Origin: a virus
IMG/VR virus record: IMGVR_UViG_3300038465_000158
Span: 1 to 64,000 of that record
Direction: 5' to 3' (one strand)
Length of the DNA stretch: 64,000 bases
Part shown: piece by piece, positions 1-64,000 of the stretch
Position numbering within the stretch: position 1 is the first letter of the stretch
Layout: each line of letters begins with the position of its first letter
Position numbers and translations under genes: made by a program
The notes under the pieces: model-generated
What the model was told of the DNA's origin: nothing
Database searches by the model: none
What the model saw: only the letters and a program-made list of their open reading frames with translations

Positions 1-1
1 C

Positions 2-133
2 GTGGAGGCGTATCTACAACAGGAACTACGCCGACTTCACTCAGCGATTGAATCGCGCGGCCCCCTAAGTGACGAACCGCGAGAAAAAGAAAATCACGAT
101 GGCGCGGCACCCGTACTAGGAGGCGACAAATGA
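2..133 (+). CDS. C-terminal end of a linker-containing small protein (partial)
   Basis: The gene runs in from before the window. The 43 visible residues are open to a TGA that overlaps the next ATG. They contain a GPLSD linker and end in GAAPVLGG. The same ending, also at DNA level, closes the next gene at 1027-1059, so this is probably a paralogue or a gene that received the same 3' block. The function is unknown. Confidence 0.6.
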   Translation: MEAYLQQELRRLHSAIESRGPLSDEPREKENHDGAAPVLGGDK

Positions 134-1059
134 GCGCGTGTAAGCGTTGTGGTGCAACGAGGCTTTCAGAACAGCACTGTCGCGTGTGCAACTGGCCCGA
201 CGAGCCTTTCGCCACCCGCGCTGTGTCACCCGTACCGCCGGCAGCGCCGAACGTTCCAGAAGATGTGAGCGTTGATGCTTGGCGCGAGGACACGGCGAAG
301 AATGCGCTGATTGAGTGCGGCTGGCACGGAACGTGGTGGGCTGAAAAGACCGTGACGTTGCTTCGTGAAGCCGGAGTGTTTGACGCTGACGCCGCATCCC
401 TCCGCGCTCGCCCCCAAGAGCCGGGACTTTCAAAAGAGTGGCTCGAAAGTTTGGTTGATGGTCCGAAATCGTGCATCGACTACGCGGATTATCGGGACAC
501 CCCAGGTGCATACTCATTCGCCAAGGCGGGTAATTTCTGTGATGACTGCGGGAGGTTCTGCACCGAGAAGTATTTGAGCGCGGAACACAAATGCCAGCGG
601 TGCCAGCGCATTGACGAGCCTTGTGAGTTCATGCCAGAGCCGCGAGGGGCGTTTGGGATTGCTCAAGGGTGGTGTCGAACGCACGATGTCGGGTGGATTT
701 GGTGCGAGCACGCGAAAACCGTTTCCGCGCCTCCCGTTGCACCGAGCGTGCGAGAGTGCCCGACGAATCACACGTGTATGGACAATTATGACGAAGAGGG
801 AGAATTAACAAAGATTCTGTGGTCCGATGACGCTATCGGCTATGAGTTCTGCCCCGACTGCGGAACGAATCTTTCAGCACCTTCCGGCCCCCTAAGTGAC
901 CCCGAAGGAGAAATTGCGAAAGAGCACCGTCGTTCATTGGCGCACATCGAAGCCGAGAAAGACCCCGAGCGGCATCTGCGGTGGGTCAACTACGCCGATG
1001 GTCTTCAATTCGCTCTTGACGTTTTGGGCGCGGCACCCGTACTAGGAGGCGAAGAATGA
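130..1059 (+). CDS. Multi-zinc-ribbon, linker-rich phage protein
   Basis: 309 residues, function unrecognised. Three separate Cys clusters are visible: CKRC...CRVC near the N-terminus, CDDC...CQRC near residue 140, and CPDC near residue 245. They are joined by Pro/Ala linkers (SPVPPAAP, SAPPVAPS, SGPLSDPEG) that recur in neighbouring genes. The protein therefore looks like a string of small zinc-binding modules. The start ATG has GGAGG 11 nt upstream and overlaps the previous stop. The stop overlaps the next ATG, which suggests a translationally coupled operon. Confidence 0.7.
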   Translation: MSACKRCGATRLSEQHCRVCNWPDEPFATRAVSPVPPAAPNVPEDVSVDAWREDTAKNALIECGWHGTWWAEKTVTLLREAGVFDADAASLRARPQEPGLSKEWLESLVDGPKSCIDYADYRDTPGAYSFAKAGNFCDDCGRFCTEKYLSAEHKCQRCQRIDEPCEFMPEPRGAFGIAQGWCRTHDVGWIWCEHAKTVSAPPVAPSVRECPTNHTCMDNYDEEGELTKILWSDDAIGYEFCPDCGTNLSAPSGPLSDPEGEIAKEHRRSLAHIEAEKDPERHLRWVNYADGLQFALDVLGAAPVLGGEE

Positions 1060-1262
1060 GCGACAAGTGGAAGAGAATAGCGGACGTTCTCGCTGGGAGA
1101 TTGATGTATCACGATTTCTGCGATCACAATCCACCCGAGGAGGACTGTCCGTTCTGCGATGACGAGGCGGCGATGAAGATATATCGCAAGGCCGGTGGGA
1201 ATGTGGGGCTTCCAGCCGCTCAGGGCAAGATGGTTGGGATAAGAGAATTGAAATTCCCATGA
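1056..1262 (+). CDS. Small Cys/His-rich protein
   Basis: 68 residues. The segment HDFCDHNPPEEDCPFC can form a compact zinc site, followed by a short basic tail. ATGA overlaps couple it to the genes on both sides. It matches no family I can name. The arrangement suggests it belongs to the same accessory operon of zinc-binding proteins. Confidence 0.65.
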   Translation: MSDKWKRIADVLAGRLMYHDFCDHNPPEEDCPFCDDEAAMKIYRKAGGNVGLPAAQGKMVGIRELKFP

Positions 1263-1807
1263 CCCCCGATTCCCCCGCTGTGTCACCCGTACCGCCGACA
1301 GCGGAACAGAATCGCGGCGATATGTTTCACAGGCCATATGACAATCAAGGAGAAATGATGGACTCAACGTATCTTGTTCGCGAACTGGTGAGCCTGAAAG
1401 AATCAGGTCCGGGGCACAGCGACCCTCACGAAGAGACACCCCAAGCGTGGCGTGACGGAGTGATGGCCGCAATTGAAGTCGTTCGCGAATCTCTTTCCGC
1501 GCCTCCCGTTGCACCGACCCCCGAACCGGCGATCGACCTCATCTTTCGCTGCTCGTCGTGTGGTGTCGTAGCGCCCGGACTTTTGACGATCGCCCCTTCC
1601 GGTCCCCTGAGTGGGGAAGCACGAGAACTGGCCCCGACCTTCTCAAGGGAAGGGCTGGACGCGCTGATTGTTGAGTGGTTCCCAGTGGCCGACAGCACGC
1701 TCTCGCTGAAAGGATGGGCCATGCGAGCCTCCGCACTCCGCGACTCCATCCTCCAGTCAGCCGAGCCGACGCCCGCGCCCAACATAGAAGGGACCAACAA
1801 TGAGTGA
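1259..1807 (+). CDS. Linker-rich protein with one zinc-ribbon half
   Basis: 182 residues. It begins directly with a SPVPPTAE linker, then has a helical domain (residues ~25-80), a SAPPVAP linker, the segment FRCSSCGVVAPGL and a C-terminal helical domain. The gene at 3174-3620 carries the closely related FRCAKCGTVAPGI followed by a similar C-terminal helical domain, so the two are mosaic relatives. It overlaps both neighbours. Function unknown. Confidence 0.65.
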   Translation: MTPDSPAVSPVPPTAEQNRGDMFHRPYDNQGEMMDSTYLVRELVSLKESGPGHSDPHEETPQAWRDGVMAAIEVVRESLSAPPVAPTPEPAIDLIFRCSSCGVVAPGLLTIAPSGPLSGEARELAPTFSREGLDALIVEWFPVADSTLSLKGWAMRASALRDSILQSAEPTPAPNIEGTNNE

Positions 1808-2372
1808 AGTTCAAAAGTTCCGCAAGAAGCCGGTAGTGATTGAGGCGGTTCAGTTCGTTGACAGCAAGGAGGGCGTGGCCGATGTGCTGCGGTTTTGTAA
1901 AGACGCGCAAATGAACCAGTTCGAGCGCCTCACGGGCTTGACGATAATGATAAAGACGCTCGAAGGTCAGCACATAGCGAGCGTGGGTGACTGGATAATC
2001 AAAGGCGTCCAAGGCGAATTCTATCCCTGTAAGCCGGACATCTTTGAGCAAACGTACGAGCCTGCCACCCCCGATGTATCACCCGTACCGCCGACAGCGG
2101 AAAAAGGAGAAAATGAAATGTTGACAGTTAGCGCCGTGTGCATGTGTGCGAAGTGCGAAAGTTCAGGTCGCTACGGCCGTTACCGGATGGTCGGTCATTG
2201 CACGAACTGCGGCCAGACCGATATTCTGATGTTGTTCCGTTCGGGCGATGAGGCGCACAATCGCGATTGCCCGACATGCGGTAGTCGGGGTCACGGTACC
2301 TTTGGCGGCGTTCACCCCGACAGGCTCGCCACGCCAGACGAAATCCCAGCAGCAGAACCGAACCCGACATGA
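1800..2372 (+). CDS. KFRKKPVVIEA-family phage protein fused to a zinc-ribbon domain
   Basis: 190 residues. The N-terminal half (1-85) starts with KFRKKPVVIEAVQF and ends with GDWIIKGVQGEFYPCKPDIF, the hallmarks of a widespread phage and prophage family of unknown function. A SPVPPTAE linker follows, then a Cys-rich domain with CMCAKC, CTNC and CPTC clusters. An in-frame ATG at 2118 has AAGGAG 8 nt upstream, so the zinc domain could also be made alone. The segment 1989-2099 is repeated exactly at 3809-3919. Confidence 0.75.
   Translation: MSEVQKFRKKPVVIEAVQFVDSKEGVADVLRFCKDAQMNQFERLTGLTIMIKTLEGQHIASVGDWIIKGVQGEFYPCKPDIFEQTYEPATPDVSPVPPTAEKGENEMLTVSAVCMCAKCESSGRYGRYRMVGHCTNCGQTDILMLFRSGDEAHNRDCPTCGSRGHGTFGGVHPDRLATPDEIPAAEPNPT
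1989..2099 (+). repeat. Exact 111-bp direct repeat, copy 1
   Basis: Identical base for base to 3809-3919. It encodes the end of the KFRKKP-family domain plus the SPVPPTA linker. Different coding sequence follows each copy. Confidence 0.95.
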
Positions 2373-2418
2373 ACAAAAACGAAACTGCCGCCTCTCTAGC
2401 CGAGCAAAAGGAGCCGAA

Positions 2419-3177
2419 ATGACGAGACTTTACAAATGGATGCTGCCGGACAATCGAACGGCGGTGCAGAACAAAATCTGGCCCGTCAAAGTTGGTGAGT
2501 GGACGGCTAGAGAGACACCGGTTCTCTGCCAATCAGGCTGGCACGGGATGAAAGAAAAGCACGTTCTAAGTCATCTTCCTTCACAAATCGGCGCGTCACT
2601 GTGGGTCGTGGAAACCAGGGGCGCGATTCTCCACGGGGACGACAAGTTCTGCGCCCCGCAGATGAAGCTCGCCTACAAAATCGGAACGACCACCGAGCGG
2701 AACTTGCGACTTTTCGCGGCTGACTGCGCCGAGGACGTGCTGCCGATTTTCTGGAGGGTCCGACCCGATGACGACCGACCCAAGCACGCCATTGAAGTCG
2801 CCCGGCGTTACGCCAACGGCGCGGCCACCGAACAAGAACGGGCTGCTGCGGGGGCTGCTGCGTGGGATGCTGCGTGGGCTGCTGCGAGGGATGCTGCGGG
2901 GGATGCTGCGGGGGATGCTGCGGGGGATGCTGCGGGGGCTGCTGCGGGGGCTGCTGCGTGGGATGCTGCGAGGGCTGCTGCGAGGGATGCTGCGTGGGAT
3001 GCTGCGAGGGCTGCTGCGAGGGATGATGCGTGGGATGCTGCGAGGGCTGCTGCGAGGGATGCTGCGAGGGCTGCTGCGAGGGCTGCTGCGTGGGATGCTG
3101 CGTGGGATGCTGCGAGGGCTGCTGCGAGGGAGTTGTACAGCAACTGGCTCGTGGTTCGGATCGAGAGCGACCGATGA
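2419..3177 (+). CDS. Phage protein with long Ala-rich (A/D)AA(W/R/G) repeat tail
   Basis: 252 residues. The ATG at 2419 has AAAGGAG 5 nt upstream. Residues 1-135 form a globular domain (SGWHG, LFAADCAEDVLP, DDRPKHAIEVARRYANG), a recognisable phage and bacterial family of unknown function. Residues ~140-238 are about 24 four-residue units such as DAAW, AAAR and DAAG, encoded by a 12-bp DNA array. The protein ends in a short non-repetitive tail. The repeat should form a long alanine-rich helix. The stop overlaps the next ATG. Confidence 0.75.
   Translation: MTRLYKWMLPDNRTAVQNKIWPVKVGEWTARETPVLCQSGWHGMKEKHVLSHLPSQIGASLWVVETRGAILHGDDKFCAPQMKLAYKIGTTTERNLRLFAADCAEDVLPIFWRVRPDDDRPKHAIEVARRYANGAATEQERAAAGAAAWDAAWAAARDAAGDAAGDAAGDAAGAAAGAAAWDAARAAARDAAWDAARAAARDDAWDAARAAARDAARAAARAAAWDAAWDAARAAARELYSNWLVVRIESDR
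2842..3131 (+). repeat. 12-bp tandem array inside a gene
   Basis: About 24 copies of G(C/A)TGCTGCG(T/A/G)GG run head to tail. The unit equals four codons, so copy-number change keeps the frame. All three + frames and several - frames stay open through the array, which creates long spurious ORFs. Confidence 0.95.
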
Positions 3178-3620
3178 CTGAAAACCCTCCAGCCTCTCTA
3201 GCCGAGGGGGGCGAACAAGATTTGATTTCACGAAAAGCGGCGATTGAGGCCATGAAAAAATGCGAGCGCGTGGCATACGGTCGAGATAACGAACTCTGGC
3301 GTAATGCAGCAAACATTATATCCGCGTTGCCTCTCGCCGCCCCTTCACGAGCCCCCGAACCACTTTCAGTTACTTTCAGGTGCGCCAAGTGCGGCACCGT
3401 AGCGCCGGGAATAATCAGCGTGGCCCCGAGCGCCCCTACAGGGCTAACGAGGGCAAAGATTGAAGAATTGGCGCGGGCCGTCGTTGTGCGATGGCAGTTC
3501 GCATCTACTGAGCCGAACATGGGCAACTGCACGTCATTCGATGAGGGGTTGAAAGTCGGAACGATGATGTTGACCGACGCGATTCTTGCCGCCGTACCGC
3601 TACGAGAGGAGAGCAAATGA
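3174..3620 (+). CDS. Linker-type protein with FRCAKCG zinc half-site
   Basis: 148 residues, starting at the ATG that overlaps the previous stop. The sequence upstream in this frame is only repeat read-through. It has an N-terminal helical segment (LISRKAAIEAMKK), an APSRAPEP linker, FRCAKCGTVAPGI, and a C-terminal helical domain like that of the gene at 1259-1807. Function unknown. Its C-terminus overlaps the next ATG. Confidence 0.65.
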   Translation: MTENPPASLAEGGEQDLISRKAAIEAMKKCERVAYGRDNELWRNAANIISALPLAAPSRAPEPLSVTFRCAKCGTVAPGIISVAPSAPTGLTRAKIEELARAVVVRWQFASTEPNMGNCTSFDEGLKVGTMMLTDAILAAVPLREESK

Positions 3621-4576
3621 GCGACGTTCAAAAGTTCCGCAAGAAGCCGGTAGTGATTGAGGCGATGAAACTCACCCGTGAGAACTACATCGACGTGTAC
3701 CTGTGGATGAGTACATCGTGGGAGGAGCGCAGCGTCTCTCAACTTGTGGATGGAACAGTTGAAATCTATATACGCACGCTTGAAGGAAACATGACGGCAC
3801 GCCAGGGCGACTGGATAATCAAAGGCGTCCAAGGCGAATTCTATCCCTGTAAGCCGGACATCTTTGAGCAAACGTACGAGCCTGCCACCCCCGATGTATC
3901 ACCCGTACCGCCGACAGCGCAGCCGAATTACAAAACTCCGGCGTGGCTCGTTGCTCGAAAGAATGAGATGGACGCGAAGGGCCGACAAGACGACGGGAGC
4001 GTGTGCCCCGAGTCAATGAACGGTGAACACTGCGGCCACTTCTACTACGACTGGGCACCAAAGGACGGAGAGCACCCGAATCACACTGGCCCTCACTGTT
4101 GTTATTGCGACCGTGACCGTGTTTCCGCGCCTCCCGTTGCACCGAGCGAACCTTCGATTTACAGCCACGATGAGAACGCGCTCCCCGACAATGAACTTCC
4201 GGGGATGTGGGAACACGCTGACTACGAAGGTGGACGACTGACGGCGGAAGAATTGCGAGAGTTACACGATTCGGGAAGAATTCCTGAACGAAGACTTCTG
4301 TCTCCGGCACCGAGCGTGGGGGAACTGGAATGGCGTGAAATCGAATGCGAAGAATATGAGCGGCGTCTAAACGGCCACGCTTTCAGGGTGTTCTCATCCT
4401 GCACCGACCCAGACGGCGTGTATGGTCAACGTGGCGTCTACACGGAATGGGGAATCGAAGGCGACGATGACTCGACGCTGAAAAGCGAACTTCTGTATGA
4501 CGAGAATCGACTCCCCACCAAATGCACTCACTGGCAGCGCATCCTTTCGGGGGATGCGGAGGAGGGGGAGCGGTGA
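3617..4576 (+). CDS. Second KFRKKPVVIEA-family protein, extended by linkers and extra domains
   Basis: 319 residues. Residues 1-100 repeat the family seen at 1800-2372: nearly identical first 16 residues, a divergent middle, then an exact 111-bp match. The rest differs. After the SPVPPTA linker there is a Cys/His-rich stretch (CPESMNGEHCGHFYYD...HCCYCDRD), a SAPPVAPS linker, and an acidic C-terminal domain. Conserved ends with a changed core fit modular exchange. Function unknown. Confidence 0.75.
   Translation: MSDVQKFRKKPVVIEAMKLTRENYIDVYLWMSTSWEERSVSQLVDGTVEIYIRTLEGNMTARQGDWIIKGVQGEFYPCKPDIFEQTYEPATPDVSPVPPTAQPNYKTPAWLVARKNEMDAKGRQDDGSVCPESMNGEHCGHFYYDWAPKDGEHPNHTGPHCCYCDRDRVSAPPVAPSEPSIYSHDENALPDNELPGMWEHADYEGGRLTAEELRELHDSGRIPERRLLSPAPSVGELEWREIECEEYERRLNGHAFRVFSSCTDPDGVYGQRGVYTEWGIEGDDDSTLKSELLYDENRLPTKCTHWQRILSGDAEEGER
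3809..3919 (+). repeat. Exact 111-bp direct repeat, copy 2
   Basis: Identical to 1989-2099. See that entry for what it encodes. Confidence 0.95.
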
Positions 4577-4965
4577 GCAACCAGAATCGAGATTGGAAGC
4601 GCGAGGCCGAACTTTACAAGGGGATGCGACCTGTAGAGAATGTTGACGAAGCAGCCAGTGTCATCAGAGGACTCGCCCCCATCGTGGCTCACGCAGTCAT
4701 GGACAAAGATTTAGAGCGTGCGGAGTTCTATTTCGGCGTGCTATTCGATGCTGCTGAGCGACTAAAGGGATTTCTGAAACTCTCAACACTTCGGGCAGCA
4801 CAACCGCTGACACGCGAAGGGATTGACGTAATTCTCGACAATCTTTTCGAGCCAGAAGGTGACGACGGCGACTACAAGCCGGAGATACGAGCAGCAGCGA
4901 GAATGGGCGCAGAATGGCTCCGTGACGCTCTTTTGGATTCTCTGGCAGACAAGGAAGCAACGTGA
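4573..4965 (+). CDS. Hypothetical helical protein
   Basis: 130 residues from a GTG that follows GGAGGGGGAG and overlaps the previous TGA. An ATG 51 nt upstream is in frame but adds a Gly-rich tail read from the previous gene. The content is mostly helical and acidic (LERAEFYFGVLFDAAERLKGF). No family is recognised. Confidence 0.65.
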   Translation: MSNQNRDWKREAELYKGMRPVENVDEAASVIRGLAPIVAHAVMDKDLERAEFYFGVLFDAAERLKGFLKLSTLRAAQPLTREGIDVILDNLFEPEGDDGDYKPEIRAAARMGAEWLRDALLDSLADKEAT

Positions 4966-5237
4966 GAGATTTTCGAGAACTTCTGTGTGAGTCGGCAGTT
5001 CGACAACGCAACTGGGGCAAAGAGGCGCGAATGGTGCTGGCCGTCCGGTTGGAAGTGGCGCGGGGAAAGCGAGTCGCGGTTGTGTGCGCCGACAAGCAAC
5101 AACGCGGAGCAATGCGGAAAAAGTACCCCGACATTGCCAAATGCTTCATCGTTCCTAAGCCCTCGAAGTCACGAATCAACTGGATTGTGGACGACCCATT
5201 ATTTCGTTCTCTGGCAGACAAGGGGAACAATGAGTAA
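4962..5237 (+). CDS. Hypothetical small basic protein
   Basis: 91 residues, GTG start overlapping the previous stop. The middle (RLEVARGKRVAVVCADKQQRGAMRKKYPDIAKCFIVPKP) reads like a beta-alpha-beta unit. That resembles a small Rossmann-like fragment seen in phage proteins, but this is weak evidence. It overlaps the next ATG by 8 nt. Confidence 0.6.
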   Translation: MRDFRELLCESAVRQRNWGKEARMVLAVRLEVARGKRVAVVCADKQQRGAMRKKYPDIAKCFIVPKPSKSRINWIVDDPLFRSLADKGNNE

Positions 5238-5469
5238 ATGCATCCCTGCGCGGGAAGTTTGCATTACATTGAAACATAAGACGTCTGGAAAACGACGTTT
5301 ATGTTCAGTCATCGTGCCGCATTATTGGACGAAAAGCCAACTCCTAAAGTATTGTCGACAAGAACATCCAAACGAGACAGTCGTCATTGAAGTTTGGATG
5401 TCGACTAGCAAAGCAGAAAATAGATGGGAGACACGACTGTGGCTAGTCAACCCAAAAGAACTCGTGTGA
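5230..5469 (+). CDS. Hypothetical small protein
   Basis: 79 residues. The ATG at 5230 follows AGGGG and overlaps the upstream stop. The sequence is basic with beta-strand character. No recognisable domain. Confidence 0.55.
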   Translation: MSKCIPAREVCITLKHKTSGKRRLCSVIVPHYWTKSQLLKYCRQEHPNETVVIEVWMSTSKAENRWETRLWLVNPKELV

Positions 5470-5660
5470 TCACTCTCCTTCGCGCACACGGCAGTCAATG
5501 GGGACCTGGCAAGGTTCATCGCTATCGCGAGACAGTCGAGTTCGGCGACGTTCCATTCTGTACGAATAAACCAATTCATTGCGAGCGAATCAAAGGCACG
5601 AAGAAAGATGTTACGTGCAAAAAGTGCAAAAAGAGTTTGCACGTGAGTGTACAAAGATGA
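5439..5660 (+). CDS. Small CxxC zinc-binding protein
   Basis: 73 residues if started at the GTG at 5439, which has GGGAG 8 nt upstream. An ATG at 5424 is the alternative. The C-terminal half CTNKPIHC...CKKCKK offers a four-Cys zinc site. It is the last gene of the left cluster, and the promoter for the tRNA region begins inside its 3' end. Confidence 0.6.
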   Translation: MASQPKRTRVITLLRAHGSQWGPGKVHRYRETVEFGDVPFCTNKPIHCERIKGTKKDVTCKKCKKSLHVSVQR

Positions 5661-5666
5661 TATAGT
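5637..5666 (+). promoter_or_regulatory. Promoter for the tRNA region
   Basis: TTGCAC (5637-5642), an 18-bp spacer, then TGA-TATAGT (5661-5666), which is an extended -10. The spacer holds ACAAAGATG, the element shared with other promoters in the window. Confidence 0.6.
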
Positions 5667-5700
5667 AACTCTGGGTGGTGCCCATAGCCTGACAATCCCT

Positions 5701-5738
5701 GAATAGAGGGGATGACGGCCTCGAATAGAGGGGATGAC
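5701..5738 (+). repeat. Two 16-bp direct repeats upstream of tRNA-Asp
   Basis: GAATAGAGGGGATGAC occurs at 5701-5716 and 5723-5738, a 22-bp period. A short GCCAG/CTGGC hairpin (5740-5756) follows. No ORF covers them. They lie in the presumed tRNA transcript leader. Confidence 0.8.
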
Positions 5739-5762
5739 AGCCAGGAAAAGTCTGGCGCTTTA

Positions 5763-5835
5763 GGCCTCGTAGTTCAGCGGTTAGAACGCCAGCTTGTCAA
5801 GTTGGTAGTCGGGAGTTCAAATCTCCCCGAGGTCG
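5763..5835 (+). tRNA. tRNA-Asp (GTC)
   Basis: It folds as a full cloverleaf. Acceptor GGCCTCG/CGAGGTC has one G-U pair. D stem is GTTC/GAAC. Anticodon stem CCAGC/GTTGG carries loop TTGTCAA. T arm is GGGAG-TTCAAAT-CTCCC. The anticodon GTC reads Asp codons. CCA is not encoded. Confidence 0.93.
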
Positions 5836-5935
5836 CGAAGTGCAGCAAGTCGTTTGAGACTCATAGATAGAAGTTGACGACTTCGTCGATAGTGAGTAAG
5901 GGCGAAAGCGTAGGTTTAGTCACCTGTACTTCGGT
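5836..5935 (+). other. Spacer between the two tRNA genes
   Basis: No ORF and no third tRNA are visible. An inverted pair AAGTCGT/ACGACTT (near 5850 and 5877) could form a weak long-loop hairpin. Confidence 0.4.
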
Positions 5936-6013
5936 TGTTTTGTAATGCTCAGTTGGCACGAGCAGCCTGGAGGTACACCAGGTGGTTCGAGGGTTCGAAT
6001 CCCTCCAGAGCAA
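5936..6013 (+). tRNA. tRNA-like gene with non-canonical anticodon loop (nominally GTA, Tyr)
   Basis: The T arm GAGGG-TTCGAAT-CCCTC is perfect. The acceptor TGTTTTG/CAGAGCA pairs fully with G-U wobbles, and pairing even extends two bases outward. The D stem is TGCTC/GAGCA. The anticodon stem CCTGG/CCAGG encloses AGGTACA. That loop has G, not T, at position 33 and C at 37, so the nominal GTA anticodon is doubtful. It is either a degenerate tRNA, a tRNA mimic, or folded differently. Confidence 0.5.
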
Positions 6014-6030
6014 CGATGAAAGGACAGGAA

Positions 6031-6411
6031 ATGGAAAGCATTATCAGGACAATCGGACAATTCCATGAGGCGCTTAAGCCTCTGGATGAGAACGTCACAC
6101 TCTACTTCGAGGATGAAAGTTCAGTCGGCGACATCATCTCATGGCGAGGTGTCTACGCAGAGGCAACTCTCGACCACGGCATTACGAGGTCGCCAGTCAC
6201 TGTCAGAGACATGCGCGAGCAAATCGACAATCTCATGAACGGGTGCACTCTCACTGGCTACAAAGGTGGCGAGTTCATGATGCGAGCACATACCAACATC
6301 TGGGCAGACGAATACGGTCGATGCGACTACATCGCCATCAAGGGACTCTCAATCGATGAGGAGAATGGCCGAGTCATTGTCCACAGAATCAAATTGGGAA
6401 ATTCGATATGA
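6031..6411 (+). CDS. Conserved-looking phage hypothetical protein
   Basis: 126 residues. The ATG at 6031 has AAAGGA 5 nt upstream. An earlier in-frame ATG at 6016 abuts the tRNA 3' end and lacks a ribosome site. The segment GYKGGEFMMRAHTNIWADEYGRC resembles small phage proteins of unknown function. Its stop overlaps the next ATG. Confidence 0.65.
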   Translation: MESIIRTIGQFHEALKPLDENVTLYFEDESSVGDIISWRGVYAEATLDHGITRSPVTVRDMREQIDNLMNGCTLTGYKGGEFMMRAHTNIWADEYGRCDYIAIKGLSIDEENGRVIVHRIKLGNSI

Positions 6412-7013
6412 GTGACATTTTCGACTACGTCACTATTAGAGAGAATCTCGACGGGTCAATATCGATTGTCCCAAAGACGGCTGTGGAAATGGTGAATGAC
6501 CTGCAGTCACGAAGTGAATACGTTCAAGCGCATGCCGCAGAAGCAGAGGAACGCCAACGACAATCTCGACAGGAGATGCTCAGCTTGAAAGGCAAATCTC
6601 CAGACGAAACAGCAGAAGAGATAGCAATTCGTGAACGTATGTTTGCCGCTGACCCTGCTGCTCGAGCAGCATACGAACGAGGACAGCAAGCAGAGCGTGA
6701 ACGACTCGAGGCCATCCAACAAAAAGCACTTGAGTCGCTTCGCACATTCGGAGAGTTTCGTGATGAGGGACTTCTCTGGCTCATCAACACTTCTGTGTTT
6801 CATCCTCGAGGATTCGCTATCGCGTTCGTCTACGATGATGACGACACTGAATTCAAGAATCCGACTGGATGGCGTCTCGTAGGCGACGGCAGCGAACCTT
6901 GGTGGTACAACGAAGGCGAAGATGTCGACGAGATTTTCAACAAAGCAACCGCATTTTTCAATCGAGCAACACAACCAAAGAAAGAGAAGGCAGAAGATGG
7001 CAAAGACAGTTGA
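6408..7013 (+). CDS. Phage hypothetical protein with coiled coil and HPRGFA motif
   Basis: 201 residues. Residues ~35-115 are a charged coiled coil (many Glu/Arg/Gln). Residues ~120-165 contain LLWLINTSVFHPRGFAIAF and GDGSEPWWY, a pattern found in a phage family of unknown function. The C-terminus is Lys/Glu-rich. ATGA overlap with the gene before. Confidence 0.65.
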   Translation: MSDIFDYVTIRENLDGSISIVPKTAVEMVNDLQSRSEYVQAHAAEAEERQRQSRQEMLSLKGKSPDETAEEIAIRERMFAADPAARAAYERGQQAERERLEAIQQKALESLRTFGEFRDEGLLWLINTSVFHPRGFAIAFVYDDDDTEFKNPTGWRLVGDGSEPWWYNEGEDVDEIFNKATAFFNRATQPKKEKAEDGKDS

Positions 7014-7287
7014 ATTGAAGAGAGACCCAGTCGCCACTGACGCGAAGAACGTCGTTCTGGGAGACCGGTACACGGACAGTGTCACGGACATCAGTGGAGT
7101 GGCGATTATCGTCTACATTCACCTCACTGGATGCGACCAGGTTTGTCTCAGTTACGTCGCAAAGGACGAGCAGAAGTACATCACGGTCGACGCGACTCGA
7201 CTCAAGGAACTTCAGCTTCCTGACGACAAGCCAGCTCGACGCGGCGCAGGCGGTCCAGGCGAAATGCCGATGCGAGTTCCTCAGTAA
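6997..7287 (+). CDS. Small conserved phage protein (LGDRYxDxVT family)
   Basis: 96 residues. The ATG at 6997 follows AGAAGG. The core LGDRYTDSVTDISGVAIIV...YIHLTGCDQVCLSY fits a common small phage family that begins with a GDkvrD..tgf.G pattern and has a central GC motif. The role is unknown. The tail is Gly/Pro-rich. It overlaps the previous gene by 17 nt. Confidence 0.7.
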   Translation: MAKTVELKRDPVATDAKNVVLGDRYTDSVTDISGVAIIVYIHLTGCDQVCLSYVAKDEQKYITVDATRLKELQLPDDKPARRGAGGPGEMPMRVPQ

Positions 7288-7290
7288 GTC

Positions 7291-7641
7291 ATGAACGAGA
7301 AGCGTTGGGAAGACTTTGAAAAGTCACTCTCTGAAGACTGGCAACAACCGACAATAGTCGGCATGGTCATCAAGAGGATGCAGAGATTGGGCTGGGGAAT
7401 TGTCTATCCCGAGGACTGGCCCAATCTCTGTGTACGTTGCAGAACTCTCATCGAGCCTGGAACAGTCCACAACATGTTCAACGGCAACCAGATGTTCGCT
7501 TGCGTCATTGAGAAAGACTTGTGCAGTTGTCATGACTTCGGTGGAGGACCAATTCACCGCGGTAAGAAATGTCGCTGCAATGGCGGCGAAGGATACGAAG
7601 ACCACTATCTGTCTGGAGGAATGGGACATGCGATTAACTGA
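7291..7641 (+). CDS. Cys-rich hypothetical protein
   Basis: 116 residues. Cys residues occur in CVRC, CVIEKDLCSC and CRC, with several His residues (HDFGGGPIHRGKKC), consistent with metal binding. No named family. It overlaps the next gene by 14 nt. Confidence 0.65.
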   Translation: MNEKRWEDFEKSLSEDWQQPTIVGMVIKRMQRLGWGIVYPEDWPNLCVRCRTLIEPGTVHNMFNGNQMFACVIEKDLCSCHDFGGGPIHRGKKCRCNGGEGYEDHYLSGGMGHAIN

Positions 7642-8044
7642 GGAACAATTGCACAATTTGTTGCAACAGTCACTTGATGAAGGTGACCCAATCAATTGGC
7701 CTGGGAAATTCATTGTCAAGATTCTCGACGCGCAAGGCAAGGAGGAAACTCCTGACGAATTGCTAAAAGCACTGGGAGAACTGGTCGATAGCATTTCAGG
7801 TACGGTCAACGCACTCGGAAAAGTTGCGAAGATTCAGCGTGATACTGAACGAATCATGCGCGGTCAAGCAATGGACACCAAAGAAGTCAATGAGCACTTC
7901 GCAGCCAAAGATGAAGAAATCGCTCGACTTCGTGAAATCATCGTCCGAGCACGACTCGGCGTTCATCCGATTGCGAAGTTCCGTGTCGATGCAGAAGAAG
8001 TTCGAGACATTCTCGATGAGATGTATTGGGAAAGGCAAACATGA
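7628..8044 (+). CDS. Hypothetical helical protein
   Basis: 138 residues from ATG 7628, just inside the previous gene. It is largely helical with heptad-like spacing (residues 50-115). It ends in ATGA overlap with the next gene. Function not recognised. Confidence 0.6.
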   Translation: MRLTEEQLHNLLQQSLDEGDPINWPGKFIVKILDAQGKEETPDELLKALGELVDSISGTVNALGKVAKIQRDTERIMRGQAMDTKEVNEHFAAKDEEIARLREIIVRARLGVHPIAKFRVDAEEVRDILDEMYWERQT

Positions 8045-8484
8045 ATTCAAATGAAGAACGTCGAGTCAAGGCACTCGAATTGGCCTTAGGGTCAATGTCC
8101 GCGTACAACGAGACAGTCAATAAAGACCATTTGGAATTAGTGAATCGAGCGGAGAAGTTTGACGAGTTTCTTCGTTCGGACAATGTGGAGACTCAAGTTG
8201 CTATCGTGATGACGGGTGAGCAACTGCAAGAGCATTTCAAGACTCGCGTCTCGCATCATTTTCAGCGCGCCGAGACGTACAAGTCTCAAGCAGATGCACT
8301 CGAATTAGAACAAGATGCGACTGACCAGACAATGAGTAACAATCCAGTCATGTCTCTTCGTGACAGCGAACGTCGTCACCGTCAACGCCACGACTACTTC
8401 AAGTTCTTGGAGGACTACATCTCTATAGGCAAGACGTATCAACTCGCTGAGAATGACATCTCACGTTTGGAGTTGACGAATTGA
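8041..8484 (+). CDS. Hypothetical coiled-coil protein
   Basis: 147 residues from ATG 8041. Charged helices throughout (ERRVKALELALG, HFQRAETYKSQADALELEQ) and no Cys. It closes this operon: a gap and a new promoter follow. Confidence 0.6.
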   Translation: MNSNEERRVKALELALGSMSAYNETVNKDHLELVNRAEKFDEFLRSDNVETQVAIVMTGEQLQEHFKTRVSHHFQRAETYKSQADALELEQDATDQTMSNNPVMSLRDSERRHRQRHDYFKFLEDYISIGKTYQLAENDISRLELTN

Positions 8485-8535
8485 GCATTGATTTCATCAT
8501 CAAAGTGAAAAGTTCTTAAAGAATTGCGCTGTTCT

Positions 8536-8555
8536 TTGTAAAAACGTGTTATAAT
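8536..8555 (+). promoter_or_regulatory. Extended -10 promoter
   Basis: GTAAAAACG-TGT-TATAAT (TATAAT at 8550-8555). No good -35 is present at 16-18 bp. A leader with GGACAAAGGACAGGAG leads to the gene at 8594. Confidence 0.65.
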
Positions 8556-8593
8556 TATTCTATGGCGCAAGGACAAAGGACAGGAGTTGAGTC

Positions 8594-8836
8594 ATGACAT
8601 TGAAGCGCGGGGTCGAGTACACCGATCAGGAACTCATCACTGCCGAGCATCGTCCTGGCGACCAGGGCCTTCGGAACTACCAAGCAGTGTACGCCAATGG
8701 CGACATCAAGACGTTTGCAGCGCAGACACTCGACGATGCAGTCGTCATCGCGCGAGAAGTCGGAGGCCGGTTCATCAATTCCAGACTGGATTGGTGCCGC
8801 TGGATTCGGGAAACAAAGGAGAAAAATGACGGATGA
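8594..8836 (+). CDS. Small hypothetical protein
   Basis: 80 residues. First gene behind the 8550 promoter, with GGACAGGAG upstream of the ATG. The sequence (VYANGDIKTFAAQTLDDAVVIAREVGG) suggests one beta-alpha domain. Another frame (8587-8829) is a shadow. Confidence 0.65.
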   Translation: MTLKRGVEYTDQELITAEHRPGDQGLRNYQAVYANGDIKTFAAQTLDDAVVIAREVGGRFINSRLDWCRWIRETKEKNDG

Positions 8837-9047
8837 ACAGACCAAGCCCGAAGTGTGGTTGGGCGATTTGGACGGACCGGAGGGCAACGCGTTCTCCATC
8901 CTTGGCAAGTGCAAGAAGGCACTTGACGGGGCTGGGTTGGACTCGCAAGCATTTTGGGACGAAGCCACCAGCGATGACTACACTCAAGTGCTCAAGACGG
9001 CGCACAAGTATTGCGACGTCCAGGACCACTCACTCGAGGAGTTGTAA
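8826..9047 (+). CDS. Small acidic hypothetical protein
   Basis: 73 residues from ATG 8826, overlapping its neighbour. It reads as a helical regulator-sized protein (GNAFSILGKCKKALDGAGL). No family is recognised. TAATG junction with the next gene. Confidence 0.6.
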   Translation: MTDEQTKPEVWLGDLDGPEGNAFSILGKCKKALDGAGLDSQAFWDEATSDDYTQVLKTAHKYCDVQDHSLEEL

Positions 9048-9340
9048 TGACGACGAAAATCTCAAAGAAAGTTACCGTCAACATTCCAACTCCCGAGTTG
9101 GAAAAGCAACATGACGTCATTGAGAGTGGCGCAAGCCAAACGCTCACTGATTTCTACGACTGGCTCTGCGAGAAGGGTTTTGTCATCGCCGAGTACGTCA
9201 AGTTCGAGGAGTACCGCGACAAGCAACTTGTGCCGACGTTCGTTCGGCCTGAGAAGTTGTTCGCAGACTTCTTCGACATCGATTTGGACAAAATCGAATC
9301 AGAACGCCGAGCGATACTTGAGGTATTGCGAGAAAGCTAA
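9047..9340 (+). CDS. Small conserved phage protein (LTDFYDWLCEKG family)
   Basis: 97 residues. The segment SGASQTLTDFYDWLCEKGFVIAEY matches a small phage family common in actinophages, with a DFxxWL..xG core of unknown role. The tail LFADFFDIDLDKIE is also typical. The start overlaps the previous TAA. Confidence 0.7.
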   Translation: MTTKISKKVTVNIPTPELEKQHDVIESGASQTLTDFYDWLCEKGFVIAEYVKFEEYRDKQLVPTFVRPEKLFADFFDIDLDKIESERRAILEVLRES

Positions 9341-9344
9341 CATG

Positions 9345-9366
9345 TCGTGTAAAGACATGTTATAAT
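9345..9366 (+). promoter_or_regulatory. Extended -10 promoter
   Basis: GTGTAAAGACA-TGT-TATAAT (TATAAT at 9361-9366), then leader AGGGAAAGGACAAAAG before the ATG at 9391. ACATGT flanks the -10 on both sides. Confidence 0.7.
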
Positions 9367-9390
9367 TGACATGTAGGGAAAGGACAAAAG

Positions 9391-9921
9391 ATGGGTAGAG
9401 CAAAAGCAATTGGGTTCACTGGAACTCAGCAAGGCATGACACCGGAGCAAACTGACCGGTTGTTCATCCGAATTCGCGATCGCGTGTCGCATGTTGACAC
9501 TCCGGCAGCGCACCACGGTGACTGTGTCGGGGCGGATGCAGAATTCGACGCAATCGCGCGTCAGTTCAAGTGCAAAATGGTGATTCATCCGCCGCTTAAC
9601 ACCGCTAAGGAGGCGTTCTGCTTCCAAGAAGGCGACACTTCGTGGCCGCCTCTCGATTACATCGCACGAAATCATCAAATCGTTGACTTGTGCGACGTCT
9701 TGTACGCCGCTCCTGCTGGATTTGAAGAGGAACTTCGTTCCGGAACTTGGTCGACAATCCGGTATGCGTGCAAAGTCGGGCGTGAGACCATCATCATCTG
9801 GCCTGACGGTCTGGTGACGAACATCGAGGCGAACGCGAAGGACTATGACACTCTTCCTCAGTTCACTCACGTTGATTCGCGCGGCAAGAAGGTCGCCAAT
9901 TCCATGGAGTTGCAGCAGTGA
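9391..9921 (+). CDS. SLOG-like Rossmann-fold protein
   Basis: 176 residues. It opens with IGFTGTQQGMT and continues HHGDCVGADAEF, then IHPP. This is the nucleotide-binding loop and glycine-rich pattern of SLOG superfamily proteins (the DprA/lysine-decarboxylase-like fold). Members sense or process nucleotide ligands. In phages their role is usually undefined. First gene behind its own promoter, followed by a coupled gene cluster. Confidence 0.75.
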   Translation: MGRAKAIGFTGTQQGMTPEQTDRLFIRIRDRVSHVDTPAAHHGDCVGADAEFDAIARQFKCKMVIHPPLNTAKEAFCFQEGDTSWPPLDYIARNHQIVDLCDVLYAAPAGFEEELRSGTWSTIRYACKVGRETIIIWPDGLVTNIEANAKDYDTLPQFTHVDSRGKKVANSMELQQ

Positions 9922-10310
9922 GGTTCGCAATCGTCATCAATGACCCTGGCACTTCAATCAATGGTCTGCCTGAGGGAGTACCGCACACATACGTCGTCGG
10001 GCCGTTTGCTTCGAGTGAGCAAGCTTCGGAGTACGCCTCTGGCAGCGAACTTGCCCTTGGCGCGTTCACAACTGAGGTCGCTGAACTTGAGAGTCCTCTC
10101 GGTGGAGACCGCACGATTGACCGTACTGAACTCGAGCACTACGCAAGTGAACTTCGCATGGCGGAAGCAACAATACGTGAGCAACTTGCTGTGCTTCAGC
10201 GCATTCGAGGTTCGCATCGACGCAATACTGGCAGCATTGACGTGTGCATTGATGACCGCCAAGCATGGCCATGTCGGACAGTTCGCTGGCTCAACGGGGA
10301 GCTAGCGTGA
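9918..10310 (+). CDS. Hypothetical protein
   Basis: 130 residues from a GTG that overlaps the previous TGA, with GGAG upstream. The N-terminal half (VVGPFASSEQASEYASGSE) looks like a small alpha/beta domain. The second half has a short coiled coil. Function not recognised. Confidence 0.6.
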   Translation: MRFAIVINDPGTSINGLPEGVPHTYVVGPFASSEQASEYASGSELALGAFTTEVAELESPLGGDRTIDRTELEHYASELRMAEATIREQLAVLQRIRGSHRRNTGSIDVCIDDRQAWPCRTVRWLNGELA

Positions 10311-10843
10311 GATGGCCTTGGCAACCAAAGTTGCCTGAGGAACTTGCCGCACCTGCGCCAAGACCAACCCCAAAGACTCCAGAGCAACTGTGGAAAGAGC
10401 ACGAGGAGTACCGAAATCGAGTTGCGGACGCTCTAAGACGACGATGTCGATGTAGTCATTCAGCGTTTGAGCATCCCAAGCAGAAACGACAAATGCGAGC
10501 GTTTCCGCCGGGCCAAATTCACATGGTTCCGTCTCATGAATCAATTTGTAATGGAATGATTCAAATTGGTGACACAAATCAATATCGTCCGTGTGACTGT
10601 CCAGTGTATTTAGAGCTCGGTGTGAGAACGTATGACCGTCCACCGGACCCGCATGTACGCGGCGCATATCAATCCAACTATCCTCGAGGACATCGTGTTG
10701 AAGACGTGACTATCTCTGGTAGACCGGGGAGTGCTACAACAGTTTGCAACGTGTGCAGACTCCCAGTAAAATGGATTAGTAGGACAGGCGGTATGCGCAA
10801 TGGCGAGAAGGGCTATTGGCAACACGAAAGAGCGACGAGATGA
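10307..10843 (+). CDS. Cys/His-rich hypothetical protein
   Basis: 178 residues from GTG 10307, which has GGGGAG just upstream and overlaps the preceding stop. A longer ATG start at 10265 would overlap by 46 nt. Several Cys/His clusters (CRCSHSAFEH, CDCP, CNVC) suggest two zinc sites. The C-terminus (GGMRNGEKGYWQHE) is His-containing. No known family. Confidence 0.6.
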   Translation: MRWPWQPKLPEELAAPAPRPTPKTPEQLWKEHEEYRNRVADALRRRCRCSHSAFEHPKQKRQMRAFPPGQIHMVPSHESICNGMIQIGDTNQYRPCDCPVYLELGVRTYDRPPDPHVRGAYQSNYPRGHRVEDVTISGRPGSATTVCNVCRLPVKWISRTGGMRNGEKGYWQHERATR

Positions 10844-11064
10844 CAACACCTATGCTTTGCAAGAATTGCGGCGATGAAATTACTGGAGACACTGACATCG
10901 GTGTCCCGTATGTTCACGTCTGGTGGAGGTTGTTGAACGTGCCGGAGGAGTTCGGGAAGAACTGCCTCATCTCATCATGGATTCGTCATCACGGTGGCGA
11001 GATTCCAGCAATCGAATTGATTAGCAGTGCAGAACCCGAGGAGGACAATGACCAGAGCGAGTAA
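10840..11064 (+). CDS. Small zinc-binding hypothetical protein
   Basis: 74 residues. CKNCGDEI at the N-terminus is a half zinc ribbon. VHVWWRLLNVPEEFG and an acidic tail follow. ATGA overlap with the upstream gene and a short overlap with the next. Confidence 0.6.
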   Translation: MTTPMLCKNCGDEITGDTDIGVPYVHVWWRLLNVPEEFGKNCLISSWIRHHGGEIPAIELISSAEPEEDNDQSE

Positions 11065-11533
11065 CGACGGAGCAGTGCAAGGAGTCACGGCAGGCGACGC
11101 CCTCAAGGTCATTCTCGGCGGCCAAAGCGAAGACGACCAGGTACATGTGTACCCTGAGGAATTCGCTCGTCAAATTCGAGAAGCGCCGCCGGAGCCTTGG
11201 GTCGGTGATGATGCGTACAGCATGTGCGCCAACTATCTCGCTCGCCAGATTCTTGAGTGGTTAGAAGAGGACTTGACTCGACTCAATGACCCAGTCGACA
11301 ATGCATATGAGCCCTGGGAAGTTGACGAAAATGGTGAACGCAATTGGAACGTTCGACCAGCAGTCACCATTCAAGGTTGGTCGGAGCGCATGAAGGAAGA
11401 CGGACGTTTTCCAAACGGCATGTTCGGTTGTACTGGTTTTCAGTGGGGTTGGGCGTGCAACGCCGCAAGAGCGATTCTCGATGCTCCTCCAGTTCCGAAT
11501 CCAGCAATCATCACGATTGGTGGCGATGACTGA
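11048..11533 (+). CDS. Hypothetical protein
   Basis: 161 residues. The ATG at 11048 lies in GAGGAGGACAATG, a strong but close ribosome site. Acidic, with Trp-rich segments (GCTGFQWGWACNAAR). No recognised domain. Overlaps the next gene by 8 nt. Confidence 0.65.
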   Translation: MTRASNDGAVQGVTAGDALKVILGGQSEDDQVHVYPEEFARQIREAPPEPWVGDDAYSMCANYLARQILEWLEEDLTRLNDPVDNAYEPWEVDENGERNWNVRPAVTIQGWSERMKEDGRFPNGMFGCTGFQWGWACNAARAILDAPPVPNPAIITIGGDD

Positions 11534-11858
11534 GGAAGACAATTCTGAAGTGTACGATGATTCTGTCTTTGCGGCGTTCAATCACAATCGTGTTGTGAGA
11601 TATGCATTTACTACAGCTCTCACGATTACTCGGCCGATGTTCGAGATAGCTATGGAGCGATACTTGAATGAACAGCATGTACGTCCCGCTCCGCGCACTG
11701 TCTTCAATTCGCTTGACTTGTGGGAGCATGTTGATGCCACTCCGCACAAATTCGTTGATAAGACGATTGACACTGCGCCAAAACGGACGACACGAGTTGA
11801 CGGTCGAGGTCTCATCAAACCAAGGAGTGCAATCACTGACATTCTGGAGGCTGACTGA
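11526..11858 (+). CDS. Hypothetical protein
   Basis: 110 residues from ATG 11526. Helical and without Cys. It is joined to its neighbour by a one-base TGATG overlap. Nothing in it is recognisable. Confidence 0.6.
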   Translation: MTEEDNSEVYDDSVFAAFNHNRVVRYAFTTALTITRPMFEIAMERYLNEQHVRPAPRTVFNSLDLWEHVDATPHKFVDKTIDTAPKRTTRVDGRGLIKPRSAITDILEAD

Positions 11859-12088
11859 TGCACTTCGTTTGGCAAGTTTCTGTGAGCATCTTCGGGGCCG
11901 TGTGGAGCTACTGCGCTTGGCGAGGCGTCAAAGAGTACTGGCATCAGTTTCGGATGTGGGAACTTCATCGGCAGCATCCCGACAAGTCGATTTATGCTGG
12001 TAGACTACGTCCGAATAGCAAAGTGCATTATTTCGTTGGAGAAGAAGCGTACAATAAGTGGATGAGGAGTCATGGCAAATTACGGTGA
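11858..12088 (+). CDS. Small protein with hydrophobic N-terminus
   Basis: 76 residues. The first 20 (MHFVWQVSVSIFGAVWSYCA) are hydrophobic enough for one membrane segment. The rest is basic and aromatic. Topology is inferred. Function unknown. Confidence 0.6.
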   Translation: MHFVWQVSVSIFGAVWSYCAWRGVKEYWHQFRMWELHRQHPDKSIYAGRLRPNSKVHYFVGEEAYNKWMRSHGKLR

Positions 12089-12284
12089 TTTGAGAGTTTC
12101 ACGAGTTCTTTCAGAGGACAACGATTTCGTTGTTTTGGAAGTTGGCAAGCGAGACGATGTTGTCTTTCACTTGCAGCAAAGCGAAGAGACTGGCGAGACT
12201 GTTGGTGGCGACAAGTTCATGACAATCATTTTCGTGCGTCAAGTGGATGGCAAAATTGAGACATGGGATCCGTTTAAAGAGTAG
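12072..12284 (+). CDS. Small beta-rich hypothetical protein
   Basis: 70 residues. Alternating hydrophobic strands (FVVLEVG, FMTIIFVRQVDG) suggest a small beta barrel. It overlaps the preceding gene by 17 nt. Confidence 0.6.
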   Translation: MANYGDLRVSRVLSEDNDFVVLEVGKRDDVVFHLQQSEETGETVGGDKFMTIIFVRQVDGKIETWDPFKE

Positions 12285-12290
12285 GTATTT

Positions 12291-12464
12291 TTGAAATGTG
12301 GATTGAGAATTGCAAATGGACATCCATACAATAAAATGACTACTCAAATTCATTGCTTTCATCGAGCAACTGAGGAATTTCATGGAGTTTTATTTTGCCC
12401 AAAACATGCAAGGCAACTTCAGGAAGTCGGTAGCATTTTACCGCTTATGATTCGCACAACGTAG
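12291..12464 (+). CDS. Small Cys/His protein (TTG or internal ATG start)
   Basis: 57 residues when read from TTG 12291. ATG 12336 gives a 42-residue version. Cys3, Cys22, His24, Cys36 and His39 are spaced like a small zinc-binding protein (IHCFHRATEEFHG...LFCPKHA). It ends immediately before a promoter. The ribosome site is weak, so the start is uncertain. Confidence 0.45.
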   Translation: MKCGLRIANGHPYNKMTTQIHCFHRATEEFHGVLFCPKHARQLQEVGSILPLMIRTT

Positions 12465-12471
12465 TCATGGT

Positions 12472-12492
12472 GATGCATAAATATGTTATAAT
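12472..12492 (+). promoter_or_regulatory. Extended -10 promoter
   Basis: ATGCATAAATA-TGT-TATAAT (TATAAT at 12487-12492). The leader contains ACAAAGGACGGG. It drives the small membrane protein at 12526 and the genes after it. Confidence 0.7.
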
Positions 12493-12525
12493 GTACGTAT
12501 GCGGTAATGACAAAGGACGGGCTGA

Positions 12526-12651
12526 ATGATTCTTCACTGGGTGGAAAAGGCAATAGAGATCGCGGTTCTCGGTTTGGGAGGCGCTCTTGCGATTGGGGTC
12601 TGCATCATAGGTTACTATGATGTTGAGGCCCAAAGGCACTGGAAGAAATGA
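12526..12651 (+). CDS. 41-residue single-pass membrane protein
   Basis: It begins at ATG 12526, 10 nt after AAAGGACGGG, and reads MILHWVEKAIEIAVLGLG... with one strongly hydrophobic helix (residues 11-31) and a short basic C-terminus (QRHWKK). It is the first gene behind a promoter. Phage miniproteins of this shape often act on the membrane, but no specific role can be assigned. Confidence 0.55.
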   Translation: MILHWVEKAIEIAVLGLGGALAIGVCIIGYYDVEAQRHWKK

Positions 12652-12655
12652 GTAC

Positions 12656-12811
12656 ATGCCAGCACTTTATTGCATCCATGGCAGAAATCTCAACAGCAAG
12701 GACATCTGTTACAAATGCGAAGAGCACGAAGTCGAGGAGTTCCTCAAATGGCTAGATTCGCTTCTCCACGGAACGCTTTTCGTGGGACGGAACGCCGGCC
12801 CAGCAATCTGA
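12656..12811 (+). CDS. Small zinc-binding protein
   Basis: 51 residues from ATG 12656. The pattern CIHGRN...CYKCEEHEVEEFLKWLD (CxH plus CxxC and His) suggests one zinc site followed by an amphipathic helix. The next gene starts inside it in another frame. Confidence 0.5.
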   Translation: MPALYCIHGRNLNSKDICYKCEEHEVEEFLKWLDSLLHGTLFVGRNAGPAI

Positions 12812-12945
12812 CGTTCGTTCAAAATCAGATGTGGGGAAGTAAGAGAAAACCTCTCCTCTGCCGGTTGTTCGGGCACAAACGACATCCACGATATGACTAT
12901 TGCACTCGTGACTACTGGTCACTACCTCAGAAGTTGATGAAGTGA
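12748..12945 (+). CDS. Small basic protein, start uncertain
   Basis: 65 residues from ATG 12748, which has GAGGAG 8 nt upstream but lies within the previous gene. ATG 12829 gives a 38-residue form. The C-terminal part (LLCRLFGHKRHPR...CTRDYW) resembles short phage proteins with a C-x-x-x-GHK pattern. Confidence 0.4.
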   Translation: MARFASPRNAFRGTERRPSNLTFVQNQMWGSKRKPLLCRLFGHKRHPRYDYCTRDYWSLPQKLMK

Positions 12946-12969
12946 AAAAAGCAAACAAGGACATAGGAC

Positions 12970-13710
12970 ATGAGCAAGCCGGAACAACGACTTAGAAAAA
13001 AGATGCCCGCGGTCGCGAAAGCGCTCGATGAGCAAGAATGGATTTGGGACGTCTCTCGAAAAGGACATCTCAAACTCGTTTCGCCGACTGGGCAAGCAGT
13101 CTATGGTGCTGGTACACCGAGCGATAGACGGTCAGACATGAATCTTCTGGCAGAATTGAAGCGACACGGACTGAATCTGAGCGACGACATCGTCCGTCTC
13201 TACGTGCCGCCGAAGGACAAGGCGCTACCAAACGAGACAATCGCGGCGCAAAAAGCTGCAGACGAAGCTCATGCGCTTGAGTTGACAGTGCAAGAGTCTT
13301 TGAAGTTCATGAACATGGGTGAAGTTGTGAAGTTTCTCGGCGACAAGTTTGCCACAATCATTGAGTGGCGAGACGCTGGATTTCTGCAGGAAACGCGCAA
13401 TCCCAATGGTCACCACAGAGGTCACTACTTTCTTCGGTCGGACGTCGAAGCATTTTCTGTGTCGGAAGAGTACATCGAACTCCGTGGCGGACCGAAACGG
13501 CAGCACAAGGAAAAAGTTGTAGTTGCCCCTGAGCCAGTTCTCATTGAGGACCCTTCCGTGGTACGGTTACAAATGGTAGTAACTAGAAGGTCAACGCAAG
13601 AGATGACCTTACAAGAACTTGCAGAGGCAGTCGCCGACGCAATCGCACCAAAGATTGAGGACCTCGTCAGAGAGACGATGCGCGCTTACTTCAAAGGAGT
13701 GGAGTGGTAG
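12970..13710 (+). CDS. HicA-like domain fused to a winged HTH-like domain
   Basis: 246 residues. The N-terminus (KGHLKLVSPTGQ...GTPSDRRSDMNLLAELKRHG) has the layout of HicA-like double-stranded-RNA-binding-fold domains often found in phages. The middle (MGEVVKFLG...WRDAGFLQETRNPNGHHRGHYFLRSDVEAF) resembles MerR/excisionase-type DNA binding. A C-terminal helical segment follows. It is probably a regulator. Both domain calls are by eye. Confidence 0.55.
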   Translation: MSKPEQRLRKKMPAVAKALDEQEWIWDVSRKGHLKLVSPTGQAVYGAGTPSDRRSDMNLLAELKRHGLNLSDDIVRLYVPPKDKALPNETIAAQKAADEAHALELTVQESLKFMNMGEVVKFLGDKFATIIEWRDAGFLQETRNPNGHHRGHYFLRSDVEAFSVSEEYIELRGGPKRQHKEKVVVAPEPVLIEDPSVVRLQMVVTRRSTQEMTLQELAEAVADAIAPKIEDLVRETMRAYFKGVEW

Positions 13711-14294
13711 TGGCAAAGACAGAAGATGTTGACGAAGGCAAATGCTACGTCATTCCAATTTCTCCAAACGAAGATGTTTTCGTCTCGGGAAACTTTCCGC
13801 TCACGCAAGTCGAGGCAGACAGACTCATTACAATTCTGTCAGCGATGATGTCGGGTCTCATCGACAACGAAGTTGACCGGTCATTGAAACCGAAGAAGGT
13901 TGAGAAGGCGACACAGTCGGCAACAGAAGTAGCGGTCTTGCCTCCGGAAGGACATGAACCGCCAGACGAACCAGCATCAATTCCGCTTAGAAATGCTGCA
14001 GACGTGCCAGTAGTTTTTCCACCGAGTAAGGACGCTCTTCACACCACGTCTCAAATTTCTGAGGACGACGGCAAAATCATTGAAGATGTGGATGATGGTA
14101 CCTACGTCATCTGGGTGAAAGTTGCTGCTCGTCTTGAGAGCAGGGACATTGACATTTTCCGCTGCAACAAGAAGACCTCAAGTGTCCATTCTGTTCAGCA
14201 AGTCATGGCGACACGGTATCCGTTCCTCAAATGTCAAGTCGTTGACTTGCCAAAAGGAATGTCTCGCATTCAAGTTTCTCGAAAAGATGGTTAG
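13710..14294 (+). CDS. Hypothetical protein
   Basis: 194 residues from GTG 13710 (AGGAG 10 nt upstream; GTG 13704 is the alternative), overlapping the previous TAG. It has two apparent domains separated by a Pro/Glu-rich linker (PPEGHEPPDEPASIP). The end reads LKCQVVDLPKGMSRIQVSRKD. Function unknown. Confidence 0.6.
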   Translation: MAKTEDVDEGKCYVIPISPNEDVFVSGNFPLTQVEADRLITILSAMMSGLIDNEVDRSLKPKKVEKATQSATEVAVLPPEGHEPPDEPASIPLRNAADVPVVFPPSKDALHTTSQISEDDGKIIEDVDDGTYVIWVKVAARLESRDIDIFRCNKKTSSVHSVQQVMATRYPFLKCQVVDLPKGMSRIQVSRKDG

Positions 14295-14298
14295 GTTG

Positions 14299-14319
14299 CA
14301 CGCATAAAGATGTTATAAT
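14299..14319 (+). promoter_or_regulatory. Extended -10 promoter
   Basis: CACGCATAAAGA-TGT-TATAAT (TATAAT at 14314-14319), followed by leader ACTAGGACAAAGGACAAAAG. Confidence 0.75.
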
Positions 14320-14355
14320 GTCAACGTGACATTGTAACTAGGACAAAGGACAAAA

Positions 14356-14622
14356 GTGGCTGAGACTGTTGAAGTGGAGATTGATTTTGCTGTTGCGCCG
14401 ATGCAATATCCGGACATGATGAGCGAACTCAAGAAATTTTTCGAGGAAGTGAAGAGTCTCGACGTCGCTGTCGTGATGACCGACCCGATTGGGCCGGGGG
14501 GTGGTTGGCCTGTTCTCAAACTTTCAGGGCAGAAAGATGATGTGGTCATGGTGCTTATGGCTCACGGCTACGAGGACCAGGTAGAGGAGTTGACGTTCGA
14601 TGATGCCGAATCTCAACCTTGA
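14356..14622 (+). CDS. Small hypothetical protein
   Basis: 88 residues from GTG 14356 behind AAAGGACAAAA. An alpha/beta pattern (VVMTDPIGPGGGWPVLKLSG) resembles a small ferredoxin-like domain. First gene of the 14314 promoter. The following gene starts inside its 3' end. Confidence 0.6.
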   Translation: MAETVEVEIDFAVAPMQYPDMMSELKKFFEEVKSLDVAVVMTDPIGPGGGWPVLKLSGQKDDVVMVLMAHGYEDQVEELTFDDAESQP

Positions 14623-15168
14623 CCTCGAGTACATTGACCATCTGGCATTCGGTTCAGGACCAGTGAAATTGATGAACACCTGGGCAAAACTTTCTGAACG
14701 TGCCGGTCGCAATGACATGCCAGCAATTCTCGCTGAAGCACGCTCTACTGGTTCACTCATGCCAAGCGAAGTGGCTAAGGGACTCGCTGACGCGTGGACG
14801 ATGGCTGAATGGCTGGCACGAATCTTCGACAAGGACATCTGGCGAGTTATCTTTGGCATGGCATTGAGCGATGACGATTTCTTGACTGATGACGGTGTTG
14901 TTCTTCCGCACACTGAACTTCCTGAGGTTCTCACTCTCTCTGGCGCGGCGCCCTTCCTGATTACTCAGAAGGTATGTCCTGGACGAGCGACAAGGAAGAA
15001 GCGATCTGGTTCGCTCACCGTCTGGATCATGACGAGTTCGTTGGTCACGTGTACGAAATCACTGTTGGTCGCGAAGTCGTTCTCGCTAAGTTCGACGATC
15101 GAGGTGAAAGCGAATACGTCATCGACCTCGATTTGCTGTTCGAAGATGACGTTCAAGAGGTCGCGTAA
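14600..15168 (+). pseudogene. ADP-ribosyltransferase-like protein, frame interrupted
   Basis: From ATG 14600 the frame is sensible to about EVLTL near 14937, then breaks. The -1 (or +2) frame continues as WRGALPDYSEGMSWTSDKEE, then AIWFAHR and finally GESEYVID, ending at TAA 15168. R (WRG), S (SWTS) and E-x-E (ESE) are in the order and spacing of R-S-E ADP-ribosyltransferases. The break falls in CTCTCTCT (14934-14941): two bases fewer, or a -1 slip, would restore one ~190-residue protein. It may be a mutation, an assembly error or recoding. Confidence 0.6.
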
Positions 15169-15194
15169 AGTCGAAGTAAGTAGTGAAACCAATA

Positions 15195-15212
15195 GCAACT
15201 ATATGTTATAGT
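15195..15212 (+). promoter_or_regulatory. Extended -10 promoter (weak form)
   Basis: AACTATA-TGT-TATAGT (TATAGT at 15207-15212), then leader AGACAAAGGATAAAAG before ATG 15240. The CATAAAGA element is less clear here. Confidence 0.55.
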
Positions 15213-15239
15213 TTGCCATATCAAGACAAAGGATAAAAG

Positions 15240-15746
15240 ATGAGGAAACCAACGCCAGAACAGGATGAACTCCTGTTGGAAATCAAGGGTCTGCGCAAGG
15301 ACTTGAAGGATATGACCAAACGGGCGGAAACGGCTGAAGAGAAGGTCGGCCTTCAAGAGCAGATTGCCGCTCTCGAATCGCAACAGACGGAGCTTCGAAA
15401 GAAGATTGAACTCGACAAAATTGAGCGCGACCGCCAAGTCGAGAAGCACGAGCGCGAGAAGCGAGAACTCGAGCATTACATCGGCCTTGAGAAGAAGCGT
15501 CAAGAGTTCGAGATTGACCAGGCGAAGCGTGAGACTGAGGTCGCCATCCGTGAAGGCAACCTTGCGACTGAACGAGATGTGTTCGACAAGAACCTCAAGT
15601 TCAATAACGAGCGATTCGAGAAGACCGAGAAGATGCTTCGTGAGTTCTGCGATTCAGTGCTCAATCGTCTCCCAACGGTCACTGTTGACCGGCAAATCAC
15701 GGAGAGTACCTCACGTACTCGTCGGCAAGGCAAGGCAACGGACTAA
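15240..15746 (+). CDS. Coiled-coil protein
   Basis: 168 residues. Residues ~8-140 are an almost unbroken charged coiled coil (KGLRKDLKDMTKRAETAEE). The tail is Thr/Arg-rich. Such proteins act as scaffolds or tethers, but no homologue is evident. Single gene behind its own promoter. Confidence 0.65.
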   Translation: MRKPTPEQDELLLEIKGLRKDLKDMTKRAETAEEKVGLQEQIAALESQQTELRKKIELDKIERDRQVEKHEREKRELEHYIGLEKKRQEFEIDQAKRETEVAIREGNLATERDVFDKNLKFNNERFEKTEKMLREFCDSVLNRLPTVTVDRQITESTSRTRRQGKATD

Positions 15747-15762
15747 AGTTGCTTGTAAATAT

Positions 15763-15806
15763 CGGACGCGATATTTGGGCAGCGGCAATAGCTTCTATCG
15801 CGTCCG
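15763..15806. repeat. 11-bp perfect inverted repeat
   Basis: CGGACGCGATA (15763-15773) pairs with TATCGCGTCCG (15796-15806) across 22 bp. No T tract follows, so it is not a standard terminator. It sits upstream of the gene at 15845 and could be an operator, a recombination site or an RNA hairpin. Confidence 0.85.
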
Positions 15807-15844
15807 GCATGAAAACATCAAACGACATTCGAAAGGAACTTGAA

Positions 15845-16165
15845 ATGACTGAATGGAACGGCGGTTGCATACCTAGCGGTGCTTATGCAAGCAGCGGAAC
15901 GTCAAGTGATTACATCTACACAACAGGTAATTCGTACGCAATTCAGATGCCGCAACAGGTACAATGGACTGCTCCTACTGGCATGATATTTACAGTGAGC
16001 GACGAAATTTTTGAGATAAATCCTGCAGCTCCCGGCGGTCCAATGAAGAAACTCGGAGATAAAACAAAAAAGGCAGTCACCCCATTCACTGCAATCGACT
16101 GGCTCAAGCAACGAGTTGAAGAGATTCGACTCACGCCAGCAATGATGATGGCTACGGCGGCGTGA
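15845..16165 (+). CDS. Hypothetical protein
   Basis: 106 residues from ATG 15845 with AAAGGA upstream. A TTG at 15749 would extend it through the inverted repeat. Gly/Ser/Tyr-rich N-terminal half, then MIFTVSDEIFEIN and a helical C-terminus. Function unknown. Confidence 0.6.
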   Translation: MTEWNGGCIPSGAYASSGTSSDYIYTTGNSYAIQMPQQVQWTAPTGMIFTVSDEIFEINPAAPGGPMKKLGDKTKKAVTPFTAIDWLKQRVEEIRLTPAMMMATAA

Positions 16166-16392
16166 TGGTACCAGATCCAGACCGGTCGCTACCGCGTGAA
16201 CGTCGAACCAATTGGCCGTCGTCTGACGACGTCGACTACGCAACTCCAGTGCAGTTGATGCGATGGAATCGTTTTCTCGAATCGCCGCGAGATGAAGTAC
16301 AACGACGAGTTCTCACAAAAATCATCGACGCGCTCCACGCGCTTCCACGCGATGTCTATGTCACTGCTAGCAAAGAAGCTGGCTGGGACTGA
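16165..16392 (+). CDS. Hypothetical small protein
   Basis: 75 residues. Starts at ATG 16165 (GTG 16162 is also possible), overlapping the previous stop. Contains RWNRFLESPRDEVQRRVLTKIIDAL, a helical segment. Joined by a one-base overlap to the next gene. Confidence 0.55.
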   Translation: MVPDPDRSLPRERRTNWPSSDDVDYATPVQLMRWNRFLESPRDEVQRRVLTKIIDALHALPRDVYVTASKEAGWD

Positions 16393-16676
16393 TGACTGAC
16401 ATCGTTCAACAAATCTTTGACCCGGGGCCTTCGGTGTCCCCAGACTCAGCCCCTGAAGACATAGCGGAGCCCCGGGCCAAAGTAACTATTGACATTGAAG
16501 GTTGTTACACGTTTGACGAAAAAGATATTTGGCCTGACGGAGATGCGCCAAAGAATTGGACGGCTGAGGACGTGAAGAAAGTTGTCAACGACTACAGAAG
16601 TGATTTTTTTGTTCTCAGCGAATTGGATGTGAGCATTTACGTTTCTGATGCGCCTGAAGGAAAGAAGCATGCATGA
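16392..16676 (+). CDS. Acidic hypothetical protein
   Basis: 94 residues. Acidic and Pro-rich N-terminus, then a domain containing DIWPDGDAPKNWTAEDVKKV and a strand VSIYVSD. ATGA overlap with the following gene. Confidence 0.6.
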   Translation: MTDIVQQIFDPGPSVSPDSAPEDIAEPRAKVTIDIEGCYTFDEKDIWPDGDAPKNWTAEDVKKVVNDYRSDFFVLSELDVSIYVSDAPEGKKHA

Positions 16677-16912
16677 CTGATGTGTGGGTACTCAGTCGCT
16701 GCCATCGAGAAGATTTTGAAGGTGCGACATGGGAGAATGACGTGCACAGCGTTCATTCGACGGCTGACCTTGGCAAAGCGCAAGTTCCAAGCAACGTCAT
16801 ATGGCTCGAGAACATGCCGTTTAGCGACCACTTCTTCACGACGAACGTCATCAACATCAGTCATGATTTGCAAGTCTTTTTCAAACTAGAATTGCACACA
16901 GTCGGTGAGTGA
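16673..16912 (+). CDS. Hypothetical small protein
   Basis: 79 residues. It carries no recognised motif. It overlaps both neighbours, and the reading frame is supported by its place in the coupled gene chain. Confidence 0.5.
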   Translation: MTDVWVLSRCHREDFEGATWENDVHSVHSTADLGKAQVPSNVIWLENMPFSDHFFTTNVINISHDLQVFFKLELHTVGE

Positions 16913-17180
16913 GCATGAAATGATACCAGCAAACGATTCATGTCGCGTTTACTGGGGAACTCACGGTTGCAATCGGAAACGACATCATCGAGGTGGGCAT
17001 CGATGCAACCGACTGTATTGGGGTTGCTGCAATTGGCCGCGTATCCACTGGCTTCTGAAACTTCTTCATGTGCATAATGGATGTGTGGGAGCGTGGCCGT
17101 ACTACGGGAAGAAAACTAGATTTTATGGAGAGGACGTTGAGGGTGAAGGTCATTGGGTACCTGCGGACGAGCACGAATAG
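16905..17180 (+). CDS. Cys/His-rich small protein
   Basis: 91 residues from GTG 16905. A dense CRVYWGTHGC...HHRGGHRC...WGCCNW cluster points to one or two metal sites. Similar short HGC/GGH patterns occur in phage proteins of unknown role. Its last 38 nt overlap the recombinase start. Confidence 0.55.
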   Translation: MSEHEMIPANDSCRVYWGTHGCNRKRHHRGGHRCNRLYWGCCNWPRIHWLLKLLHVHNGCVGAWPYYGKKTRFYGEDVEGEGHWVPADEHE

Positions 17181-17760
17181 GCAAGACCTGTCGTTAGAAG
17201 TCCAAGAGAAGAGACTTCGACAAGAAGCTGAGTATCGAGGTTTCGACATCGTCATCATGCAAGACCAGATGTCAGGTAGCGTTGCTCCTCGACGGCGACC
17301 CGGCCTCTCTGCCGCTCTAGAACAGTTGGCGAATGGAGATGCTGACGCACTCATCGTTTCTAAACTTGACCGTGTAGCGAGGTCGCTCAATGACATTGCT
17401 CATCTTCTTGAACAAGCGAAGAAGCAAGGTTGGGCATTCATCGCTCTTGATCTTGGCGTCGACACGTCGACTCCAGAAGGCGCACTCGTTCTCGGCATCA
17501 TGGCGAGCATCGCGCAGTGGGAACGGTCACGAATCCAGGAGCGAATCGTTGAAGCTCTTGCGCAAGCGAAGGCGAACGGTAAGACACTCGGTCGTCCTCG
17601 GTTGCATCCAAAGGCCGTTAATGATCGCGCGAGGGAACTTAAGGGCTTTGGACTGTCACTTCATGACATCTCGTTGCGGCTCAAGAGTGAAGGAATCACG
17701 AACGGCAACGGTGAAAGACTGTCGCCGTCGGCAGTGCACAGACTAGTGAAAACTGGTTAG
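17143..17760 (+). CDS. Small serine recombinase (resolvase/invertase family)
   Basis: 206 residues from GTG 17143 (GGAGAGGA 8 nt upstream); ATG 17125 is an alternative. Resolvase domain: IGYLRTS with catalytic Ser10, QMSGSVAPRRRPGL, SKLDRVARS (Arg77, Arg80), then the long E helix (AQWERSRIQERI). The C-terminus ends in GRPR plus a Hin-type HTH (GLSLHDISLRLKSEG). It lacks the large C-terminal domains of serine integrases, so DNA inversion or resolution is likelier than classic integration. Its target site is not evident. Confidence 0.88.
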   Translation: MKVIGYLRTSTNRQDLSLEVQEKRLRQEAEYRGFDIVIMQDQMSGSVAPRRRPGLSAALEQLANGDADALIVSKLDRVARSLNDIAHLLEQAKKQGWAFIALDLGVDTSTPEGALVLGIMASIAQWERSRIQERIVEALAQAKANGKTLGRPRLHPKAVNDRARELKGFGLSLHDISLRLKSEGITNGNGERLSPSAVHRLVKTG

Positions 17761-17762
17761 AT

Positions 17763-17783
17763 TGTGCATAAAGATGATATAAT
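17763..17783 (+). promoter_or_regulatory. Extended -10 promoter
   Basis: TGTGCATAAAGA-TGA-TATAAT (TATAAT at 17778-17783). It is the clearest copy of the shared element and lies directly after the recombinase stop. Confidence 0.75.
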
Positions 17784-17835
17784 GTCATCGTAGGGAAATT
17801 CTCTACAGAAGTACTTCAAGCAAGGGCAGGGATTT

Positions 17836-18021
17836 ATGTTGAAGAGATTCAAGAAGCAGAAGAGGTACATGGTTATCGTTGACGGTCAGATCGCATCATC
17901 TGACGTTAAAATGACCAAAGGCATGGCAGAGAAGTTGGCGAAGACGGCGCCGTATGGCGCGGACGTCCGAGTCGTTGCCACGCGAGACATGGCGAAAGTC
18001 ATGGGAGCTTTACTCAGCTAG
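17836..18021 (+). CDS. Small basic hypothetical protein
   Basis: 61 residues behind AGGGCAGGG. Very basic N-terminus (MLKRFKKQKRYM), then a short alpha/beta segment (TKGMAEKLAKTAPYGADVRVV). It could bind nucleic acid, but this is only an inference from charge. Confidence 0.6.
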   Translation: MLKRFKKQKRYMVIVDGQIASSDVKMTKGMAEKLAKTAPYGADVRVVATRDMAKVMGALLS

Positions 18022-18041
18022 TTAGAGGAAACGACGGAAGA

Positions 18042-18464
18042 ATGACGAAACGAGCGATTATTTGTGACATCGACGGGACCGTGGCAACTCATGGCAATGA
18101 ACGAGGGCACCACGAGTATGAGAAAGTCGGCGGCGATCGGCCGAATCAGACAATCATTGATCTCGTGCACATTCTTTCGCAAGGGTACTGGATCGTTTTC
18201 GTTTCAGGACGAATGGAACACTGTCGTGAAATCACTGAAGACTGGCTCGAGACGCACATGGGTTCGTGGACTCGGCATTGTGAATTGTTCATGAGACCTG
18301 ACGGCGATCATCGTCAAGACACGATCGTCAAACGTGAGATTCATGACCGAGATCTTGTGCCAAAATACGATATTGTTTGCGCAATCGACGATCGCAATCA
18401 AGTCGTGAAGATGTGGAGAGACATGGGAATCACTTGTCTCCAAGTTGCTGAAGGTAACTTCTAA
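18042..18464 (+). CDS. HAD phosphatase like the 3'-phosphatase domain of T4 polynucleotide kinase
   Basis: 140 residues. HAD motif I is CDIDGTVA (Asp9, Asp11), motif II VFVSGR (Ser55), motif III around Lys97 (TIVKREI), motif IV AIDDRNQVVKMW (Asp116, Asp117). The order and the insert FMRPDGDHRQD closely follow the T4 Pnk phosphatase domain, which removes 3' phosphates and 2',3'-cyclic phosphates from RNA or DNA ends. The kinase domain is absent and no ligase is nearby. A role in nucleic-acid end repair is inferred. Confidence 0.85.
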   Translation: MTKRAIICDIDGTVATHGNERGHHEYEKVGGDRPNQTIIDLVHILSQGYWIVFVSGRMEHCREITEDWLETHMGSWTRHCELFMRPDGDHRQDTIVKREIHDRDLVPKYDIVCAIDDRNQVVKMWRDMGITCLQVAEGNF

Positions 18465-18595
18465 TGACAATGACAATGAACGACAAAGAAGAACGATGTC
18501 CGATTTGCGGCAGCACGAATCTCGTGAAGACTGCGCTCGGCATCGTCTGCAAGTCGTGCAATTATGACTGGCCGTATCATGAGCATGACGAATAA
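18464..18595 (+). CDS. 43-residue zinc-ribbon protein
   Basis: Starts at ATG 18464 in TAATG. CPICGS...CKSCNYDW gives two CxxC knuckles 16 residues apart, a complete zinc ribbon of the kind often found as a short phage protein. It is joined by single-base overlaps to the phosphatase and the membrane protein. Confidence 0.65.
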   Translation: MTMTMNDKEERCPICGSTNLVKTALGIVCKSCNYDWPYHEHDE

Positions 18596-18966
18596 TGGCA
18601 TGGATTGCAGCAATAATTCATGAGGACGACATGGAGTATGATTTGGTCATACCTAACAGAAAGAAGAACATGGTAAAAATCACAATCTCAGCGAAGGTTC
18701 GCGCTGCCATTCGGCACGCTGTCTCTGTCGCTGTCGGCGCAGTTGCTTCGTGGTTCATCGCAAAGGGAGCGACGATTCATGCTGGATGGCTAGCAGCGAT
18801 GATTCCGACCGCATCCATTTTGTACTACAACGCGGTCACGTGGCTCGAGAAAAAGTTTCCGAAGTTTGGTTGGCTTCTCGGTGTTTTGCCTCAGCCGCCT
18901 GCATCTTCAACTCCTCCGGCGCCTACTCCAACACCTGCCGCAAGGAAGAGTCCAAAGAAGTCGTAA
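18595..18966 (+). CDS. Holin-like small membrane protein
   Basis: 123 residues, with an internal ATG 18670 that would give 98. Two hydrophobic segments (AVSVAVGAVASWFIAKGA and AGWLAAMIPTASILYYNAV) are separated by a short turn. A Pro/Ala linker and a basic tail (ARKSPKKS) follow. The size and topology fit actinophage holin-type proteins. It is far from the endolysin at 54.7 kb, so the lysis role is uncertain. A strong terminator follows. Confidence 0.6.
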   Translation: MAWIAAIIHEDDMEYDLVIPNRKKNMVKITISAKVRAAIRHAVSVAVGAVASWFIAKGATIHAGWLAAMIPTASILYYNAVTWLEKKFPKFGWLLGVLPQPPASSTPPAPTPTPAARKSPKKS

Positions 18967-18968
18967 GT

Positions 18969-19095
18969 CTTGCTCATCGCCAAGAGCAAGTGAGGAACAT
19001 TTTCTCATCTAGATTGCCCGTCTAGAAAGTTCCTCAAGGGATTTGCGGAGTGCACCGTTTGTTGCTTTTCGGTGACTCCGCAAATCCCTTTCTCT
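18969..19095 (+). terminator. Three-hairpin terminator region
   Basis: CTTGCTC/GAGCAAG (18969-18990); then GAGGAAC/GTTCCTC (18992-19035) enclosing a TCTAGA pair; then a long stem at 19036-19090 in which a 16-bp arm ending GCGGAGT and a CACCG/CGGTG extension pair across a 12-nt loop, followed by TCTCTC. The last stem is strong and could stop transcription from either side. Confidence 0.85.
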
Positions 19096-19101
19096 CATTA
19101 G

Positions 19102-19119
19102 AAAACTTTTCAAAGTTTT
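19102..19119. promoter_or_regulatory. Palindromic operator candidate
   Basis: AAAACTTT-TC-AAAGTTTT is a perfect 8-bp inverted repeat. It lies just upstream of the double -10 at 19133-19159 and could bind a dimeric regulator such as the XRE protein nearby. Confidence 0.45.
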
Positions 19120-19123
19120 AACA

Positions 19124-19159
19124 CAATTGTGTTATAAGTATGCATAAATGTGATATAAT
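19124..19159 (+). promoter_or_regulatory. Stacked extended -10 promoters
   Basis: TGT-TATAAG (19133-19138) and ATGCATAAATG-TGA-TATAAT (19154-19159) are 21 bp apart. The second has the shared CATAAA element and leads to the ribosome site AAGGAG before ATG 19190. Confidence 0.7.
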
Positions 19160-19189
19160 TTATACGTGGCACTTAACCAAGGAGAAAAG

Positions 19190-19486
19190 ATGAGGGTCCC
19201 AGTAATGACGTCATCAGTTCAAGTCCAGTTCGCGGAGCGCGACGGTACAATGGTCGAGGTCTATGACCTCGAAGTTGAAGGCGAAGGTTTTGTCGCCTGC
19301 GAAACTGCGTTTGCAATCTTCAACTCGTATCCTGATGAAATGTTTTGCGCAGCGCAGTATCGTTCACATGTCGAGAAGTTTCGCAAGCAGGGTCGTCGGT
19401 CGATGAGCGTCGGTGACGTTCTAGTTGTTGATGGCGTCCGTTATAAATGCGCGCCTGTCGGTTTTGAAACGCTAGAGGAGGCGTAA
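19190..19486 (+). CDS. Small conserved phage protein (MSVGDVV family)
   Basis: 98 residues. ATG 19190 has AAGGAG 6 nt upstream; GTG 19166 precedes the ribosome site and is less likely. The end RRSMSVGDVLVVDGVRYKCAPVGF matches a small phage family with RS(L/M)SVGDVV, found in many phages with no assigned role. Confidence 0.7.
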   Translation: MRVPVMTSSVQVQFAERDGTMVEVYDLEVEGEGFVACETAFAIFNSYPDEMFCAAQYRSHVEKFRKQGRRSMSVGDVLVVDGVRYKCAPVGFETLEEA

Positions 19487-19839
19487 TGGAAAAGTTGACG
19501 GTAATGGACATCAACGCCGGGTATCGCAACAAGAAGTGGGGCGGTTTCGGCTATCTTGGCGGACGGCAACATTATTGCGGCGTTCGTCCGTTGATGGAAG
19601 CGTACGGCGACAAGGTCCTTTTGGACTACGCCAACGAGCACAAGTGGACCAAGGAACTTCTATTCGAGTTTTGCAACAGCACCTACGGTCGTCACTATCA
19701 TGACGTGGTCGAGTCTGGCACTCGTGAGCAGATGGCCAAGTCTGGTCCTTCATACTTCGAGGATATAGTGAAGTATTTCACAAACCGGCGTCCTGAAGAG
19801 TGGCAAGACCGATACGGAAAGGAGATGTTTCAAGAATGA
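19486..19839 (+). CDS. Hypothetical protein
   Basis: 117 residues, ATG overlapping the previous TAA. It has a Gly/Tyr/Trp-rich N-terminus and a helical middle (MEAYGDKVLLDYANEHKW). ATGA overlap with the next gene. It matches no family I recognise. Confidence 0.6.
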   Translation: MEKLTVMDINAGYRNKKWGGFGYLGGRQHYCGVRPLMEAYGDKVLLDYANEHKWTKELLFEFCNSTYGRHYHDVVESGTREQMAKSGPSYFEDIVKYFTNRRPEEWQDRYGKEMFQE

Positions 19840-20210
19840 AAGTGACTGAGAAGCAAGCGCAACAGGCGCTCAAAGACATCAACAACTACTTCAACCCTAA
19901 AGTTCCTGCAGACCTTCGGGACATCATAGGCGCGGAACGAATGTACACCGAGCCTACTCTTCGGTTCAACGAAAGTGAAGACCGGTGGGAAGTCTTGTGG
20001 GAGGACGGTCCTTCGCAGTGGGCATACCGGTTCAGTGGAGACCCCAGCGAAGAGACGTGTATCTTGATGCAGCAGGCGGCTCAAGAGTTCGGGCACAAGT
20101 ACGTCCGTCCTGAAGCTCGAGAGGCGCTTGTCTTGAAGAGCGGCGTCGAACACGAAGCGCTCTATTCATTTGCAGTGTACCTGTACAAAGACCAGAAGGT
20201 CTACAACTAA
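19836..20210 (+). CDS. Hypothetical protein
   Basis: 124 residues from ATG 19836. Contains a pattern WEVLWEDGPSQWAYRFSG and a helical C-terminus. Last gene before the XRE promoter. Function unknown. Confidence 0.6.
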   Translation: MKVTEKQAQQALKDINNYFNPKVPADLRDIIGAERMYTEPTLRFNESEDRWEVLWEDGPSQWAYRFSGDPSEETCILMQQAAQEFGHKYVRPEAREALVLKSGVEHEALYSFAVYLYKDQKVYN

Positions 20211-20238
20211 TCTTTAGCACTGTTCTCGTGACGGTACA

Positions 20239-20261
20239 TTTGTGCAAAGATGTGTTATGAT
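20239..20261 (+). promoter_or_regulatory. Extended -10 promoter upstream of the XRE/terminase genes
   Basis: TTTGTGCAAAGATG-TGT-TATGAT (TATGAT at 20256-20261). It is the last copy of the family and probably opens transcription into the packaging and head genes. Confidence 0.65.
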
Positions 20262-20292
20262 GTCTATAACATCGTCTACGAAAGAATTCAAA

Positions 20293-20547
20293 TTGGCATC
20301 GGACCGAGATTCACAAGAGTTTAAACAGTCGGTAATGACTGTCGGCGAGCAGATTCGAGAACTTCGTCTTGCGAAGCATCTTTCACAGAGTGAACTGGCT
20401 CAACTTGTCCAGACACGGCAACCTGTCATCAGTCGAATTGAGAAGGGAACTCACGTACCGACGTGGCGCAACCTGGAGCGAATCTCCAGGGTACTCGGCG
20501 CTCGCGTCGAAGTAGAAGTGGTTTCTGAACAACCAGTCGCTGTCTAA
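20293..20547 (+). CDS. XRE-family helix-turn-helix regulator
   Basis: 84 residues if begun at TTG 20293; ATG 20335 gives 70 residues and still covers the HTH. The motif LRLAKHLSQSELAQLVQTRQPVISRIEKG is a textbook XRE HTH, followed by THVPTWRNLERISRVLG. The N-terminal DRDSQEFKQ also resembles relatives, favouring the longer form. It lies between the 20256 promoter and the terminase genes and may regulate them or itself. Confidence 0.8.
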   Translation: MASDRDSQEFKQSVMTVGEQIRELRLAKHLSQSELAQLVQTRQPVISRIEKGTHVPTWRNLERISRVLGARVEVEVVSEQPVAV

Positions 20548-20559
20548 CCGGAGTCTTCG

Positions 20560-21138
20560 ATGGTAATTGACAACGACCTCGAAATCATTGACGCAGAAAT
20601 CGTAGATGATAAGTGTCAAAAAATCATTGGTCGCGGCAAAGGTCATCGATGCGCGACAAGGGCTGTCCCTGGCTACCTTTTCTGCCACAAGCATCTTGCG
20701 AACGCGACGGTCGCTGAGATTGCTCTCGTTCGCAAGAAAGATTTGGGTGAACTCACTTTCGAGGAAATTACTGGTCGAAAGGTCACAAACCCTCTCGAGG
20801 AACTATCTCTTCTTGTCAGTGAAGTCATTCTTTACAAAGACTTCTGCGCGGACCAAGTCGCTCGACTTCATGGTGATTATCGATACGAGGGACGAAGCGG
20901 CGAGCAACTTCGAGCAGAGGTAGCTCTCTACGAGCGAAGTCTAGACCGCGTCGGCAAACTGCTCATCGAATGGTCGCGACTTGACATCGACGAGCGATTG
21001 ACGAAGATTGAAGAGGCGAAGGCCGCAATGCTCCTCGAAGTCATCCGTCGTGTTCTTCTCTCAGCAGAACTCTCTGACGAGCAGAGAGCAAAAGCCGAAG
21101 CTGCAGCGGTGAAAGAGCTGAGGGCCCTTAATCGTTAA
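20560..21138 (+). CDS. Putative small terminase subunit
   Basis: 192 residues. An N-terminal Cys/His knuckle (CQKIIGRGKGHRC, then CHKH) precedes helices with EITGRKVTNPLEELSLLVSEV and LRAEVALYERSLDRVGKLL. It sits directly before the large terminase, and the NP-L-EL pattern plus helical C-terminus resemble actinophage small terminases that recognise phage DNA. The call rests mainly on position and shape. Confidence 0.55.
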   Translation: MVIDNDLEIIDAEIVDDKCQKIIGRGKGHRCATRAVPGYLFCHKHLANATVAEIALVRKKDLGELTFEEITGRKVTNPLEELSLLVSEVILYKDFCADQVARLHGDYRYEGRSGEQLRAEVALYERSLDRVGKLLIEWSRLDIDERLTKIEEAKAAMLLEVIRRVLLSAELSDEQRAKAEAAAVKELRALNR

Positions 21139-21199
21139 GAATGCATTCGCACCGTCTGGTCTCAACAGGGTTTCAGCCTTTGACCTTGCTGCTGACAGG

Positions 21200-22648
21200 A
21201 TGGAGTTTGACCAGAAGCAACGAGAGATTGCGGCTGACCCTGTCGTGTGGATTAAGGAAGTTCTCAATGAACAGCCATGGAGTAAACAACAAGAGATCGC
21301 AATTTCCGTTCGCGATAATCGTCGTACAGCAGTGAAGAGTTGCCATGACGTCGGAAAGAGTTTCATTGCTTCTAGAATCATCTGCTGGTGGATTTCATCT
21401 CATCCACCAGGGGAAGCCTTCGTCGTCACGTCCGCTCCGACATTCCAGCAAGTCCGTGCTATTCTCTGGCGAGAAGTTGGCAAGGCTCATGCAAAAGGCA
21501 ATCTCATCGGTACAATGAACGAGACAGAATGGAAGATTGGAAAAGAACTCGTTGGCTTCGGTCGGAAGCCTAGCGACTATTCTCCGACAGCATTCCAAGG
21601 TATCCATGCACGGTACGTACTGGTTGTCCTAGATGAGGCATGTGGTGTCCCTGAATCGCTTTGGGATGCTGCCGACACATTGATTCCTAACGAAGCATCC
21701 CGCATTCTCGCCATCGGAAACCCTGACGACCCAACGACGGAGTTTGCGAAAGTCTGTCAGACAAACACTGACTGGAACAAAATCAAAATCAGTGCGTATG
21801 ATTCTCCCAATTTTACTGGTGAACCCGTTTCTAAAGAAGTCAGCGAACTTCTCATTTCGAAGACGTGGGTAGCAGAAAAAGAGAAGAAGTGGGGAAAGAA
21901 TCATCCGTTCTGGCAATCAAAGGTTCTCGGAGAGTTTCCTCAACAGAGCGCAACTGCGCTTCTTCCTCTTAATCAACTGTTTGACGCTGCACGGCGGACG
22001 ATTGAACCGACTGAAGAAGAAATCGAACATGCGACTATTGGTGTAGACGTTGCTCGATTCGGCAGTGACCGCACAGTCATTTCTATTCGTCGAGGTGGAT
22101 GGGCTCGTATCATCCACAGCGCAATTGGAAATGACACAATGGAAACAGCCGGTCTCGTTCGTCGCTATATCAAGACGTACAAGGCTGAACTGACGGCTAT
22201 TGACACAGTCGGAGTCGGCGGTGGAGTCTACGACCGGTTGAGTGAAGACGGAGAAAACGTCTTTGCGATGATTGCGTCTGCTCGACCCCATGATTACGTC
22301 ACATTCGCTAACGCTCGCGCTGAATGGTACTGGAACCTTCGCGAAGTTCTTGAGCGTGGCGAACTCGACATTGATGAGGAAGACGAAGACTTGCTCTCTG
22401 AGTTAGCGAGTCTTCAGTTCAAAGTCGATTCACGTGGTCGAATTCTCTGTGAAAGTAAAGATGAGATGAAAAAGCGTGGTTTAGACTCGCCAGACCGTGC
22501 TGACTCTCTCGTGCTTTCATTTGGCGCTCCAGTCTTTCTCGATTGGAACGCCGCGTACGGTGTTCTTGAATGTGTAAGCTGCAAACGTTCGTTTGTGGAG
22601 GAAGGTCGCACCGCATGCCCGCATTGCAACGCGAAGATTGACTATTGA
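21200..22648 (+). CDS. terL: Terminase large subunit (TerL)
   Basis: 482 residues. It translocates and cuts DNA during packaging. Walker A is KSCHDVGKS (46-54), Walker B is LVVLDEA (141-147) and the ATPase coupling region is LAIGNP. RNase H-like nuclease acids are in GVDVARFGSD (Asp283), AIDTVGVGG (Asp335) and PDRADS (Asp432/435). Unusually it ends in a zinc ribbon, CVSC...CPHC (458-476). The start has a weak ribosome site. Upstream codons stay open back to the previous gene but contain no standard start. Confidence 0.93.
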   Translation: MEFDQKQREIAADPVVWIKEVLNEQPWSKQQEIAISVRDNRRTAVKSCHDVGKSFIASRIICWWISSHPPGEAFVVTSAPTFQQVRAILWREVGKAHAKGNLIGTMNETEWKIGKELVGFGRKPSDYSPTAFQGIHARYVLVVLDEACGVPESLWDAADTLIPNEASRILAIGNPDDPTTEFAKVCQTNTDWNKIKISAYDSPNFTGEPVSKEVSELLISKTWVAEKEKKWGKNHPFWQSKVLGEFPQQSATALLPLNQLFDAARRTIEPTEEEIEHATIGVDVARFGSDRTVISIRRGGWARIIHSAIGNDTMETAGLVRRYIKTYKAELTAIDTVGVGGGVYDRLSEDGENVFAMIASARPHDYVTFANARAEWYWNLREVLERGELDIDEEDEDLLSELASLQFKVDSRGRILCESKDEMKKRGLDSPDRADSLVLSFGAPVFLDWNAAYGVLECVSCKRSFVEEGRTACPHCNAKIDY

Positions 22649-23205
22649 TGACCATCGCTCACTATGAAATCTACGTAGTTGAAAATGATGAATACTGGTA
22701 CGTTGGTAGCGCTTCAGGAAATTCATCTGCAGAAAAACGATTTCAAAAACATATCGCAGGTAAAGGCGCTGATGGATTTAAGAATATATTAGATGTTCAA
22801 TTTACATTTAGAATTTTAGAAACTGGTTTAGATGATGTTATTGATCGTGAACAGCACTGGTTTGAAATATTTCAAGCAATTGACGTACGAAAATGCTTAA
22901 ATAAAAAAGCACCAAAGGCGTCATGGCCGTCTACTTTACCAGGTACTCATCTTTCTGAAGAACGACGACAGAAAATAAGTAAAAGTCGCAGAGGTACTGT
23001 TTTGTCTATTGAAACTCGAATGAAGATAAGCAAAAGTCTTAAAGGACATGAAGTATCTGTTATTACTCGACAAAAAATTGGTGATATACATGCAGGAAAA
23101 ATAGTTACTGACGACGTGAGAAAAAAGATAAGCGAAAGTCGTATGGGTCATGTAGTATCAATTTCAACTCGGCAAAAAATTAGTGAAGCACGGCGTAAAC
23201 AATGA
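22648..23205 (+). CDS. GIY-YIG homing endonuclease with NUMOD3 repeats
   Basis: 185 residues, ATG overlapping the TerL stop. The N-terminus YEIYVVENDEYWYVGSASG is the GIY-YIG motif (EIY...YVG), followed by EKRFQKHI and an acidic-His segment (DREQHWFE). The C-terminal half has about five NUMOD3-type units (S-E-E-R-R-Q-K-I-S, then KSRRG and similar). It is visibly more AT-rich than its neighbours, a sign of recent arrival. TerL is intact around it, so it is free-standing, not intron-borne. Confidence 0.85.
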   Translation: MTIAHYEIYVVENDEYWYVGSASGNSSAEKRFQKHIAGKGADGFKNILDVQFTFRILETGLDDVIDREQHWFEIFQAIDVRKCLNKKAPKASWPSTLPGTHLSEERRQKISKSRRGTVLSIETRMKISKSLKGHEVSVITRQKIGDIHAGKIVTDDVRKKISESRMGHVVSISTRQKISEARRKQ

Positions 23206-23462
23206 GCAAACTCATACGACGTGAAGCAAGCAAAACTAACGAAGAAACAGTTATAGAATCGCTCACATGGGAAGAGTTCGCCAAACAACAATGCAGTCAT
23301 TGCGGTGGTGTTCATCTTCGCGCATGCCCACGAGTAAAACGGATGATTTTTGATAAAAATCAACTTGTTGAAGTGGAATTCTTTGAGGATGGTCAGTGGG
23401 ATGCCACAAATATTTTGTGGCCTGAAGATGACAGAGTAAAGAAAGAGGAGATAAGTGAGTAA
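23202..23462 (+). CDS. Small conserved head-region protein
   Basis: 86 residues. The core CSHCGGVHLRACPRVKRM...VEVEFFEDGQW matches a small phage protein usually lying next to the terminase or portal in actinophages. Cys/His spacing suggests zinc binding. ATGA overlap with the endonuclease. Confidence 0.7.
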   Translation: MSKLIRREASKTNEETVIESLTWEEFAKQQCSHCGGVHLRACPRVKRMIFDKNQLVEVEFFEDGQWDATNILWPEDDRVKKEEISE

Positions 23463-23787
23463 TTTGCTCAAAGTAAAGGCAGCATTGGAAAATGCTGTGA
23501 ACAAGTTGAACGGTGACTACCCGCCCTATCAGGTACTTCCGGCCGTTCGCGATGCGCTTGACCTCGTCAACGCGGAACTCGAAGAGAATCCGCCCACGAT
23601 TGACGAAGTCGAAGCATTCGAGGAAGAGACCAAGGTCCCTGACCCACCAGAAGCGGAAAGTGACCCAGAGGCCGATAGCAATGCTGACGAGCCCGCGGTC
23701 GACGGACCCGAGCCTGAAACTGAAGCTGAAGCCGAAGAGGACGACGGCAAGAAGAAGTCAAAGGGTTCCAAGCCCGACGCTGAATAA
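23455..23787 (+). CDS. Acidic low-complexity protein
   Basis: 110 residues from GTG 23455 (AGGAG upstream). Residues 1-45 form a small helical domain. The rest is Glu/Asp/Pro-rich and ends in a Lys cluster. It ends 10 nt before the portal start. Possibly a structural accessory. Confidence 0.6.
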   Translation: MSNLLKVKAALENAVNKLNGDYPPYQVLPAVRDALDLVNAELEENPPTIDEVEAFEEETKVPDPPEAESDPEADSNADEPAVDGPEPETEAEAEEDDGKKKSKGSKPDAE

Positions 23788-23789
23788 CT

Positions 23790-23800
23790 AGGAGTTTCTG
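23790..23800 (+). promoter_or_regulatory. Ribosome site with CTG start (portal)
   Basis: AGGAG-TTT-CTG. No ATG, GTG or TTG occurs in frame until ATG 23894. The intervening 32 codons read ADSLVRGLKTRANAQ and onward, a plausible N-terminus. Confidence 0.7.
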
Positions 23801-26800
23801 GCCGATTCGCTTGTACGAGGTCTGAAGACACGAGCTAATGCTCAACGTGCTGCTGCGCAAAGCGGCGGCGTAGGAGCAAACGGCCCAGCGCCAATGAACT
23901 ACGGTGCTGGAAGTGTGATGCAACAGTACAACGAGTGGAACTTCGGAATTTCCTACGGCAAAGCACTTCCACGCGCATGGGATGTCTTCGCATCTGGAGC
24001 ATTCGGTCCATTGGCGCCTCCAGTGCCAATGGGCATTGATGCTCCGCAAGACGGAGCAGACCGCCCTGAACCAAGGCGGATGCAGTATCCCATCGCCTGG
24101 AATATGCCGACTGGTCAACCAGGTAGTGAAGGTCTCAAGCTCGTCTCGTTCGCGAACCTTCGCGCGTATGCGGACATGTACTCTGTGGTTCGCGCTTGCA
24201 TCCAAGTCCGCAAGGAAGAGATTCTCGGTCTTGACTGGGACATCATACCAACGGACGGTGCATCGAGAGACATGCGAGATGACCCAGACAAGCATCAAGA
24301 CTTCCAGGACCGTCGAGACGAAGCGCTTCAGTTCTTCAAGCGACCTGACCCAAACTACCACGACTTCTCTGGCTGGATGTCGGCGCTTCTTGAAGACGTT
24401 TTCGTTGTCGATGCACTGACGCTCTACTTGCATCCGCCACGTCTCCGTAACAAGGGTCTATTCGGTTCGAACCTGGCAGCGATTGAAGTACTTGACGGTA
24501 CGACGATTCGTCCGATGCTCGACATCCGCGGCGGCACTCCTCGGCCGCCGCAAGTCGCGTATCAGCAATATCTCTACGGCATTCCGCGAGTGGACCTCAT
24601 GGACATCATCCTGGAGTCAGACATCGACCAGATGGATGACCCAGTAGAGGAATATGACGCCGACCAGATTCTCTATCTTCCATACACTCGACGGACGTGG
24701 ACTCCGTACGGATTTCCTGGCATTGAACGCGCAATCGTTCCAGTGATGACTGGTCTTCGGCGCCAGCAATTCCAGTTGGACTTCTTCAGCGAAGGTTCAA
24801 TCCCTGGCCAATTCGTCATCCCGGGTGATGACATCAGTACTCCGCAACAGATTCGTCAGTTGCAAGACACTTTGAACGCTATTGCTGGTGACCAAGCCTG
24901 GAAGCATAAGATTATCGTTCTTCCTCGTGGTTCTGACACAAAACCACAAAAGCCGCTTTCTCTTACTGATGAATTTGACTACACGGTCGTACAGATGGTT
25001 GCAATGGCGTACAACGTGATGCCGGGTGAAATTGGAATGTCTGGCGGCGGCAAATCTGCATCGGAAGCATCGAGTGCAGCTGGCGCAATGGCGAAAGAAA
25101 GTTCTGACATCAACCGACGAACGTCGTTGAAACCGATGCTTCAATGGCTTGAAAATGCGATTTTCAATCATATTCTTCAAGACATTTGTGGACAAGATGA
25201 CATGCAATGGGTTTGGGTCGGTTTGGAAGAGACAGCCGATGAAGAAACGCAAGCTAGCAACATGGAGATCCTCATTGGAACTGGTGTTCTTTCAATTGAT
25301 GAAGCTCGAGCGCAGCTCGGAATGCCGCCATGGGGACTTCCACTCACAAGTGATCCGGTCTTTGCCACAGCGACTGGACTCACGAGTCTCGGTCTCATTG
25401 CTCCAGCTGCCGCGGACGCTCAACTCGGTGCTCCAGTTGCGGACGCTGCAGCGAACGGCGGAACTCCTTTAACCGCGAGTACTCCACTTCCTGCGCAACT
25501 TCCGTCAGGCGCCAATTCTGCTCCGACGGTCATCGGCCCAGCATCCTCCCCCGCCTCAGCAGGAACGCCAGGTGCGGGTGGACGGCCAGCAGCAAGTGGC
25601 GCGAAGGCACCTTCGGTCTCCGCGCCCGCTGCGGGTTCAAGTACACCGCTCACTGCTGGAAGCAAGAAAAAGCCTAGGAAGCAGTCGAAAGCTCTTGAAA
25701 TCGCTTCGCTGAATGAACTTGATGGTCTGCGACGTGCGCTAAAGAAGCGGAGGCCGATTGACAATTGGAACTCGATGTTCCTCTCTGAAGATGTGGTCGA
25801 AAAAGTTCGCATTGTCTACAACATGACGGCAAGTGTTGAGAAGGCGATTTCTGCTGGTCGTGTCCTCGTCAAGAGCGAACAGCGAGTTCAACGTCGGGCT
25901 GACACGATTGAGGGTATCGCTTCGAATGTCTCTACCGGACTTGCTGACCTTGCGGCTCAAATCGACAATCCTGACGTTGGGATGCTTGGATTCATTGACG
26001 GTGGTACTCAAGTTCTGCAGCAGGGATACCACGCTGCATTCAACGCTGCGGCGCAAGACGCTGTTACTTCGTACAACGGCATCAACCCCATCGGACCGAA
26101 TGACTTCCGATTCCTCGCTGAGCAACGGGCTGAGAAGCAGCGAGGGTACTTGACTGGTCTTGCTCAAGACATCAAGGGTGGAACGACTCAAGCGCAGTTG
26201 AACAACCGCATCAATCTCTACGCGAGTTCTCTCGTCCCAGCTTACGAGCAGGGATACGGATTGACGGTACTTTCCAGTCCACTTCGTGGTCCGAATCCGA
26301 ATGTCGGCCCGTATGACCCGAGTGATATGGGAGACTACGGCGCTCTTAACGACTTGTACTCTGCTGATGCGACGCCCAATGACAGCGGTAATGGGATGTT
26401 CGCGCTGTCTGCTCTCGCTGCGCTAGTCGCAGGCGGGATGCTGGTTGACGACGCGATTGGCGCTGGACAACTTGGCAACAGCAGCGACGTTCCTCCGACA
26501 GATGACGGAACTGTTCCGCCAGCATACGGAATCACTTGGCACGTCAACAACGAAGACCCGTGTGAACTTTGCGCAGACCGCGACGGTCAAGTCTACACAC
26601 TGGACAGTCTACCTTGCTGGCCCGGAGATGGTGGATTCGGAGAATTCTGCGATGGAGCAGCGAATTGTCGTTGCACTCTCGAGTATGGCGATGCTGCAGG
26701 GACAATCACTGCAGACAATCCGTTCAGTGACATCTCTAACCAGTTCTACCCAGAACGACAAGCGCAAGAAGCGTCAGATGACCAGCGGTCAATTGATGCT

Positions 26801-27529
26801 CGCAATGCCGACATCGCTTCTGTCGCTGACATCAGTCCAGGCGCCGCGGACCGTATGGCCGCTCGTGATGCTCAGTTCGGCACTCCGGGTACGCGATTCG
26901 CGCCTGGTGGTAACCTGGCAGCGGCTGAAGTGCCAAGTCTTCTGAAGGCATCTGACATTGAGGACTTGGTCTACGGCTACCTCGCCAAACAATACACGAA
27001 AGATTCGATTGCTTGGGTGAAGGATGCAACATGGACGTACGATCCTGAAGTCGACGTGAGTAGCCTTGTTCTCGCGCGGCCAACACTCGAAACGAATGAC
27101 GAGAAAGTCGCTGCCATCAAGGACAAGATTGGCAACGGCGGTGGAATCAAACCACTCGTGATTGTGAAGACCCTCCAAGGCAATGAGGTAGTCGACGGTA
27201 ACCACAGGGTCAATGCTCTTCGAGAGATGGGTATTCATACTGCGGCAGCGTACGTTGGGGCCGGAAATGACCATCTGGGTCAGTATGCCGTTGCTATGCA
27301 GCATGAAGATGCACAGAAGTTGTACAAAGCACTCGACCCGTCGATGCTCACGACACTTCAAATTGGTGATTTGGTTTACGATGACGATGTCATTGTCTTC
27401 TCGACAACGCGACCCAATGCAACGGTAGTCGCTGTAGTCAAGAACGCTTTGTCAAACGAATTCACACCAGGTCAAGAGATGCTCGTCACTGACATCACAG
27501 ACAATGAGGTTATCCTGGAGATTCAGTAG
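23798..27529 (+). CDS. Portal-MuF-ParB-like fusion protein
   Basis: 1243 residues from CTG 23798 (ATG 23894 would drop 32). Residues ~1-540 are a portal protein (IQVRKEEILGLDWDI; EYDADQILYLPYTRRT; FFSEGSIPGQFV; GEIGMSGGGKSASEA). A Pro/Ala/Gly linker (~540-630) leads to a MuF-type minor head domain (~640-985) with EQGYGLTVL and the terminal Cys cluster CELCADRDGQVY...CRC. Residues ~1048-1170 carry GGGIKPLVIV...VVDGNHRVNALREMGI, a ParB/sulfiredoxin-like domain. The portal forms the DNA entry ring. The other parts may be internal or ejected. Portal-MuF fusions are known; the added ParB-like part is less usual. Confidence 0.85.
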   Translation: MADSLVRGLKTRANAQRAAAQSGGVGANGPAPMNYGAGSVMQQYNEWNFGISYGKALPRAWDVFASGAFGPLAPPVPMGIDAPQDGADRPEPRRMQYPIAWNMPTGQPGSEGLKLVSFANLRAYADMYSVVRACIQVRKEEILGLDWDIIPTDGASRDMRDDPDKHQDFQDRRDEALQFFKRPDPNYHDFSGWMSALLEDVFVVDALTLYLHPPRLRNKGLFGSNLAAIEVLDGTTIRPMLDIRGGTPRPPQVAYQQYLYGIPRVDLMDIILESDIDQMDDPVEEYDADQILYLPYTRRTWTPYGFPGIERAIVPVMTGLRRQQFQLDFFSEGSIPGQFVIPGDDISTPQQIRQLQDTLNAIAGDQAWKHKIIVLPRGSDTKPQKPLSLTDEFDYTVVQMVAMAYNVMPGEIGMSGGGKSASEASSAAGAMAKESSDINRRTSLKPMLQWLENAIFNHILQDICGQDDMQWVWVGLEETADEETQASNMEILIGTGVLSIDEARAQLGMPPWGLPLTSDPVFATATGLTSLGLIAPAAADAQLGAPVADAAANGGTPLTASTPLPAQLPSGANSAPTVIGPASSPASAGTPGAGGRPAASGAKAPSVSAPAAGSSTPLTAGSKKKPRKQSKALEIASLNELDGLRRALKKRRPIDNWNSMFLSEDVVEKVRIVYNMTASVEKAISAGRVLVKSEQRVQRRADTIEGIASNVSTGLADLAAQIDNPDVGMLGFIDGGTQVLQQGYHAAFNAAAQDAVTSYNGINPIGPNDFRFLAEQRAEKQRGYLTGLAQDIKGGTTQAQLNNRINLYASSLVPAYEQGYGLTVLSSPLRGPNPNVGPYDPSDMGDYGALNDLYSADATPNDSGNGMFALSALAALVAGGMLVDDAIGAGQLGNSSDVPPTDDGTVPPAYGITWHVNNEDPCELCADRDGQVYTLDSLPCWPGDGGFGEFCDGAANCRCTLEYGDAAGTITADNPFSDISNQFYPERQAQEASDDQRSIDARNADIASVADISPGAADRMAARDAQFGTPGTRFAPGGNLAAAEVPSLLKASDIEDLVYGYLAKQYTKDSIAWVKDATWTYDPEVDVSSLVLARPTLETNDEKVAAIKDKIGNGGGIKPLVIVKTLQGNEVVDGNHRVNALREMGIHTAAAYVGAGNDHLGQYAVAMQHEDAQKLYKALDPSMLTTLQIGDLVYDDDVIVFSTTRPNATVVAVVKNALSNEFTPGQEMLVTDITDNEVILEIQ

Positions 27530-29685
27530 TGGAAGCAATTCAACTCCGCTCTGATGTCTGGTTGCCTAATATCATTCGATTCGGATGGACACCTCGAGTT
27601 GTCAAATACTCTGAAGATGAGGAACGGAACTCTCGAGGTGAGTGGTTTCCTGACGACTTTGACCCCGACTCGGAATTGGCTGAGCAACCAGAAGAACTGC
27701 ATGCTCCGAAGAAACTTCTCAAGTATGACGATGACGAAGAACGAGATTATCACGGTCGTTGGACAAGCGGTGGAGACAGCGGTCCGCCGGAATTGCGGCC
27801 AGTTCCACAGTTAGTTGCTGGTGACACATTTGAGCATGCACGACTTGGAGTCGTTACGGTCGTTTCAACCGAGCCGCAACCACGGAATAATCAGTACACT
27901 CGTATCACAGCCACTGATGCGACTGGCAAGCAAGTCAAGTTTGACATCTCTGGCCGCAAGACGGTGGCACTCATCTCTCGTGGATCTGGAATTGCCACTC
28001 CGCCACCAAAGGAAGAAACCGGACCGAGAGTTAGCATTACAAAAGAAGACACGAAAGAACTTCGTGGGCAAATGAAAGAAGCGCAAACTCGAGTTAACGA
28101 AGACTTGAAAGCACGTAATCTTGCGCAGATGCGTGGTGATATATCGCAACGAGAAGCGCAGATGAAGAATCGTGCTGCAGATGCAATGACATCAACTCGG
28201 AAATTCGGTGCGCAGATCAGTTCGACAATTGATAGTCTTGTTGATCGTGAACTCGGTCGTCTTGACATCAAATCATCTGGTGATGAAAAAGCAGATCAAC
28301 TTGAACGTATGCGATTGTCAAATGAATTGCAGAGTACTCGAACAACTCCAGAATTCAGAGATGCACAAGCTAGATTTCTTGTAGATTATCAAAACGGATT
28401 TGCTACCAAAACGACAGCAGCAATTGGTCAAGCGCTTGAGAATATAGGCGTAGGACAACACGCGCAAAGTATTGGTAATGGTGCCGGCAATACGCTATAC
28501 GAAATTAAGCAAAGTGATATCGACGCATTTAAGGCAGGATTGCATGAAAGTGCAAAAACTTCAACTGCATATAATTTTTCTGCTGGCGGCACGTCAACAA
28601 TTCAACTTGGTGGAACTGCAGTAGACGTTACCAATGCACGAATTGTAAACACGGCCGCATCTGGATCAGCAATGGAAGAAGTCACTGGACGATACATGTA
28701 TAATCCCTACATGTCGGAACTTGTGCTTCCTAGCGGCGGGCATGTGTCAATGTACGACTTATATCAAGCAAATAAGCAAGGTTTTAAAGATCTTGGCATT
28801 TCACTTAGTATGAGCGCTAACGCCGGTCTTCGTGCCACAAATGGGTATGATGCTCGAATGGCGTACAACAATTTGCTTCGTGACGGTACTCCGATGCCTG
28901 GCAAGATCAAACTTGGTCTAGTCACAGAAGACACAATTCAACGTGTGAAAGACGCTTACGCGCCGTACTATGCTGTAAAAGAAAAAATCGCTTCAAGTAC
29001 AGCTGGTCAAAGCACCAAAGATCAGATCGCTCAAGTTCGACAGGCAGTGACATTTGCTGTTCTCGGCCAACTTCGTCCGCTTGGAGACATCAACTCGTTC
29101 GGGACAAATGTGCTTTACAGTAGTGCTGGAAGGTGGACGTACGACAAAGTAGGAAACGCAAAGTACGCAAACTTCGGTAAAGAACTAGTTGGACGAGCGG
29201 CTACGATGCTTCCTGTTGACTGGTTGCAAAACATCAAATCACTGAGAGTCAATACAACTTCCAGCACAGGTAGAAGTTACAACAACGGTGGTTACATTGA
29301 ACTCAAAGTTGGGAAACCACTAAGTGATGTTAAAGAGCCGTTTGACTCACGAGTGAGCACGACAGTTCATGAATTGATGCACGCAATTGAAACATCAACT
29401 AGAGATGTTTCTACTCTCGAAGAAGCGTACTGGCGAGATCGTTGCCCAAACGAGTACAAGACCAAATCAGTTGGAAGCGGTCGTGATAAGGGTGACCCTG
29501 ACACTTTCAAATCTGCATATTCTGGCAGATACTACGGCGGTAGAGGCAACTGGGAAATAGGTTCAATGGGCATGGAAGGCCTCTATGCGGATAAGGTTCA
29601 AACGAGAGAAGATCCCGACTACAAATCATTCATGCTCGGAATGGTCGCTCTTGCTGGCGGAAGAGATAGGAAGAAAACGCAATGA
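27529..29685 (+). CDS. RDxxGRW-tagged zincin-like metallopeptidase, probable virion protein
   Basis: 718 residues from a GTG overlapping the portal stop. Two similar N-terminal tags, YSEDEERNSRGEW (~30-40) and YDDDEERDYHGRWTSGG (~68-82), resemble the RDxxGRW motif common in phage head-associated proteins. A coiled coil follows (~170-250). TVHELMHAIE (His614, Glu615, His618) is an HExxH zinc site, and MEGLYADKV downstream may supply the third ligand. Placed within the head operon, it is probably packaged and could cut host proteins on entry. That role is an inference. Confidence 0.65.
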   Translation: MEAIQLRSDVWLPNIIRFGWTPRVVKYSEDEERNSRGEWFPDDFDPDSELAEQPEELHAPKKLLKYDDDEERDYHGRWTSGGDSGPPELRPVPQLVAGDTFEHARLGVVTVVSTEPQPRNNQYTRITATDATGKQVKFDISGRKTVALISRGSGIATPPPKEETGPRVSITKEDTKELRGQMKEAQTRVNEDLKARNLAQMRGDISQREAQMKNRAADAMTSTRKFGAQISSTIDSLVDRELGRLDIKSSGDEKADQLERMRLSNELQSTRTTPEFRDAQARFLVDYQNGFATKTTAAIGQALENIGVGQHAQSIGNGAGNTLYEIKQSDIDAFKAGLHESAKTSTAYNFSAGGTSTIQLGGTAVDVTNARIVNTAASGSAMEEVTGRYMYNPYMSELVLPSGGHVSMYDLYQANKQGFKDLGISLSMSANAGLRATNGYDARMAYNNLLRDGTPMPGKIKLGLVTEDTIQRVKDAYAPYYAVKEKIASSTAGQSTKDQIAQVRQAVTFAVLGQLRPLGDINSFGTNVLYSSAGRWTYDKVGNAKYANFGKELVGRAATMLPVDWLQNIKSLRVNTTSSTGRSYNNGGYIELKVGKPLSDVKEPFDSRVSTTVHELMHAIETSTRDVSTLEEAYWRDRCPNEYKTKSVGSGRDKGDPDTFKSAYSGRYYGGRGNWEIGSMGMEGLYADKVQTREDPDYKSFMLGMVALAGGRDRKKTQ

Positions 29686-30092
29686 CCGAACTTCGTTGGT
29701 CCGCAACAGTTTCATTTGAAGACAACAGAACTCCAATTATTGGCGAGTTGGCAACCTTTGGCGAATTCAAATGTAGTGATCCAGAGATCGAAAGTCTCGT
29801 CAACTACGACATCAATTTCAAAATGTCGGTTAGTCCGATCGCGTTACTTCCACCGATTGATTCTCTTGAAGTGTCGTACGACAATCCTGCTTCTATTGCC
29901 GCATCATTTTTCTGGGCAGTTGTGAACACATGTCGTAGTGACACACCAGATTTTGTGTTTCACGGCAAAAACTACTTGCTTCCTGGCATGACGCTAGACG
30001 ATGTCGTGACCGACGGCCGTACTGACACGTTCACGGATGCGAAGTTAGTCGGGTCCAGCCAACCTCCAGTAAGCGAACTCTTCGCTGAGTAG
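29682..30092 (+). CDS. Hypothetical head-region protein
   Basis: 136 residues, ATGA overlap with the zincin gene. It resembles no family I know (ASFFWAVVNTCRSDTPDFVFHGKNYL). The tight coupling suggests it serves the zincin, perhaps as partner or inhibitor, but nothing in the sequence proves this. Confidence 0.55.
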   Translation: MTELRWSATVSFEDNRTPIIGELATFGEFKCSDPEIESLVNYDINFKMSVSPIALLPPIDSLEVSYDNPASIAASFFWAVVNTCRSDTPDFVFHGKNYLLPGMTLDDVVTDGRTDTFTDAKLVGSSQPPVSELFAE

Positions 30093-30159
30093 CAAAAAAG
30101 AAATGTTCCATGTAGTAATATGAGTTTCTAAGTACACAATGCTTAAGGTACCCGGACAT

Positions 30160-30170
30160 GGAGATTTCTG
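30160..30170 (+). promoter_or_regulatory. Ribosome site with CTG start (head protease)
   Basis: GGAGA-TTT-CTG after a 75-nt gap (30093-30167) that contains no ORF. The CTG frame gives (M)AHIVDVPVEAGAEEVYFGVP. The next ATG-like start (GTG 30225) has no ribosome site and would cut into this block. Confidence 0.7.
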
Positions 30171-32411
30171 GCTCATATAGTTGATGTACCGGTCGAAGCC
30201 GGCGCCGAAGAAGTTTACTTCGGTGTGCCCATCACAAAAATGGAAGTCCAGTCCGATGGCACTGTCATCGTTGGTGGACTTTGCACCAGCGACAACCTTG
30301 ACCTCGACGACCAAATCATCGACTTGGACTTCTCGAAAAAGGGTCTCACTCTCTGGCAGAACACTTGGAAGAACGTTCGCCAAATGCACTCGACAGACTT
30401 GCCGCCTGCTGGCAATGGTCTTCTCATCGATGCCACTCGTCCTGACGGTGTCTACCTTGAGGCTCACATCATTGAGCCCGGTGCTGTTCACCTCACCAAG
30501 ACTGGTGTGTACAAAGCTTTCAGTGTCGGCGTTTCACGACCTCGAATCATTCGAGACAAAATCGCAAAGAACGGCCGAGTCATCGACGGCATCTTCTCGG
30601 AAGTCTCAATTGTGGACTTTCCAGCGAATCCAGTTTCTGCGTTCAGTATCATCAAACGCAAGAAGTCTGAGATAAATAAGATAGCAAAGACGTTGACGGC
30701 AATCGGTTCAATTGTGCAGTACCAAACAGACGAGAAGGGGCTTATGGCCAAGAGAATCAGTGGAACCGCTGCAGAAGTTACAAAGGCTGGAGACCCGGAC
30801 TGCAAAACCTGCGGAGGCAGTGGCAAGATCAAGGACGGCAACATGGATTGCCCCGATTGCGTCAACAAAACTGTCGAACCTGAAGCGACTAAGGCCGCTC
30901 CTTGCGCCGACTGTGGCGGAAGCGGTACCATGCCTGACGGTTCAAAGTGCATGAAGTGCGCAGTTGTTGAATCTGATGTCGAAAAGTCTGATGACGGTTC
31001 TGAAGTCGAGAAGAAAAAGGATGACTCTGATGATTCGGACGACGATTCGGATGATTCAGACGACTCTGATGATTCTGACGATTCTGACGATTCTGACGAC
31101 GACAGCGATGACGATTCTGATGATTCAGACGACGACGATGATTCTGATGACGACGTCAAGAAGACCGTTGACGGCGTGGCGTATGCGCTTCGTCGGGCAC
31201 ACGACGTCCTTTGTGACGCCTATTCTCCCACCGTCATTGCTGCGAGTCACCCATCGGTGGAGAAGATGGGTTACAAGGCACTTCTCGAGCCGGCAGTCAT
31301 TCGTACGTTGCTCAGTACGCTGGCCGACTCGAGCGACCCGCATCAGTTGGCTGAACTCGCTGGCGCTGTCGGCGCTGCGCAGATGCTCACCACGGTTGGT
31401 GATTCGGAAATCGCTGACGCGCACGCGACAGTGAACAAAGCATTCTCGGATGAGTATCCGACGGCGCATCCGACTCCCGGCAGCATCACACCTGGACAGT
31501 TCACGCGTTCATATCTCTCCGCAGGTCGAGTTCCTGCGATGCCGTCTGGTTCGCCTCGAATTCCTGCCGCGAACAGCGACATCGATGCTGATGACTTCAC
31601 GAGCGGTCCGATTACGGACGGTCGCGAATCTCCTTCGCCAGAGAATGGCGGAAGTCACCCGTCCTCGACGAAGACTGCGCAACAGCAAATCGCTGCTGCA
31701 ACAGCGGACACAGTCCTCAACGCGACGACTGCTCTTCACGACCACATCGCTTCAGCGTATCCGACGATTTGCTCGCTCGACCAGGGAGCTGGATTTTCTG
31801 GCGGTGGAGTCGAAAGTCTGAACACTGACGGAAGCATTCGCTCGGTTGCCGCGGCCGCAACGCCGGAACTGTCGAAGGCTGAGAAGAAGGAAAAGAAGGC
31901 TGAAAAGCGAGCCAGGAAGATTGAAAAGGCTCGTGCGCTTCTCGCTGAACTCGAGAACGACAAGGATGACGATGATGTCATCGAAGCCACTCCAGACCCT
32001 TCAGTTCTCAAGGCCGTCACGACGACTGAAGGCGAAATTCTTCTCGACACCGATGCTCTCAATGCAATCATTGAAGGAATCGTTGTCAAGCACCTTGGTG
32101 ACAAGTTCCAGGACATCGACAAGGTTGTCGGTGAAGTACAGGCGGACATCAAGAAAATCGGTAGCGAACCGGACCCTGCCAAGGCCCCAATGAGGGGTGG
32201 CGTTGGATTCGAGCGAGCAATTGAAAAGCAAGCCGTGGCCACAGAGGCGGATAGACTCCGCGAGGTCGCGAATGCAGACGTCAAGGACCAAATCGAGTAC
32301 CTCACGGAACTCAAGAAGTCAGGCAATGCAGAACTTCGTCTGCGTGCTGAAAACGAACTGTCCAAGTTGCTCGAACGTGCGGCGCTCGCGCCTGCATCAG
32401 TAAGCGGCTAG
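30168..32411 (+). CDS. Prohead protease fused to zinc, acidic and scaffold-like regions
   Basis: 747 residues from CTG 30168. Residues ~1-175 look like an actinophage prohead protease: LDLDDQIIDLDF, NVRQMHSTDLP (His), FSVGVSRPRI, EVSIVDFPANPVS. Then two DnaJ-like knuckles (CKTCGGSG...CPDC and CADCGGSG...CMKC, ~209-264), an Asp/Ser acidic run (~284-330), a helical domain, and a C-terminal coiled coil (SKAEKKEKKAEKRARKIEKA, ~565-740) typical of scaffolding. It should mature the capsid and guide its assembly. Confidence 0.75.
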   Translation: MAHIVDVPVEAGAEEVYFGVPITKMEVQSDGTVIVGGLCTSDNLDLDDQIIDLDFSKKGLTLWQNTWKNVRQMHSTDLPPAGNGLLIDATRPDGVYLEAHIIEPGAVHLTKTGVYKAFSVGVSRPRIIRDKIAKNGRVIDGIFSEVSIVDFPANPVSAFSIIKRKKSEINKIAKTLTAIGSIVQYQTDEKGLMAKRISGTAAEVTKAGDPDCKTCGGSGKIKDGNMDCPDCVNKTVEPEATKAAPCADCGGSGTMPDGSKCMKCAVVESDVEKSDDGSEVEKKKDDSDDSDDDSDDSDDSDDSDDSDDSDDDSDDDSDDSDDDDDSDDDVKKTVDGVAYALRRAHDVLCDAYSPTVIAASHPSVEKMGYKALLEPAVIRTLLSTLADSSDPHQLAELAGAVGAAQMLTTVGDSEIADAHATVNKAFSDEYPTAHPTPGSITPGQFTRSYLSAGRVPAMPSGSPRIPAANSDIDADDFTSGPITDGRESPSPENGGSHPSSTKTAQQQIAAATADTVLNATTALHDHIASAYPTICSLDQGAGFSGGGVESLNTDGSIRSVAAAATPELSKAEKKEKKAEKRARKIEKARALLAELENDKDDDDVIEATPDPSVLKAVTTTEGEILLDTDALNAIIEGIVVKHLGDKFQDIDKVVGEVQADIKKIGSEPDPAKAPMRGGVGFERAIEKQAVATEADRLREVANADVKDQIEYLTELKKSGNAELRLRAENELSKLLERAALAPASVSG

Positions 32412-32427
32412 ACCCTACAAGAAACTC

Positions 32428-32439
32428 AGGAGGTTTCTG
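32428..32439 (+). promoter_or_regulatory. Ribosome site with CTG start (major capsid)
   Basis: AGGAGG-TTT-CTG. The frame upstream is open only to 32404 and contains no ATG, GTG or TTG. The CTG frame begins (M)ETTINETIEDAGRYSGASD before ATG 32497, which has no ribosome site. Confidence 0.75.
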
Positions 32440-34251
32440 GAAACAACTATCAACGAGACCATTGAAGATGCAGGTCGGTACTCCGGCGCATCTGACATGA
32501 TTTCGGGCCGTATGCCGGACCTTGTAAAGGGCGCTGGTTTTGCCAAGATTGGTGGCAATGAGCCACTACGTGACGATGGCGAAATCTTCAAGCGTTCTTT
32601 CGAGGCTGAACGTTCGCTGCGCGCTTCTATCAAGAAGTCGTACACGAACCCGGAATCGGTCCGCAAGAGCATCAACCCGGCGTTCACTTCTCAGTTTGGT
32701 CTTTTCCTCACTGAAGGTGCCAACCCCGGCTACAGCGCCCTCGTCGGCGAACTCAACTCCTTGCTGTCTTCCGAACTTGGAAAGAACATCACGTTGTCGA
32801 GTCCGTTGTCGTCCGGCTTTGTTCCGTTCGACCTCGTTGCGCCGTCGCGACTCATCTACCCGGTGTACTCGCCTCTCCGCAACAAGGTTCCGCGTGTCGC
32901 TGGTCAGGGTACTTCGCACCGTGCGAAGCTGGTCACCGGCGTTTCCGGTTCGCAGACTGGTGTTGCGACCCAACGTATCTCGATTTCTGAGATTCCGAAC
33001 GGTCAAAGCATCAACGGCAACTGGCCGCTGAACCTTCCGGCTGCTGGCGCTCAGCAAGCCGTCGACATGAACATTCCTTACAAGTTCTTCGGTCTGAGTG
33101 AGTCGCTGTCTTGGCTCGCGCAGTTTGCCGGTCAGGGCTTCGAGGACATCTCTGCACTCGCCAACTTGGTGTTGCTGCAGGAGTTCATGCTCGGCGAGGA
33201 GTACACCTTGCTGTCGGGTACGAGCGCCGCTTTGACGGCGCCTGCCACACCGACGCTTGCCAAGCGAACTGCAACTTCGGGTGAGGTCGCGCTTTCCGGC
33301 CTCGGTTCGAATGACCTGTTCGTTCTTGTCACCGCTCTCAACTACTTTGGTGAGACCACGGTGACCGGTACGGCTGCGTTGGTCGCCTCTGCCAATGGTG
33401 ACGTCGTTGACGTTACCATTGCTCCAGTCAACGGCGCGTACAACTACAACATCTACATCGGTCAAGCTGCTTCAGTGCAGCCCGCGAACACGGCCTTCTG
33501 GCTGATGGCCGCCGGTGTCGGTGCCACGACGTTTACGCTTCAGGGTGCAGTTCCGACTTCTGGAACCAACCCTCCCGTTGCTGACACGGGCACCTCTTCG
33601 GCCAACGACTACGAGGGCTGGCTCTCGATTGTTGACGGTCACGCAGGTGGTAAGGCTGGTGGCGCAAGCGTTTACCCAACCGGTTTCACTGGTTCGTACA
33701 TCAACAAGTCCGTTGGCGCGACCCTTTCTCACACTGTTCTCTTCAACGCGTTGTCTGCGATGTGGAACGGTAAGGGAACTGGTAACTCGTCGACGACTGG
33801 TGGATTCCGTGCGGACCCAGCGGAATTGGTCGTGGAAGGTTCGGACAGCTCACGTCTGGCTGAGGAAGTCATCGCAGCCGGTGGAGCAACGAACTACCGC
33901 TTGTTCCTGACTCAGAATGACATCGGTAGCATCACGACCGGTGGCGCAGTTTCTGAGATTCAGAACCCCATCACCCGCAGCATCGTCCGCATCGTCGTTC
34001 ACCCCTGGTTGACTCAGGGCACGGCGTTCCTGAACTCCTACACGCTCCCGATGTCTTGGTCGAATGTGACCAACGTCTGGGAGAACGTGATGGTTCAGGA
34101 CTACCTGTCCATCAACTGGCCGGTGATTGACGCGTCGTTCCGTTACAGCATCTACATGTACGGAGCGCTCGTCAACTACGCCCCGCAGTACAACGGCGTT
34201 CTTCAGGGTCTTCAGCAGACTGTTGCTGGTACCACGGGGACGAACTCCTAG
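32437..34251 (+). CDS. Major capsid protein
   Basis: 604 residues from CTG 32437. It is directly downstream of the protease-scaffold and upstream of a strong terminator, as expected for a highly expressed shell protein. The N-terminal arm and LVAPSRLIYPVYSPLRNKVPRV, then the C-terminal LFLTQNDIGSI...HPWLTQGTAFLNS, fit an HK97-type capsid. A Gly/Thr/Ala-rich beta domain (~266-390; ALNYFGETTVTG, GAYNYNIYIG) resembling a fibronectin/Ig-like fold is inserted in the middle and probably projects outward. No other gene here fits the role better. Confidence 0.8.
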   Translation: METTINETIEDAGRYSGASDMISGRMPDLVKGAGFAKIGGNEPLRDDGEIFKRSFEAERSLRASIKKSYTNPESVRKSINPAFTSQFGLFLTEGANPGYSALVGELNSLLSSELGKNITLSSPLSSGFVPFDLVAPSRLIYPVYSPLRNKVPRVAGQGTSHRAKLVTGVSGSQTGVATQRISISEIPNGQSINGNWPLNLPAAGAQQAVDMNIPYKFFGLSESLSWLAQFAGQGFEDISALANLVLLQEFMLGEEYTLLSGTSAALTAPATPTLAKRTATSGEVALSGLGSNDLFVLVTALNYFGETTVTGTAALVASANGDVVDVTIAPVNGAYNYNIYIGQAASVQPANTAFWLMAAGVGATTFTLQGAVPTSGTNPPVADTGTSSANDYEGWLSIVDGHAGGKAGGASVYPTGFTGSYINKSVGATLSHTVLFNALSAMWNGKGTGNSSTTGGFRADPAELVVEGSDSSRLAEEVIAAGGATNYRLFLTQNDIGSITTGGAVSEIQNPITRSIVRIVVHPWLTQGTAFLNSYTLPMSWSNVTNVWENVMVQDYLSINWPVIDASFRYSIYMYGALVNYAPQYNGVLQGLQQTVAGTTGTNS

Positions 34252-34271
34252 TACCCCCTAGGAAACAATGG

Positions 34272-34305
34272 AATGGCGCTGACGAAAGTCAGCGCCATTT
34301 CCTTT
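34272..34305 (+). terminator. Rho-independent terminator after the capsid gene
   Basis: ATGGCGCTGAC-GAAA-GTCAGCGCCAT is a perfect 11-bp stem with a stable GAAA tetraloop, followed by TTTCCTTT. Confidence 0.92.
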
Positions 34306-34306
34306 G

Positions 34307-34312
34307 TATAAT
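34307..34312 (+). promoter_or_regulatory. -10 element positioned for a leaderless transcript
   Basis: TTTG-TATAAT ends 6 nt before the A of ATG 34319, the normal distance from -10 to the transcription start. No ribosome site lies between. It could restart transcription after the capsid terminator. Confidence 0.5.
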
Positions 34313-34318
34313 TGCACT

Positions 34319-34603
34319 ATGAGTTCCATCACTGTCCCACCGGGTTGCATGGGAGTCGAACTTCCTAACGGCAAAAAGTTGGACGCGACGAGAAGCGGTA
34401 CTGTCGTATTGGACAGTCCTGCAGAGGAACGAGCAGCGATGAAGTCGTCTCTAGCGACGGCAGGAGTCATCACTCGCCAAACGCTTGGCTTCAGCCACAT
34501 TAAAGAAGGGACCGCAATTTGCACCAAATGTCCTTTTACTGGCTGGTCATGGCAAAAGGTCTGCCCTAAATGCGGCGGAAAAATGACAACGGAGACACAA
34601 TGA
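34319..34603 (+). CDS. Small zinc-ribbon protein, possibly leaderless
   Basis: 94 residues. The ATG lies 6 nt after TATAAT, with no Shine-Dalgarno sequence. N-terminal part VPPGCMGVELPNGKKLDATRSGTVVL resembles small phage proteins near head-tail genes. CTKCPFTGW...CPKCGGKM at the C-terminus is a zinc ribbon. ATGA overlap with the next gene. Function unknown. Confidence 0.65.
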   Translation: MSSITVPPGCMGVELPNGKKLDATRSGTVVLDSPAEERAAMKSSLATAGVITRQTLGFSHIKEGTAICTKCPFTGWSWQKVCPKCGGKMTTETQ

Positions 34604-34923
34604 CGGTATACGGACAGAGTGACGTAAACGAAGTGACAGTTGGTGGCGCTGGCCATTCGCATGTCAGGGCGAAGAACGAAGCTCACATGAAGGTCGATTG
34701 CGCGGTTTGTGAACCCAAACTTCGCGAGATGGGTTGGGTCGGTGACCCACGGCAAATTCCTCTCACGTACGATGAAAGACTCGATGCTGAAAACGCGGAA
34801 CGCGAGATGAATCAGTACACGCGAGAAGAAGTTGTAGCACGAGCACGCGAAGCTGCTGCGGCAGTTCGTTCACCAGGACGTCCGGCTAGGGGCAAGGGCG
34901 CGCAAGGTGGGGCAGCCGGGTAA
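34600..34923 (+). CDS. Small head-region hypothetical protein
   Basis: 107 residues from ATG 34600. Contains HMKVDCAVCEPKL (Cys pair with His), then a helical region and an Ala/Gly/Arg-rich tail. The next gene begins inside its 3' end. Confidence 0.65.
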   Translation: MTVYGQSDVNEVTVGGAGHSHVRAKNEAHMKVDCAVCEPKLREMGWVGDPRQIPLTYDERLDAENAEREMNQYTREEVVARAREAAAAVRSPGRPARGKGAQGGAAG

Positions 34924-35119
34924 GAAGTGCACGGCTTGTTCCAAGCCGGGCAGATTTGTTACAGGATACTGCGGTTCCTGCAACGCTGCATGTTGTGAAA
35001 AGCATTTGAAATGGTCGACTGAAGAAGCAGAGTGGCGTTGTCCACGGTGCTTACGAGATGAGAAGACGCGAAAGAAGCAAGTGAGCACAGGGATAGGTTT
35101 ATCGCCACACCTTACGTAA
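34907..35119 (+). CDS. Zinc-finger protein
   Basis: 70 residues from GTG 34907. CTACSKPGRFVTGYCGSCNAACCEKHL...CPRC supplies eight or more Cys/His ligands, enough for two zinc ions. The connector's ATC start lies inside its 3' end. Role unknown. Confidence 0.6.
   Translation: MGQPGKKCTACSKPGRFVTGYCGSCNAACCEKHLKWSTEEAEWRCPRCLRDEKTRKKQVSTGIGLSPHLT
35089..35103 (+). promoter_or_regulatory. Ribosome site with ATC start (connector)
   Basis: AGGGATAGG-TTT-ATC. The ATC frame gives (M)ATPYVTPEILINAPTGISWS, a connector-like N-terminus. The first standard start in frame is ATG 35218, 39 codons later. Confidence 0.65.
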
Positions 35120-36015
35120 CTCCAGAGATTCTCATCAATGCTCCAACTGGAATCTCCTGGAGCACAATCCCTGATTTCGATTCGGACCCTGATGCGCAAC
35201 TAGCAGAACAAACAAATATGTGTTGGCGTGCATCGATGTGGATTGACGGTTATTGCAACCAACCGTTGAGGTCGACAATTGATACTGAGGAATTTCTTGC
35301 TCCGAACTATCGAGTGACAATCGACAATAACGGTCTCGTTCGAGTACTTGTCTCGCGGTGGCCAGTCACGCAAATCATCGGAGCGCAGTACACTTCGTCA
35401 CTCTCTGCTGGGCCGACTTGGTCGCCTATTCCTCTCAATGCAATGTACATAGAAGAGGGACTGACAATCTCTGGTGGCATCTCAATCGAGTCCGCGGCTG
35501 GTTCTGCCGCAATTGACATCACTCCTGGTTACATTTCGTGGTTCAATGGGCGTCGCGGCATTCGACTTCAACTCACGTACGTCAACGGTTGGAGTCATGC
35601 TGGTATCGTCAACTCGGTTGACATCGGAGCGACGTCGTTACTTGTCGATGACTGCACTGGCATGACGTCTGCTGACGCTGGTCGAGGCATGTGGATTTAT
35701 GACGGCAACGCAACTGAATTCGTTGCTGTCACCGCAGTGAGTGAAACATCTGGGCCTGGAACTGCGACACTCGCTTCTCCAGGAACTGTCTATCCGCACA
35801 ATGGAAATGCATCTCAGCCAATTGTCATCTCTGCTCTCCCCGCTTCAATTCAGCAGGCAGCAATTCTCCATTGCTCGATGCAAGCACTTGTTCGTGGAGC
35901 TACAGCGACGACCGTTCAGAATCAACCTGGTTCGACGCAAAACACTGGTGACCCTGGTACAGGAATTCTCAAAGACATCAAAGACATTTTGATGCCGTAC
36001 CGTCGAGTCATCTAG
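35101..36015 (+). CDS. Head-tail connector (adaptor) protein
   Basis: 304 residues from ATC 35101. The N-terminal domain (SDPDAQLAEQTNMCWRASMWIDGYCNQPLRSTIDTEEF) resembles the helical head-tail adaptor fold. The middle has an IIGAQY...GLTISGG beta insertion, and the C-terminus ILKDIKDILMPYRRVI is typical of adaptors. It should bind under the portal. It is followed at once by the neck and tail-terminator-like genes. Confidence 0.7.
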   Translation: MATPYVTPEILINAPTGISWSTIPDFDSDPDAQLAEQTNMCWRASMWIDGYCNQPLRSTIDTEEFLAPNYRVTIDNNGLVRVLVSRWPVTQIIGAQYTSSLSAGPTWSPIPLNAMYIEEGLTISGGISIESAAGSAAIDITPGYISWFNGRRGIRLQLTYVNGWSHAGIVNSVDIGATSLLVDDCTGMTSADAGRGMWIYDGNATEFVAVTAVSETSGPGTATLASPGTVYPHNGNASQPIVISALPASIQQAAILHCSMQALVRGATATTVQNQPGSTQNTGDPGTGILKDIKDILMPYRRVI

Positions 36016-36494
36016 TGGGAGTCAATACTGTCCAACTGAAGGCACAAAGTCTTATTGACGGACTTGAAGCACCGTTGAACAAATCGCCGCTAGTAGTCTA
36101 CATCTCTCCGCCGAATCCAGGTGAACTCAAAGGGCCAGCAGCGTACATTTGGGCGACTATCGGTGATAACCAACGGCGGACTGCTTCACGAGGCCCAGGA
36201 TTCCGCAAGACGATATGGACAGTGTCCACATGGTTGATGTCACCAGGAAGCGCGACGAGTAAAGACCGCGACCAAGCATTTGCTTGTCTTATTGATGCTG
36301 TCATCGAAGCATGGGTGACCGCAGAGATGCCAGTGACTGTGATTGATCCGCAGACTGGTAGAAAAATTCAGCAAGTGGCTATCGGTGAGAAGTTCACCGT
36401 CAATCAGTCGCCTGTCCATGCGCTTCAAGACCAACGACTTTTTCTTTACGAATGTCTTCTTGAATTTCAAATCGAAGAATCGTCGACACCATAA
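36015..36494 (+). CDS. Putative tail terminator / head closure protein
   Basis: 159 residues from a GTG overlapping the connector stop. The position and the mixed alpha/beta pattern (KSPLVVYISPPNPGELKGPAAYIW; IWTVSTWLMSP; RDQAFACLIDAVIEAW) fit a neck protein of the tail-terminator type. One-base overlap with the next gene. Confidence 0.55.
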   Translation: MGVNTVQLKAQSLIDGLEAPLNKSPLVVYISPPNPGELKGPAAYIWATIGDNQRRTASRGPGFRKTIWTVSTWLMSPGSATSKDRDQAFACLIDAVIEAWVTAEMPVTVIDPQTGRKIQQVAIGEKFTVNQSPVHALQDQRLFLYECLLEFQIEESSTP

Positions 36495-36958
36495 TGGCGA
36501 ATGTCGGCGACACGTTCAATACTCGTGTCGAGGGGGTCGAACGTATACGGTTCGAGTGGCAAGTTACTCAACGACGCGCTGCCGCAAAAATCATTCCGAT
36601 TGCGCTACTCGAACTGAAGCGAGCAGCGCCAGTTAGCAGCACAAAACCTGACGCTGGACGGTTCAAGCACTCAATTGGATTTCGAGTGATGTCCCTTGGT
36701 GGATTGTTCAGTCTCAATTTCGTCTCTACAGCCCCGTACGCAAAGTATGTTCTCGAACCAACAGCAGGAGGCGCGAACATCGAACCGCAGAATACTTTAG
36801 CATTGCGCTGGAAGAATGGAGTCGGCGATTACGTTTTTGCTAGTTCTGTCATTCGCGGCTCGACTCGAGGGAATGATTTCAATAAGCGAGTCGCGGCAAA
36901 ATTGGAACCAGTGATTATGGAAGCTTTCAAAAGTTCAATCACAATCATCACAACCTAA
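36494..36958 (+). CDS. Neck protein (HK97 gp10-like)
   Basis: 154 residues. Pattern: IPIALLELKRAAPVSS...GRFKHSIGFRV, then APYAKYVLEPTAGGANIEP, as in gp10-type head-tail joining proteins, where 'APYAkyvE.GT' is conserved. It links the connector to the tail tube. Confidence 0.7.
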   Translation: MANVGDTFNTRVEGVERIRFEWQVTQRRAAAKIIPIALLELKRAAPVSSTKPDAGRFKHSIGFRVMSLGGLFSLNFVSTAPYAKYVLEPTAGGANIEPQNTLALRWKNGVGDYVFASSVIRGSTRGNDFNKRVAAKLEPVIMEAFKSSITIITT

Positions 36959-36975
36959 TGAGGTAATATCTACAC

Positions 36976-37260
36976 ATGGCTCAACTTCGCTACATAGGGA
37001 GTGTCGATAAGACACTGATTGATGTTGCGGCACTCACGAACGGAAAAGTCTTTGAAATTGACGATGCAACAGCAGCACGTCTTCTCAATGCTTTTCCAAA
37101 TGAGTACGAAACAGTTGATGGAACCTCGGTCAAAACCAAGGCGCCGCAAAAAGAAGAAGCAACTACGCCGCCTCCTGCCAACACTTCACCAGAGGACAAC
37201 GCTTCAAAGTCAACCAACGAGGATTCTGCGGATGCAACCGTCGAATCTCCAACAACGTAA
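36976..37260 (+). CDS. Small YIGSxD-type tail-region protein
   Basis: 94 residues. LRYIGSVDKTLID...FEIDDATAARLLNAFPNEYETV is a short domain commonly found before the tube gene in siphophages. A Pro/Glu/Ser/Thr-rich tail follows. The ATG has only a distant GAGG. Confidence 0.65.
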   Translation: MAQLRYIGSVDKTLIDVAALTNGKVFEIDDATAARLLNAFPNEYETVDGTSVKTKAPQKEEATTPPPANTSPEDNASKSTNEDSADATVESPTT

Positions 37261-37264
37261 CTAA

Positions 37265-37276
37265 GAGAGGTTTCTG
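37265..37276 (+). promoter_or_regulatory. Ribosome site with CTG start (tail tube)
   Basis: GAGAGG-TTT-CTG, 13 nt after the previous stop. The CTG frame gives (M)PTTIVEQYGSLSAVGVATEA, whereas the first ATG (37430) would remove 52 residues. Confidence 0.72.
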
Positions 37277-38248
37277 CCCACAACCATCGTTGAACAGTAC
37301 GGTTCGCTATCTGCAGTAGGTGTAGCAACGGAGGCCACGTTTGGCACTCCAGTCGTTCCTACATCATTTGTCCCGTTCACCGATGTCACCCTGGAAAGGG
37401 ATCCTGGTGTCTTCTTTCCTCAAATCATCATGGGTGTTCGAGACGTCAATGTCTTCTCCCTTCGCGGTGAGTTTAAGAACGCAGGCGACGTCAGTGCTCC
37501 GTTCTTTCCAACCAATGGTCTGGAAATCTTGGCCGCGGCTATCGGCACAGATGTTGTCACTGGAACGAGTCCGCATTACCACCACACGTTCAGTCCAGCG
37601 AACGTTCTCAATTCGCTGACGGTTGAGAAAAACCTCGGTGGTTACCAGTCGCTCCAGTTCACTGGAACACGAGTCGGTAAGTACAGCATCAAGGCAACGA
37701 CTGGCGACACGGAAACTGAGTTCACTGCTTCGTTCATCGGCAAGGATGCCAACGTCCTCGATACTCCTTCTTCGCCAATTACAATCGTCAACGAGAATCC
37801 ATTCGTTTTTGCTGAGGCCTCGATTACGTTATTCGGCAACCTCACGGCGCAAGTCACTGCAATCAACATCGACATCGATAACGGTTTGAAGCCGACGTAT
37901 ACGTTCAACCAGTCGCATGACCTTGAATTTCTGTCGCCTCTCACAAGGCACATCACTGGTTCGTTGACCGTGGTCTTTGACAGTTTGGATGATACCGACT
38001 GGGGCTACTACACCAAGATGATTGACGGTACGTACGGTGCTCTTGTCGCAGATTGGACGCATGCTGATACTGGTGCTGAGTTGACCGTCACATTGCCAAA
38101 GATTTTCCTGACGAAGTACGCCGATGACGTGAAGATGGACAGTATCATTATGTCGACACTGGACTTTGAAGCGGTGTACGACTTGACTGCATCTCCGCCT
38201 CACTCGATTTCGGTCCTCGTCATCAACGCAATTGCAACTGCTTACTAG
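37274..38248 (+). CDS. Major tail tube protein
   Basis: 324 residues from CTG 37274. The opening GVATEATFGTPVVPTSFVPFTDVTLE is a standard tail-tube pattern. Beta-rich throughout (FRGEFKN-like SLRGEFKN; ITGSLTVVFDSLDDTD). It is directly upstream of the chaperone pair and tape measure, the canonical order. It forms the hollow tail. Confidence 0.8.
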   Translation: MPTTIVEQYGSLSAVGVATEATFGTPVVPTSFVPFTDVTLERDPGVFFPQIIMGVRDVNVFSLRGEFKNAGDVSAPFFPTNGLEILAAAIGTDVVTGTSPHYHHTFSPANVLNSLTVEKNLGGYQSLQFTGTRVGKYSIKATTGDTETEFTASFIGKDANVLDTPSSPITIVNENPFVFAEASITLFGNLTAQVTAINIDIDNGLKPTYTFNQSHDLEFLSPLTRHITGSLTVVFDSLDDTDWGYYTKMIDGTYGALVADWTHADTGAELTVTLPKIFLTKYADDVKMDSIIMSTLDFEAVYDLTASPPHSISVLVINAIATAY

Positions 38249-38280
38249 GACGCAAACGATATAAAGACAGAGGAAGAATC

Positions 38281-38745
38281 ATGGCAGGAAAAGGTTTCTT
38301 AGCACTATTTAACACGCCTGACCGCATTGAGGTCACGGATGACGGTGCTTTTTGGATTGACATCAAAACATCACTTACCGCGGATGACTACGAGCATGCT
38401 CAGCGAGTTCTTTTCGGCAAGATGGCAATGAAAGGCGGCGACCTTTCAGCGACGCCAGACACAATTTCATATCAGCATGAACTCGTGTTCCGTGCGGTTG
38501 TTGACTGGAACTTGACCGACGAGGACGGCGACTTGCTTCCGCTCGAACCAGAAAAGGCCAAGCATGATTCAATCCGTCGAATCCCACAATCGATTTTCAT
38601 CGACTTGTACAACCGAGTCAATAAAGCGTCTTCGGCGCGCTCAAGTGGTGATGAGCTCCAGTTTCGTGATGACGGTTCAACAGAGTCTCCGGGGGACGAA
38701 AGTTCAACTGGAGAAGTACCCGTCGCTCCAGAAGTTTCTGATTGA
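38281..38745 (+). CDS. Tail assembly chaperone, short form (G-like)
   Basis: 154 residues. The 0-frame product ends in a low-complexity Ser/Glu/Pro tail. Order (tube, then two overlapping frames, then tape measure) identifies it as the G protein of the lambda G/GT type. It has FWIDIKTSLTADDYEHAQRVLFGKM, and GAGGAAG 6-7 nt before the ATG. CCGGGGG at 38689-38695 probably lets a fraction of ribosomes shift into the T frame. Confidence 0.75.
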   Translation: MAGKGFLALFNTPDRIEVTDDGAFWIDIKTSLTADDYEHAQRVLFGKMAMKGGDLSATPDTISYQHELVFRAVVDWNLTDEDGDLLPLEPEKAKHDSIRRIPQSIFIDLYNRVNKASSARSSGDELQFRDDGSTESPGDESSTGEVPVAPEVSD

Positions 38746-38902
38746 GAGCGCTCTCTACGAGCACGTCGGCTTAAACTTTGAGACTCTCAAATCTAGGCCT
38801 TTCACAGAGGTTCTTGACTACGTCACAATTGCTGATCTGATCGCGAAAGAACGAATCTATCAACAGAAGAAGCATGCTGCTGAGGCGGCGCGGAAGAAAT
38901 AA
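38695..38902 (+). CDS. Frameshift extension of the tail chaperone (T-like)
   Basis: The +1 frame after CCGGGGG reads TKVQLEKYPSLQKFLIESAL...LDYVTIADLIAKERIYQQKK, a helical T domain, to TAA 38902. It has no credible start of its own and is conserved-looking, unlike the 0-frame tail. A +1 (or -2) shift would fuse it to residues 1-138 of the G protein. The product should chaperone the tape measure, whose ATG overlaps this stop. Confidence 0.7.
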
Positions 38903-41900
38903 TGGCACTTCAAGACCTTACTCTTCTTATGGGTATCGAAGCCCGGGAAAATGTTGTTGGCGTTTGCCAGAGAATTTCTGATGAGGTCGAACGTGTAACT
39001 GGCCTGTTTAAGGACATGGGAGGCACCGCATCTGAGGCTGGTGACCTTATGACGACAGCCATGAGCGATCCAGAGACAACCGCTGGCATTCTCCAAGCAA
39101 GAATGACTGAACTCGCTGGAGCAACTGAACGTCTAACAATCGCAGAGAAAGAGTTTAGAGACGCGACACTCGCGGCGTCGGATATGAGTGATGTCGACGC
39201 CACTGCACTCGATCGCCAAGCAGCCGCAACAAAAGAGTACGAGGGTGCACTTGTTGTAGCGACAAAAGCGCAACATGATGCTCGAGATGCGACTGAAAAG
39301 AATATGGCGGCGCAAGATCTTGCGAACAAGTCAACTGATGAGTCCGCCGGTTTTCTTGCAGCGGCAGGAACTAAGTTAGACAAGATCGGTCCCGCAGCCG
39401 CTGTGGCCACTGCCGGAATCATTGGAATTGCGTATGAATCAGCTAAAGCTGCTTCTAAATTCAATGATGACATCATCACGGTTGCGAATAGCGCAAACAT
39501 CTCAATGAAGGCTGCAAATAACATTGGTCAAGCATTTCTTGACATGTCGACAAAATCAATATTCACGGCGAGTGACATCACGCAGTCGTTCGGAAAAGTA
39601 GCCGGCCAACTCACCCAAGTTGCTGGTCATGCTTTGACGGTAAAGCAATCAGTTGCGTTCATGAATGTCGCAATGCAAGCGGCTGCTGCATCTGGGCAAC
39701 CGCTCTCGACTATCACATCAAACCTCGCAAAGATCATGCAGCAGTACCACATCAGTTTGAAGCAAGCAGCCGCTGGCGAAACCGCGCTCTACAACGAAGG
39801 TCGACTCACTGGCCAAAACATGAATATGGTAACCCAGCAAATCACTCGTTTGAAGGGTCAGTTGGGCATTCTTGCTCCGAACATTGAGCAAACTGCCTCG
39901 TTCATGCTTGACTTGACAGATCACGGTATGAATGCTCGCCGAGCATCTCAAGCCTTGAGCAGTTCGCTGAACACGCTTTTGAAGACGAGCCACTTGACAG
40001 TGCCGACGATGAGTGAGATGGACGCAGCGCTGAAGAAGCTTCCGCCAGATTTGCAGCAGTACGGTAAAGCACTTCTTGACGGCAAAGAGAAAGTTTCCGC
40101 ATTTGACCAACAAATGAAGAATTTTGGCAAAGGTGAACTTCATGGCACCGTCATGGCGAGTTATTTGAAGTCGTTCGAGGGTCTTGCTACTCAAGCAAAG
40201 TCAAGCATCGGCACAATCAACGCGCTGAAACTCTCGCCTGTTCAAGAGGAGTTGTCGCATCTCGGAGTAAGTGTCTTCAACAGTAAGGGCAACTTCATTG
40301 GTTTGGCTGGCGTGCTCGCGAAGGTTGGTCCGAAGCTTAATGATATGCATAACAAGTCGAAAGAACTGACTGCTGCTACGATTCTGTTTGGCACTCAAGC
40401 CAAAGCACTTCTCCCGACTATTCTCGCCGGTGGAGTTGGTTACGAAAAAGCAGCAAAGGCGATCAACGATCAACGAGCAATGACAGAAGCATCACGGCGA
40501 GCGCAGAATAACTATGAAGCCGACATGAAGAAAGTCGACCATGCAATCGAGATGGTCCGCATCGAACTCGGCCAAGCATTCCTGCCTATTCTCGAAAAAG
40601 TCATGAAAGAGTTCGTCAAGATCGTCACACCGATTGCTGACTGGATTCAGAAGAACAAGAAGCTTACAGCCGAAATTCTGGTTGTCGTTGGCGGAATCAC
40701 TGGTCTTATTACCGTACTTTGGGCGACGCACAAAGTGATGAGCGTCGTGAGCAACACGTTCGTTAACTTTGGAAAAGATGTTCAGAAGGCATGGACTGCC
40801 GGAGGAAAACTCGTCTCTGGCATCAAGGACATAATCACGAAGATGACCGGTCTGAAGGCGGCAAACGAAGAAGCTGCCGGAACACAGGATGCCTTGGCTG
40901 GCTCAACTGAAGGTCTTGCTGTCGCACAAGGAGAGGGCGCCGCTGCAACAGAAGCACTCGGCGATGCATCGCTTGCCGCTGCTCCAGAAATTGATGCCGC
41001 TGGCGCTCCAGTTCTCGCAATCGTTGCTGCCATCGCACTTCTTGCGATCGCCATCTATGAGCTGGTGAAGCACTGGAAGACGGTTTGGGGCGCGATTAAA
41101 GATGTCGCAACAGCAGTATGGGATGCATTGAAGACGGCATGGAATGACTTCTGGGGCTTTCTCAAAGCAGCATGGGATACGCTCCTTAGCGTCGGTAAAG
41201 ACATCTTTCATACGTTGGGTATCGGCATACTCGTCGTTCTCGGACCCATTGGCCTTATCATCATTGCAGTCAAAGAACTCGTCACTCACTGGACGACGAT
41301 CTGGCATACAGTTCTTTCAGTCTTTGACACGGTCGCATCTGGCATTTCGAAAGGCGTTCACGACATCATCAGCTTCTTCACTGGTATGCCGTCGAAGATA
41401 CTCGGTTCAATTAGCAAACTTGGGAGCATGCTTCTCAACTTTGGCGAAACGTCTGTCAAGGATATGGGCAAAGGCATTGTCGCTGGCGCAAAAGCAATTT
41501 GGGACTTCTTCACAGCACTTCCTGGCAAAATTCTCTCGCTCGCTGACGGCGTGCTCGATGATATGCTTCACTTTGGTGAGAACATCGTGAAGCGAATTAT
41601 CAGCGGCATCGAGAACCTGGCGAGCGGAATTGGTAAGGCAGTCATGGATGCCATCAAACACATTCCTGGCATTGGTGGACTTCTCGCTAAGGGACTTGGT
41701 TATGCAGGTGATGTCGTGCACGGAGCGGGTGTAGTTATCGGCGGTATAGGGCACGGAATCTCTAGTTTGTTTCATCATGACGGTGGAATCATCAACGGAA
41801 CTCCTGGGTCTGACGTTCCAGCGATTCTACAAGCTGGAGAAGGGGTCTTTACACGAGGGCAGATGCGAGCGCTTGGTGGCATGGTGAATGCACCGAGATT

Positions 41901-42051
41901 CGTTATGGGCACGAGCGGAGGCGGTGACACTCACGTTCATGTTCACGTTCAAGGTGCCGTTTATGGTTCACTTGACAAGTTCGCTGGAGAACTCGGTCGG
42001 CATATCACTGGAACACTGTTGCCGCAGGCCGGCGTCAAACTGGATCACTAA
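38902..42051 (+). CDS. Tape measure protein
   Basis: 1049 residues. The N-terminal two-thirds are Ala-rich helices. Three hydrophobic segments follow (ILVVVGGITGLITVLW; VLAIVAAIALLAIAIYELV; GILVVLGPIGLIIIAV). Repeated Trp-helical units (TVWGAIKDVATAVWDALKTAW) are typical of tape measures. The C-terminus IINGTPGSDVPAILQAGEGVFTRGQM is a common ending. At about 0.15 nm per residue it predicts a tail near 150-160 nm. Confidence 0.92.
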   Translation: MALQDLTLLMGIEARENVVGVCQRISDEVERVTGLFKDMGGTASEAGDLMTTAMSDPETTAGILQARMTELAGATERLTIAEKEFRDATLAASDMSDVDATALDRQAAATKEYEGALVVATKAQHDARDATEKNMAAQDLANKSTDESAGFLAAAGTKLDKIGPAAAVATAGIIGIAYESAKAASKFNDDIITVANSANISMKAANNIGQAFLDMSTKSIFTASDITQSFGKVAGQLTQVAGHALTVKQSVAFMNVAMQAAAASGQPLSTITSNLAKIMQQYHISLKQAAAGETALYNEGRLTGQNMNMVTQQITRLKGQLGILAPNIEQTASFMLDLTDHGMNARRASQALSSSLNTLLKTSHLTVPTMSEMDAALKKLPPDLQQYGKALLDGKEKVSAFDQQMKNFGKGELHGTVMASYLKSFEGLATQAKSSIGTINALKLSPVQEELSHLGVSVFNSKGNFIGLAGVLAKVGPKLNDMHNKSKELTAATILFGTQAKALLPTILAGGVGYEKAAKAINDQRAMTEASRRAQNNYEADMKKVDHAIEMVRIELGQAFLPILEKVMKEFVKIVTPIADWIQKNKKLTAEILVVVGGITGLITVLWATHKVMSVVSNTFVNFGKDVQKAWTAGGKLVSGIKDIITKMTGLKAANEEAAGTQDALAGSTEGLAVAQGEGAAATEALGDASLAAAPEIDAAGAPVLAIVAAIALLAIAIYELVKHWKTVWGAIKDVATAVWDALKTAWNDFWGFLKAAWDTLLSVGKDIFHTLGIGILVVLGPIGLIIIAVKELVTHWTTIWHTVLSVFDTVASGISKGVHDIISFFTGMPSKILGSISKLGSMLLNFGETSVKDMGKGIVAGAKAIWDFFTALPGKILSLADGVLDDMLHFGENIVKRIISGIENLASGIGKAVMDAIKHIPGIGGLLAKGLGYAGDVVHGAGVVIGGIGHGISSLFHHDGGIINGTPGSDVPAILQAGEGVFTRGQMRALGGMVNAPRFVMGTSGGGDTHVHVHVQGAVYGSLDKFAGELGRHITGTLLPQAGVKLDH

Positions 42052-43556
42052 TGCCTGTTACACCAGATCTCGCCCCGCAAATAGCATGTTACATTACGCC
42101 GCCACATAAGCCGACAGTAAACTACGGAAACAAACTCGCATACAGTGGAGGAAACAACCAGATCTCAGTGACGCAAAACTTTGGTCGGCAAGGCGATACG
42201 GCGACGTTTGACTTGATTGACGGCAATTACGCAAGTGGCGAACCGCCAAACTTGGTTGTGCACCCGACATTCGTTATCCCCGCGTTCTCTGTTGTGAAAC
42301 TCATCGACACGGCAGCATTAACGTACTATGGAGACGATGACCGAGCATCCATTTTTTACGGATATGTCGCTCACCCTCAGTTGTCTTTGAACGGTGTGAG
42401 TGAGATGGACTGGTATCTGTCATGCGTTGACCCTGGCGGCTACGCGAATGCATCAGTCGTGCAAGCAGTGTATGAAGGTATTCCTATGGGAGACGCGATT
42501 GTTGACGTTGTTCGGAAATCGAATTGCGGCGTGCAAGCCAACACGATCGTCAATGGTGGTTTCGTCGAAAAGGGACCGACACTTAATAGAACCGTCATTC
42601 ACTACACAAATCTGACAAAAGCACTTCAGAAGATTTCGAAGATGGCATCATCTCAAAGTGCATACGGTTGGTACATCGATTCGACAATGAATCTTCATTT
42701 CTATGATCAGCAGCAAGCACCAGATTCTGGCGTAACGGTCACTGATACACCGACTGCTGCTGGACTTCTTTCGTACACGGAATGCCACATGGACCTAAAC
42801 CAGAAGATTACGTACGACTTTGACGGTTCATCTCTCTACAATCGAGCACTTGTTGTTGGAGCTTCTAAGACGATCACGACGACTGTGAAAGAGAAGCCGC
42901 TAGACACTTTTGTTGGAGACGGTAGCACGACTGAGTTCAAGATGTCATACGTGCCAGATACAACGGTCCAGTCTGCTTCGACAGCAAAAGCGACAAAGAC
43001 AACGCTACCAGTCGTCACTGTCAATGGCGTACAACAGACTATCACAATCTACGACGGCACGACCGCAGTTACTAACCAGTGGACAATACAACAAAATCCG
43101 AATGGTTCATGGGTTCTTGCAGTCACTCCAAACTTTGGAGTGACCCCAGGGGCTGGAGCAAAAATCTCCTTGTGGTATAGGTACAAATTGACGATAACTG
43201 CCCAGGTGGACCTCAAGCAGTCACAGAATGCAATCGGTGGGCCAAACCGTGGTGTATTTGCGACAGTAGTGAGCGCAACATCTCTTGACTCAACGGCTGC
43301 GGCTCATCAACGCGGCGCAAGAGAACTTGCTGAGTACGGACATCCGCAAGAAAAGATCCAATTTTACACGTCGCCAGAATGGATTGGCGTTTGGCGAGCT
43401 GGTATGACGTTCATTCTTGATAGCCAATTTCTTCTTGATTCGCAACGAGGATTTGCTCCTGGTCTTCATGCAAAGTTCATGATCACTCAACAGACGGTGA
43501 CGTTCACTCAGGGTGGATTCCGTCAATGGCAAGTAACGGCGGTGCGAGTCCAATGA
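42051..43556 (+). CDS. Tail tip hub / distal tail protein
   Basis: 501 residues, overlapping the tape measure stop. The N-terminal half (QNFGRQGDTATFDLIDG; IFYGYVAHPQL; MDWYLSCVDPGGY) fits the hub-like tail protein that follows tape measure in siphophages. A beta domain (DTFVGDGSTTEFKMSY...VTVNGVQQTITIYDG) is inserted. It should join the tube to the fibres. Confidence 0.65.
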   Translation: MPVTPDLAPQIACYITPPHKPTVNYGNKLAYSGGNNQISVTQNFGRQGDTATFDLIDGNYASGEPPNLVVHPTFVIPAFSVVKLIDTAALTYYGDDDRASIFYGYVAHPQLSLNGVSEMDWYLSCVDPGGYANASVVQAVYEGIPMGDAIVDVVRKSNCGVQANTIVNGGFVEKGPTLNRTVIHYTNLTKALQKISKMASSQSAYGWYIDSTMNLHFYDQQQAPDSGVTVTDTPTAAGLLSYTECHMDLNQKITYDFDGSSLYNRALVVGASKTITTTVKEKPLDTFVGDGSTTEFKMSYVPDTTVQSASTAKATKTTLPVVTVNGVQQTITIYDGTTAVTNQWTIQQNPNGSWVLAVTPNFGVTPGAGAKISLWYRYKLTITAQVDLKQSQNAIGGPNRGVFATVVSATSLDSTAAAHQRGARELAEYGHPQEKIQFYTSPEWIGVWRAGMTFILDSQFLLDSQRGFAPGLHAKFMITQQTVTFTQGGFRQWQVTAVRVQ

Positions 43557-43876
43557 CCGACATCAATGCAACACTGTCAATCACATTTTCAACCACTGGA
43601 TTCAATGCAGTTCAACCGTCGTCTCCTCAACAGTACTACAGTCCAGCAACTGGGCAACGAGCGTACACCGTTCAAGATGCTCTTGGAGCGCTAAACGATG
43701 CCATATTTTCAAACACTGATCCGACGTCTACTGGTGGAGATACTCCTGACGTTCTCTATAACTTCGTCACTTCTTCCGATGGTATGATTCTCGTAGATAA
43801 TGCGTTCACTGCATTTGATTTGAATGATTTAATCTACGACGGCGGATTCATTTATGCGCAAGGTGCTTGGCAATGA
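43553..43876 (+). CDS. Small tail protein
   Basis: 107 residues from ATG 43553 (ATGA overlap). Thr/Ser/Asp-rich with YTVQDALGALNDAIFSN. Position suggests a tail-tip accessory. No recognised domain. Confidence 0.6.
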   Translation: MTDINATLSITFSTTGFNAVQPSSPQQYYSPATGQRAYTVQDALGALNDAIFSNTDPTSTGGDTPDVLYNFVTSSDGMILVDNAFTAFDLNDLIYDGGFIYAQGAWQ

Positions 43877-44406
43877 GGGTAGGACTTGACATCAAAGGTA
43901 GGTTCACTCTTGAGACCTTCGACGGCAACAATCGTACTGCTAGATGGGAAACCGATAACACAGTTTGCATCGCTGGACTCACTGACGTTGCTGGAGCTCT
44001 TTCGTACCTTGGAGTGCAGGATATTGCAGACGAAATTGGGACCTCTCCTTACGTCATCACACCGATTTACGGAGCTCTAGGCACAGGTGATGTCACGACA
44101 AATCCTCCTTCAGTCTCAGATATTCAATTAGTCAACGAGATCACTCGAACAACGGCAACAGCATCTGGATTCGTTCCTGCTCTTGGAGCTAATCCCGGTC
44201 AAGCAGTATGGCAATTCCAATTTCCTATCAACAATTCTGGCGCGGATTACGTTCTAACAGAAGCTGGAGTTTTCACATTAGCTGAAGACATCACGAATAA
44301 CGGTGATCTGCTTGATCATGCTGCGTTCAACCCGCTAGCGACGTGGCCAGCCGGTCAAAGTCTTATTCTCTCGCTGCAACTTTCTCTTTATGCGGTGTCC
44401 TGGTAA
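43873..44406 (+). CDS. Tail-tip beta protein
   Basis: 177 residues from ATG 43873. GTSPYVITPIYGALGTGDVTTNPPS and YVLTEAGVFTLAEDITN resemble phage tail-fibre or baseplate accessory proteins, which carry the 'GTGTTAP..D..L..E' type pattern. TAATG junction with the next gene. Confidence 0.6.
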   Translation: MRVGLDIKGRFTLETFDGNNRTARWETDNTVCIAGLTDVAGALSYLGVQDIADEIGTSPYVITPIYGALGTGDVTTNPPSVSDIQLVNEITRTTATASGFVPALGANPGQAVWQFQFPINNSGADYVLTEAGVFTLAEDITNNGDLLDHAAFNPLATWPAGQSLILSLQLSLYAVSW

Positions 44407-45746
44407 TGACGACTCCAAAATGGTCCGCGGCTACTCCAGGTCAACCGATGCTGGCTGGTCAAGTCAATCAGTTTCTTGCTCTTCATTCTGCTGATTTTAC
44501 ATACCAAGGCACACAGTTCAACACAGTGACCCCGGCTGGGTCTGTAGATGGTATTGGAGATAACGGGCAATTAGCATTTCGATTTGAATCACCAAGTAGT
44601 CCAACAACTTTGGGTTGGATAGCACCTGCCGCAGGAATAGACAATGCAGGATGCGATGTTTTTCTCACGTTGCAGACTGACAGTGGAGCTGGTCCAACTG
44701 GAAATATTCTTGCTTCATGCTACATTCCAGCAGAATGGATGCCAGGAAGTTATCCTACGGATGTTTCAACATGGGGATTTCCTCTTCCATATGACATGAC
44801 TGCATCAACGTTTTACAATATCGTGTTCTCTCCGCTATCTGTTATTAGTGGAGGTCCTCCAGGATCTCTTTTTCCGAGTATAAATGATTTCAAGCTGTTG
44901 CATTCAACTGATGTGACTGGCGCGTACACATTTAATGGGACAGCATGGGTTGGGCAATCATATGGCTACGCAATTGCGCTCTACTCAGCGGCACAAACTT
45001 CGTCAGCTAGCACACAAAATCTTGTGAACGTCACTGAAGATGTCTTCAATGCAGGAAATCTTCTCGGCCCTCAGTTGCACAAAAACTACCAGTACAATTT
45101 TGACAATCTCATTGTCTACGCGCAAGAATGGGCGCAAAAAGCAGCATCTGGACCGTTCAATATGCTTTGTCGAGACGACGCAAGTTTTGGCGCTTCACTT
45201 GGTTCATTTTCGCTTGGCCCTCCAGTGAATTGCACAGTCATTCAAGCAACTGGAATCGCTCTTGTCGGCGGCCATTCGATGCAAATGCAAGCAACTGGCT
45301 CTGTTTCATCAATGTCAGTTTCAACACTAGCGTTGCCTGACCCTGCAGGATTGAACGAGTACATTGCAGTAAATTACAGCAGTAGTTATTCGGCTGTTAT
45401 TGCGATAGCACCTGCATCATCTTTGCAAGAAATCAGTGTTGACATTTCATGGTACACAGGCACACCGACTTTTATTTCGACTACAGTTGGAGTTCCTGTT
45501 GTGCAAACCGCAATTGATGAGTTCACGTTTGCGTACAACGTGAACGCGATCGCGCCGATTAACGCCGCAATAGCTCAATTGACGATAAATGTCACAGGAA
45601 GTCTTACTGGTGGAGACAACCATTACGTCGGTCTCGTCGGCATGTTCGCAAATTCCAACACGATTTGGTCGCCGCCTGCGCTTGGTATTTCATCTGCGAG
45701 AACACTCTCGTATAACCCAGCGGATGCGCCAGTCTATGTCTACTAG
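44406..45746 (+). CDS. Tail fibre/receptor-binding-type protein
   Basis: 446 residues from ATG 44406. PKWSAATPGQPMLAGQVNQFLALHSADFTYQG is a typical phage tail-protein opening. The rest is beta-rich and Ser/Thr/Ala/Gly-rich with few charges. No enzyme motif is visible. It probably forms part of the tip or a fibre. Confidence 0.6.
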   Translation: MTTPKWSAATPGQPMLAGQVNQFLALHSADFTYQGTQFNTVTPAGSVDGIGDNGQLAFRFESPSSPTTLGWIAPAAGIDNAGCDVFLTLQTDSGAGPTGNILASCYIPAEWMPGSYPTDVSTWGFPLPYDMTASTFYNIVFSPLSVISGGPPGSLFPSINDFKLLHSTDVTGAYTFNGTAWVGQSYGYAIALYSAAQTSSASTQNLVNVTEDVFNAGNLLGPQLHKNYQYNFDNLIVYAQEWAQKAASGPFNMLCRDDASFGASLGSFSLGPPVNCTVIQATGIALVGGHSMQMQATGSVSSMSVSTLALPDPAGLNEYIAVNYSSSYSAVIAIAPASSLQEISVDISWYTGTPTFISTTVGVPVVQTAIDEFTFAYNVNAIAPINAAIAQLTINVTGSLTGGDNHYVGLVGMFANSNTIWSPPALGISSARTLSYNPADAPVYVY

Positions 45747-45755
45747 GAAGGAATT

Positions 45756-46829
45756 ATGGTTGATGATTTAGCAGACTTCGCTGCCTCTACCGTCGCGGTT
45801 GCGCCATCGCCACAAATAACGGGTAGGTCACTTGTTGTGCAAAGTGGAGAAGGTGCATACTATCCTACGCCTCCGTTTGACGTGACAATGTCGCCCCCTG
45901 GCGTCAAGTCCACATGGTCGAATTCGGAACTCGGCGTATGCACGAACGTGTCTGGTGACACATTAACGATTACTCGAGGGGCATACGGTTCAAATCTACA
46001 AGTAATAGCAGTTGGTTGGACCGTGGAGAACAACATCACAAAGAATTTGCTTATGCAGATTCTCGCAGCTGTTGCTCCGCTTGCTACAAGTGTTGTTGGA
46101 CCAGATTCGTTTGGGGCTTCACCAGTTGTCGGCACTTCTTCATCAGTTGCTCGTGAAGACCACAACCACGGTCTTCCTGATGCAGCACTTCCACCATGGT
46201 ATCAAATCGGGACTGGAAGTCCAGTCGGTGTCGTCGTTCCTTATGCGATCTATGCTCTTTATCGTGATGATGCAACTGACGGTACTTTCATCGCAACTGG
46301 AACCACTGATGCTGATTGGCTAAGTCTCGGCGGCAATAATGGTGCCAACGGCGGTTTGTCATTTATCACTGGCGGTGCTGGATTTGCTTCAGTCATATTA
46401 GCAGCTCTTGGCGCAGGCGAACAAGCACAATTGCTTTCTGGCGTTGCTAGCGGGTTTACTGTGACAGATAACTACATCACTGTGACTATTACTGGGATGG
46501 GTTCATTCAATCTTTTCATTTCTGCTGGTGATCCGAACACGACATCTATTTCCGCGATCGCGGCTGGTGACTGGTGTGTCGATGTGACAAACTTTGCACA
46601 GTGGGTCGCGCAATCTTCGGGGACTGGCGACTGGTCTCTTGCATCCGGTTGGAAAGGATTGAATGCGTTCTACGCAGGTAGTACTGGTGCCGCAGGAGTC
46701 TTTTTACCGATGCAGCATGCAACATCTGGCGCCCCAGCATACGTAGAGGGCGGTATGTACTACGACACCACTTTGCATAAACTTCGTATCGGTGGTCTGT
46801 CTGCCTGGGAAACTGTCACGAGCGTCTAA
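45756..46829 (+). CDS. Tail fibre protein with APSP anchor domain (module copy 1)
   Basis: 357 residues; AGGAAGGA precedes the ATG. Residues ~10-105 (VAVAPSPQITGRSLVVQSGEGAYYP...TLTITRGAYGS...VGWTVENNITKNLL) match the start of the gene at 59350. The linker SSSVAREDHNHGLPDA is a fibre motif with the usual D-H-x-H. A beta C-terminal domain follows (SGVASGFTVTDNYITVTITG). Probably an anchor plus receptor-binding head. Confidence 0.7.
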   Translation: MVDDLADFAASTVAVAPSPQITGRSLVVQSGEGAYYPTPPFDVTMSPPGVKSTWSNSELGVCTNVSGDTLTITRGAYGSNLQVIAVGWTVENNITKNLLMQILAAVAPLATSVVGPDSFGASPVVGTSSSVAREDHNHGLPDAALPPWYQIGTGSPVGVVVPYAIYALYRDDATDGTFIATGTTDADWLSLGGNNGANGGLSFITGGAGFASVILAALGAGEQAQLLSGVASGFTVTDNYITVTITGMGSFNLFISAGDPNTTSISAIAAGDWCVDVTNFAQWVAQSSGTGDWSLASGWKGLNAFYAGSTGAAGVFLPMQHATSGAPAYVEGGMYYDTTLHKLRIGGLSAWETVTSV

Positions 46830-49184
46830 ATGCCATTAGGAACCGACTATCTTGGAGATTCCTATCTCGGCAGCAGCGATCCAGATTCATTTCCTGCTCC
46901 TCCAATTCCAGACAGCGGTGCAATCGAAAATTCGACGTGGCATTCGATTTCTCAAGGGAATGAAGTAAGTTCCGCGGACATCGATCAGCATCTTGTTGTC
47001 CATGCTTCGAGTGCGTCTTATGCTGACGGTACTCTCGCTGGATTTGATGTTGGAGCGACAAACGCACTTCCAATGACATTCGGTGGGCCATACGGTTCAT
47101 CGGCATCTATGGGATGGATCGGTGTTGACGGCACGAACGTATTTGCTGTGGCTCAAGCTTTGACAGACGGCACAACTTCATTTGGCGGTGGAACTCGTCT
47201 TCGTCTTCCAATTTCGTATTCGCAACTCACGCAGAACAGTAATGTTGATATGCAACAATATTCGTCAGCATGTGATCTTGTTGTCTCATTCCAGGGTTAT
47301 GAACCTCTTTTTGGTACTTCTACATATGCGCCAGACGGCAATGACTCTTTTTCAATTTTGATCCCGAAAGAGTTCATCAATTCGTTGCAATCTAGTGCGT
47401 GGCCAGACGCAAATGAATTCATGCCGAGTGACTTCTATACTCTTCCAACGTCGTTCGTTCCTGTGACAACTCTCACTACTGCTACGACGACTGATGTCAC
47501 ACTTTCTTCTAGTTTTGTAGACCAACTAATTGGTGTGATGGACAACACTAGTTTTCCAGTAAGTGGTGGAACTATCGTTCTCACATCGGGAATTTCTATC
47601 GCTACATTGTCGTATACTGGAGTTGATTTGAGCAACAACTTGCTTGGATGCAGTGTTGAGTTTGGTGATATCGCTGACCCGTCTGGAACACTGTATTCTG
47701 CCGGTGCGACCGTGGCAATCTCTGCATCGCTCCAAACTCAATACATCAGCGCTGGTATTTATGTTGTCGCGCAGAACACTCTTACATCAGACACAACAAC
47801 GGCGATAAATGCGGCTTCAGTGAATGGTGCCGCAACAAGTCTTAACACGACGTATTACGCGACGTACTTGGCTGGAAGCATCGGTCCTTGGACGACTGGA
47901 GATTCACTTCCTGAATATAACTGTGCTCTTGTCTACGCTCCAGCCAGTGAAACTCTCTACGCAATAGGACCGTCTGGCACATTGTATTCCGCATCGCTTC
48001 CGCAAGACGGAACAGTCATGGGCACTTGGGGGATTGTCCAACCGACTGTGCCGACTGATGTGACGTTCAATTTTCCAGCATACAATCTACTACCGCAAGA
48101 TGCGCTACCGTCGCTTGCTGTTTGCACACTTGACTCAATTGACTATGTTTTCATCATTGGTGGAATTTCAAACGGTGTTCAGCAATTCACTTGCTATTAC
48201 ACATACATCGCGACAACAACAGGAGCACTTGTCGATTTCGTCCAGACAGCACCGATTCCATTTGCTACGAGCCAAGGTACCGCAAACACATCGGCAGGGA
48301 TGTACAGTTTCTGCCAGAATAGTTGCATCTATGCTCGAGACACGACAAATCTTACGTACTTGACGCTTTATAGCATTCCAGTGTGGATTGATAGCGCTGG
48401 CGATATCAATACTGGTAACTGGACATGTGTAATTTCGCAATATCACAATCCAGTTTTCTCTTCTGTCGGCAACCAATTGATTCTCGGTGTTGGCTACAAC
48501 AATGTCGTGACGAATACGTCAGTTATTGGACTTACACCGGATGGATTCGGTATCAGTGACAACATCAATTCACTTCCTACGTTCTACAGTGGTATTCTTG
48601 CGTATGATGCTCTAGTGAACGCAGCAGTATTTGAAAATGATGACGGCACGTGCTCAGTTCTCTCAAGTTATGGATTTGCAGCATGGCTCTATCCGACAAC
48701 GTGGCTCGACATTCCTATGCCACCGATTGCGTCAAATACGTTTCTCGTCATCACAGCAGCGGGAACTCCACGAACGAATTTCGGTGTGAACATTGGTCTT
48801 CAAAACATCAATATGTACACGCCAGACACCGATTTAGCGCCGATTCTCAACTACCAATTTCCACCGATGGTTGTTAAAACTCCGAACGGATGGTCAAACA
48901 TATTTAAGAGTGGCGACGCAATGCTAGACTTCACATATTATGCATCGTCTCACATTGCATATCCGAGTTTCATCGGTCTATTTGAAGATGGCACCGATAC
49001 TCAGTGGACAATTGCGAAGTACAGTTCACCGAATGACTTGCTTCTTTACGTTGCTGATGTCACGTATGATCCACTCGGAATCAACAATACAGTTTCTGTC
49101 GCTGCGCTGGAATACGACGGTTTGAGCGGATTCAATAATCAACCACAAGCAATTGTCTCATCGATACAAGAGTTGGCATCATGA
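46830..49184 (+). CDS. MPLGxxYLG tail protein with propeller-like middle (module copy 1)
   Basis: 784 residues. It starts MPLGTDYLGDSYLGSSDPD, the same short anchor as the gene at 60670. Beta-rich throughout. The middle (CALVYAPASETLYAIGPSGTLYSASLP; AVCTLDSIDYVFIIGGISNG) has blade-like repeats suggesting a beta-propeller or Kelch-like fold. Likely a receptor-binding fibre. It has no clear catalytic residues. Confidence 0.6.
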   Translation: MPLGTDYLGDSYLGSSDPDSFPAPPIPDSGAIENSTWHSISQGNEVSSADIDQHLVVHASSASYADGTLAGFDVGATNALPMTFGGPYGSSASMGWIGVDGTNVFAVAQALTDGTTSFGGGTRLRLPISYSQLTQNSNVDMQQYSSACDLVVSFQGYEPLFGTSTYAPDGNDSFSILIPKEFINSLQSSAWPDANEFMPSDFYTLPTSFVPVTTLTTATTTDVTLSSSFVDQLIGVMDNTSFPVSGGTIVLTSGISIATLSYTGVDLSNNLLGCSVEFGDIADPSGTLYSAGATVAISASLQTQYISAGIYVVAQNTLTSDTTTAINAASVNGAATSLNTTYYATYLAGSIGPWTTGDSLPEYNCALVYAPASETLYAIGPSGTLYSASLPQDGTVMGTWGIVQPTVPTDVTFNFPAYNLLPQDALPSLAVCTLDSIDYVFIIGGISNGVQQFTCYYTYIATTTGALVDFVQTAPIPFATSQGTANTSAGMYSFCQNSCIYARDTTNLTYLTLYSIPVWIDSAGDINTGNWTCVISQYHNPVFSSVGNQLILGVGYNNVVTNTSVIGLTPDGFGISDNINSLPTFYSGILAYDALVNAAVFENDDGTCSVLSSYGFAAWLYPTTWLDIPMPPIASNTFLVITAAGTPRTNFGVNIGLQNINMYTPDTDLAPILNYQFPPMVVKTPNGWSNIFKSGDAMLDFTYYASSHIAYPSFIGLFEDGTDTQWTIAKYSSPNDLLLYVADVTYDPLGINNTVSVAALEYDGLSGFNNQPQAIVSSIQELAS

Positions 49185-49681
49185 ATTCAAAACTTCTCTA
49201 CTTAATTTCGCAGACGACTGTAGTAGGGAATCCGATTGGACGTATATCGCAGAATGTCACTAACCAACTCGTTACGACAGCATCCTCAACCGTGCCAGTC
49301 ATTTGGGACACATTTGATTTCGCAATCAACAACATGGTCTCCGGACCGGCAGGTTTCACTGTGCCGTTGCAAGGGTACTACTTAGTGAATGCGACTATGA
49401 CGTTTGGAAGTGCTAGTACTGGGTACACCGACCCACTTGCAAACACAATGGGAATTATTAGTGTCTTAGTCGACGGTATTTTGACAAGTCGCGGCAGTGA
49501 AATGTACTACGTTGACACAACAAGTGCCGGCCCGTATGCTAGTGTGGTATCTGACGTTCTCTACATTGATCAAGGTGGAACTGTCAGTGCAGAGGCATTC
49601 GGTAGCATTCCATCTGGTTCACTTTATTCATATGCAAATGATCATGAGACGTTCTTCTCTTTGGCGTACATATGTGCTTAG
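49181..49681 (+). CDS. C1q-like tail-tip protein
   Basis: 166 residues. The sequence alternates as in C1q/TNF-like jelly rolls: FTVPLQGYYLVNATMTFGS, ISVLVDGILTSRG, VVSDVLYIDQGGTVSAEAFG, FFSLAYICA. Such trimers often end phage fibres. The N-terminus MNSKLLYLISQ recurs in modified form at 51919 (MDSELLYLFSK) and 49694. Confidence 0.6.
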   Translation: MNSKLLYLISQTTVVGNPIGRISQNVTNQLVTTASSTVPVIWDTFDFAINNMVSGPAGFTVPLQGYYLVNATMTFGSASTGYTDPLANTMGIISVLVDGILTSRGSEMYYVDTTSAGPYASVVSDVLYIDQGGTVSAEAFGSIPSGSLYSYANDHETFFSLAYICA

Positions 49682-49693
49682 AATGGATTTCAA

Positions 49694-51919
49694 ATGGACG
49701 CTGAACTCGAATATTTTCTTGCAATAGCGAATCGAAAGAGAATTCCAGTTGCTCGTATCGGAATCAGTGGCGAGTTTCTTGTCACTGAAAGCCAAACTAA
49801 TATTGGAATAGCAAACATAGATGCAGCTCTCGGCTCTTCAACAGCGCTCGTGACAACAGTTGCTCCGCATGGAATCGCAGTTGGTGAGATTATGACTATT
49901 GAGAACAATCTCACTGAGTCTGCAATCACGACGATCACTGGTGATGGAACGACGGCAACAGTTGCATGCGCTCAACCGCATGCTCTTGTCGACCAAGGAA
50001 CTGTTGTCATCGCGAACAACACTGCAGTATTCACTGATGCTGACGCAACTGGCGACGGTTCAACTGCGACAATTGTCACAACTGAACCGCATGGATTCGC
50101 GGATAGTGCGAGTATCGACATCGGATACACTGTTGCTGGTGTGCCTTCTTCCATCACTGTTGGTATCTCGTCTGTCACTGCTGACGGCACAACTGCGACC
50201 GTTGTGACGACTTCTCCGCATACGTTCATCGATGGTCAAAATGTAACTATCAGTGTTCCGGCTGGTGACGGTTCGATTGCTCAAATTTACTCGAATTCGC
50301 CGACGAGCGGAAACTCTGAAGTGTACTCTCCGAACTTGCCGAACATCGGAGATTCAGTCACGATTACTGGCAATGGATTCGATGCAAGTCTTCTTTCGCC
50401 GACGTTGCATGCCGCAATAGTTACTGGTAACGGAACAACCGCGACAGCTATTACTTCATACGGAACGCTTCCTCCAGAGTTTACTTCTGGAACAAACATT
50501 GAACTCACTGGACTTCGCGCGCACGGCACGATGGTTCAAATTGCTTCGTCTGGGACAACAGTTTCAGTTCTTACATTTACAGCGCATAGTCTTGCTGTCG
50601 GCAGCAGCGTCACACTTCATGGAATCACTGGCCCAACATCGCAGACACGATTCAACGGCACGTGGACTGTTGCTTCAGTTCCGAATCCTGGCGAATTTAC
50701 GTTCACTGCGCCATTCAGTTCATCAATCACGTTCAATCCTTCGCCAGCGACATGGAACGGGGTTTCTGGTTTTAATGGTTCGTGGGTGATTTCTAGCATT
50801 GGGTCAATCACTGTTAGTTCACACGTCTATAAAACAGTTTCATTCGCAAATAGCGTCAATGTGACTACAGCTGGAACGCCAACGTATGGGACTGGCGGTG
50901 TTATTACCGCAGTTTCTTCCTACAATACGTCATTTACCGTTAGTGCTCTCGGTGCCGGTTACTTTGTCATTCCGTACGCGTCAGGCGCTGGAGTATCGAT
51001 CTTTTATGGTGGCCAGTGGGAGACTGGGGCAGGTCTTGGAGGAGTTCAAGTCATCACTGCAATCGACGATAGTTTGACATTTGAATATGCCACTATCGTC
51101 ACGTCTTCGTCTACGAGCGGCTACGCAACAGGAACGTCAGGTTTTGACCAGACTGGTGTGACAATCACGTATCAAGATGCGAACACGTTCACGTACTCAT
51201 GTGCTTCAGATACTGCCGGTGTCGCTGTTGCTGGCTACAACGGCTCTGGTCTTTCTGGATTCAATGGCACTCAGATTCCAATTACTTACATTGACGGTCT
51301 AACTTTCTCGTTTCTTAGCGGAACGCAAGCAGTCATCACAGGCGGAAATCTCAATGGCACAAGTGGATTCAATGCATCACCAGTAACTGTGTTGACGGTG
51401 CCATCATCGACGACCTTCACGTACAAGAATCAACTTGCTGGAGTCGGAGGAACAGCACTTCCGTACGTCTATGGACTTACTTCTGCATCTGGTACCATCA
51501 TCACATTTGACTTGTCGTACGCTGGAGTGACTAAAACGCAATTGTACTGGGACCAACCTGCAGTTTTTTCAACAAACGGCATGGTGGCAAGTTCTAGCGG
51601 AATCACTGTCCCAATTGCTGGGTACTACAGAATCATCTGTCGTGTTGAACTAAGTGGCGCCGTAAATACGGCATACGCATTCGCAGACATCCTTGTAGAT
51701 GGCGTTCTTACTGCAAGAAGTACGTGCATCAACATGCAAAACCCACCGTCTGAATATTGGAGTGTTCTTGTCTCTGACCTCGTGTACTTAACAGCAAATC
51801 AGACCATTAGCATCTTGGTTACCGCGTTCGCGCCATTGAATAGCGGTCAAATTTATGCATTCGGCTCGGGGTACAGTTTTACGTATTTGGCCGCAATTTA
51901 CATGAGCGCAGGAGCGTAG
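49694..51919 (+). CDS. Long beta-repeat fibre with C1q-like end
   Basis: 741 residues. N-terminus MDAELEYFLAIANRK. Residues ~35-340 contain repeated units of the type GDGTTATVVTT.PHGF..G..VTI. Further Gly/Ser/Thr repeats (GVSGFNGSWV, GLSGFNGTQI, GTSGFNASPV) follow. The last ~150 residues return to the C1q-like pattern seen at 49181. It appears to be a shaft plus trimeric tip. Confidence 0.65.
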   Translation: MDAELEYFLAIANRKRIPVARIGISGEFLVTESQTNIGIANIDAALGSSTALVTTVAPHGIAVGEIMTIENNLTESAITTITGDGTTATVACAQPHALVDQGTVVIANNTAVFTDADATGDGSTATIVTTEPHGFADSASIDIGYTVAGVPSSITVGISSVTADGTTATVVTTSPHTFIDGQNVTISVPAGDGSIAQIYSNSPTSGNSEVYSPNLPNIGDSVTITGNGFDASLLSPTLHAAIVTGNGTTATAITSYGTLPPEFTSGTNIELTGLRAHGTMVQIASSGTTVSVLTFTAHSLAVGSSVTLHGITGPTSQTRFNGTWTVASVPNPGEFTFTAPFSSSITFNPSPATWNGVSGFNGSWVISSIGSITVSSHVYKTVSFANSVNVTTAGTPTYGTGGVITAVSSYNTSFTVSALGAGYFVIPYASGAGVSIFYGGQWETGAGLGGVQVITAIDDSLTFEYATIVTSSSTSGYATGTSGFDQTGVTITYQDANTFTYSCASDTAGVAVAGYNGSGLSGFNGTQIPITYIDGLTFSFLSGTQAVITGGNLNGTSGFNASPVTVLTVPSSTTFTYKNQLAGVGGTALPYVYGLTSASGTIITFDLSYAGVTKTQLYWDQPAVFSTNGMVASSSGITVPIAGYYRIICRVELSGAVNTAYAFADILVDGVLTARSTCINMQNPPSEYWSVLVSDLVYLTANQTISILVTAFAPLNSGQIYAFGSGYSFTYLAAIYMSAGA

Positions 51920-52419
51920 TGGATAGCGAACTTCTCTATCTTTTTTCTAAAGTACCGAAGGGACCGCAAACTCTTGCACACCTTTCATGCACGACAGGTT
52001 CGACTCTAGCAAATACTTTCGTTCCATGGGACAATTTCCAAACGCAAAATGTTATCAGCGTAGGATCATATGGAGTAGCAGTAGAAGCTAGTGGCTACTA
52101 TGAAATTAGTAGCATCGTAACATTCAGCGAATCGTTAACTGCCCCGTATGTAAGTCCAACACCACCGACAAATGTACGCCTTTCAATCGCTGTCAATAGC
52201 ACCGTCGTCTCATCTGGACTTGCTGTGACAGCGACTGAAGCGCAATACACTTTAGCTGCAATTGTGACAGACATCATCTATTTGAACTCTGGTGACATCG
52301 TCACGATCAAAGCTGCATATGCAAGCCCTGGCAATGTCTATATCTGGGGAATTCAAGATCCAACAGCAATCACAGGTCTTTTCATGACTTATATGTCAGT
52401 TGTCTATCTAGGAACGTAA
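51919..52419 (+). CDS. C1q-like tail-tip protein
   Basis: 166 residues from a GTG overlapping the previous TAG. Same length and layout as 49181-49681: MDSELLYLFSK start, VAVEASGYYEISSIVTFSES, IVTDIIYLNSGDIVTIKAA. Divergent in detail, so an old duplication. Confidence 0.6.
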   Translation: MDSELLYLFSKVPKGPQTLAHLSCTTGSTLANTFVPWDNFQTQNVISVGSYGVAVEASGYYEISSIVTFSESLTAPYVSPTPPTNVRLSIAVNSTVVSSGLAVTATEAQYTLAAIVTDIIYLNSGDIVTIKAAYASPGNVYIWGIQDPTAITGLFMTYMSVVYLGT

Positions 52420-52907
52420 TGACCACGACATCACTCAGCAAGATTCCGAAGACCGAGCAACGCGGCTTGTTCGCTTCATCTAGCGGAAACGATGACGAGG
52501 TTGTCTGGCAACCTGCAGGAATTGGCGTTGGCGGATTCACTTTGGCTCTTCCTTTGCTGTGGGCAGACACAGGAGATCCGCCACGATACTTACTCTCGTT
52601 GTTTGGACCAGCGCCAGTTTCCGTGCCAGTCGGGCCAGGAACTCATGTCCAACTCAGTGAAGTTGTTGCTTGGTCGAAAGATGGCGGAACGCCAGAGTAC
52701 ACGATTAACATCACCCAGAATGGCATCGCAGTGCCCGGTCTTACAAGTATCATTGTTGCGTCTTACAACTCACCAGTTTTCGTACCAATTACACCTGTCA
52801 ATGTCGACAATAATGATGAATTCAATATTGAAATGCTGTACAACAGCAGCGGTGGTTCTCATCATTCGATTATCGTCACTCTCTATCTGACAGTGAGTAC
52901 GGCATGA
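52419..52907 (+). CDS. Tandem tail paralogue 1 (SKIPKTEQRG)
   Basis: 162 residues. Opens with SKIPKTEQRGLFASSSGNDDEVVWQPA and ends in a jelly-roll-like domain (YTINITQNGIAVPGLTSIIV; NNDEFNIEM). The next two genes share this plan. All three are linked by ATGA or TAATG junctions. Confidence 0.65.
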   Translation: MTTTSLSKIPKTEQRGLFASSSGNDDEVVWQPAGIGVGGFTLALPLLWADTGDPPRYLLSLFGPAPVSVPVGPGTHVQLSEVVAWSKDGGTPEYTINITQNGIAVPGLTSIIVASYNSPVFVPITPVNVDNNDEFNIEMLYNSSGGSHHSIIVTLYLTVSTA

Positions 52908-53410
52908 GCGAAAGCAAAATCCCGAAAACTGGCCAACGTGGCTATCTTGCGATGACGACTGGAAATGATGATGAAGTTGCGTGGGTGCCAGCAAGTCTTC
53001 CTAGCAGCGGATTCATAACCCCACTTCCTGTCATATGGGCTGAACTGGATAGTAGCGTCGGAACTGGTGGCCCAGTTTCAGCCTTTGGATACACACCAAG
53101 TTTCATGCCCGTTGGCGCGCAAACTACAGCGCAACTAGTCGAAGCAGTTTGTTGGGCAAAAGATACAGCCACTGACTACTACAATTCGTATGAACTTAAC
53201 ATCACGCAGAATGGTACTGCGATTCCAGCACTGACTAATCTTTGGGTTAGTTACAGCACATCACCAGTTATTACTATTCTTTCGCCGCCAGTAGATGTAG
53301 CAAATAATGATGAATTCAATATTGAAGTGACTCGTAACTGGTTCGGTGGAGGATCGCCGTACACTCCAATTATAGCAACTCTGTACATCAAACTATCGGC
53401 AGTGACATGA
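52904..53410 (+). CDS. Tandem tail paralogue 2 (SKIPKTGQRG)
   Basis: 168 residues. SKIPKTGQRGYLAMTTGNDDEVAWVPA, then YELNITQNGTAIPALTNLWV and NNDEFNIEV. It is the closest relative of its two neighbours. The middle segment, where surface loops would lie, is the most divergent. Confidence 0.65.
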   Translation: MSESKIPKTGQRGYLAMTTGNDDEVAWVPASLPSSGFITPLPVIWAELDSSVGTGGPVSAFGYTPSFMPVGAQTTAQLVEAVCWAKDTATDYYNSYELNITQNGTAIPALTNLWVSYSTSPVITILSPPVDVANNDEFNIEVTRNWFGGGSPYTPIIATLYIKLSAVT

Positions 53411-53919
53411 GCAGAAGCAATATCCCAAAAACTACTCAACGTGGTCTTTTTGTGATGTCCACTGGCAATGACAATGAGGTTGCGCTTGTCCCTGGCAGTC
53501 CAGTTGCTGGCGGAGCGACAATAGCAGTGCCAATTACGTGGGTGCATCCACCAAAATTCGGTGCAGGTCCGTATTCGAACTTTGGACCAACACCAATTTT
53601 CATGCCAGTTGACCCAACAACGAATGTGCAACTTATTGGCGGAATGTTTTGGGCATTAGAGACACTTAGCAGCGGCATTGGAATTCTTGGAACTGAATAC
53701 AATCTCAACATTGATAAAAATGGTAGCGCAATAGCAGGTATGACAAATATTTACGTCACGTATTCAACATCTCCAGTTTTTGCATCAATCGCTCCAATTG
53801 ATACTGCAAATGATGATCAATTTGATATTGAACTAATTGACATGAATGCGCCTGGCACCAACCTGTACGGTGCAACAGTTTCTTGCACTCTTTTCTTCGC
53901 TGTGACAGCATTGACGTAA
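53407..53919 (+). CDS. Tandem tail paralogue 3 (SNIPKTTQRG)
   Basis: 170 residues. SNIPKTTQRGLFVMSTGNDNEVALVPG, then YNLNIDKNGSAIAGMTNIYV and NDDQFDIEL. Third copy of the same fold, followed at one base overlap by the glycosyltransferase. Confidence 0.65.
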   Translation: MSRSNIPKTTQRGLFVMSTGNDNEVALVPGSPVAGGATIAVPITWVHPPKFGAGPYSNFGPTPIFMPVDPTTNVQLIGGMFWALETLSSGIGILGTEYNLNIDKNGSAIAGMTNIYVTYSTSPVFASIAPIDTANDDQFDIELIDMNAPGTNLYGATVSCTLFFAVTALT

Positions 53920-54668
53920 TGGAAATTATCGACACCTTTCATTTCAACAATGAAATTGAACTTCTGGATTTGAGAGTTCACATTCTAGAAGACATCGTCG
54001 ATAAATTCATTGTCAAAGAGGCAGATGAAACGTTCACGAGAAACCCTAAGAAGTGTTTGGCGGCTCTTTACGATCATCCAAAGGTATTCACACATAAAGT
54101 CGAATTACCGGATGGCACACCGTGGGAGAGAGACACGTATCAGAAAACAGCAAAAGTCAATCTCGATGAGTTCGGCATTTCGTCTGACGCTCTCATCATG
54201 ATGAGCGATGTCGATGAGATGCCGAGTGTCGAAGCAATTCATCGAATGACAACGGAACTTAAATATGGAATGCTCTGCAGATTTATGCAGCGACCATTTC
54301 AACGGTTTCTCAATGTCGAACAAATTGGGCAACCGTGGAGTGGCACACGAGTTTGTCTCGCTTCCACATATCATTTGCTCAATGACGGTAATTTCTCGCA
54401 TCATATGCCGGCGTATTCAATCGGTAAGGGCGGTTGGCATTGGTCATTTCTCGGCGATACTGAAATGATTATTGACAAGATCAAGTCATATGGCCACACT
54501 CAATTCAATACACCAGAGACAATTCGACTTATCGACGAACGAGTAGCGAACAGTCAAGATGTTCTCGGTCGCACATTCCGATTTCGTACAGTTGACATTG
54601 ATGAAACCTACCCAGTGTATATACGTGAAAACCAGGATAAATTGCGCCACTTGATCAAGTTAAAATGA
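53919..54668 (+). CDS. Family 17-like glycosyltransferase
   Basis: 249 residues from ATG 53919. The opening FHFNNEIELLDLRVHILEDIVDKFIVKEADETFT is the GT17 (MGAT3-type) signature; DSSDALIMMSDVDEMPS-type acidic motif (SDVDEMP) is the metal/sugar-nucleotide site; GKGGWHWSFLG is also conserved. It likely transfers a sugar to a virion or host-surface target. Location amid tail genes favours tail or receptor modification, but the acceptor is unknown. Confidence 0.8.
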   Translation: MEIIDTFHFNNEIELLDLRVHILEDIVDKFIVKEADETFTRNPKKCLAALYDHPKVFTHKVELPDGTPWERDTYQKTAKVNLDEFGISSDALIMMSDVDEMPSVEAIHRMTTELKYGMLCRFMQRPFQRFLNVEQIGQPWSGTRVCLASTYHLLNDGNFSHHMPAYSIGKGGWHWSFLGDTEMIIDKIKSYGHTQFNTPETIRLIDERVANSQDVLGRTFRFRTVDIDETYPVYIRENQDKLRHLIKLK

Positions 54669-54680
54669 TTCCATGACCTG

Positions 54681-54692
54681 AGGAGGTTTATA
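54681..54692 (+). promoter_or_regulatory. Ribosome site with ATA start (endolysin)
   Basis: AGGAGG-TTT-ATA, 21 nt after the previous stop. The ATA frame gives (M)ATFDRKTAGVGALNWAKLQ and retains the catalytic Cys. The first standard starts lie downstream of it (TTG 54873 or later). Confidence 0.78.
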
Positions 54693-56096
54693 GCGACATT
54701 CGATCGGAAGACGGCAGGTGTAGGTGCATTAAATTGGGCAAAACTTCAGAACGGCAAACCGTACATCTGGGGAGGCACCGGACCAGAAGGTTTTGATTGC
54801 TCTGGTCTTACGGAAGAGGCATATCTTCATGTAAATGTCCAACTTCCTCGCACCACGTACGAACAATGCAAATTGTACGTTCTTCCGAAGGACGCAAAGC
54901 TCGAACCTGGAGATTTGCTCTTCATTGCGGGCTCTGACGGCACGGTGGCTGAACCTGGCCATGTAATGATTTTCATCGAAGACGGTTGGGTCTTCCAAGC
55001 GCCGTTTACCGGCGAAGATGTTGGTAAGTACGCGTACGACACGACTCAGTACGACGTCGCAACACGACCAGCTCTTGCGCTGCCTCTACCAGTTGTTCCA
55101 CCAACGGTTGAGCAATTGGCCGCGGCAAAAATGGTGCTTCTTCCAAATCAAGCTGCCGCATTTCTCGCACGGCGAAATGGATGGACTGTTCGCTACTGGA
55201 TTCATCAACAGTTCCTTGCGGCGCCTCCAGGATTTCCAACTACTGGTCTGGCGGAATATGCGAACATTCACTATGAGAGTCCTCGTCCGGCACGGCAAGC
55301 TGGGAAGCGCGGAGTTCGCATCAATGAACTTCATCTTCCGGACCTCGAACTTCACAAATTCAAATCGACTGCACCACTCCCGCCATTACCAACAAGCGGC
55401 GATGTCCGTTGCAGTCTCGAAAACATCGGGATGCTCGGCAATGATGAGTTTGGCGACTGTGGTCCAGCCGCTACCGAGCACATTCGCATGATGCAAGCAG
55501 CAATTTCGACTATTAACGGTCAAACGACGTGGGTTCCTGGGTTCCGAATTCCTCACACCGCGTACACTGAAGGCCTCTATTTTGCGTACGGTCGAGCGAT
55601 GGGAGAAGGCGGTCTTCATCCCGACCAGGGAGTTGCAAATGCAACTTGGTTGCTTTGGCTGTACCAGCACAAAATCATCGAAGGATTTGCTGAAGTCAAC
55701 GTCAATGCATCGTCTGGTCTCATCAATGGCGACAATGCTGCTGCTCGAGCTCATCGTGCGATGATTGAGTTCCAAGGATGTCTCGTTGCCGTCAGTCTCA
55801 CCGATGACGCTGAACAACTGTTCCAGGAAGGTCTTCCTTGGACGACGGCAAACGGCGAAACTCCAGATCCGCAAGAAGGTCATGACATTGCTCTCGGTGC
55901 GTACAGTCCGACAGGAGATACGTTCGGGACTTGGGGCGCATGGGAAGAGTCAACTATTGACTGGGACAACGAATGCATCGGCGAATGCTGGGTCATCGTC
56001 ACCAAGGAACTTGCTGAGCGAAGTGGTTACAATTTCGCTGCTATGACTGCTGTGCTGGATACTCTCGTGGACGCGCATCTTCCGGCTGCGGCGTAA
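54690..56096 (+). CDS. Endolysin with NlpC/P60 domain and second cysteine-peptidase-like domain
   Basis: 468 residues from ATA 54690. Residues ~8-110 are NlpC/P60: YIWGGTGPEGFDCSGL (Cys37), LEPGDLLF, EPGHVMIF (His91). A standard start would remove Cys37, a strong argument for the ATA. A linker with wall-binding-like features follows. Residues ~245-460 contain NDEFGDCGPAATEH (Cys257) and QEGHDIALGAYS (His398), as in C39-like papain folds. It should cleave peptidoglycan peptides during lysis, or act at the tail tip during entry. Confidence 0.75.
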   Translation: MATFDRKTAGVGALNWAKLQNGKPYIWGGTGPEGFDCSGLTEEAYLHVNVQLPRTTYEQCKLYVLPKDAKLEPGDLLFIAGSDGTVAEPGHVMIFIEDGWVFQAPFTGEDVGKYAYDTTQYDVATRPALALPLPVVPPTVEQLAAAKMVLLPNQAAAFLARRNGWTVRYWIHQQFLAAPPGFPTTGLAEYANIHYESPRPARQAGKRGVRINELHLPDLELHKFKSTAPLPPLPTSGDVRCSLENIGMLGNDEFGDCGPAATEHIRMMQAAISTINGQTTWVPGFRIPHTAYTEGLYFAYGRAMGEGGLHPDQGVANATWLLWLYQHKIIEGFAEVNVNASSGLINGDNAAARAHRAMIEFQGCLVAVSLTDDAEQLFQEGLPWTTANGETPDPQEGHDIALGAYSPTGDTFGTWGAWEESTIDWDNECIGECWVIVTKELAERSGYNFAAMTAVLDTLVDAHLPAAA

Positions 56097-56105
56097 GGCG
56101 CATCC

Positions 56106-56420
56106 ATGCTCTCAGTTGTCGGACATAATCCTTTCACCAATTGGATTACGTATCTTTCAGCCGTCGTCGGTCTCCTTCTCGGCGTCGGTACACTTTACAT
56201 TCGTGTCATTTACCCAAGAGCTCTAGCGCACAAAGAGCACGAGGCTGAACGTGAAGGCATGCGGAAAGAACTTGATGCGAAGGACGAATTTCATAACGGA
56301 TTTCTAGATGGTGTAGACGAAGTGCCGGGTATGACACTTGCTGTGCCGCCTGCCGCAGTACGAATCAAAGCGCTTGAAGACATGATGCAAACCCTACTCA
56401 AACCCGGACAGGAGATTTAG
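56106..56420 (+). CDS. Holin-like protein 1
   Basis: 104 residues. One membrane helix (WITYLSAVVGLLLGVGTLYIRVIY) is followed by a charged coiled coil and FLDGVDEVPGMTLAVPPAAVRIKALE. The next gene shares the latter motif. Directly after the endolysin, so a lysis role is likely. Confidence 0.65.
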   Translation: MLSVVGHNPFTNWITYLSAVVGLLLGVGTLYIRVIYPRALAHKEHEAEREGMRKELDAKDEFHNGFLDGVDEVPGMTLAVPPAAVRIKALEDMMQTLLKPGQEI

Positions 56421-56914
56421 TGCTTTTGCATTTAGCGCTTCAAAACAGCAAGATACCAGTTTTCAACTCGGTCCATTTCTGGCAAGGTGTAGTCGGAACA
56501 GTCGCTGTGTTAACTTTCATTGCAGCGTTCCTCGCCAAGCCAATTAAAAGGTGGTACGATAAGAGAAGTCTCGAACGGCAAAGACATGAACTGTTCCTAG
56601 ACGGCATGCCTGGTGTAGAAGGATTCACAAAGCCTATTCCACCGGCGTATGAGCGAATGGGGAATCTCGAAACTGGAATGACAAAAGCGAATTCAACACT
56701 CGAGAATCACGGTGAAATTCTCGAGACTATCGTCAACACACTCATTGGTGTCGCAAGAGCTATTGAAGATGTTGACAGCAAAGTCACGCCGAACGGTGGA
56801 GATACGAACAATCCTGGCGACGTGTTGCAGCGACTCGCAAAAGCAACTGGCGTCTGGGTTGAAGAAAAGAAGATCCCAATAACACGTATCAAAAATGAAA
56901 ACAAAAAATCGTGA
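56420..56914 (+). CDS. Holin-like protein 2
   Basis: 164 residues from a GTG overlapping the previous TAG. One membrane helix (WQGVVGTVAVLTFIAAFLA), a basic stretch, then FLDGMPGVEGFTKPIPPAYERMGNLE, matching holin-like protein 1, and a helical tail. The pair may act together as holin and antiholin. Confidence 0.65.
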   Translation: MLLHLALQNSKIPVFNSVHFWQGVVGTVAVLTFIAAFLAKPIKRWYDKRSLERQRHELFLDGMPGVEGFTKPIPPAYERMGNLETGMTKANSTLENHGEILETIVNTLIGVARAIEDVDSKVTPNGGDTNNPGDVLQRLAKATGVWVEEKKIPITRIKNENKKS

Positions 56915-57507
56915 GAAAGCAAGCTGTAGTCCCTGAAGCGACCGTTGCAATTTATGACTTTGGCGAGCATTGTGAAACAACTGAAGCCGGGGACATGATT
57001 CTTGTCAAGCATGCGCATATCTCCGCGAAATTGATTCGCTTCGGACAACGAATCAAATATTGGATGCTTCGTGTCATCATGCGGCGAAAGGAGTACGACA
57101 AAGCGTACTGCGAAACGAATCATGCGATGATTGTCGTCGTTGGCGGGAAGGACGCTCTCGTCTCCCAGATGCAACCGTCTGGCGGCGGAGTCATCGTTGG
57201 TCTTCGTCGCTATGCTGATTTGCGATACGCCGTCGTACACCCGACAAAAGCGAATGTTGAACAGCGAGCAAATGCGGCAGCATTCGGTAGATGGGCAGTT
57301 GGTAACAAATATGGCTGGCTCTCAATCGCAACTATGATTGTCGGTGTGTTCATCCCATTTTTCGAAGTCGCGATGAGTATCGGCAACAGCATGGTTTGTT
57401 CGACTGCGTCAACCCTCGCGCACCGCTGCATGGGGTTGATTCCTGACGAGGCAGACACTGGAGTGTTTCCTGCAGATGATGCTCGCTACTACGATGTAAG
57501 GTTGTAA
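56911..57507 (+). CDS. Permuted NlpC/P60 (YiiX-like) cysteine peptidase
   Basis: 198 residues from GTG 56911. AGDMILVKHAHISAKLIRFGQR, NHAMIVVVGG (His), AVGNKYGWLSIATM and SMVCSTASTLAHRCMGL (Cys) have the order of the permuted papain-like YiiX family (His before Cys). A hydrophobic helix lies between. Possibly a second lytic enzyme. Confidence 0.65.
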   Translation: MRKQAVVPEATVAIYDFGEHCETTEAGDMILVKHAHISAKLIRFGQRIKYWMLRVIMRRKEYDKAYCETNHAMIVVVGGKDALVSQMQPSGGGVIVGLRRYADLRYAVVHPTKANVEQRANAAAFGRWAVGNKYGWLSIATMIVGVFIPFFEVAMSIGNSMVCSTASTLAHRCMGLIPDEADTGVFPADDARYYDVRL

Positions 57508-57510
57508 TCG

Positions 57511-58152
57511 ATGTCACCACTCACTTACGAAGGCGAGACTGCAGTCGCCTATCCAGCAGTATTCGGTGGAGTCGCTGCTCCAGCAATATACTACGTCGGG
57601 CTGCAGACAAGTGAGATCTATCCTGGAGCAAGTCAAAGCATCGCGAATGGCGCAGTAATTATCCCAACAGCATTTGACACATTTAGCGAACCAGGAACTG
57701 GCACTAATAGAATTTTTGTCTGTTCAACAGCAGGGACAACCGATGTAGCTGAGCCAAATTGGGACGCTGTCGTATCTGGTGGAACGATACTTGACGGCAG
57801 TGTCATCTGGCAAGATGTTGCGTCAACAACATCACCGTTTTGGCTGAGTTCTACGCCAGTCTTTAACGAAGTTTCTGCATCAGAATATGCACGAGTTGAG
57901 TATGACAACAATCAAACAAATTTTCCTTCGCCAAGCGGTTCAAACCCGACCGTAGGCACAAATGCGAATATCATCGGGTTTGCGACATCATATGTTGCAT
58001 GGGGTACTCTTGCCGCAGTCACATTTCATGACGCGTACAGCGGCGGCAATGTAATCTCATTTGCGTACCTTTCAAAGCATTTGACAATTAGCGGCGCTGG
58101 AATCACACCAAGTATCCCAGCGCTAACGGGACTTACGCTTACTGTCTCATAA
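57511..58152 (+). CDS. Virion-associated beta protein
   Basis: 213 residues. Beta-rich, low charge. NANIIGFATSYVAWGTLAAVTFHDAYSGGNVISFAYL is a pattern found in small tail or decoration proteins of actinophages. A 63-nt gap without ORF follows. Confidence 0.6.
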   Translation: MSPLTYEGETAVAYPAVFGGVAAPAIYYVGLQTSEIYPGASQSIANGAVIIPTAFDTFSEPGTGTNRIFVCSTAGTTDVAEPNWDAVVSGGTILDGSVIWQDVASTTSPFWLSSTPVFNEVSASEYARVEYDNNQTNFPSPSGSNPTVGTNANIIGFATSYVAWGTLAAVTFHDAYSGGNVISFAYLSKHLTISGAGITPSIPALTGLTLTVS

Positions 58153-58206
58153 AAATACAGTGCTTCGGATGTTAATATTCAAAGTAATGGTTGTTGTCCA
58201 CCGCAT

Positions 58207-58218
58207 AGGAGATTTATT
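58207..58218 (+). promoter_or_regulatory. Ribosome site with ATT start
   Basis: AGGAGA-TTT-ATT. The ATT frame gives (M)FVELGNKSAAFRDEKTGE. The first ATG (58273) has no ribosome site. Confidence 0.6.
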
Positions 58219-59346
58219 TTCGTAGAACTCGGTAACAAGTCCGCAGCCTTCCGGGATGAGAAGACTGGAGAAATGGTTTCGCATCTTGACCGGCTTGGTG
58301 GAGCACCTACGGTCACGTATGCCACTGTTGGCCATGTGAATGCTGGACTCCATGACAGTGGCATTGAAATTCCGAAGTTCAAGACACACTTGTACGAATC
58401 TGTCATTATGAACAAGGGCGTCACGAACTTTGACGGTGCTGGCGTTACTGAAGGAGCTGGCGCTGCCGCCCTTTGCGACTTGGTGCACCCAGACGGTTCG
58501 TGGATGGCGAACTCAACGGACGCACGTCCGACGTGGGTATGGTCCGACGATCCAGACTTCGGTAAGTTGCTTTCTGCTTACTACGAAGTTCCTTACGGTC
58601 GACCAGATGACTTGTTCTTAACGCATCACACGCAGTTTGGCCCTCCTGGGTCGACTCCTCCTTCAGTTTCGCCAGCAGTCGCTCTTATCAAGGACATCAC
58701 GAATCTCTTGGTCAACACTGGCCGAGACATGTGGGCCCAGGGCCAGGGTCGTTCGCAAGTAGTTCTTGCGCAGCAAACAGCAACTGCGGCTGGTACAACG
58801 TCGATTACTGGAACGGGCACACCGTTCACCGCATCTGCGTACATCGGAATGATCGTGGTGGACAACTCGACTGGAGTTTGGGGAAACATCCAGTCGAACA
58901 CAACTTCAGTCTTGACTGTCGACCGTTGGTACAACCCCGCCACTCCTGGTGGTGCTGCTGCCACCACACCTGGCGCAACTGACAAGTTTACGATTGTTCA
59001 GGCTGTCTCACCGGCGCAGTTCATGGGAATCACCGCGAACGCGACAGCGGCAGGAGCCACAGACACTCAGTTGCCATCAGAAATCGTTACTGGTGGCGGT
59101 GGACTTGTTCGAGCCGTCACCACGTACGCGCACTCGGCCGGCACGAACACGTACACGTCGGCCAACACATTTACTGCGAACGGTTCTGACTCACTTCCAG
59201 TCACCATTGCGAAGATGGGTCTGTTCAACTCAATGGTGGTCGCTTCGACGATCAATATGTGGTTTGAGACGTTGCTGAATGCAACAGCGACTCTTACCAT
59301 TTCCGGCGACGCACTCACGATCACGGACACCGTCACAGGGTCTTAG
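58216..59346 (+). CDS. Virion protein (decoration or tail), ATT start
   Basis: 376 residues from ATT 58216. N-terminal half (FLTHHTQFGPPGSTPP; IKDITNLLVNTG) is unrecognised. The end TIAKMGLFNSMVVASTINMWFETLLNATATL...DALTITDTV is a pattern of phage structural proteins. It belongs to the same class of near-cognate-start genes, suggesting high expression as a structural part. Confidence 0.6.
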   Translation: MFVELGNKSAAFRDEKTGEMVSHLDRLGGAPTVTYATVGHVNAGLHDSGIEIPKFKTHLYESVIMNKGVTNFDGAGVTEGAGAAALCDLVHPDGSWMANSTDARPTWVWSDDPDFGKLLSAYYEVPYGRPDDLFLTHHTQFGPPGSTPPSVSPAVALIKDITNLLVNTGRDMWAQGQGRSQVVLAQQTATAAGTTSITGTGTPFTASAYIGMIVVDNSTGVWGNIQSNTTSVLTVDRWYNPATPGGAAATTPGATDKFTIVQAVSPAQFMGITANATAAGATDTQLPSEIVTGGGGLVRAVTTYAHSAGTNTYTSANTFTANGSDSLPVTIAKMGLFNSMVVASTINMWFETLLNATATLTISGDALTITDTVTGS

Positions 59347-59349
59347 TCG

Positions 59350-60666
59350 ATGGACACCCTCGTCAATGGGGGCTATTCGACGGTAGCCACGGCACCTTCA
59401 CCAGCGACGTCAGGACTTACGTTGGTAGTTGCAGCGGGTGACGGCGCGAAGTTCCCGGCGACTGGTTCATTCGACGTCGTACTCTGCCCGGTCGGTCAAT
59501 TGCCGTTATTCTTCGGTACGAATAAGAATGCGGAGATTGCTCGTTGTACGCTCGTCTCGACTGACACGCTAACGATTGTTCGCGCGCAGTACGGGACGAC
59601 CGCGCAGACAGTTGCTGTCGGTTGGGCAGTGGACAATGCGGTCACGGCGAACCTACTATCCCAACTAGTCGCTGTCTCCAACGCCTCCTACGCGGGCAAG
59701 AACGCCATCATCAATGGCGGGATGGAGATAGCCCAGCGCGGGACTTCGTTCTCGGGTTCAGGTTCAACGACCTACGGACTCGACCGCTGGTGCTTCCAGT
59801 CCTCGGGGAGCAACACGACATTCGCTCAATCGTCGTCGTCACCGCCTGCGCAATTCCGTTACTTTCAGTCGGTGACAGAAACGAGTGCCACCAGTTCGAC
59901 GTGGTATCTCGCCCAGTCGATTGAGACCAATAACGTCATTCCATTTCAGAATCAGGTCGTCACGCTCTCATTCCTGTATAAGATGCCAGTGAACTTCACG
60001 AATGCCGTCACGGTGTCACTTCGCTACTCCACTGGGACCGACGCAAATCTCTTGAACGCCGGGACTGCCATCACGATCACCGCAGGGTTGAACGTCAATA
60101 CTTCGACTGGTGCCATAACGAACGAATCCGCCTGGACGCAAGGAACCGCTACCTTCACCGTCCCCTCCACCGCGACGTCGTTGGCCGTTCAATTCTCATC
60201 GGCAACGGACATAGTCAGCACCGGACAGTTCAACGTGACCGGAGTACAACTCGAACTCGGTTCCGTCATGACACCGTTTTCCAGGTCCGGGGGAAGCATC
60301 GAGGGAGAGTTGGCGTTGTGCCAACGTTACTATTATGAAGCCAATAGTGCGCAGGCCAGTGACGTTTATAACGTCTATGGAGCGGGTCAGTGCATAGCCG
60401 TTACAAATGCAGTCTGTTATATCAATTTCCCGGTGACTATGAGAGCCGCACCAGCGACGTTCACCTCATCAACTGCATCGGGGTTTGCGATTGATTCAGC
60501 GAACGGAACTGGTACGTCGGTGACTGCTATTGCTATGAATAGAAGTACACCCGCTAATGCAGACATTGCAATCACCGTTGCTTCCGGAATGGTTGCAGGT
60601 AACGCAACTACTTTGCATTCAAATGCAAACCAAACTTCATGGCTTGGGCTTAGCGCGGAGTTGTAA
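59350..60666 (+). CDS. Tail fibre protein with APSP anchor domain (module copy 2)
   Basis: 438 residues. Residues ~10-110 (VATAPSPATSGLTLVVAAGDGAKFP...TLTIVRAQYGT...VGWAVDNAVTANLL) mirror 45756. NAIINGGMEIAQRGTSFSG...YGLDRW is the well-known fibre motif 'INGgmxxxQRGtsf...DRw', introducing a carbohydrate-binding-like beta domain. It probably contacts a surface sugar. Confidence 0.75.
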   Translation: MDTLVNGGYSTVATAPSPATSGLTLVVAAGDGAKFPATGSFDVVLCPVGQLPLFFGTNKNAEIARCTLVSTDTLTIVRAQYGTTAQTVAVGWAVDNAVTANLLSQLVAVSNASYAGKNAIINGGMEIAQRGTSFSGSGSTTYGLDRWCFQSSGSNTTFAQSSSSPPAQFRYFQSVTETSATSSTWYLAQSIETNNVIPFQNQVVTLSFLYKMPVNFTNAVTVSLRYSTGTDANLLNAGTAITITAGLNVNTSTGAITNESAWTQGTATFTVPSTATSLAVQFSSATDIVSTGQFNVTGVQLELGSVMTPFSRSGGSIEGELALCQRYYYEANSAQASDVYNVYGAGQCIAVTNAVCYINFPVTMRAAPATFTSSTASGFAIDSANGTGTSVTAIAMNRSTPANADIAITVASGMVAGNATTLHSNANQTSWLGLSAEL

Positions 60667-60669
60667 TAC

Positions 60670-63600
60670 ATGCCCCTCGGCTCCAATTACCTAGGGCAGG
60701 CGTATCTCGGGCAAGGTCGCGCGCCGCAGCGATTCACTAGGACCGCGACCGATTCGAGTGTCAACACTGATGCGGTAGTCCGCACCTACGGTCCGACAAG
60801 ATTTGCTACTGATTTTTCACTTAACACTGATGCTGCAACTCGTACATTTGCTCAAATTCGTACAACTACGGACAGTTCCGTCAATACTGATGCTACTACT
60901 CGAACTACTCAAACACTTATTCGTACGACCACGGACAATTCCGTCAACACCGATGCCATTATTCGCGCAATTCAAGTCTTCACTAGAACAGCAACGGATT
61001 CTAGCATCAATACTGATGCAGTAACTCGCATCCAAGGACGAACACGTTCGGCAACTGATGCTTCAGTGAATACAGATGCAATCATTAGATCAGTTCAAAC
61101 ATTAGTCAGAGCCGCGTCAGATTCGAGTGCCAATACTGATGTCGTAACGGCTACCAAAGTCTTTATTCGTGCTGCTAGTGATTCAAGTATCAACACGGAT
61201 GCAGTCGTACGAGCAGTTCAAATTTTCATCCGCGTAGCGACAGATAGTTCCGTCAATACAGATGTAGCTGCAAGAACGATTTCGCGTGTCAGAACTACTA
61301 CTGATTCGTCAATAAACACGGATTCTGTATCGCGCAACGTTCAAATATTTAGTCGCGCCACAACGGATACCTCAACTAACACGGATTCTGTCACTAGAGG
61401 GCCTCTGATATTTACTAGAACGGCTACAGACACTTCTCTCAACGCAGATGCTGCAGTTCGAATTGTCGCGATTACTCAAACGGCAACTGATTCATCAATC
61501 AACACTGATGCAGCCGTTAGAAGTGTTCAAATCTTCATCCGCACCGCAACAGACGCAAGTTTGAATACTGATTCCGTAGTTCGTTCGTTCGTCAAACTTC
61601 GAACTACTACTGATTCATCAATCAATACGGATGTCGTTACTCGAGCAACAATTATCTTCATTCGCACAACAGCCGATTCATCAGTGAACACGGACAATGC
61701 TGCACATTCGTTCATAATAGCAAGGACTGCAACTGATTCATCGGTCAATACCGATGTAGTCGTCCGTTCGGTCTTAGCACTTGCCAGAAGCGCAAGCGAT
61801 TCGAGTATCAACACAGACATCGTTATTCGTACGATGCAGATATTTGTACGCACAGTAACGGATGCAAGCATCAATACCGATGCTGTTGCACGTACTTTCA
61901 TTTTTGCTCGGTCTGTAGCAGATTCTTCAGTCAACGCAGATGTTGCAACAACACCGCTGGTAAACCGAACAGCATCAGACGCATCTGTCAATACGGATAC
62001 TGTGCTTCGTACGTTCATCTGGATTCGAGTTGCTAGTGACAGTTCTGTCAATACGGATGCAGCTATACGAGCGGCGCAAACGCTCGTTCGTACGGCGACG
62101 GACAACTCAATCAACACAGATTCTGCTGCGCGGTCGAGTCAAATCTTTGCAAGAAGTGCAACTGACGCATCTGTCAACACTGACAATGCTATACGATCTT
62201 TGACCGTAATCCGCGTCGCAACCGATACATCAATCAATACGGATGCAGTTATTAGAAGTGTTCAAACGTTCATCAGAACGATAAGTGATTCTAGCACCAA
62301 CACTGATGTAGCAGTAAGAATTCGTTCCGCTGTCCGTGCAGCGATTGATTCGAGCATCAACACGGACGCGATAGTTCGTGCCGTGCAAACGTTCATTCGA
62401 AGTGCCACAGATGCAGCACTGAACACTGATGCTGTGGTTCGATCGTTCGTTGAGATTCGAACGATAACTGATACGTCTCTTACTGCCGACACGGTTATTC
62501 GAACTCAAACGTTCGTCAGAACAGTAACTGACGCGTCAGTCAATACAGATAGTGTCATTCGGCAACTGACGTTTGCACGAACATGCTCTGATGTATCTAT
62601 CAATACTGATTCTGCTTCTCGCACAAGATTGATCATTCGGACTACTGCTGATGCATCAATCAACACGGATGCTGTTGTTCGATCAATTCAAGTTTTCGTA
62701 CGATCAACGAATGATTCTTCTGTTAACACAGATTCAGTAGTCAGTACATTGACAATTGTTCGAAGTAGTGCAGATTCATCGCTCAATACGGATATGATAT
62801 CCAGAGCGATTCAAGCATTTATTCGTTCCGCGGTAGACGCAAGTATCAACACTGACAGCGCATCACAAAGTCAAATAGCAATTCGAATAGCGGCAGACTC
62901 ATCAGTCAATACTGATGTTACGACTCGCGGGACCCAAGTTTTTGCTAGAACTGCTGGCGATAACTCAATCAATACAGACACTGCTATTCGAGCAAGAACA
63001 ATAAGTAGAACTGCTGCTGATGCTTCAGTAAACACCGATGCTGTAGCACGAACTATTCAAATATTCATTCGAAGTAACACAGATTCGTCACTTAATACTG
63101 ATGCGACGGTAAGGTCGACGCATATATTCGTCAGAAGCGCCGCGGAATCAAGTCTCAATACAGATGCAGTCACTCGGTCAATCATCATCTTTATTCGCAA
63201 CGCAGTTGACTCATCAGTGAACGCAGATGCTATTACTCGAACTCAAGCAATTTCTCGTTCAACTTCTGACACGAGCCTCAACACTGATACGGTCGTACGA
63301 ACGTTCATACGAATTCGAACGACGAATGATTCTAGTCTCAACACAGATTCTGTTCAACGGTCATTCATGCAAATTCGAACAAGCACGGATGCTTCTGTCA
63401 ATACTGATATCGCAACTCAATCAGAATCTCTACACAGAGTTGTCACTGATTCATCGCTTAACACTGATGTGACAATTCGAGCGGCGCAGTTGTTTATTCG
63501 AGGCATAACGGATTCGAGTCTCAATACTGATAATGCTGGCATCTCCAACGCAATTCTTCGTTTTGCTTCAGACACCTCAATTGACACAGATGCAGTAGCA

Positions 63601-64000
63601 AGAACGCAAGCAGTATTTATTCGTTCTACTACTGATTCTTCTACAAACGTAGATGCAGTTACACGAGTAGAGACTGAAAATCGAAATGCAATAGACAACA
63701 GCAATAACGCTGACACAACAACTCGTTCTGCCGCGTTCGTTCGCTCTGTTTCAGACACTTCACTCAACTCTGACATTGCTACTAGATCAACAACCGCGGT
63801 TCGTGCAGCGGCAGATTCTTCAATCAACAATGACAATGCTACAAAATCAACAATGTACTTCAGAATTTGCGCGGATGCAAGTACAAATGCAGATTCTGCT
63901 TCACGGTCGGCGACGTTCGCTAGCCGAAATGCGATTGACTCATCGCTCAATGTAGACGCTACCATTCGCAGTCAAGTCTTCGTACGATCTATTGCTGATG
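60670..64000 (+). CDS. Giant repeat fibre, MPLGxxYLG anchor (partial, module copy 2)
   Basis: It starts MPLGSNYLGQAYLGQGRAP and runs open to the window edge (1110 residues so far). After residue ~22 it consists of at least 53 units of about 20-21 residues with the core (R)xATDSSxNTDAxxRxxQxF. DNA copies differ widely at synonymous and other sites, so the array is old and under protein-level selection. A long beta-solenoid or fibrous shaft is likely. The C-terminus is not visible. Confidence 0.85.
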   Translation, partial: MPLGSNYLGQAYLGQGRAPQRFTRTATDSSVNTDAVVRTYGPTRFATDFSLNTDAATRTFAQIRTTTDSSVNTDATTRTTQTLIRTTTDNSVNTDAIIRAIQVFTRTATDSSINTDAVTRIQGRTRSATDASVNTDAIIRSVQTLVRAASDSSANTDVVTATKVFIRAASDSSINTDAVVRAVQIFIRVATDSSVNTDVAARTISRVRTTTDSSINTDSVSRNVQIFSRATTDTSTNTDSVTRGPLIFTRTATDTSLNADAAVRIVAITQTATDSSINTDAAVRSVQIFIRTATDASLNTDSVVRSFVKLRTTTDSSINTDVVTRATIIFIRTTADSSVNTDNAAHSFIIARTATDSSVNTDVVVRSVLALARSASDSSINTDIVIRTMQIFVRTVTDASINTDAVARTFIFARSVADSSVNADVATTPLVNRTASDASVNTDTVLRTFIWIRVASDSSVNTDAAIRAAQTLVRTATDNSINTDSAARSSQIFARSATDASVNTDNAIRSLTVIRVATDTSINTDAVIRSVQTFIRTISDSSTNTDVAVRIRSAVRAAIDSSINTDAIVRAVQTFIRSATDAALNTDAVVRSFVEIRTITDTSLTADTVIRTQTFVRTVTDASVNTDSVIRQLTFARTCSDVSINTDSASRTRLIIRTTADASINTDAVVRSIQVFVRSTNDSSVNTDSVVSTLTIVRSSADSSLNTDMISRAIQAFIRSAVDASINTDSASQSQIAIRIAADSSVNTDVTTRGTQVFARTAGDNSINTDTAIRARTISRTAADASVNTDAVARTIQIFIRSNTDSSLNTDATVRSTHIFVRSAAESSLNTDAVTRSIIIFIRNAVDSSVNADAITRTQAISRSTSDTSLNTDTVVRTFIRIRTTNDSSLNTDSVQRSFMQIRTSTDASVNTDIATQSESLHRVVTDSSLNTDVTIRAAQLFIRGITDSSLNTDNAGISNAILRFASDTSIDTDAVARTQAVFIRSTTDSSTNVDAVTRVETENRNAIDNSNNADTTTRSAAFVRSVSDTSLNSDIATRSTTAVRAAADSSINNDNATKSTMYFRICADASTNADSASRSATFASRNAIDSSLNVDATIRSQVFVRSIAD
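60736..64000 (+). repeat. 53-copy coding tandem repeat (period ~60-63 bp)
   Basis: Units are recognised by the near-invariant N-T-D core; I count 53. Most are 20 or 21 codons long, with irregular alternation. The last ~7 units are the least conserved (NVD, NAD, NSD, NND variants). Confidence 0.9.

Follow-up and report, generated by a model that had tools for sequence, protein, structure and literature searches.

A ParB/sulfiredoxin-fold domain is recurrently fused to the portal protein in a clade of uncultivated phages

The portal protein encoded in the analysed stretch of viral DNA (64,000 nucleotides, hereafter the window, part of a 96,685-base virus record) carries in one and the same polypeptide a MuF-like segment and a domain that, judged from profiles and structure prediction, probably has the ParB/sulfiredoxin (ParB/Srx) fold and binds nucleotides. 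This portal-ParB/Srx fusion is not a one-off, but a regular feature of dozens of uncultivated relatives. The reading favoured here, to which we assign a probability of roughly 45%, is that the ParB/Srx domain is a virion enzyme which can be released from the portal.

Results

Reading frame and start codon

The chain is encoded by a single uninterrupted frame of 1243 codons on the plus strand (23798-27526), which is followed by a stop codon at 27527-27529. Its features are:

23790..23800, +, AGGAG ribosome-binding-like site and CTG start, seen in the sequence; TTG in the related contigs L120, L123, L125 and L126
23798..27529, +, chain of 1243 amino acids: portal, linker, MuF-like segment, ParB/Srx domain, C-terminal tail; open also in contig L001
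24182..25321, +, phage portal domain, residues 129-508 (PF04860, E 4.7e-16; phrog_2662, E 2.3e-56)
25418..25717, +, Ala/Pro/Gly/Ser-rich linker, about residues 541-640, from the sequence
25868..26512, +, helical part of the MuF-like segment, residues 691-905 (alignment; AF2 helices)
26534..26686, +, MuF-like Cys motif WHV..CELCADRDG..C.GAANCRCTLEY, residues 913-963, in 8 chains
26948..27337, +, predicted ParB/Srx-fold domain, residues 1051-1180 (PHROG, PDB profile, AF2, Foldseek)
27194..27208, +, DGNHR motif; D-G-x-H-R invariant in 21 aligned chains, DGHHR in SerK
27338..27526, +, C-terminal extension, residues 1181-1243, low-confidence beta, special to this clade

An in-frame TAG is located three codons 5′ of the CTG, and the earliest ATG, GTG or TTG of the frame is an ATG at 23894. 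Four relatives (L120, L123, L125 and L126) have a TTG where the window has the CTG, followed by a homologous peptide. In L120 the peptide after the start is SEDSVIKGLKARANAQR, in the window it is ADSLVRGLKTRANAQR, and the homology reaches residue 1. As these relatives have TTG at this place and the homologous peptide runs from residue 1, the CTG is likely to be the start codon of the chain.

That portal and ParB-like domain share a single polypeptide had been claimed in a first-pass annotation of this DNA. The claim holds in the window as well as in the independent contig L001, which is 99.9% identical to window positions 23846-27772 over 3,927 bases. The frame of L001 is unbroken across the portal, MuF-like and ParB/Srx domains; a frameshift or stop between the domains was looked for in this contig and none is present. 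Within residues 501-1130 the sole SD-preceded in-frame start is a TTG at residue 785. As this start precedes the Cys motif, a free ParB product is not suggested.

Portal domain, linker and neighbouring genes

The assignment of the N-terminal part to the DNA-entry ring was borne out, as it matched both the PF04860 and the PHROG portal profile. The PF04860 score was 59.3 bits against a cut-off of 39.1, with the profile being covered over its entire length (1-321/321). A terminase large subunit gene (21200-22648; PHROG) is located near the portal gene, and dN/dS of the portal region was 0.10 (window against L012). The linker zone is the least conserved stretch of the chain, with an identity to L012 of about 0.48 over residues 541-690. 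The gene directly downstream of the portal-ParB gene appears as a swapped, effector-like cassette, and a candidate protease gene is present downstream at 30225-32411.

MuF-like segment

In the AF2 model of the MuF-like segment a helical block reached pLDDT values of 66-92 up to model residue 200 and the Cys region was of low confidence; residues of about 829-905 form a low-confidence insertion in the helical part. The Cys motif following the helical stretch reads WHV..CELCADRDG...CDGAANCRCTLEY and aligns with seven other portal chains, the pattern WHxx..CxLCxxRDG...CxGxxNCxC being conserved at the same place in these 8 chains. The MuF hallmark, a helical stretch followed by CxxC ... C-x-C within a portal chain, is present in a variant without the usual HPxCRC His. 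Neither Pfam nor PHROG yielded a MuF family match in this segment, and its comparison with canonical MuF (PF04233) by hhalign gave a probability of 1.7%. Structure matches were weak (best E 8e-3), with several of them being named "minor capsid" or "head morphogenesis". A tblastn search for relatives of the segment among isolated phage records returned none. The MuF domain of the first-pass annotation is therefore only partly upheld: the Cys motif shared by 8 chains speaks for it, whereas a Pfam or PHROG match is missing. This divergent segment, assigned by its motif only, is best termed "MuF-like".

Fold and closest relatives of the ParB/Srx domain

With the single sequence as query, matches to ParB were weak (Pfam ParB_N, E 0.037; PHROG, E 1.1e-5; PDB Spo0J, E 1e-3), and PF02195 at E 1e-3 fails to recover the domain. 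Domains of this ParB/Srx family, searched alone, reached the cut-off of no Pfam family, and DdrB-type ParB (PF18763) remained below its cut-off of 27.6 bits with a score of 14.2 bits. With the alignment of 21 chains, the AF2 core was mostly predicted at pLDDT 82-96. Foldseek against the PDB matched this model with a probability of 1.00 to ParB, Srx and SerK, and SbnI was matched as well. The E-value was 6.7e-6 for CDP-bound ParB; sulfiredoxin (6ky4) aligned over 89 columns at 2.4 Å with a TM score of 0.77 (by target), and SerK at 2.3-2.7 Å. A ParB/sulfiredoxin-like domain had been proposed at residues 1048-1170; both the profile match and the predicted fold were found at this place, here delimited to residues 1051-1180. 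The fold is, as far as models go, well supported and the nucleotide-binding loop is kept.

Eight columns are invariant over the 21 chains, including D, G, H and R of the D-G-x-H-R loop. In a profile search of the PDB, SerK was the best match (E 1.2e-6 to 2.4e-6 for the top matches, within a range of 1e-6 to 5e-6; loop DGHHR), and both SerK and SbnI (E 1.2e-5 to 4e-4; loop DGVHR) ranked above ParB. The domain thus appears closer to SerK/SbnI than to partition ParB, for which reason the label "ParB-like" should not imply DNA partition. The position aligned to Glu30 of SerK, a residue which we take to be catalytic from the mutant names of PDB entries, is Ala in 17 of the 21 chains and Leu in the window clade; a Glu one residue off this position is found in the window clade only. 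At the position of the catalytic Cys of Srx the window has Asn (G-N-H-R) and most relatives have His (G-H-H-R), with Trp or Tyr also occurring.

No HTH or dimerisation family was matched in the 1243-residue chain (Pfam), nor was a ParA-binding motif found in it. A search for the ParA family (PF13614) gave no match in the 96.7-kb record, which is possibly a fragment, with the control being positive in 14 of 14 genomes. The C-terminal extension also occurs in L002, L012, L120, L123, L125, L126 and L129 and was modelled at pLDDT of about 35-53.

Occurrence and architectures

Scanning IMG/VR with the ParB/Srx domain yielded 34 and then 129 relatives, 80 of which were kept. In most of these 80 of 129, the domain is found in the C-terminal half of a portal that belongs to the window's family. 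The domain is also found on PF06381 portals (L028, L113), on phrog_145 portals (L029, L089, L092) and on other PF04860 portals (L023, L043, L099, L105), and as unfused copies directly downstream of the portal gene (L083, L047, L132). Three weak ParB matches (L038, L041, L042) proved to be ordinary ParB-like proteins of another family and were excluded.

For the reverse scan IMG/VR was searched with the portal domain alone, using a query alignment built from ParB-bearing chains; the 67 unique portals obtained from the best 80 of 133 matches include 59 that are not cut by a contig end, the full-length set. Among these best 80 of 133 matches, 52 of the 59 full-length portals carry ParB/Srx in the same chain and two in a nearby ORF. 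Given this choice of query and the restriction to the best 80 of 133 matches, the resulting 88% holds for the portal clade of the window, not for portals generally. The orders found in the 59 full-length portals include portal-MuF-ParB (18), portal-ParB (8), portal-MuF-ParB-NUDIX (6), portal-NUDIX-ParB (5) and portal-ParB-NUDIX (5). NUDIX shares the chain in many members, and one member has a weak 2H match.

No relatives of the ParB/Srx domain were found by tblastn with six domain queries in 50,697 isolated phage records. A first scan of a genome collection for the domain gave no match; a second one revealed a single bacterial genome with the locus, Kitasatospora humi RB6PN24, in which a prophage-like element (L043) encodes a PF04860 portal with ParB.

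Selection and exchange

Selection was estimated by the Nei-Gojobori method between the window and L002 (95% protein identity); as dS was high (1.74), the values are approximate. The ParB/Srx domain had a dN/dS of 0.018, lower than any other region for which a value could be computed; the Cys motif reached 0.07 and the flanks of ParB 0.14-0.16. The ParB/Srx domain is hence under strong purifying selection.

Distances between relatives in the portal are correlated with those in ParB (Mantel r 0.67). L012 is 76% identical to the window in the portal and 75% in ParB, whereas L120, L123, L125 and L126 are 75-80% identical in the portal and only 40-45% in ParB. The spacer and the C-tail which flank ParB are about equally similar in L012 and in these four. 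The simplest reading of this small number of cases is that closely related phages have swapped their ParB segments.

Discussion

The portal part of the chain would build the packaging ring, and its C-terminal tail would bear the linker, the MuF-like and the ParB/Srx modules. From what is known of portals, the tail would be located in the lumen of the head. In SPP1 the MuF protein gp7 belongs to the head and binds to the portal (PMC5576092); by analogy, about twelve tails would be enclosed in the capsid next to the DNA. Judged from portal stoichiometry, each virion probably contains about a dozen copies of the ParB/Srx domain; the first-pass annotation had proposed twelve, which may be ejected after cleavage or may act on DNA as an NTPase or nuclease. 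The D-G-x-H-R loop most likely binds an NTP and would serve phosphotransfer or hydrolysis of the NTP, the type of chemistry for which SerK and Srx use this fold; profile and fold point to such chemistry and not to a DNA-partition clamp. Proteolysis would then free the enzyme from the portal, and the freed enzyme may enter with the genome and act on nucleotides or a host target early in infection. An enzyme carried in the virion appears likeliest because relatives combine the domain in one chain with nucleotide enzymes (NUDIX, 2H). Against a releasable enzyme speak the absence of the SerK Glu and the replacement of the Srx Cys by Asn. Furthermore, portal proteins remain with the empty capsid and a domain tethered to them cannot enter the cell, which makes cleavage a necessary step of delivery.

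A releasable enzyme is favoured over a module that is fixed on the portal, but the evidence does not decide between the two. As a fixed module, which we regard as less likely, the ParB/Srx domain would stay on the portal in the virion or procapsid and, by binding NTP, help to assemble the head, to package the DNA or to eject it in an orderly manner. Its near-universal presence in the portal clade (52/59, best 80 of 133) could equally mean such a structural or packaging role, and the Mantel correlation with portal divergence and the strong purifying selection within an allele fit with it, as does the portal-bound gp7 of SPP1, which is required for efficient infection according to a title cited in PMC5576092. 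However, ParB takes different positions with respect to MuF and NUDIX and is missing from some chains; moreover, portals of 75-80% identity carrying ParB domains of about 40-45% identity between similar flanks are unlike what would be expected of a structural part fitted to its portal. It is also conceivable, with a low probability, that in a whole group of uncultivated phages the portal ring bears a dodecamer of NTP-binding ParB/Srx domains which, within the virion, acts on the passing DNA as an enzyme or as a switch that responds to nucleotides; if true, this would be a portal function that is not known from any model phage.

Similarly improbable appears a nuclease for counter-defence or host takeover that is carried in the virion, released into the cell and directed at host or rival DNA, in line with the ParB-like DNases of publications on polyvalent proteins. 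The swapped, effector-like cassette downstream would suit such a role, but the DdrB-type ParB score stays below its cut-off, the closest profile relatives are kinases and a nuclease motif was not recognised. The recruitment of a CTP-dependent partition or DNA-clamp ParB to the portal is very improbable. Although CDP-bound ParB and Noc gave the best Foldseek E-values, the profile prefers SerK and the GERR signature of ParB is replaced by GNHR; in addition, neither an HTH or dimerisation family nor a ParA-binding motif was found in the chain, and the (possibly fragmentary) record gave no ParA-family match. A decayed remnant or an artefact, be it chance read-through or a chimeric contig, might be suspected from the CTG start and the weak single-sequence ParB score, but is refuted by the same architecture being repeated in the independent contigs L001, L012, L120, L123, L125 and L126 and by the dN/dS of 0.018.

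If the assignment is true, a fold with roles in chromosome partition, in redox repair and in the phosphorylation of serine would be a standard part of the DNA-entry ring in a group of uncultivated phages, at about a dozen copies per particle. The domains potentially present in phage heads would be extended by a ParB/Srx family so far uncatalogued, and it could be tested whether enzymes tethered to a portal work inside the virion or have to be cut loose to act in the host.

Comparison with known systems

In portals of cultured phages, namely gp3 of Arthrobacter phage Sonali and the portals of Polewnik, THSA-485A and MMB025, portal and a C-terminal Cys/MuF part are joined in one chain as in the window; in Sonali gp3 a NUDIX domain lies between them. 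Unlike the window, none of these four contains DGxHR, and all four have a Cys motif with the usual HPxC pattern, from which that of the window differs. The protein encoded directly after the portal of THSA-485A has a weak match to Peptidase_S78 (E 0.013, below cut-off).

Enzyme domains joined to head or portal proteins are known from polyvalent proteins (passages of PMC5512222 and PMC9503650), and the window chain fits this type, with several domains, some of them enzyme-like, accompanying a head protein among late genes. According to these passages, portal or MuF proteins may bear NUDIX, 2H, PBECR or pyrophosphatase domains in fusion, which were proposed to be packaged and injected, a reading which leaves open whether the site of action is the virion or the host. 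The same passages of PMC5512222 and PMC9503650 do not describe a ParB/Srx domain on a portal. A DdrB-type ParB occurs in P1; the ParB of the window falls below the cut-off for this type.

With SerK (5x0e, 5x0b) and SbnI the window domain has the fold and the DGxHR loop in common; the match spans about residues 11-83 of the 242 residues of SerK, and the window is without an equivalent of SerK Glu30. Sulfiredoxin (6ky4, 1xw3) has a similar compact fold with a G-x-H-R loop, the catalytic Cys of which is lacking in the window. According to a recent survey, members of the ParB-CTPase fold bind CTP, ATP or GTP, and phages frequently have this fold in fusion with further domains (PMC12704722, 2025). 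Portal, MuF or NUDIX partners are unmentioned in its text, and its PF02195-based search would probably score domains of the window type low. In the text of the open-access papers searched, figures apart, a portal with a SerK/Srx-like ParB was not found. Portal-MuF and portal-NUDIX-MuF fusions in cultured phages as well as the polyvalent theme are already known, while the ParB/Srx variant appears to be new.

Variable gene downstream of the portal gene

The gene that directly follows the portal gene, here termed the cassette gene, lies at 27529-29685 in the window and has its counterpart at L001:3682-5966 in an independent contig. The window matches L001 at 99.9% identity as far as 27772 and does so again from 30078 onward, but the intervening DNA yielded no match. 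Both cassette genes share the N-terminus ERDYHGRWTSG, after which their C-termini are unrelated, with a zincin-like one (HELMH) in the window and one of a different type in L001. The window-type C-terminus is also carried by the relative L002 (81% identical). The gene after the portal gene looks like a polymorphic effector locus.

Further downstream, the N-terminus of the protein encoded at 30225-32411 resembles a prohead protease (MHS, AFSVGVSRP, EVSIVDFPANP) and is joined to a long, scaffold-like Asp/Ser repeat. A Pfam search with this product itself gave no prohead-protease-type match. On the other side of the portal gene, between it and the terminase gene, a homing-endonuclease-like GIY-YIG/NUMOD3 gene is located (22645-23205).

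Portal chains and ParB/sulfiredoxin-fold domain in relatives

In one relative, a single chain of 1390 aa (L009:82-4251) combines portal, NUDIX and ParB/sulfiredoxin-fold domains with a weak 2H (2'-5' RNA ligase) match, the MuF motif being encoded by a separate gene downstream. In another (L021:3328-6399), the portal-ParB chain is split by an insertion resembling an intein with a LAGLIDADG endonuclease. The ParB module is also found away from portals, as the same domain occurs near the N-terminus of a HELIH zincin-like protein (L026:5860-7764) and of a 2162-aa ORF (L057:5665-12150), the latter sitting downstream of an ADP-ribosyltransferase-like ORF.
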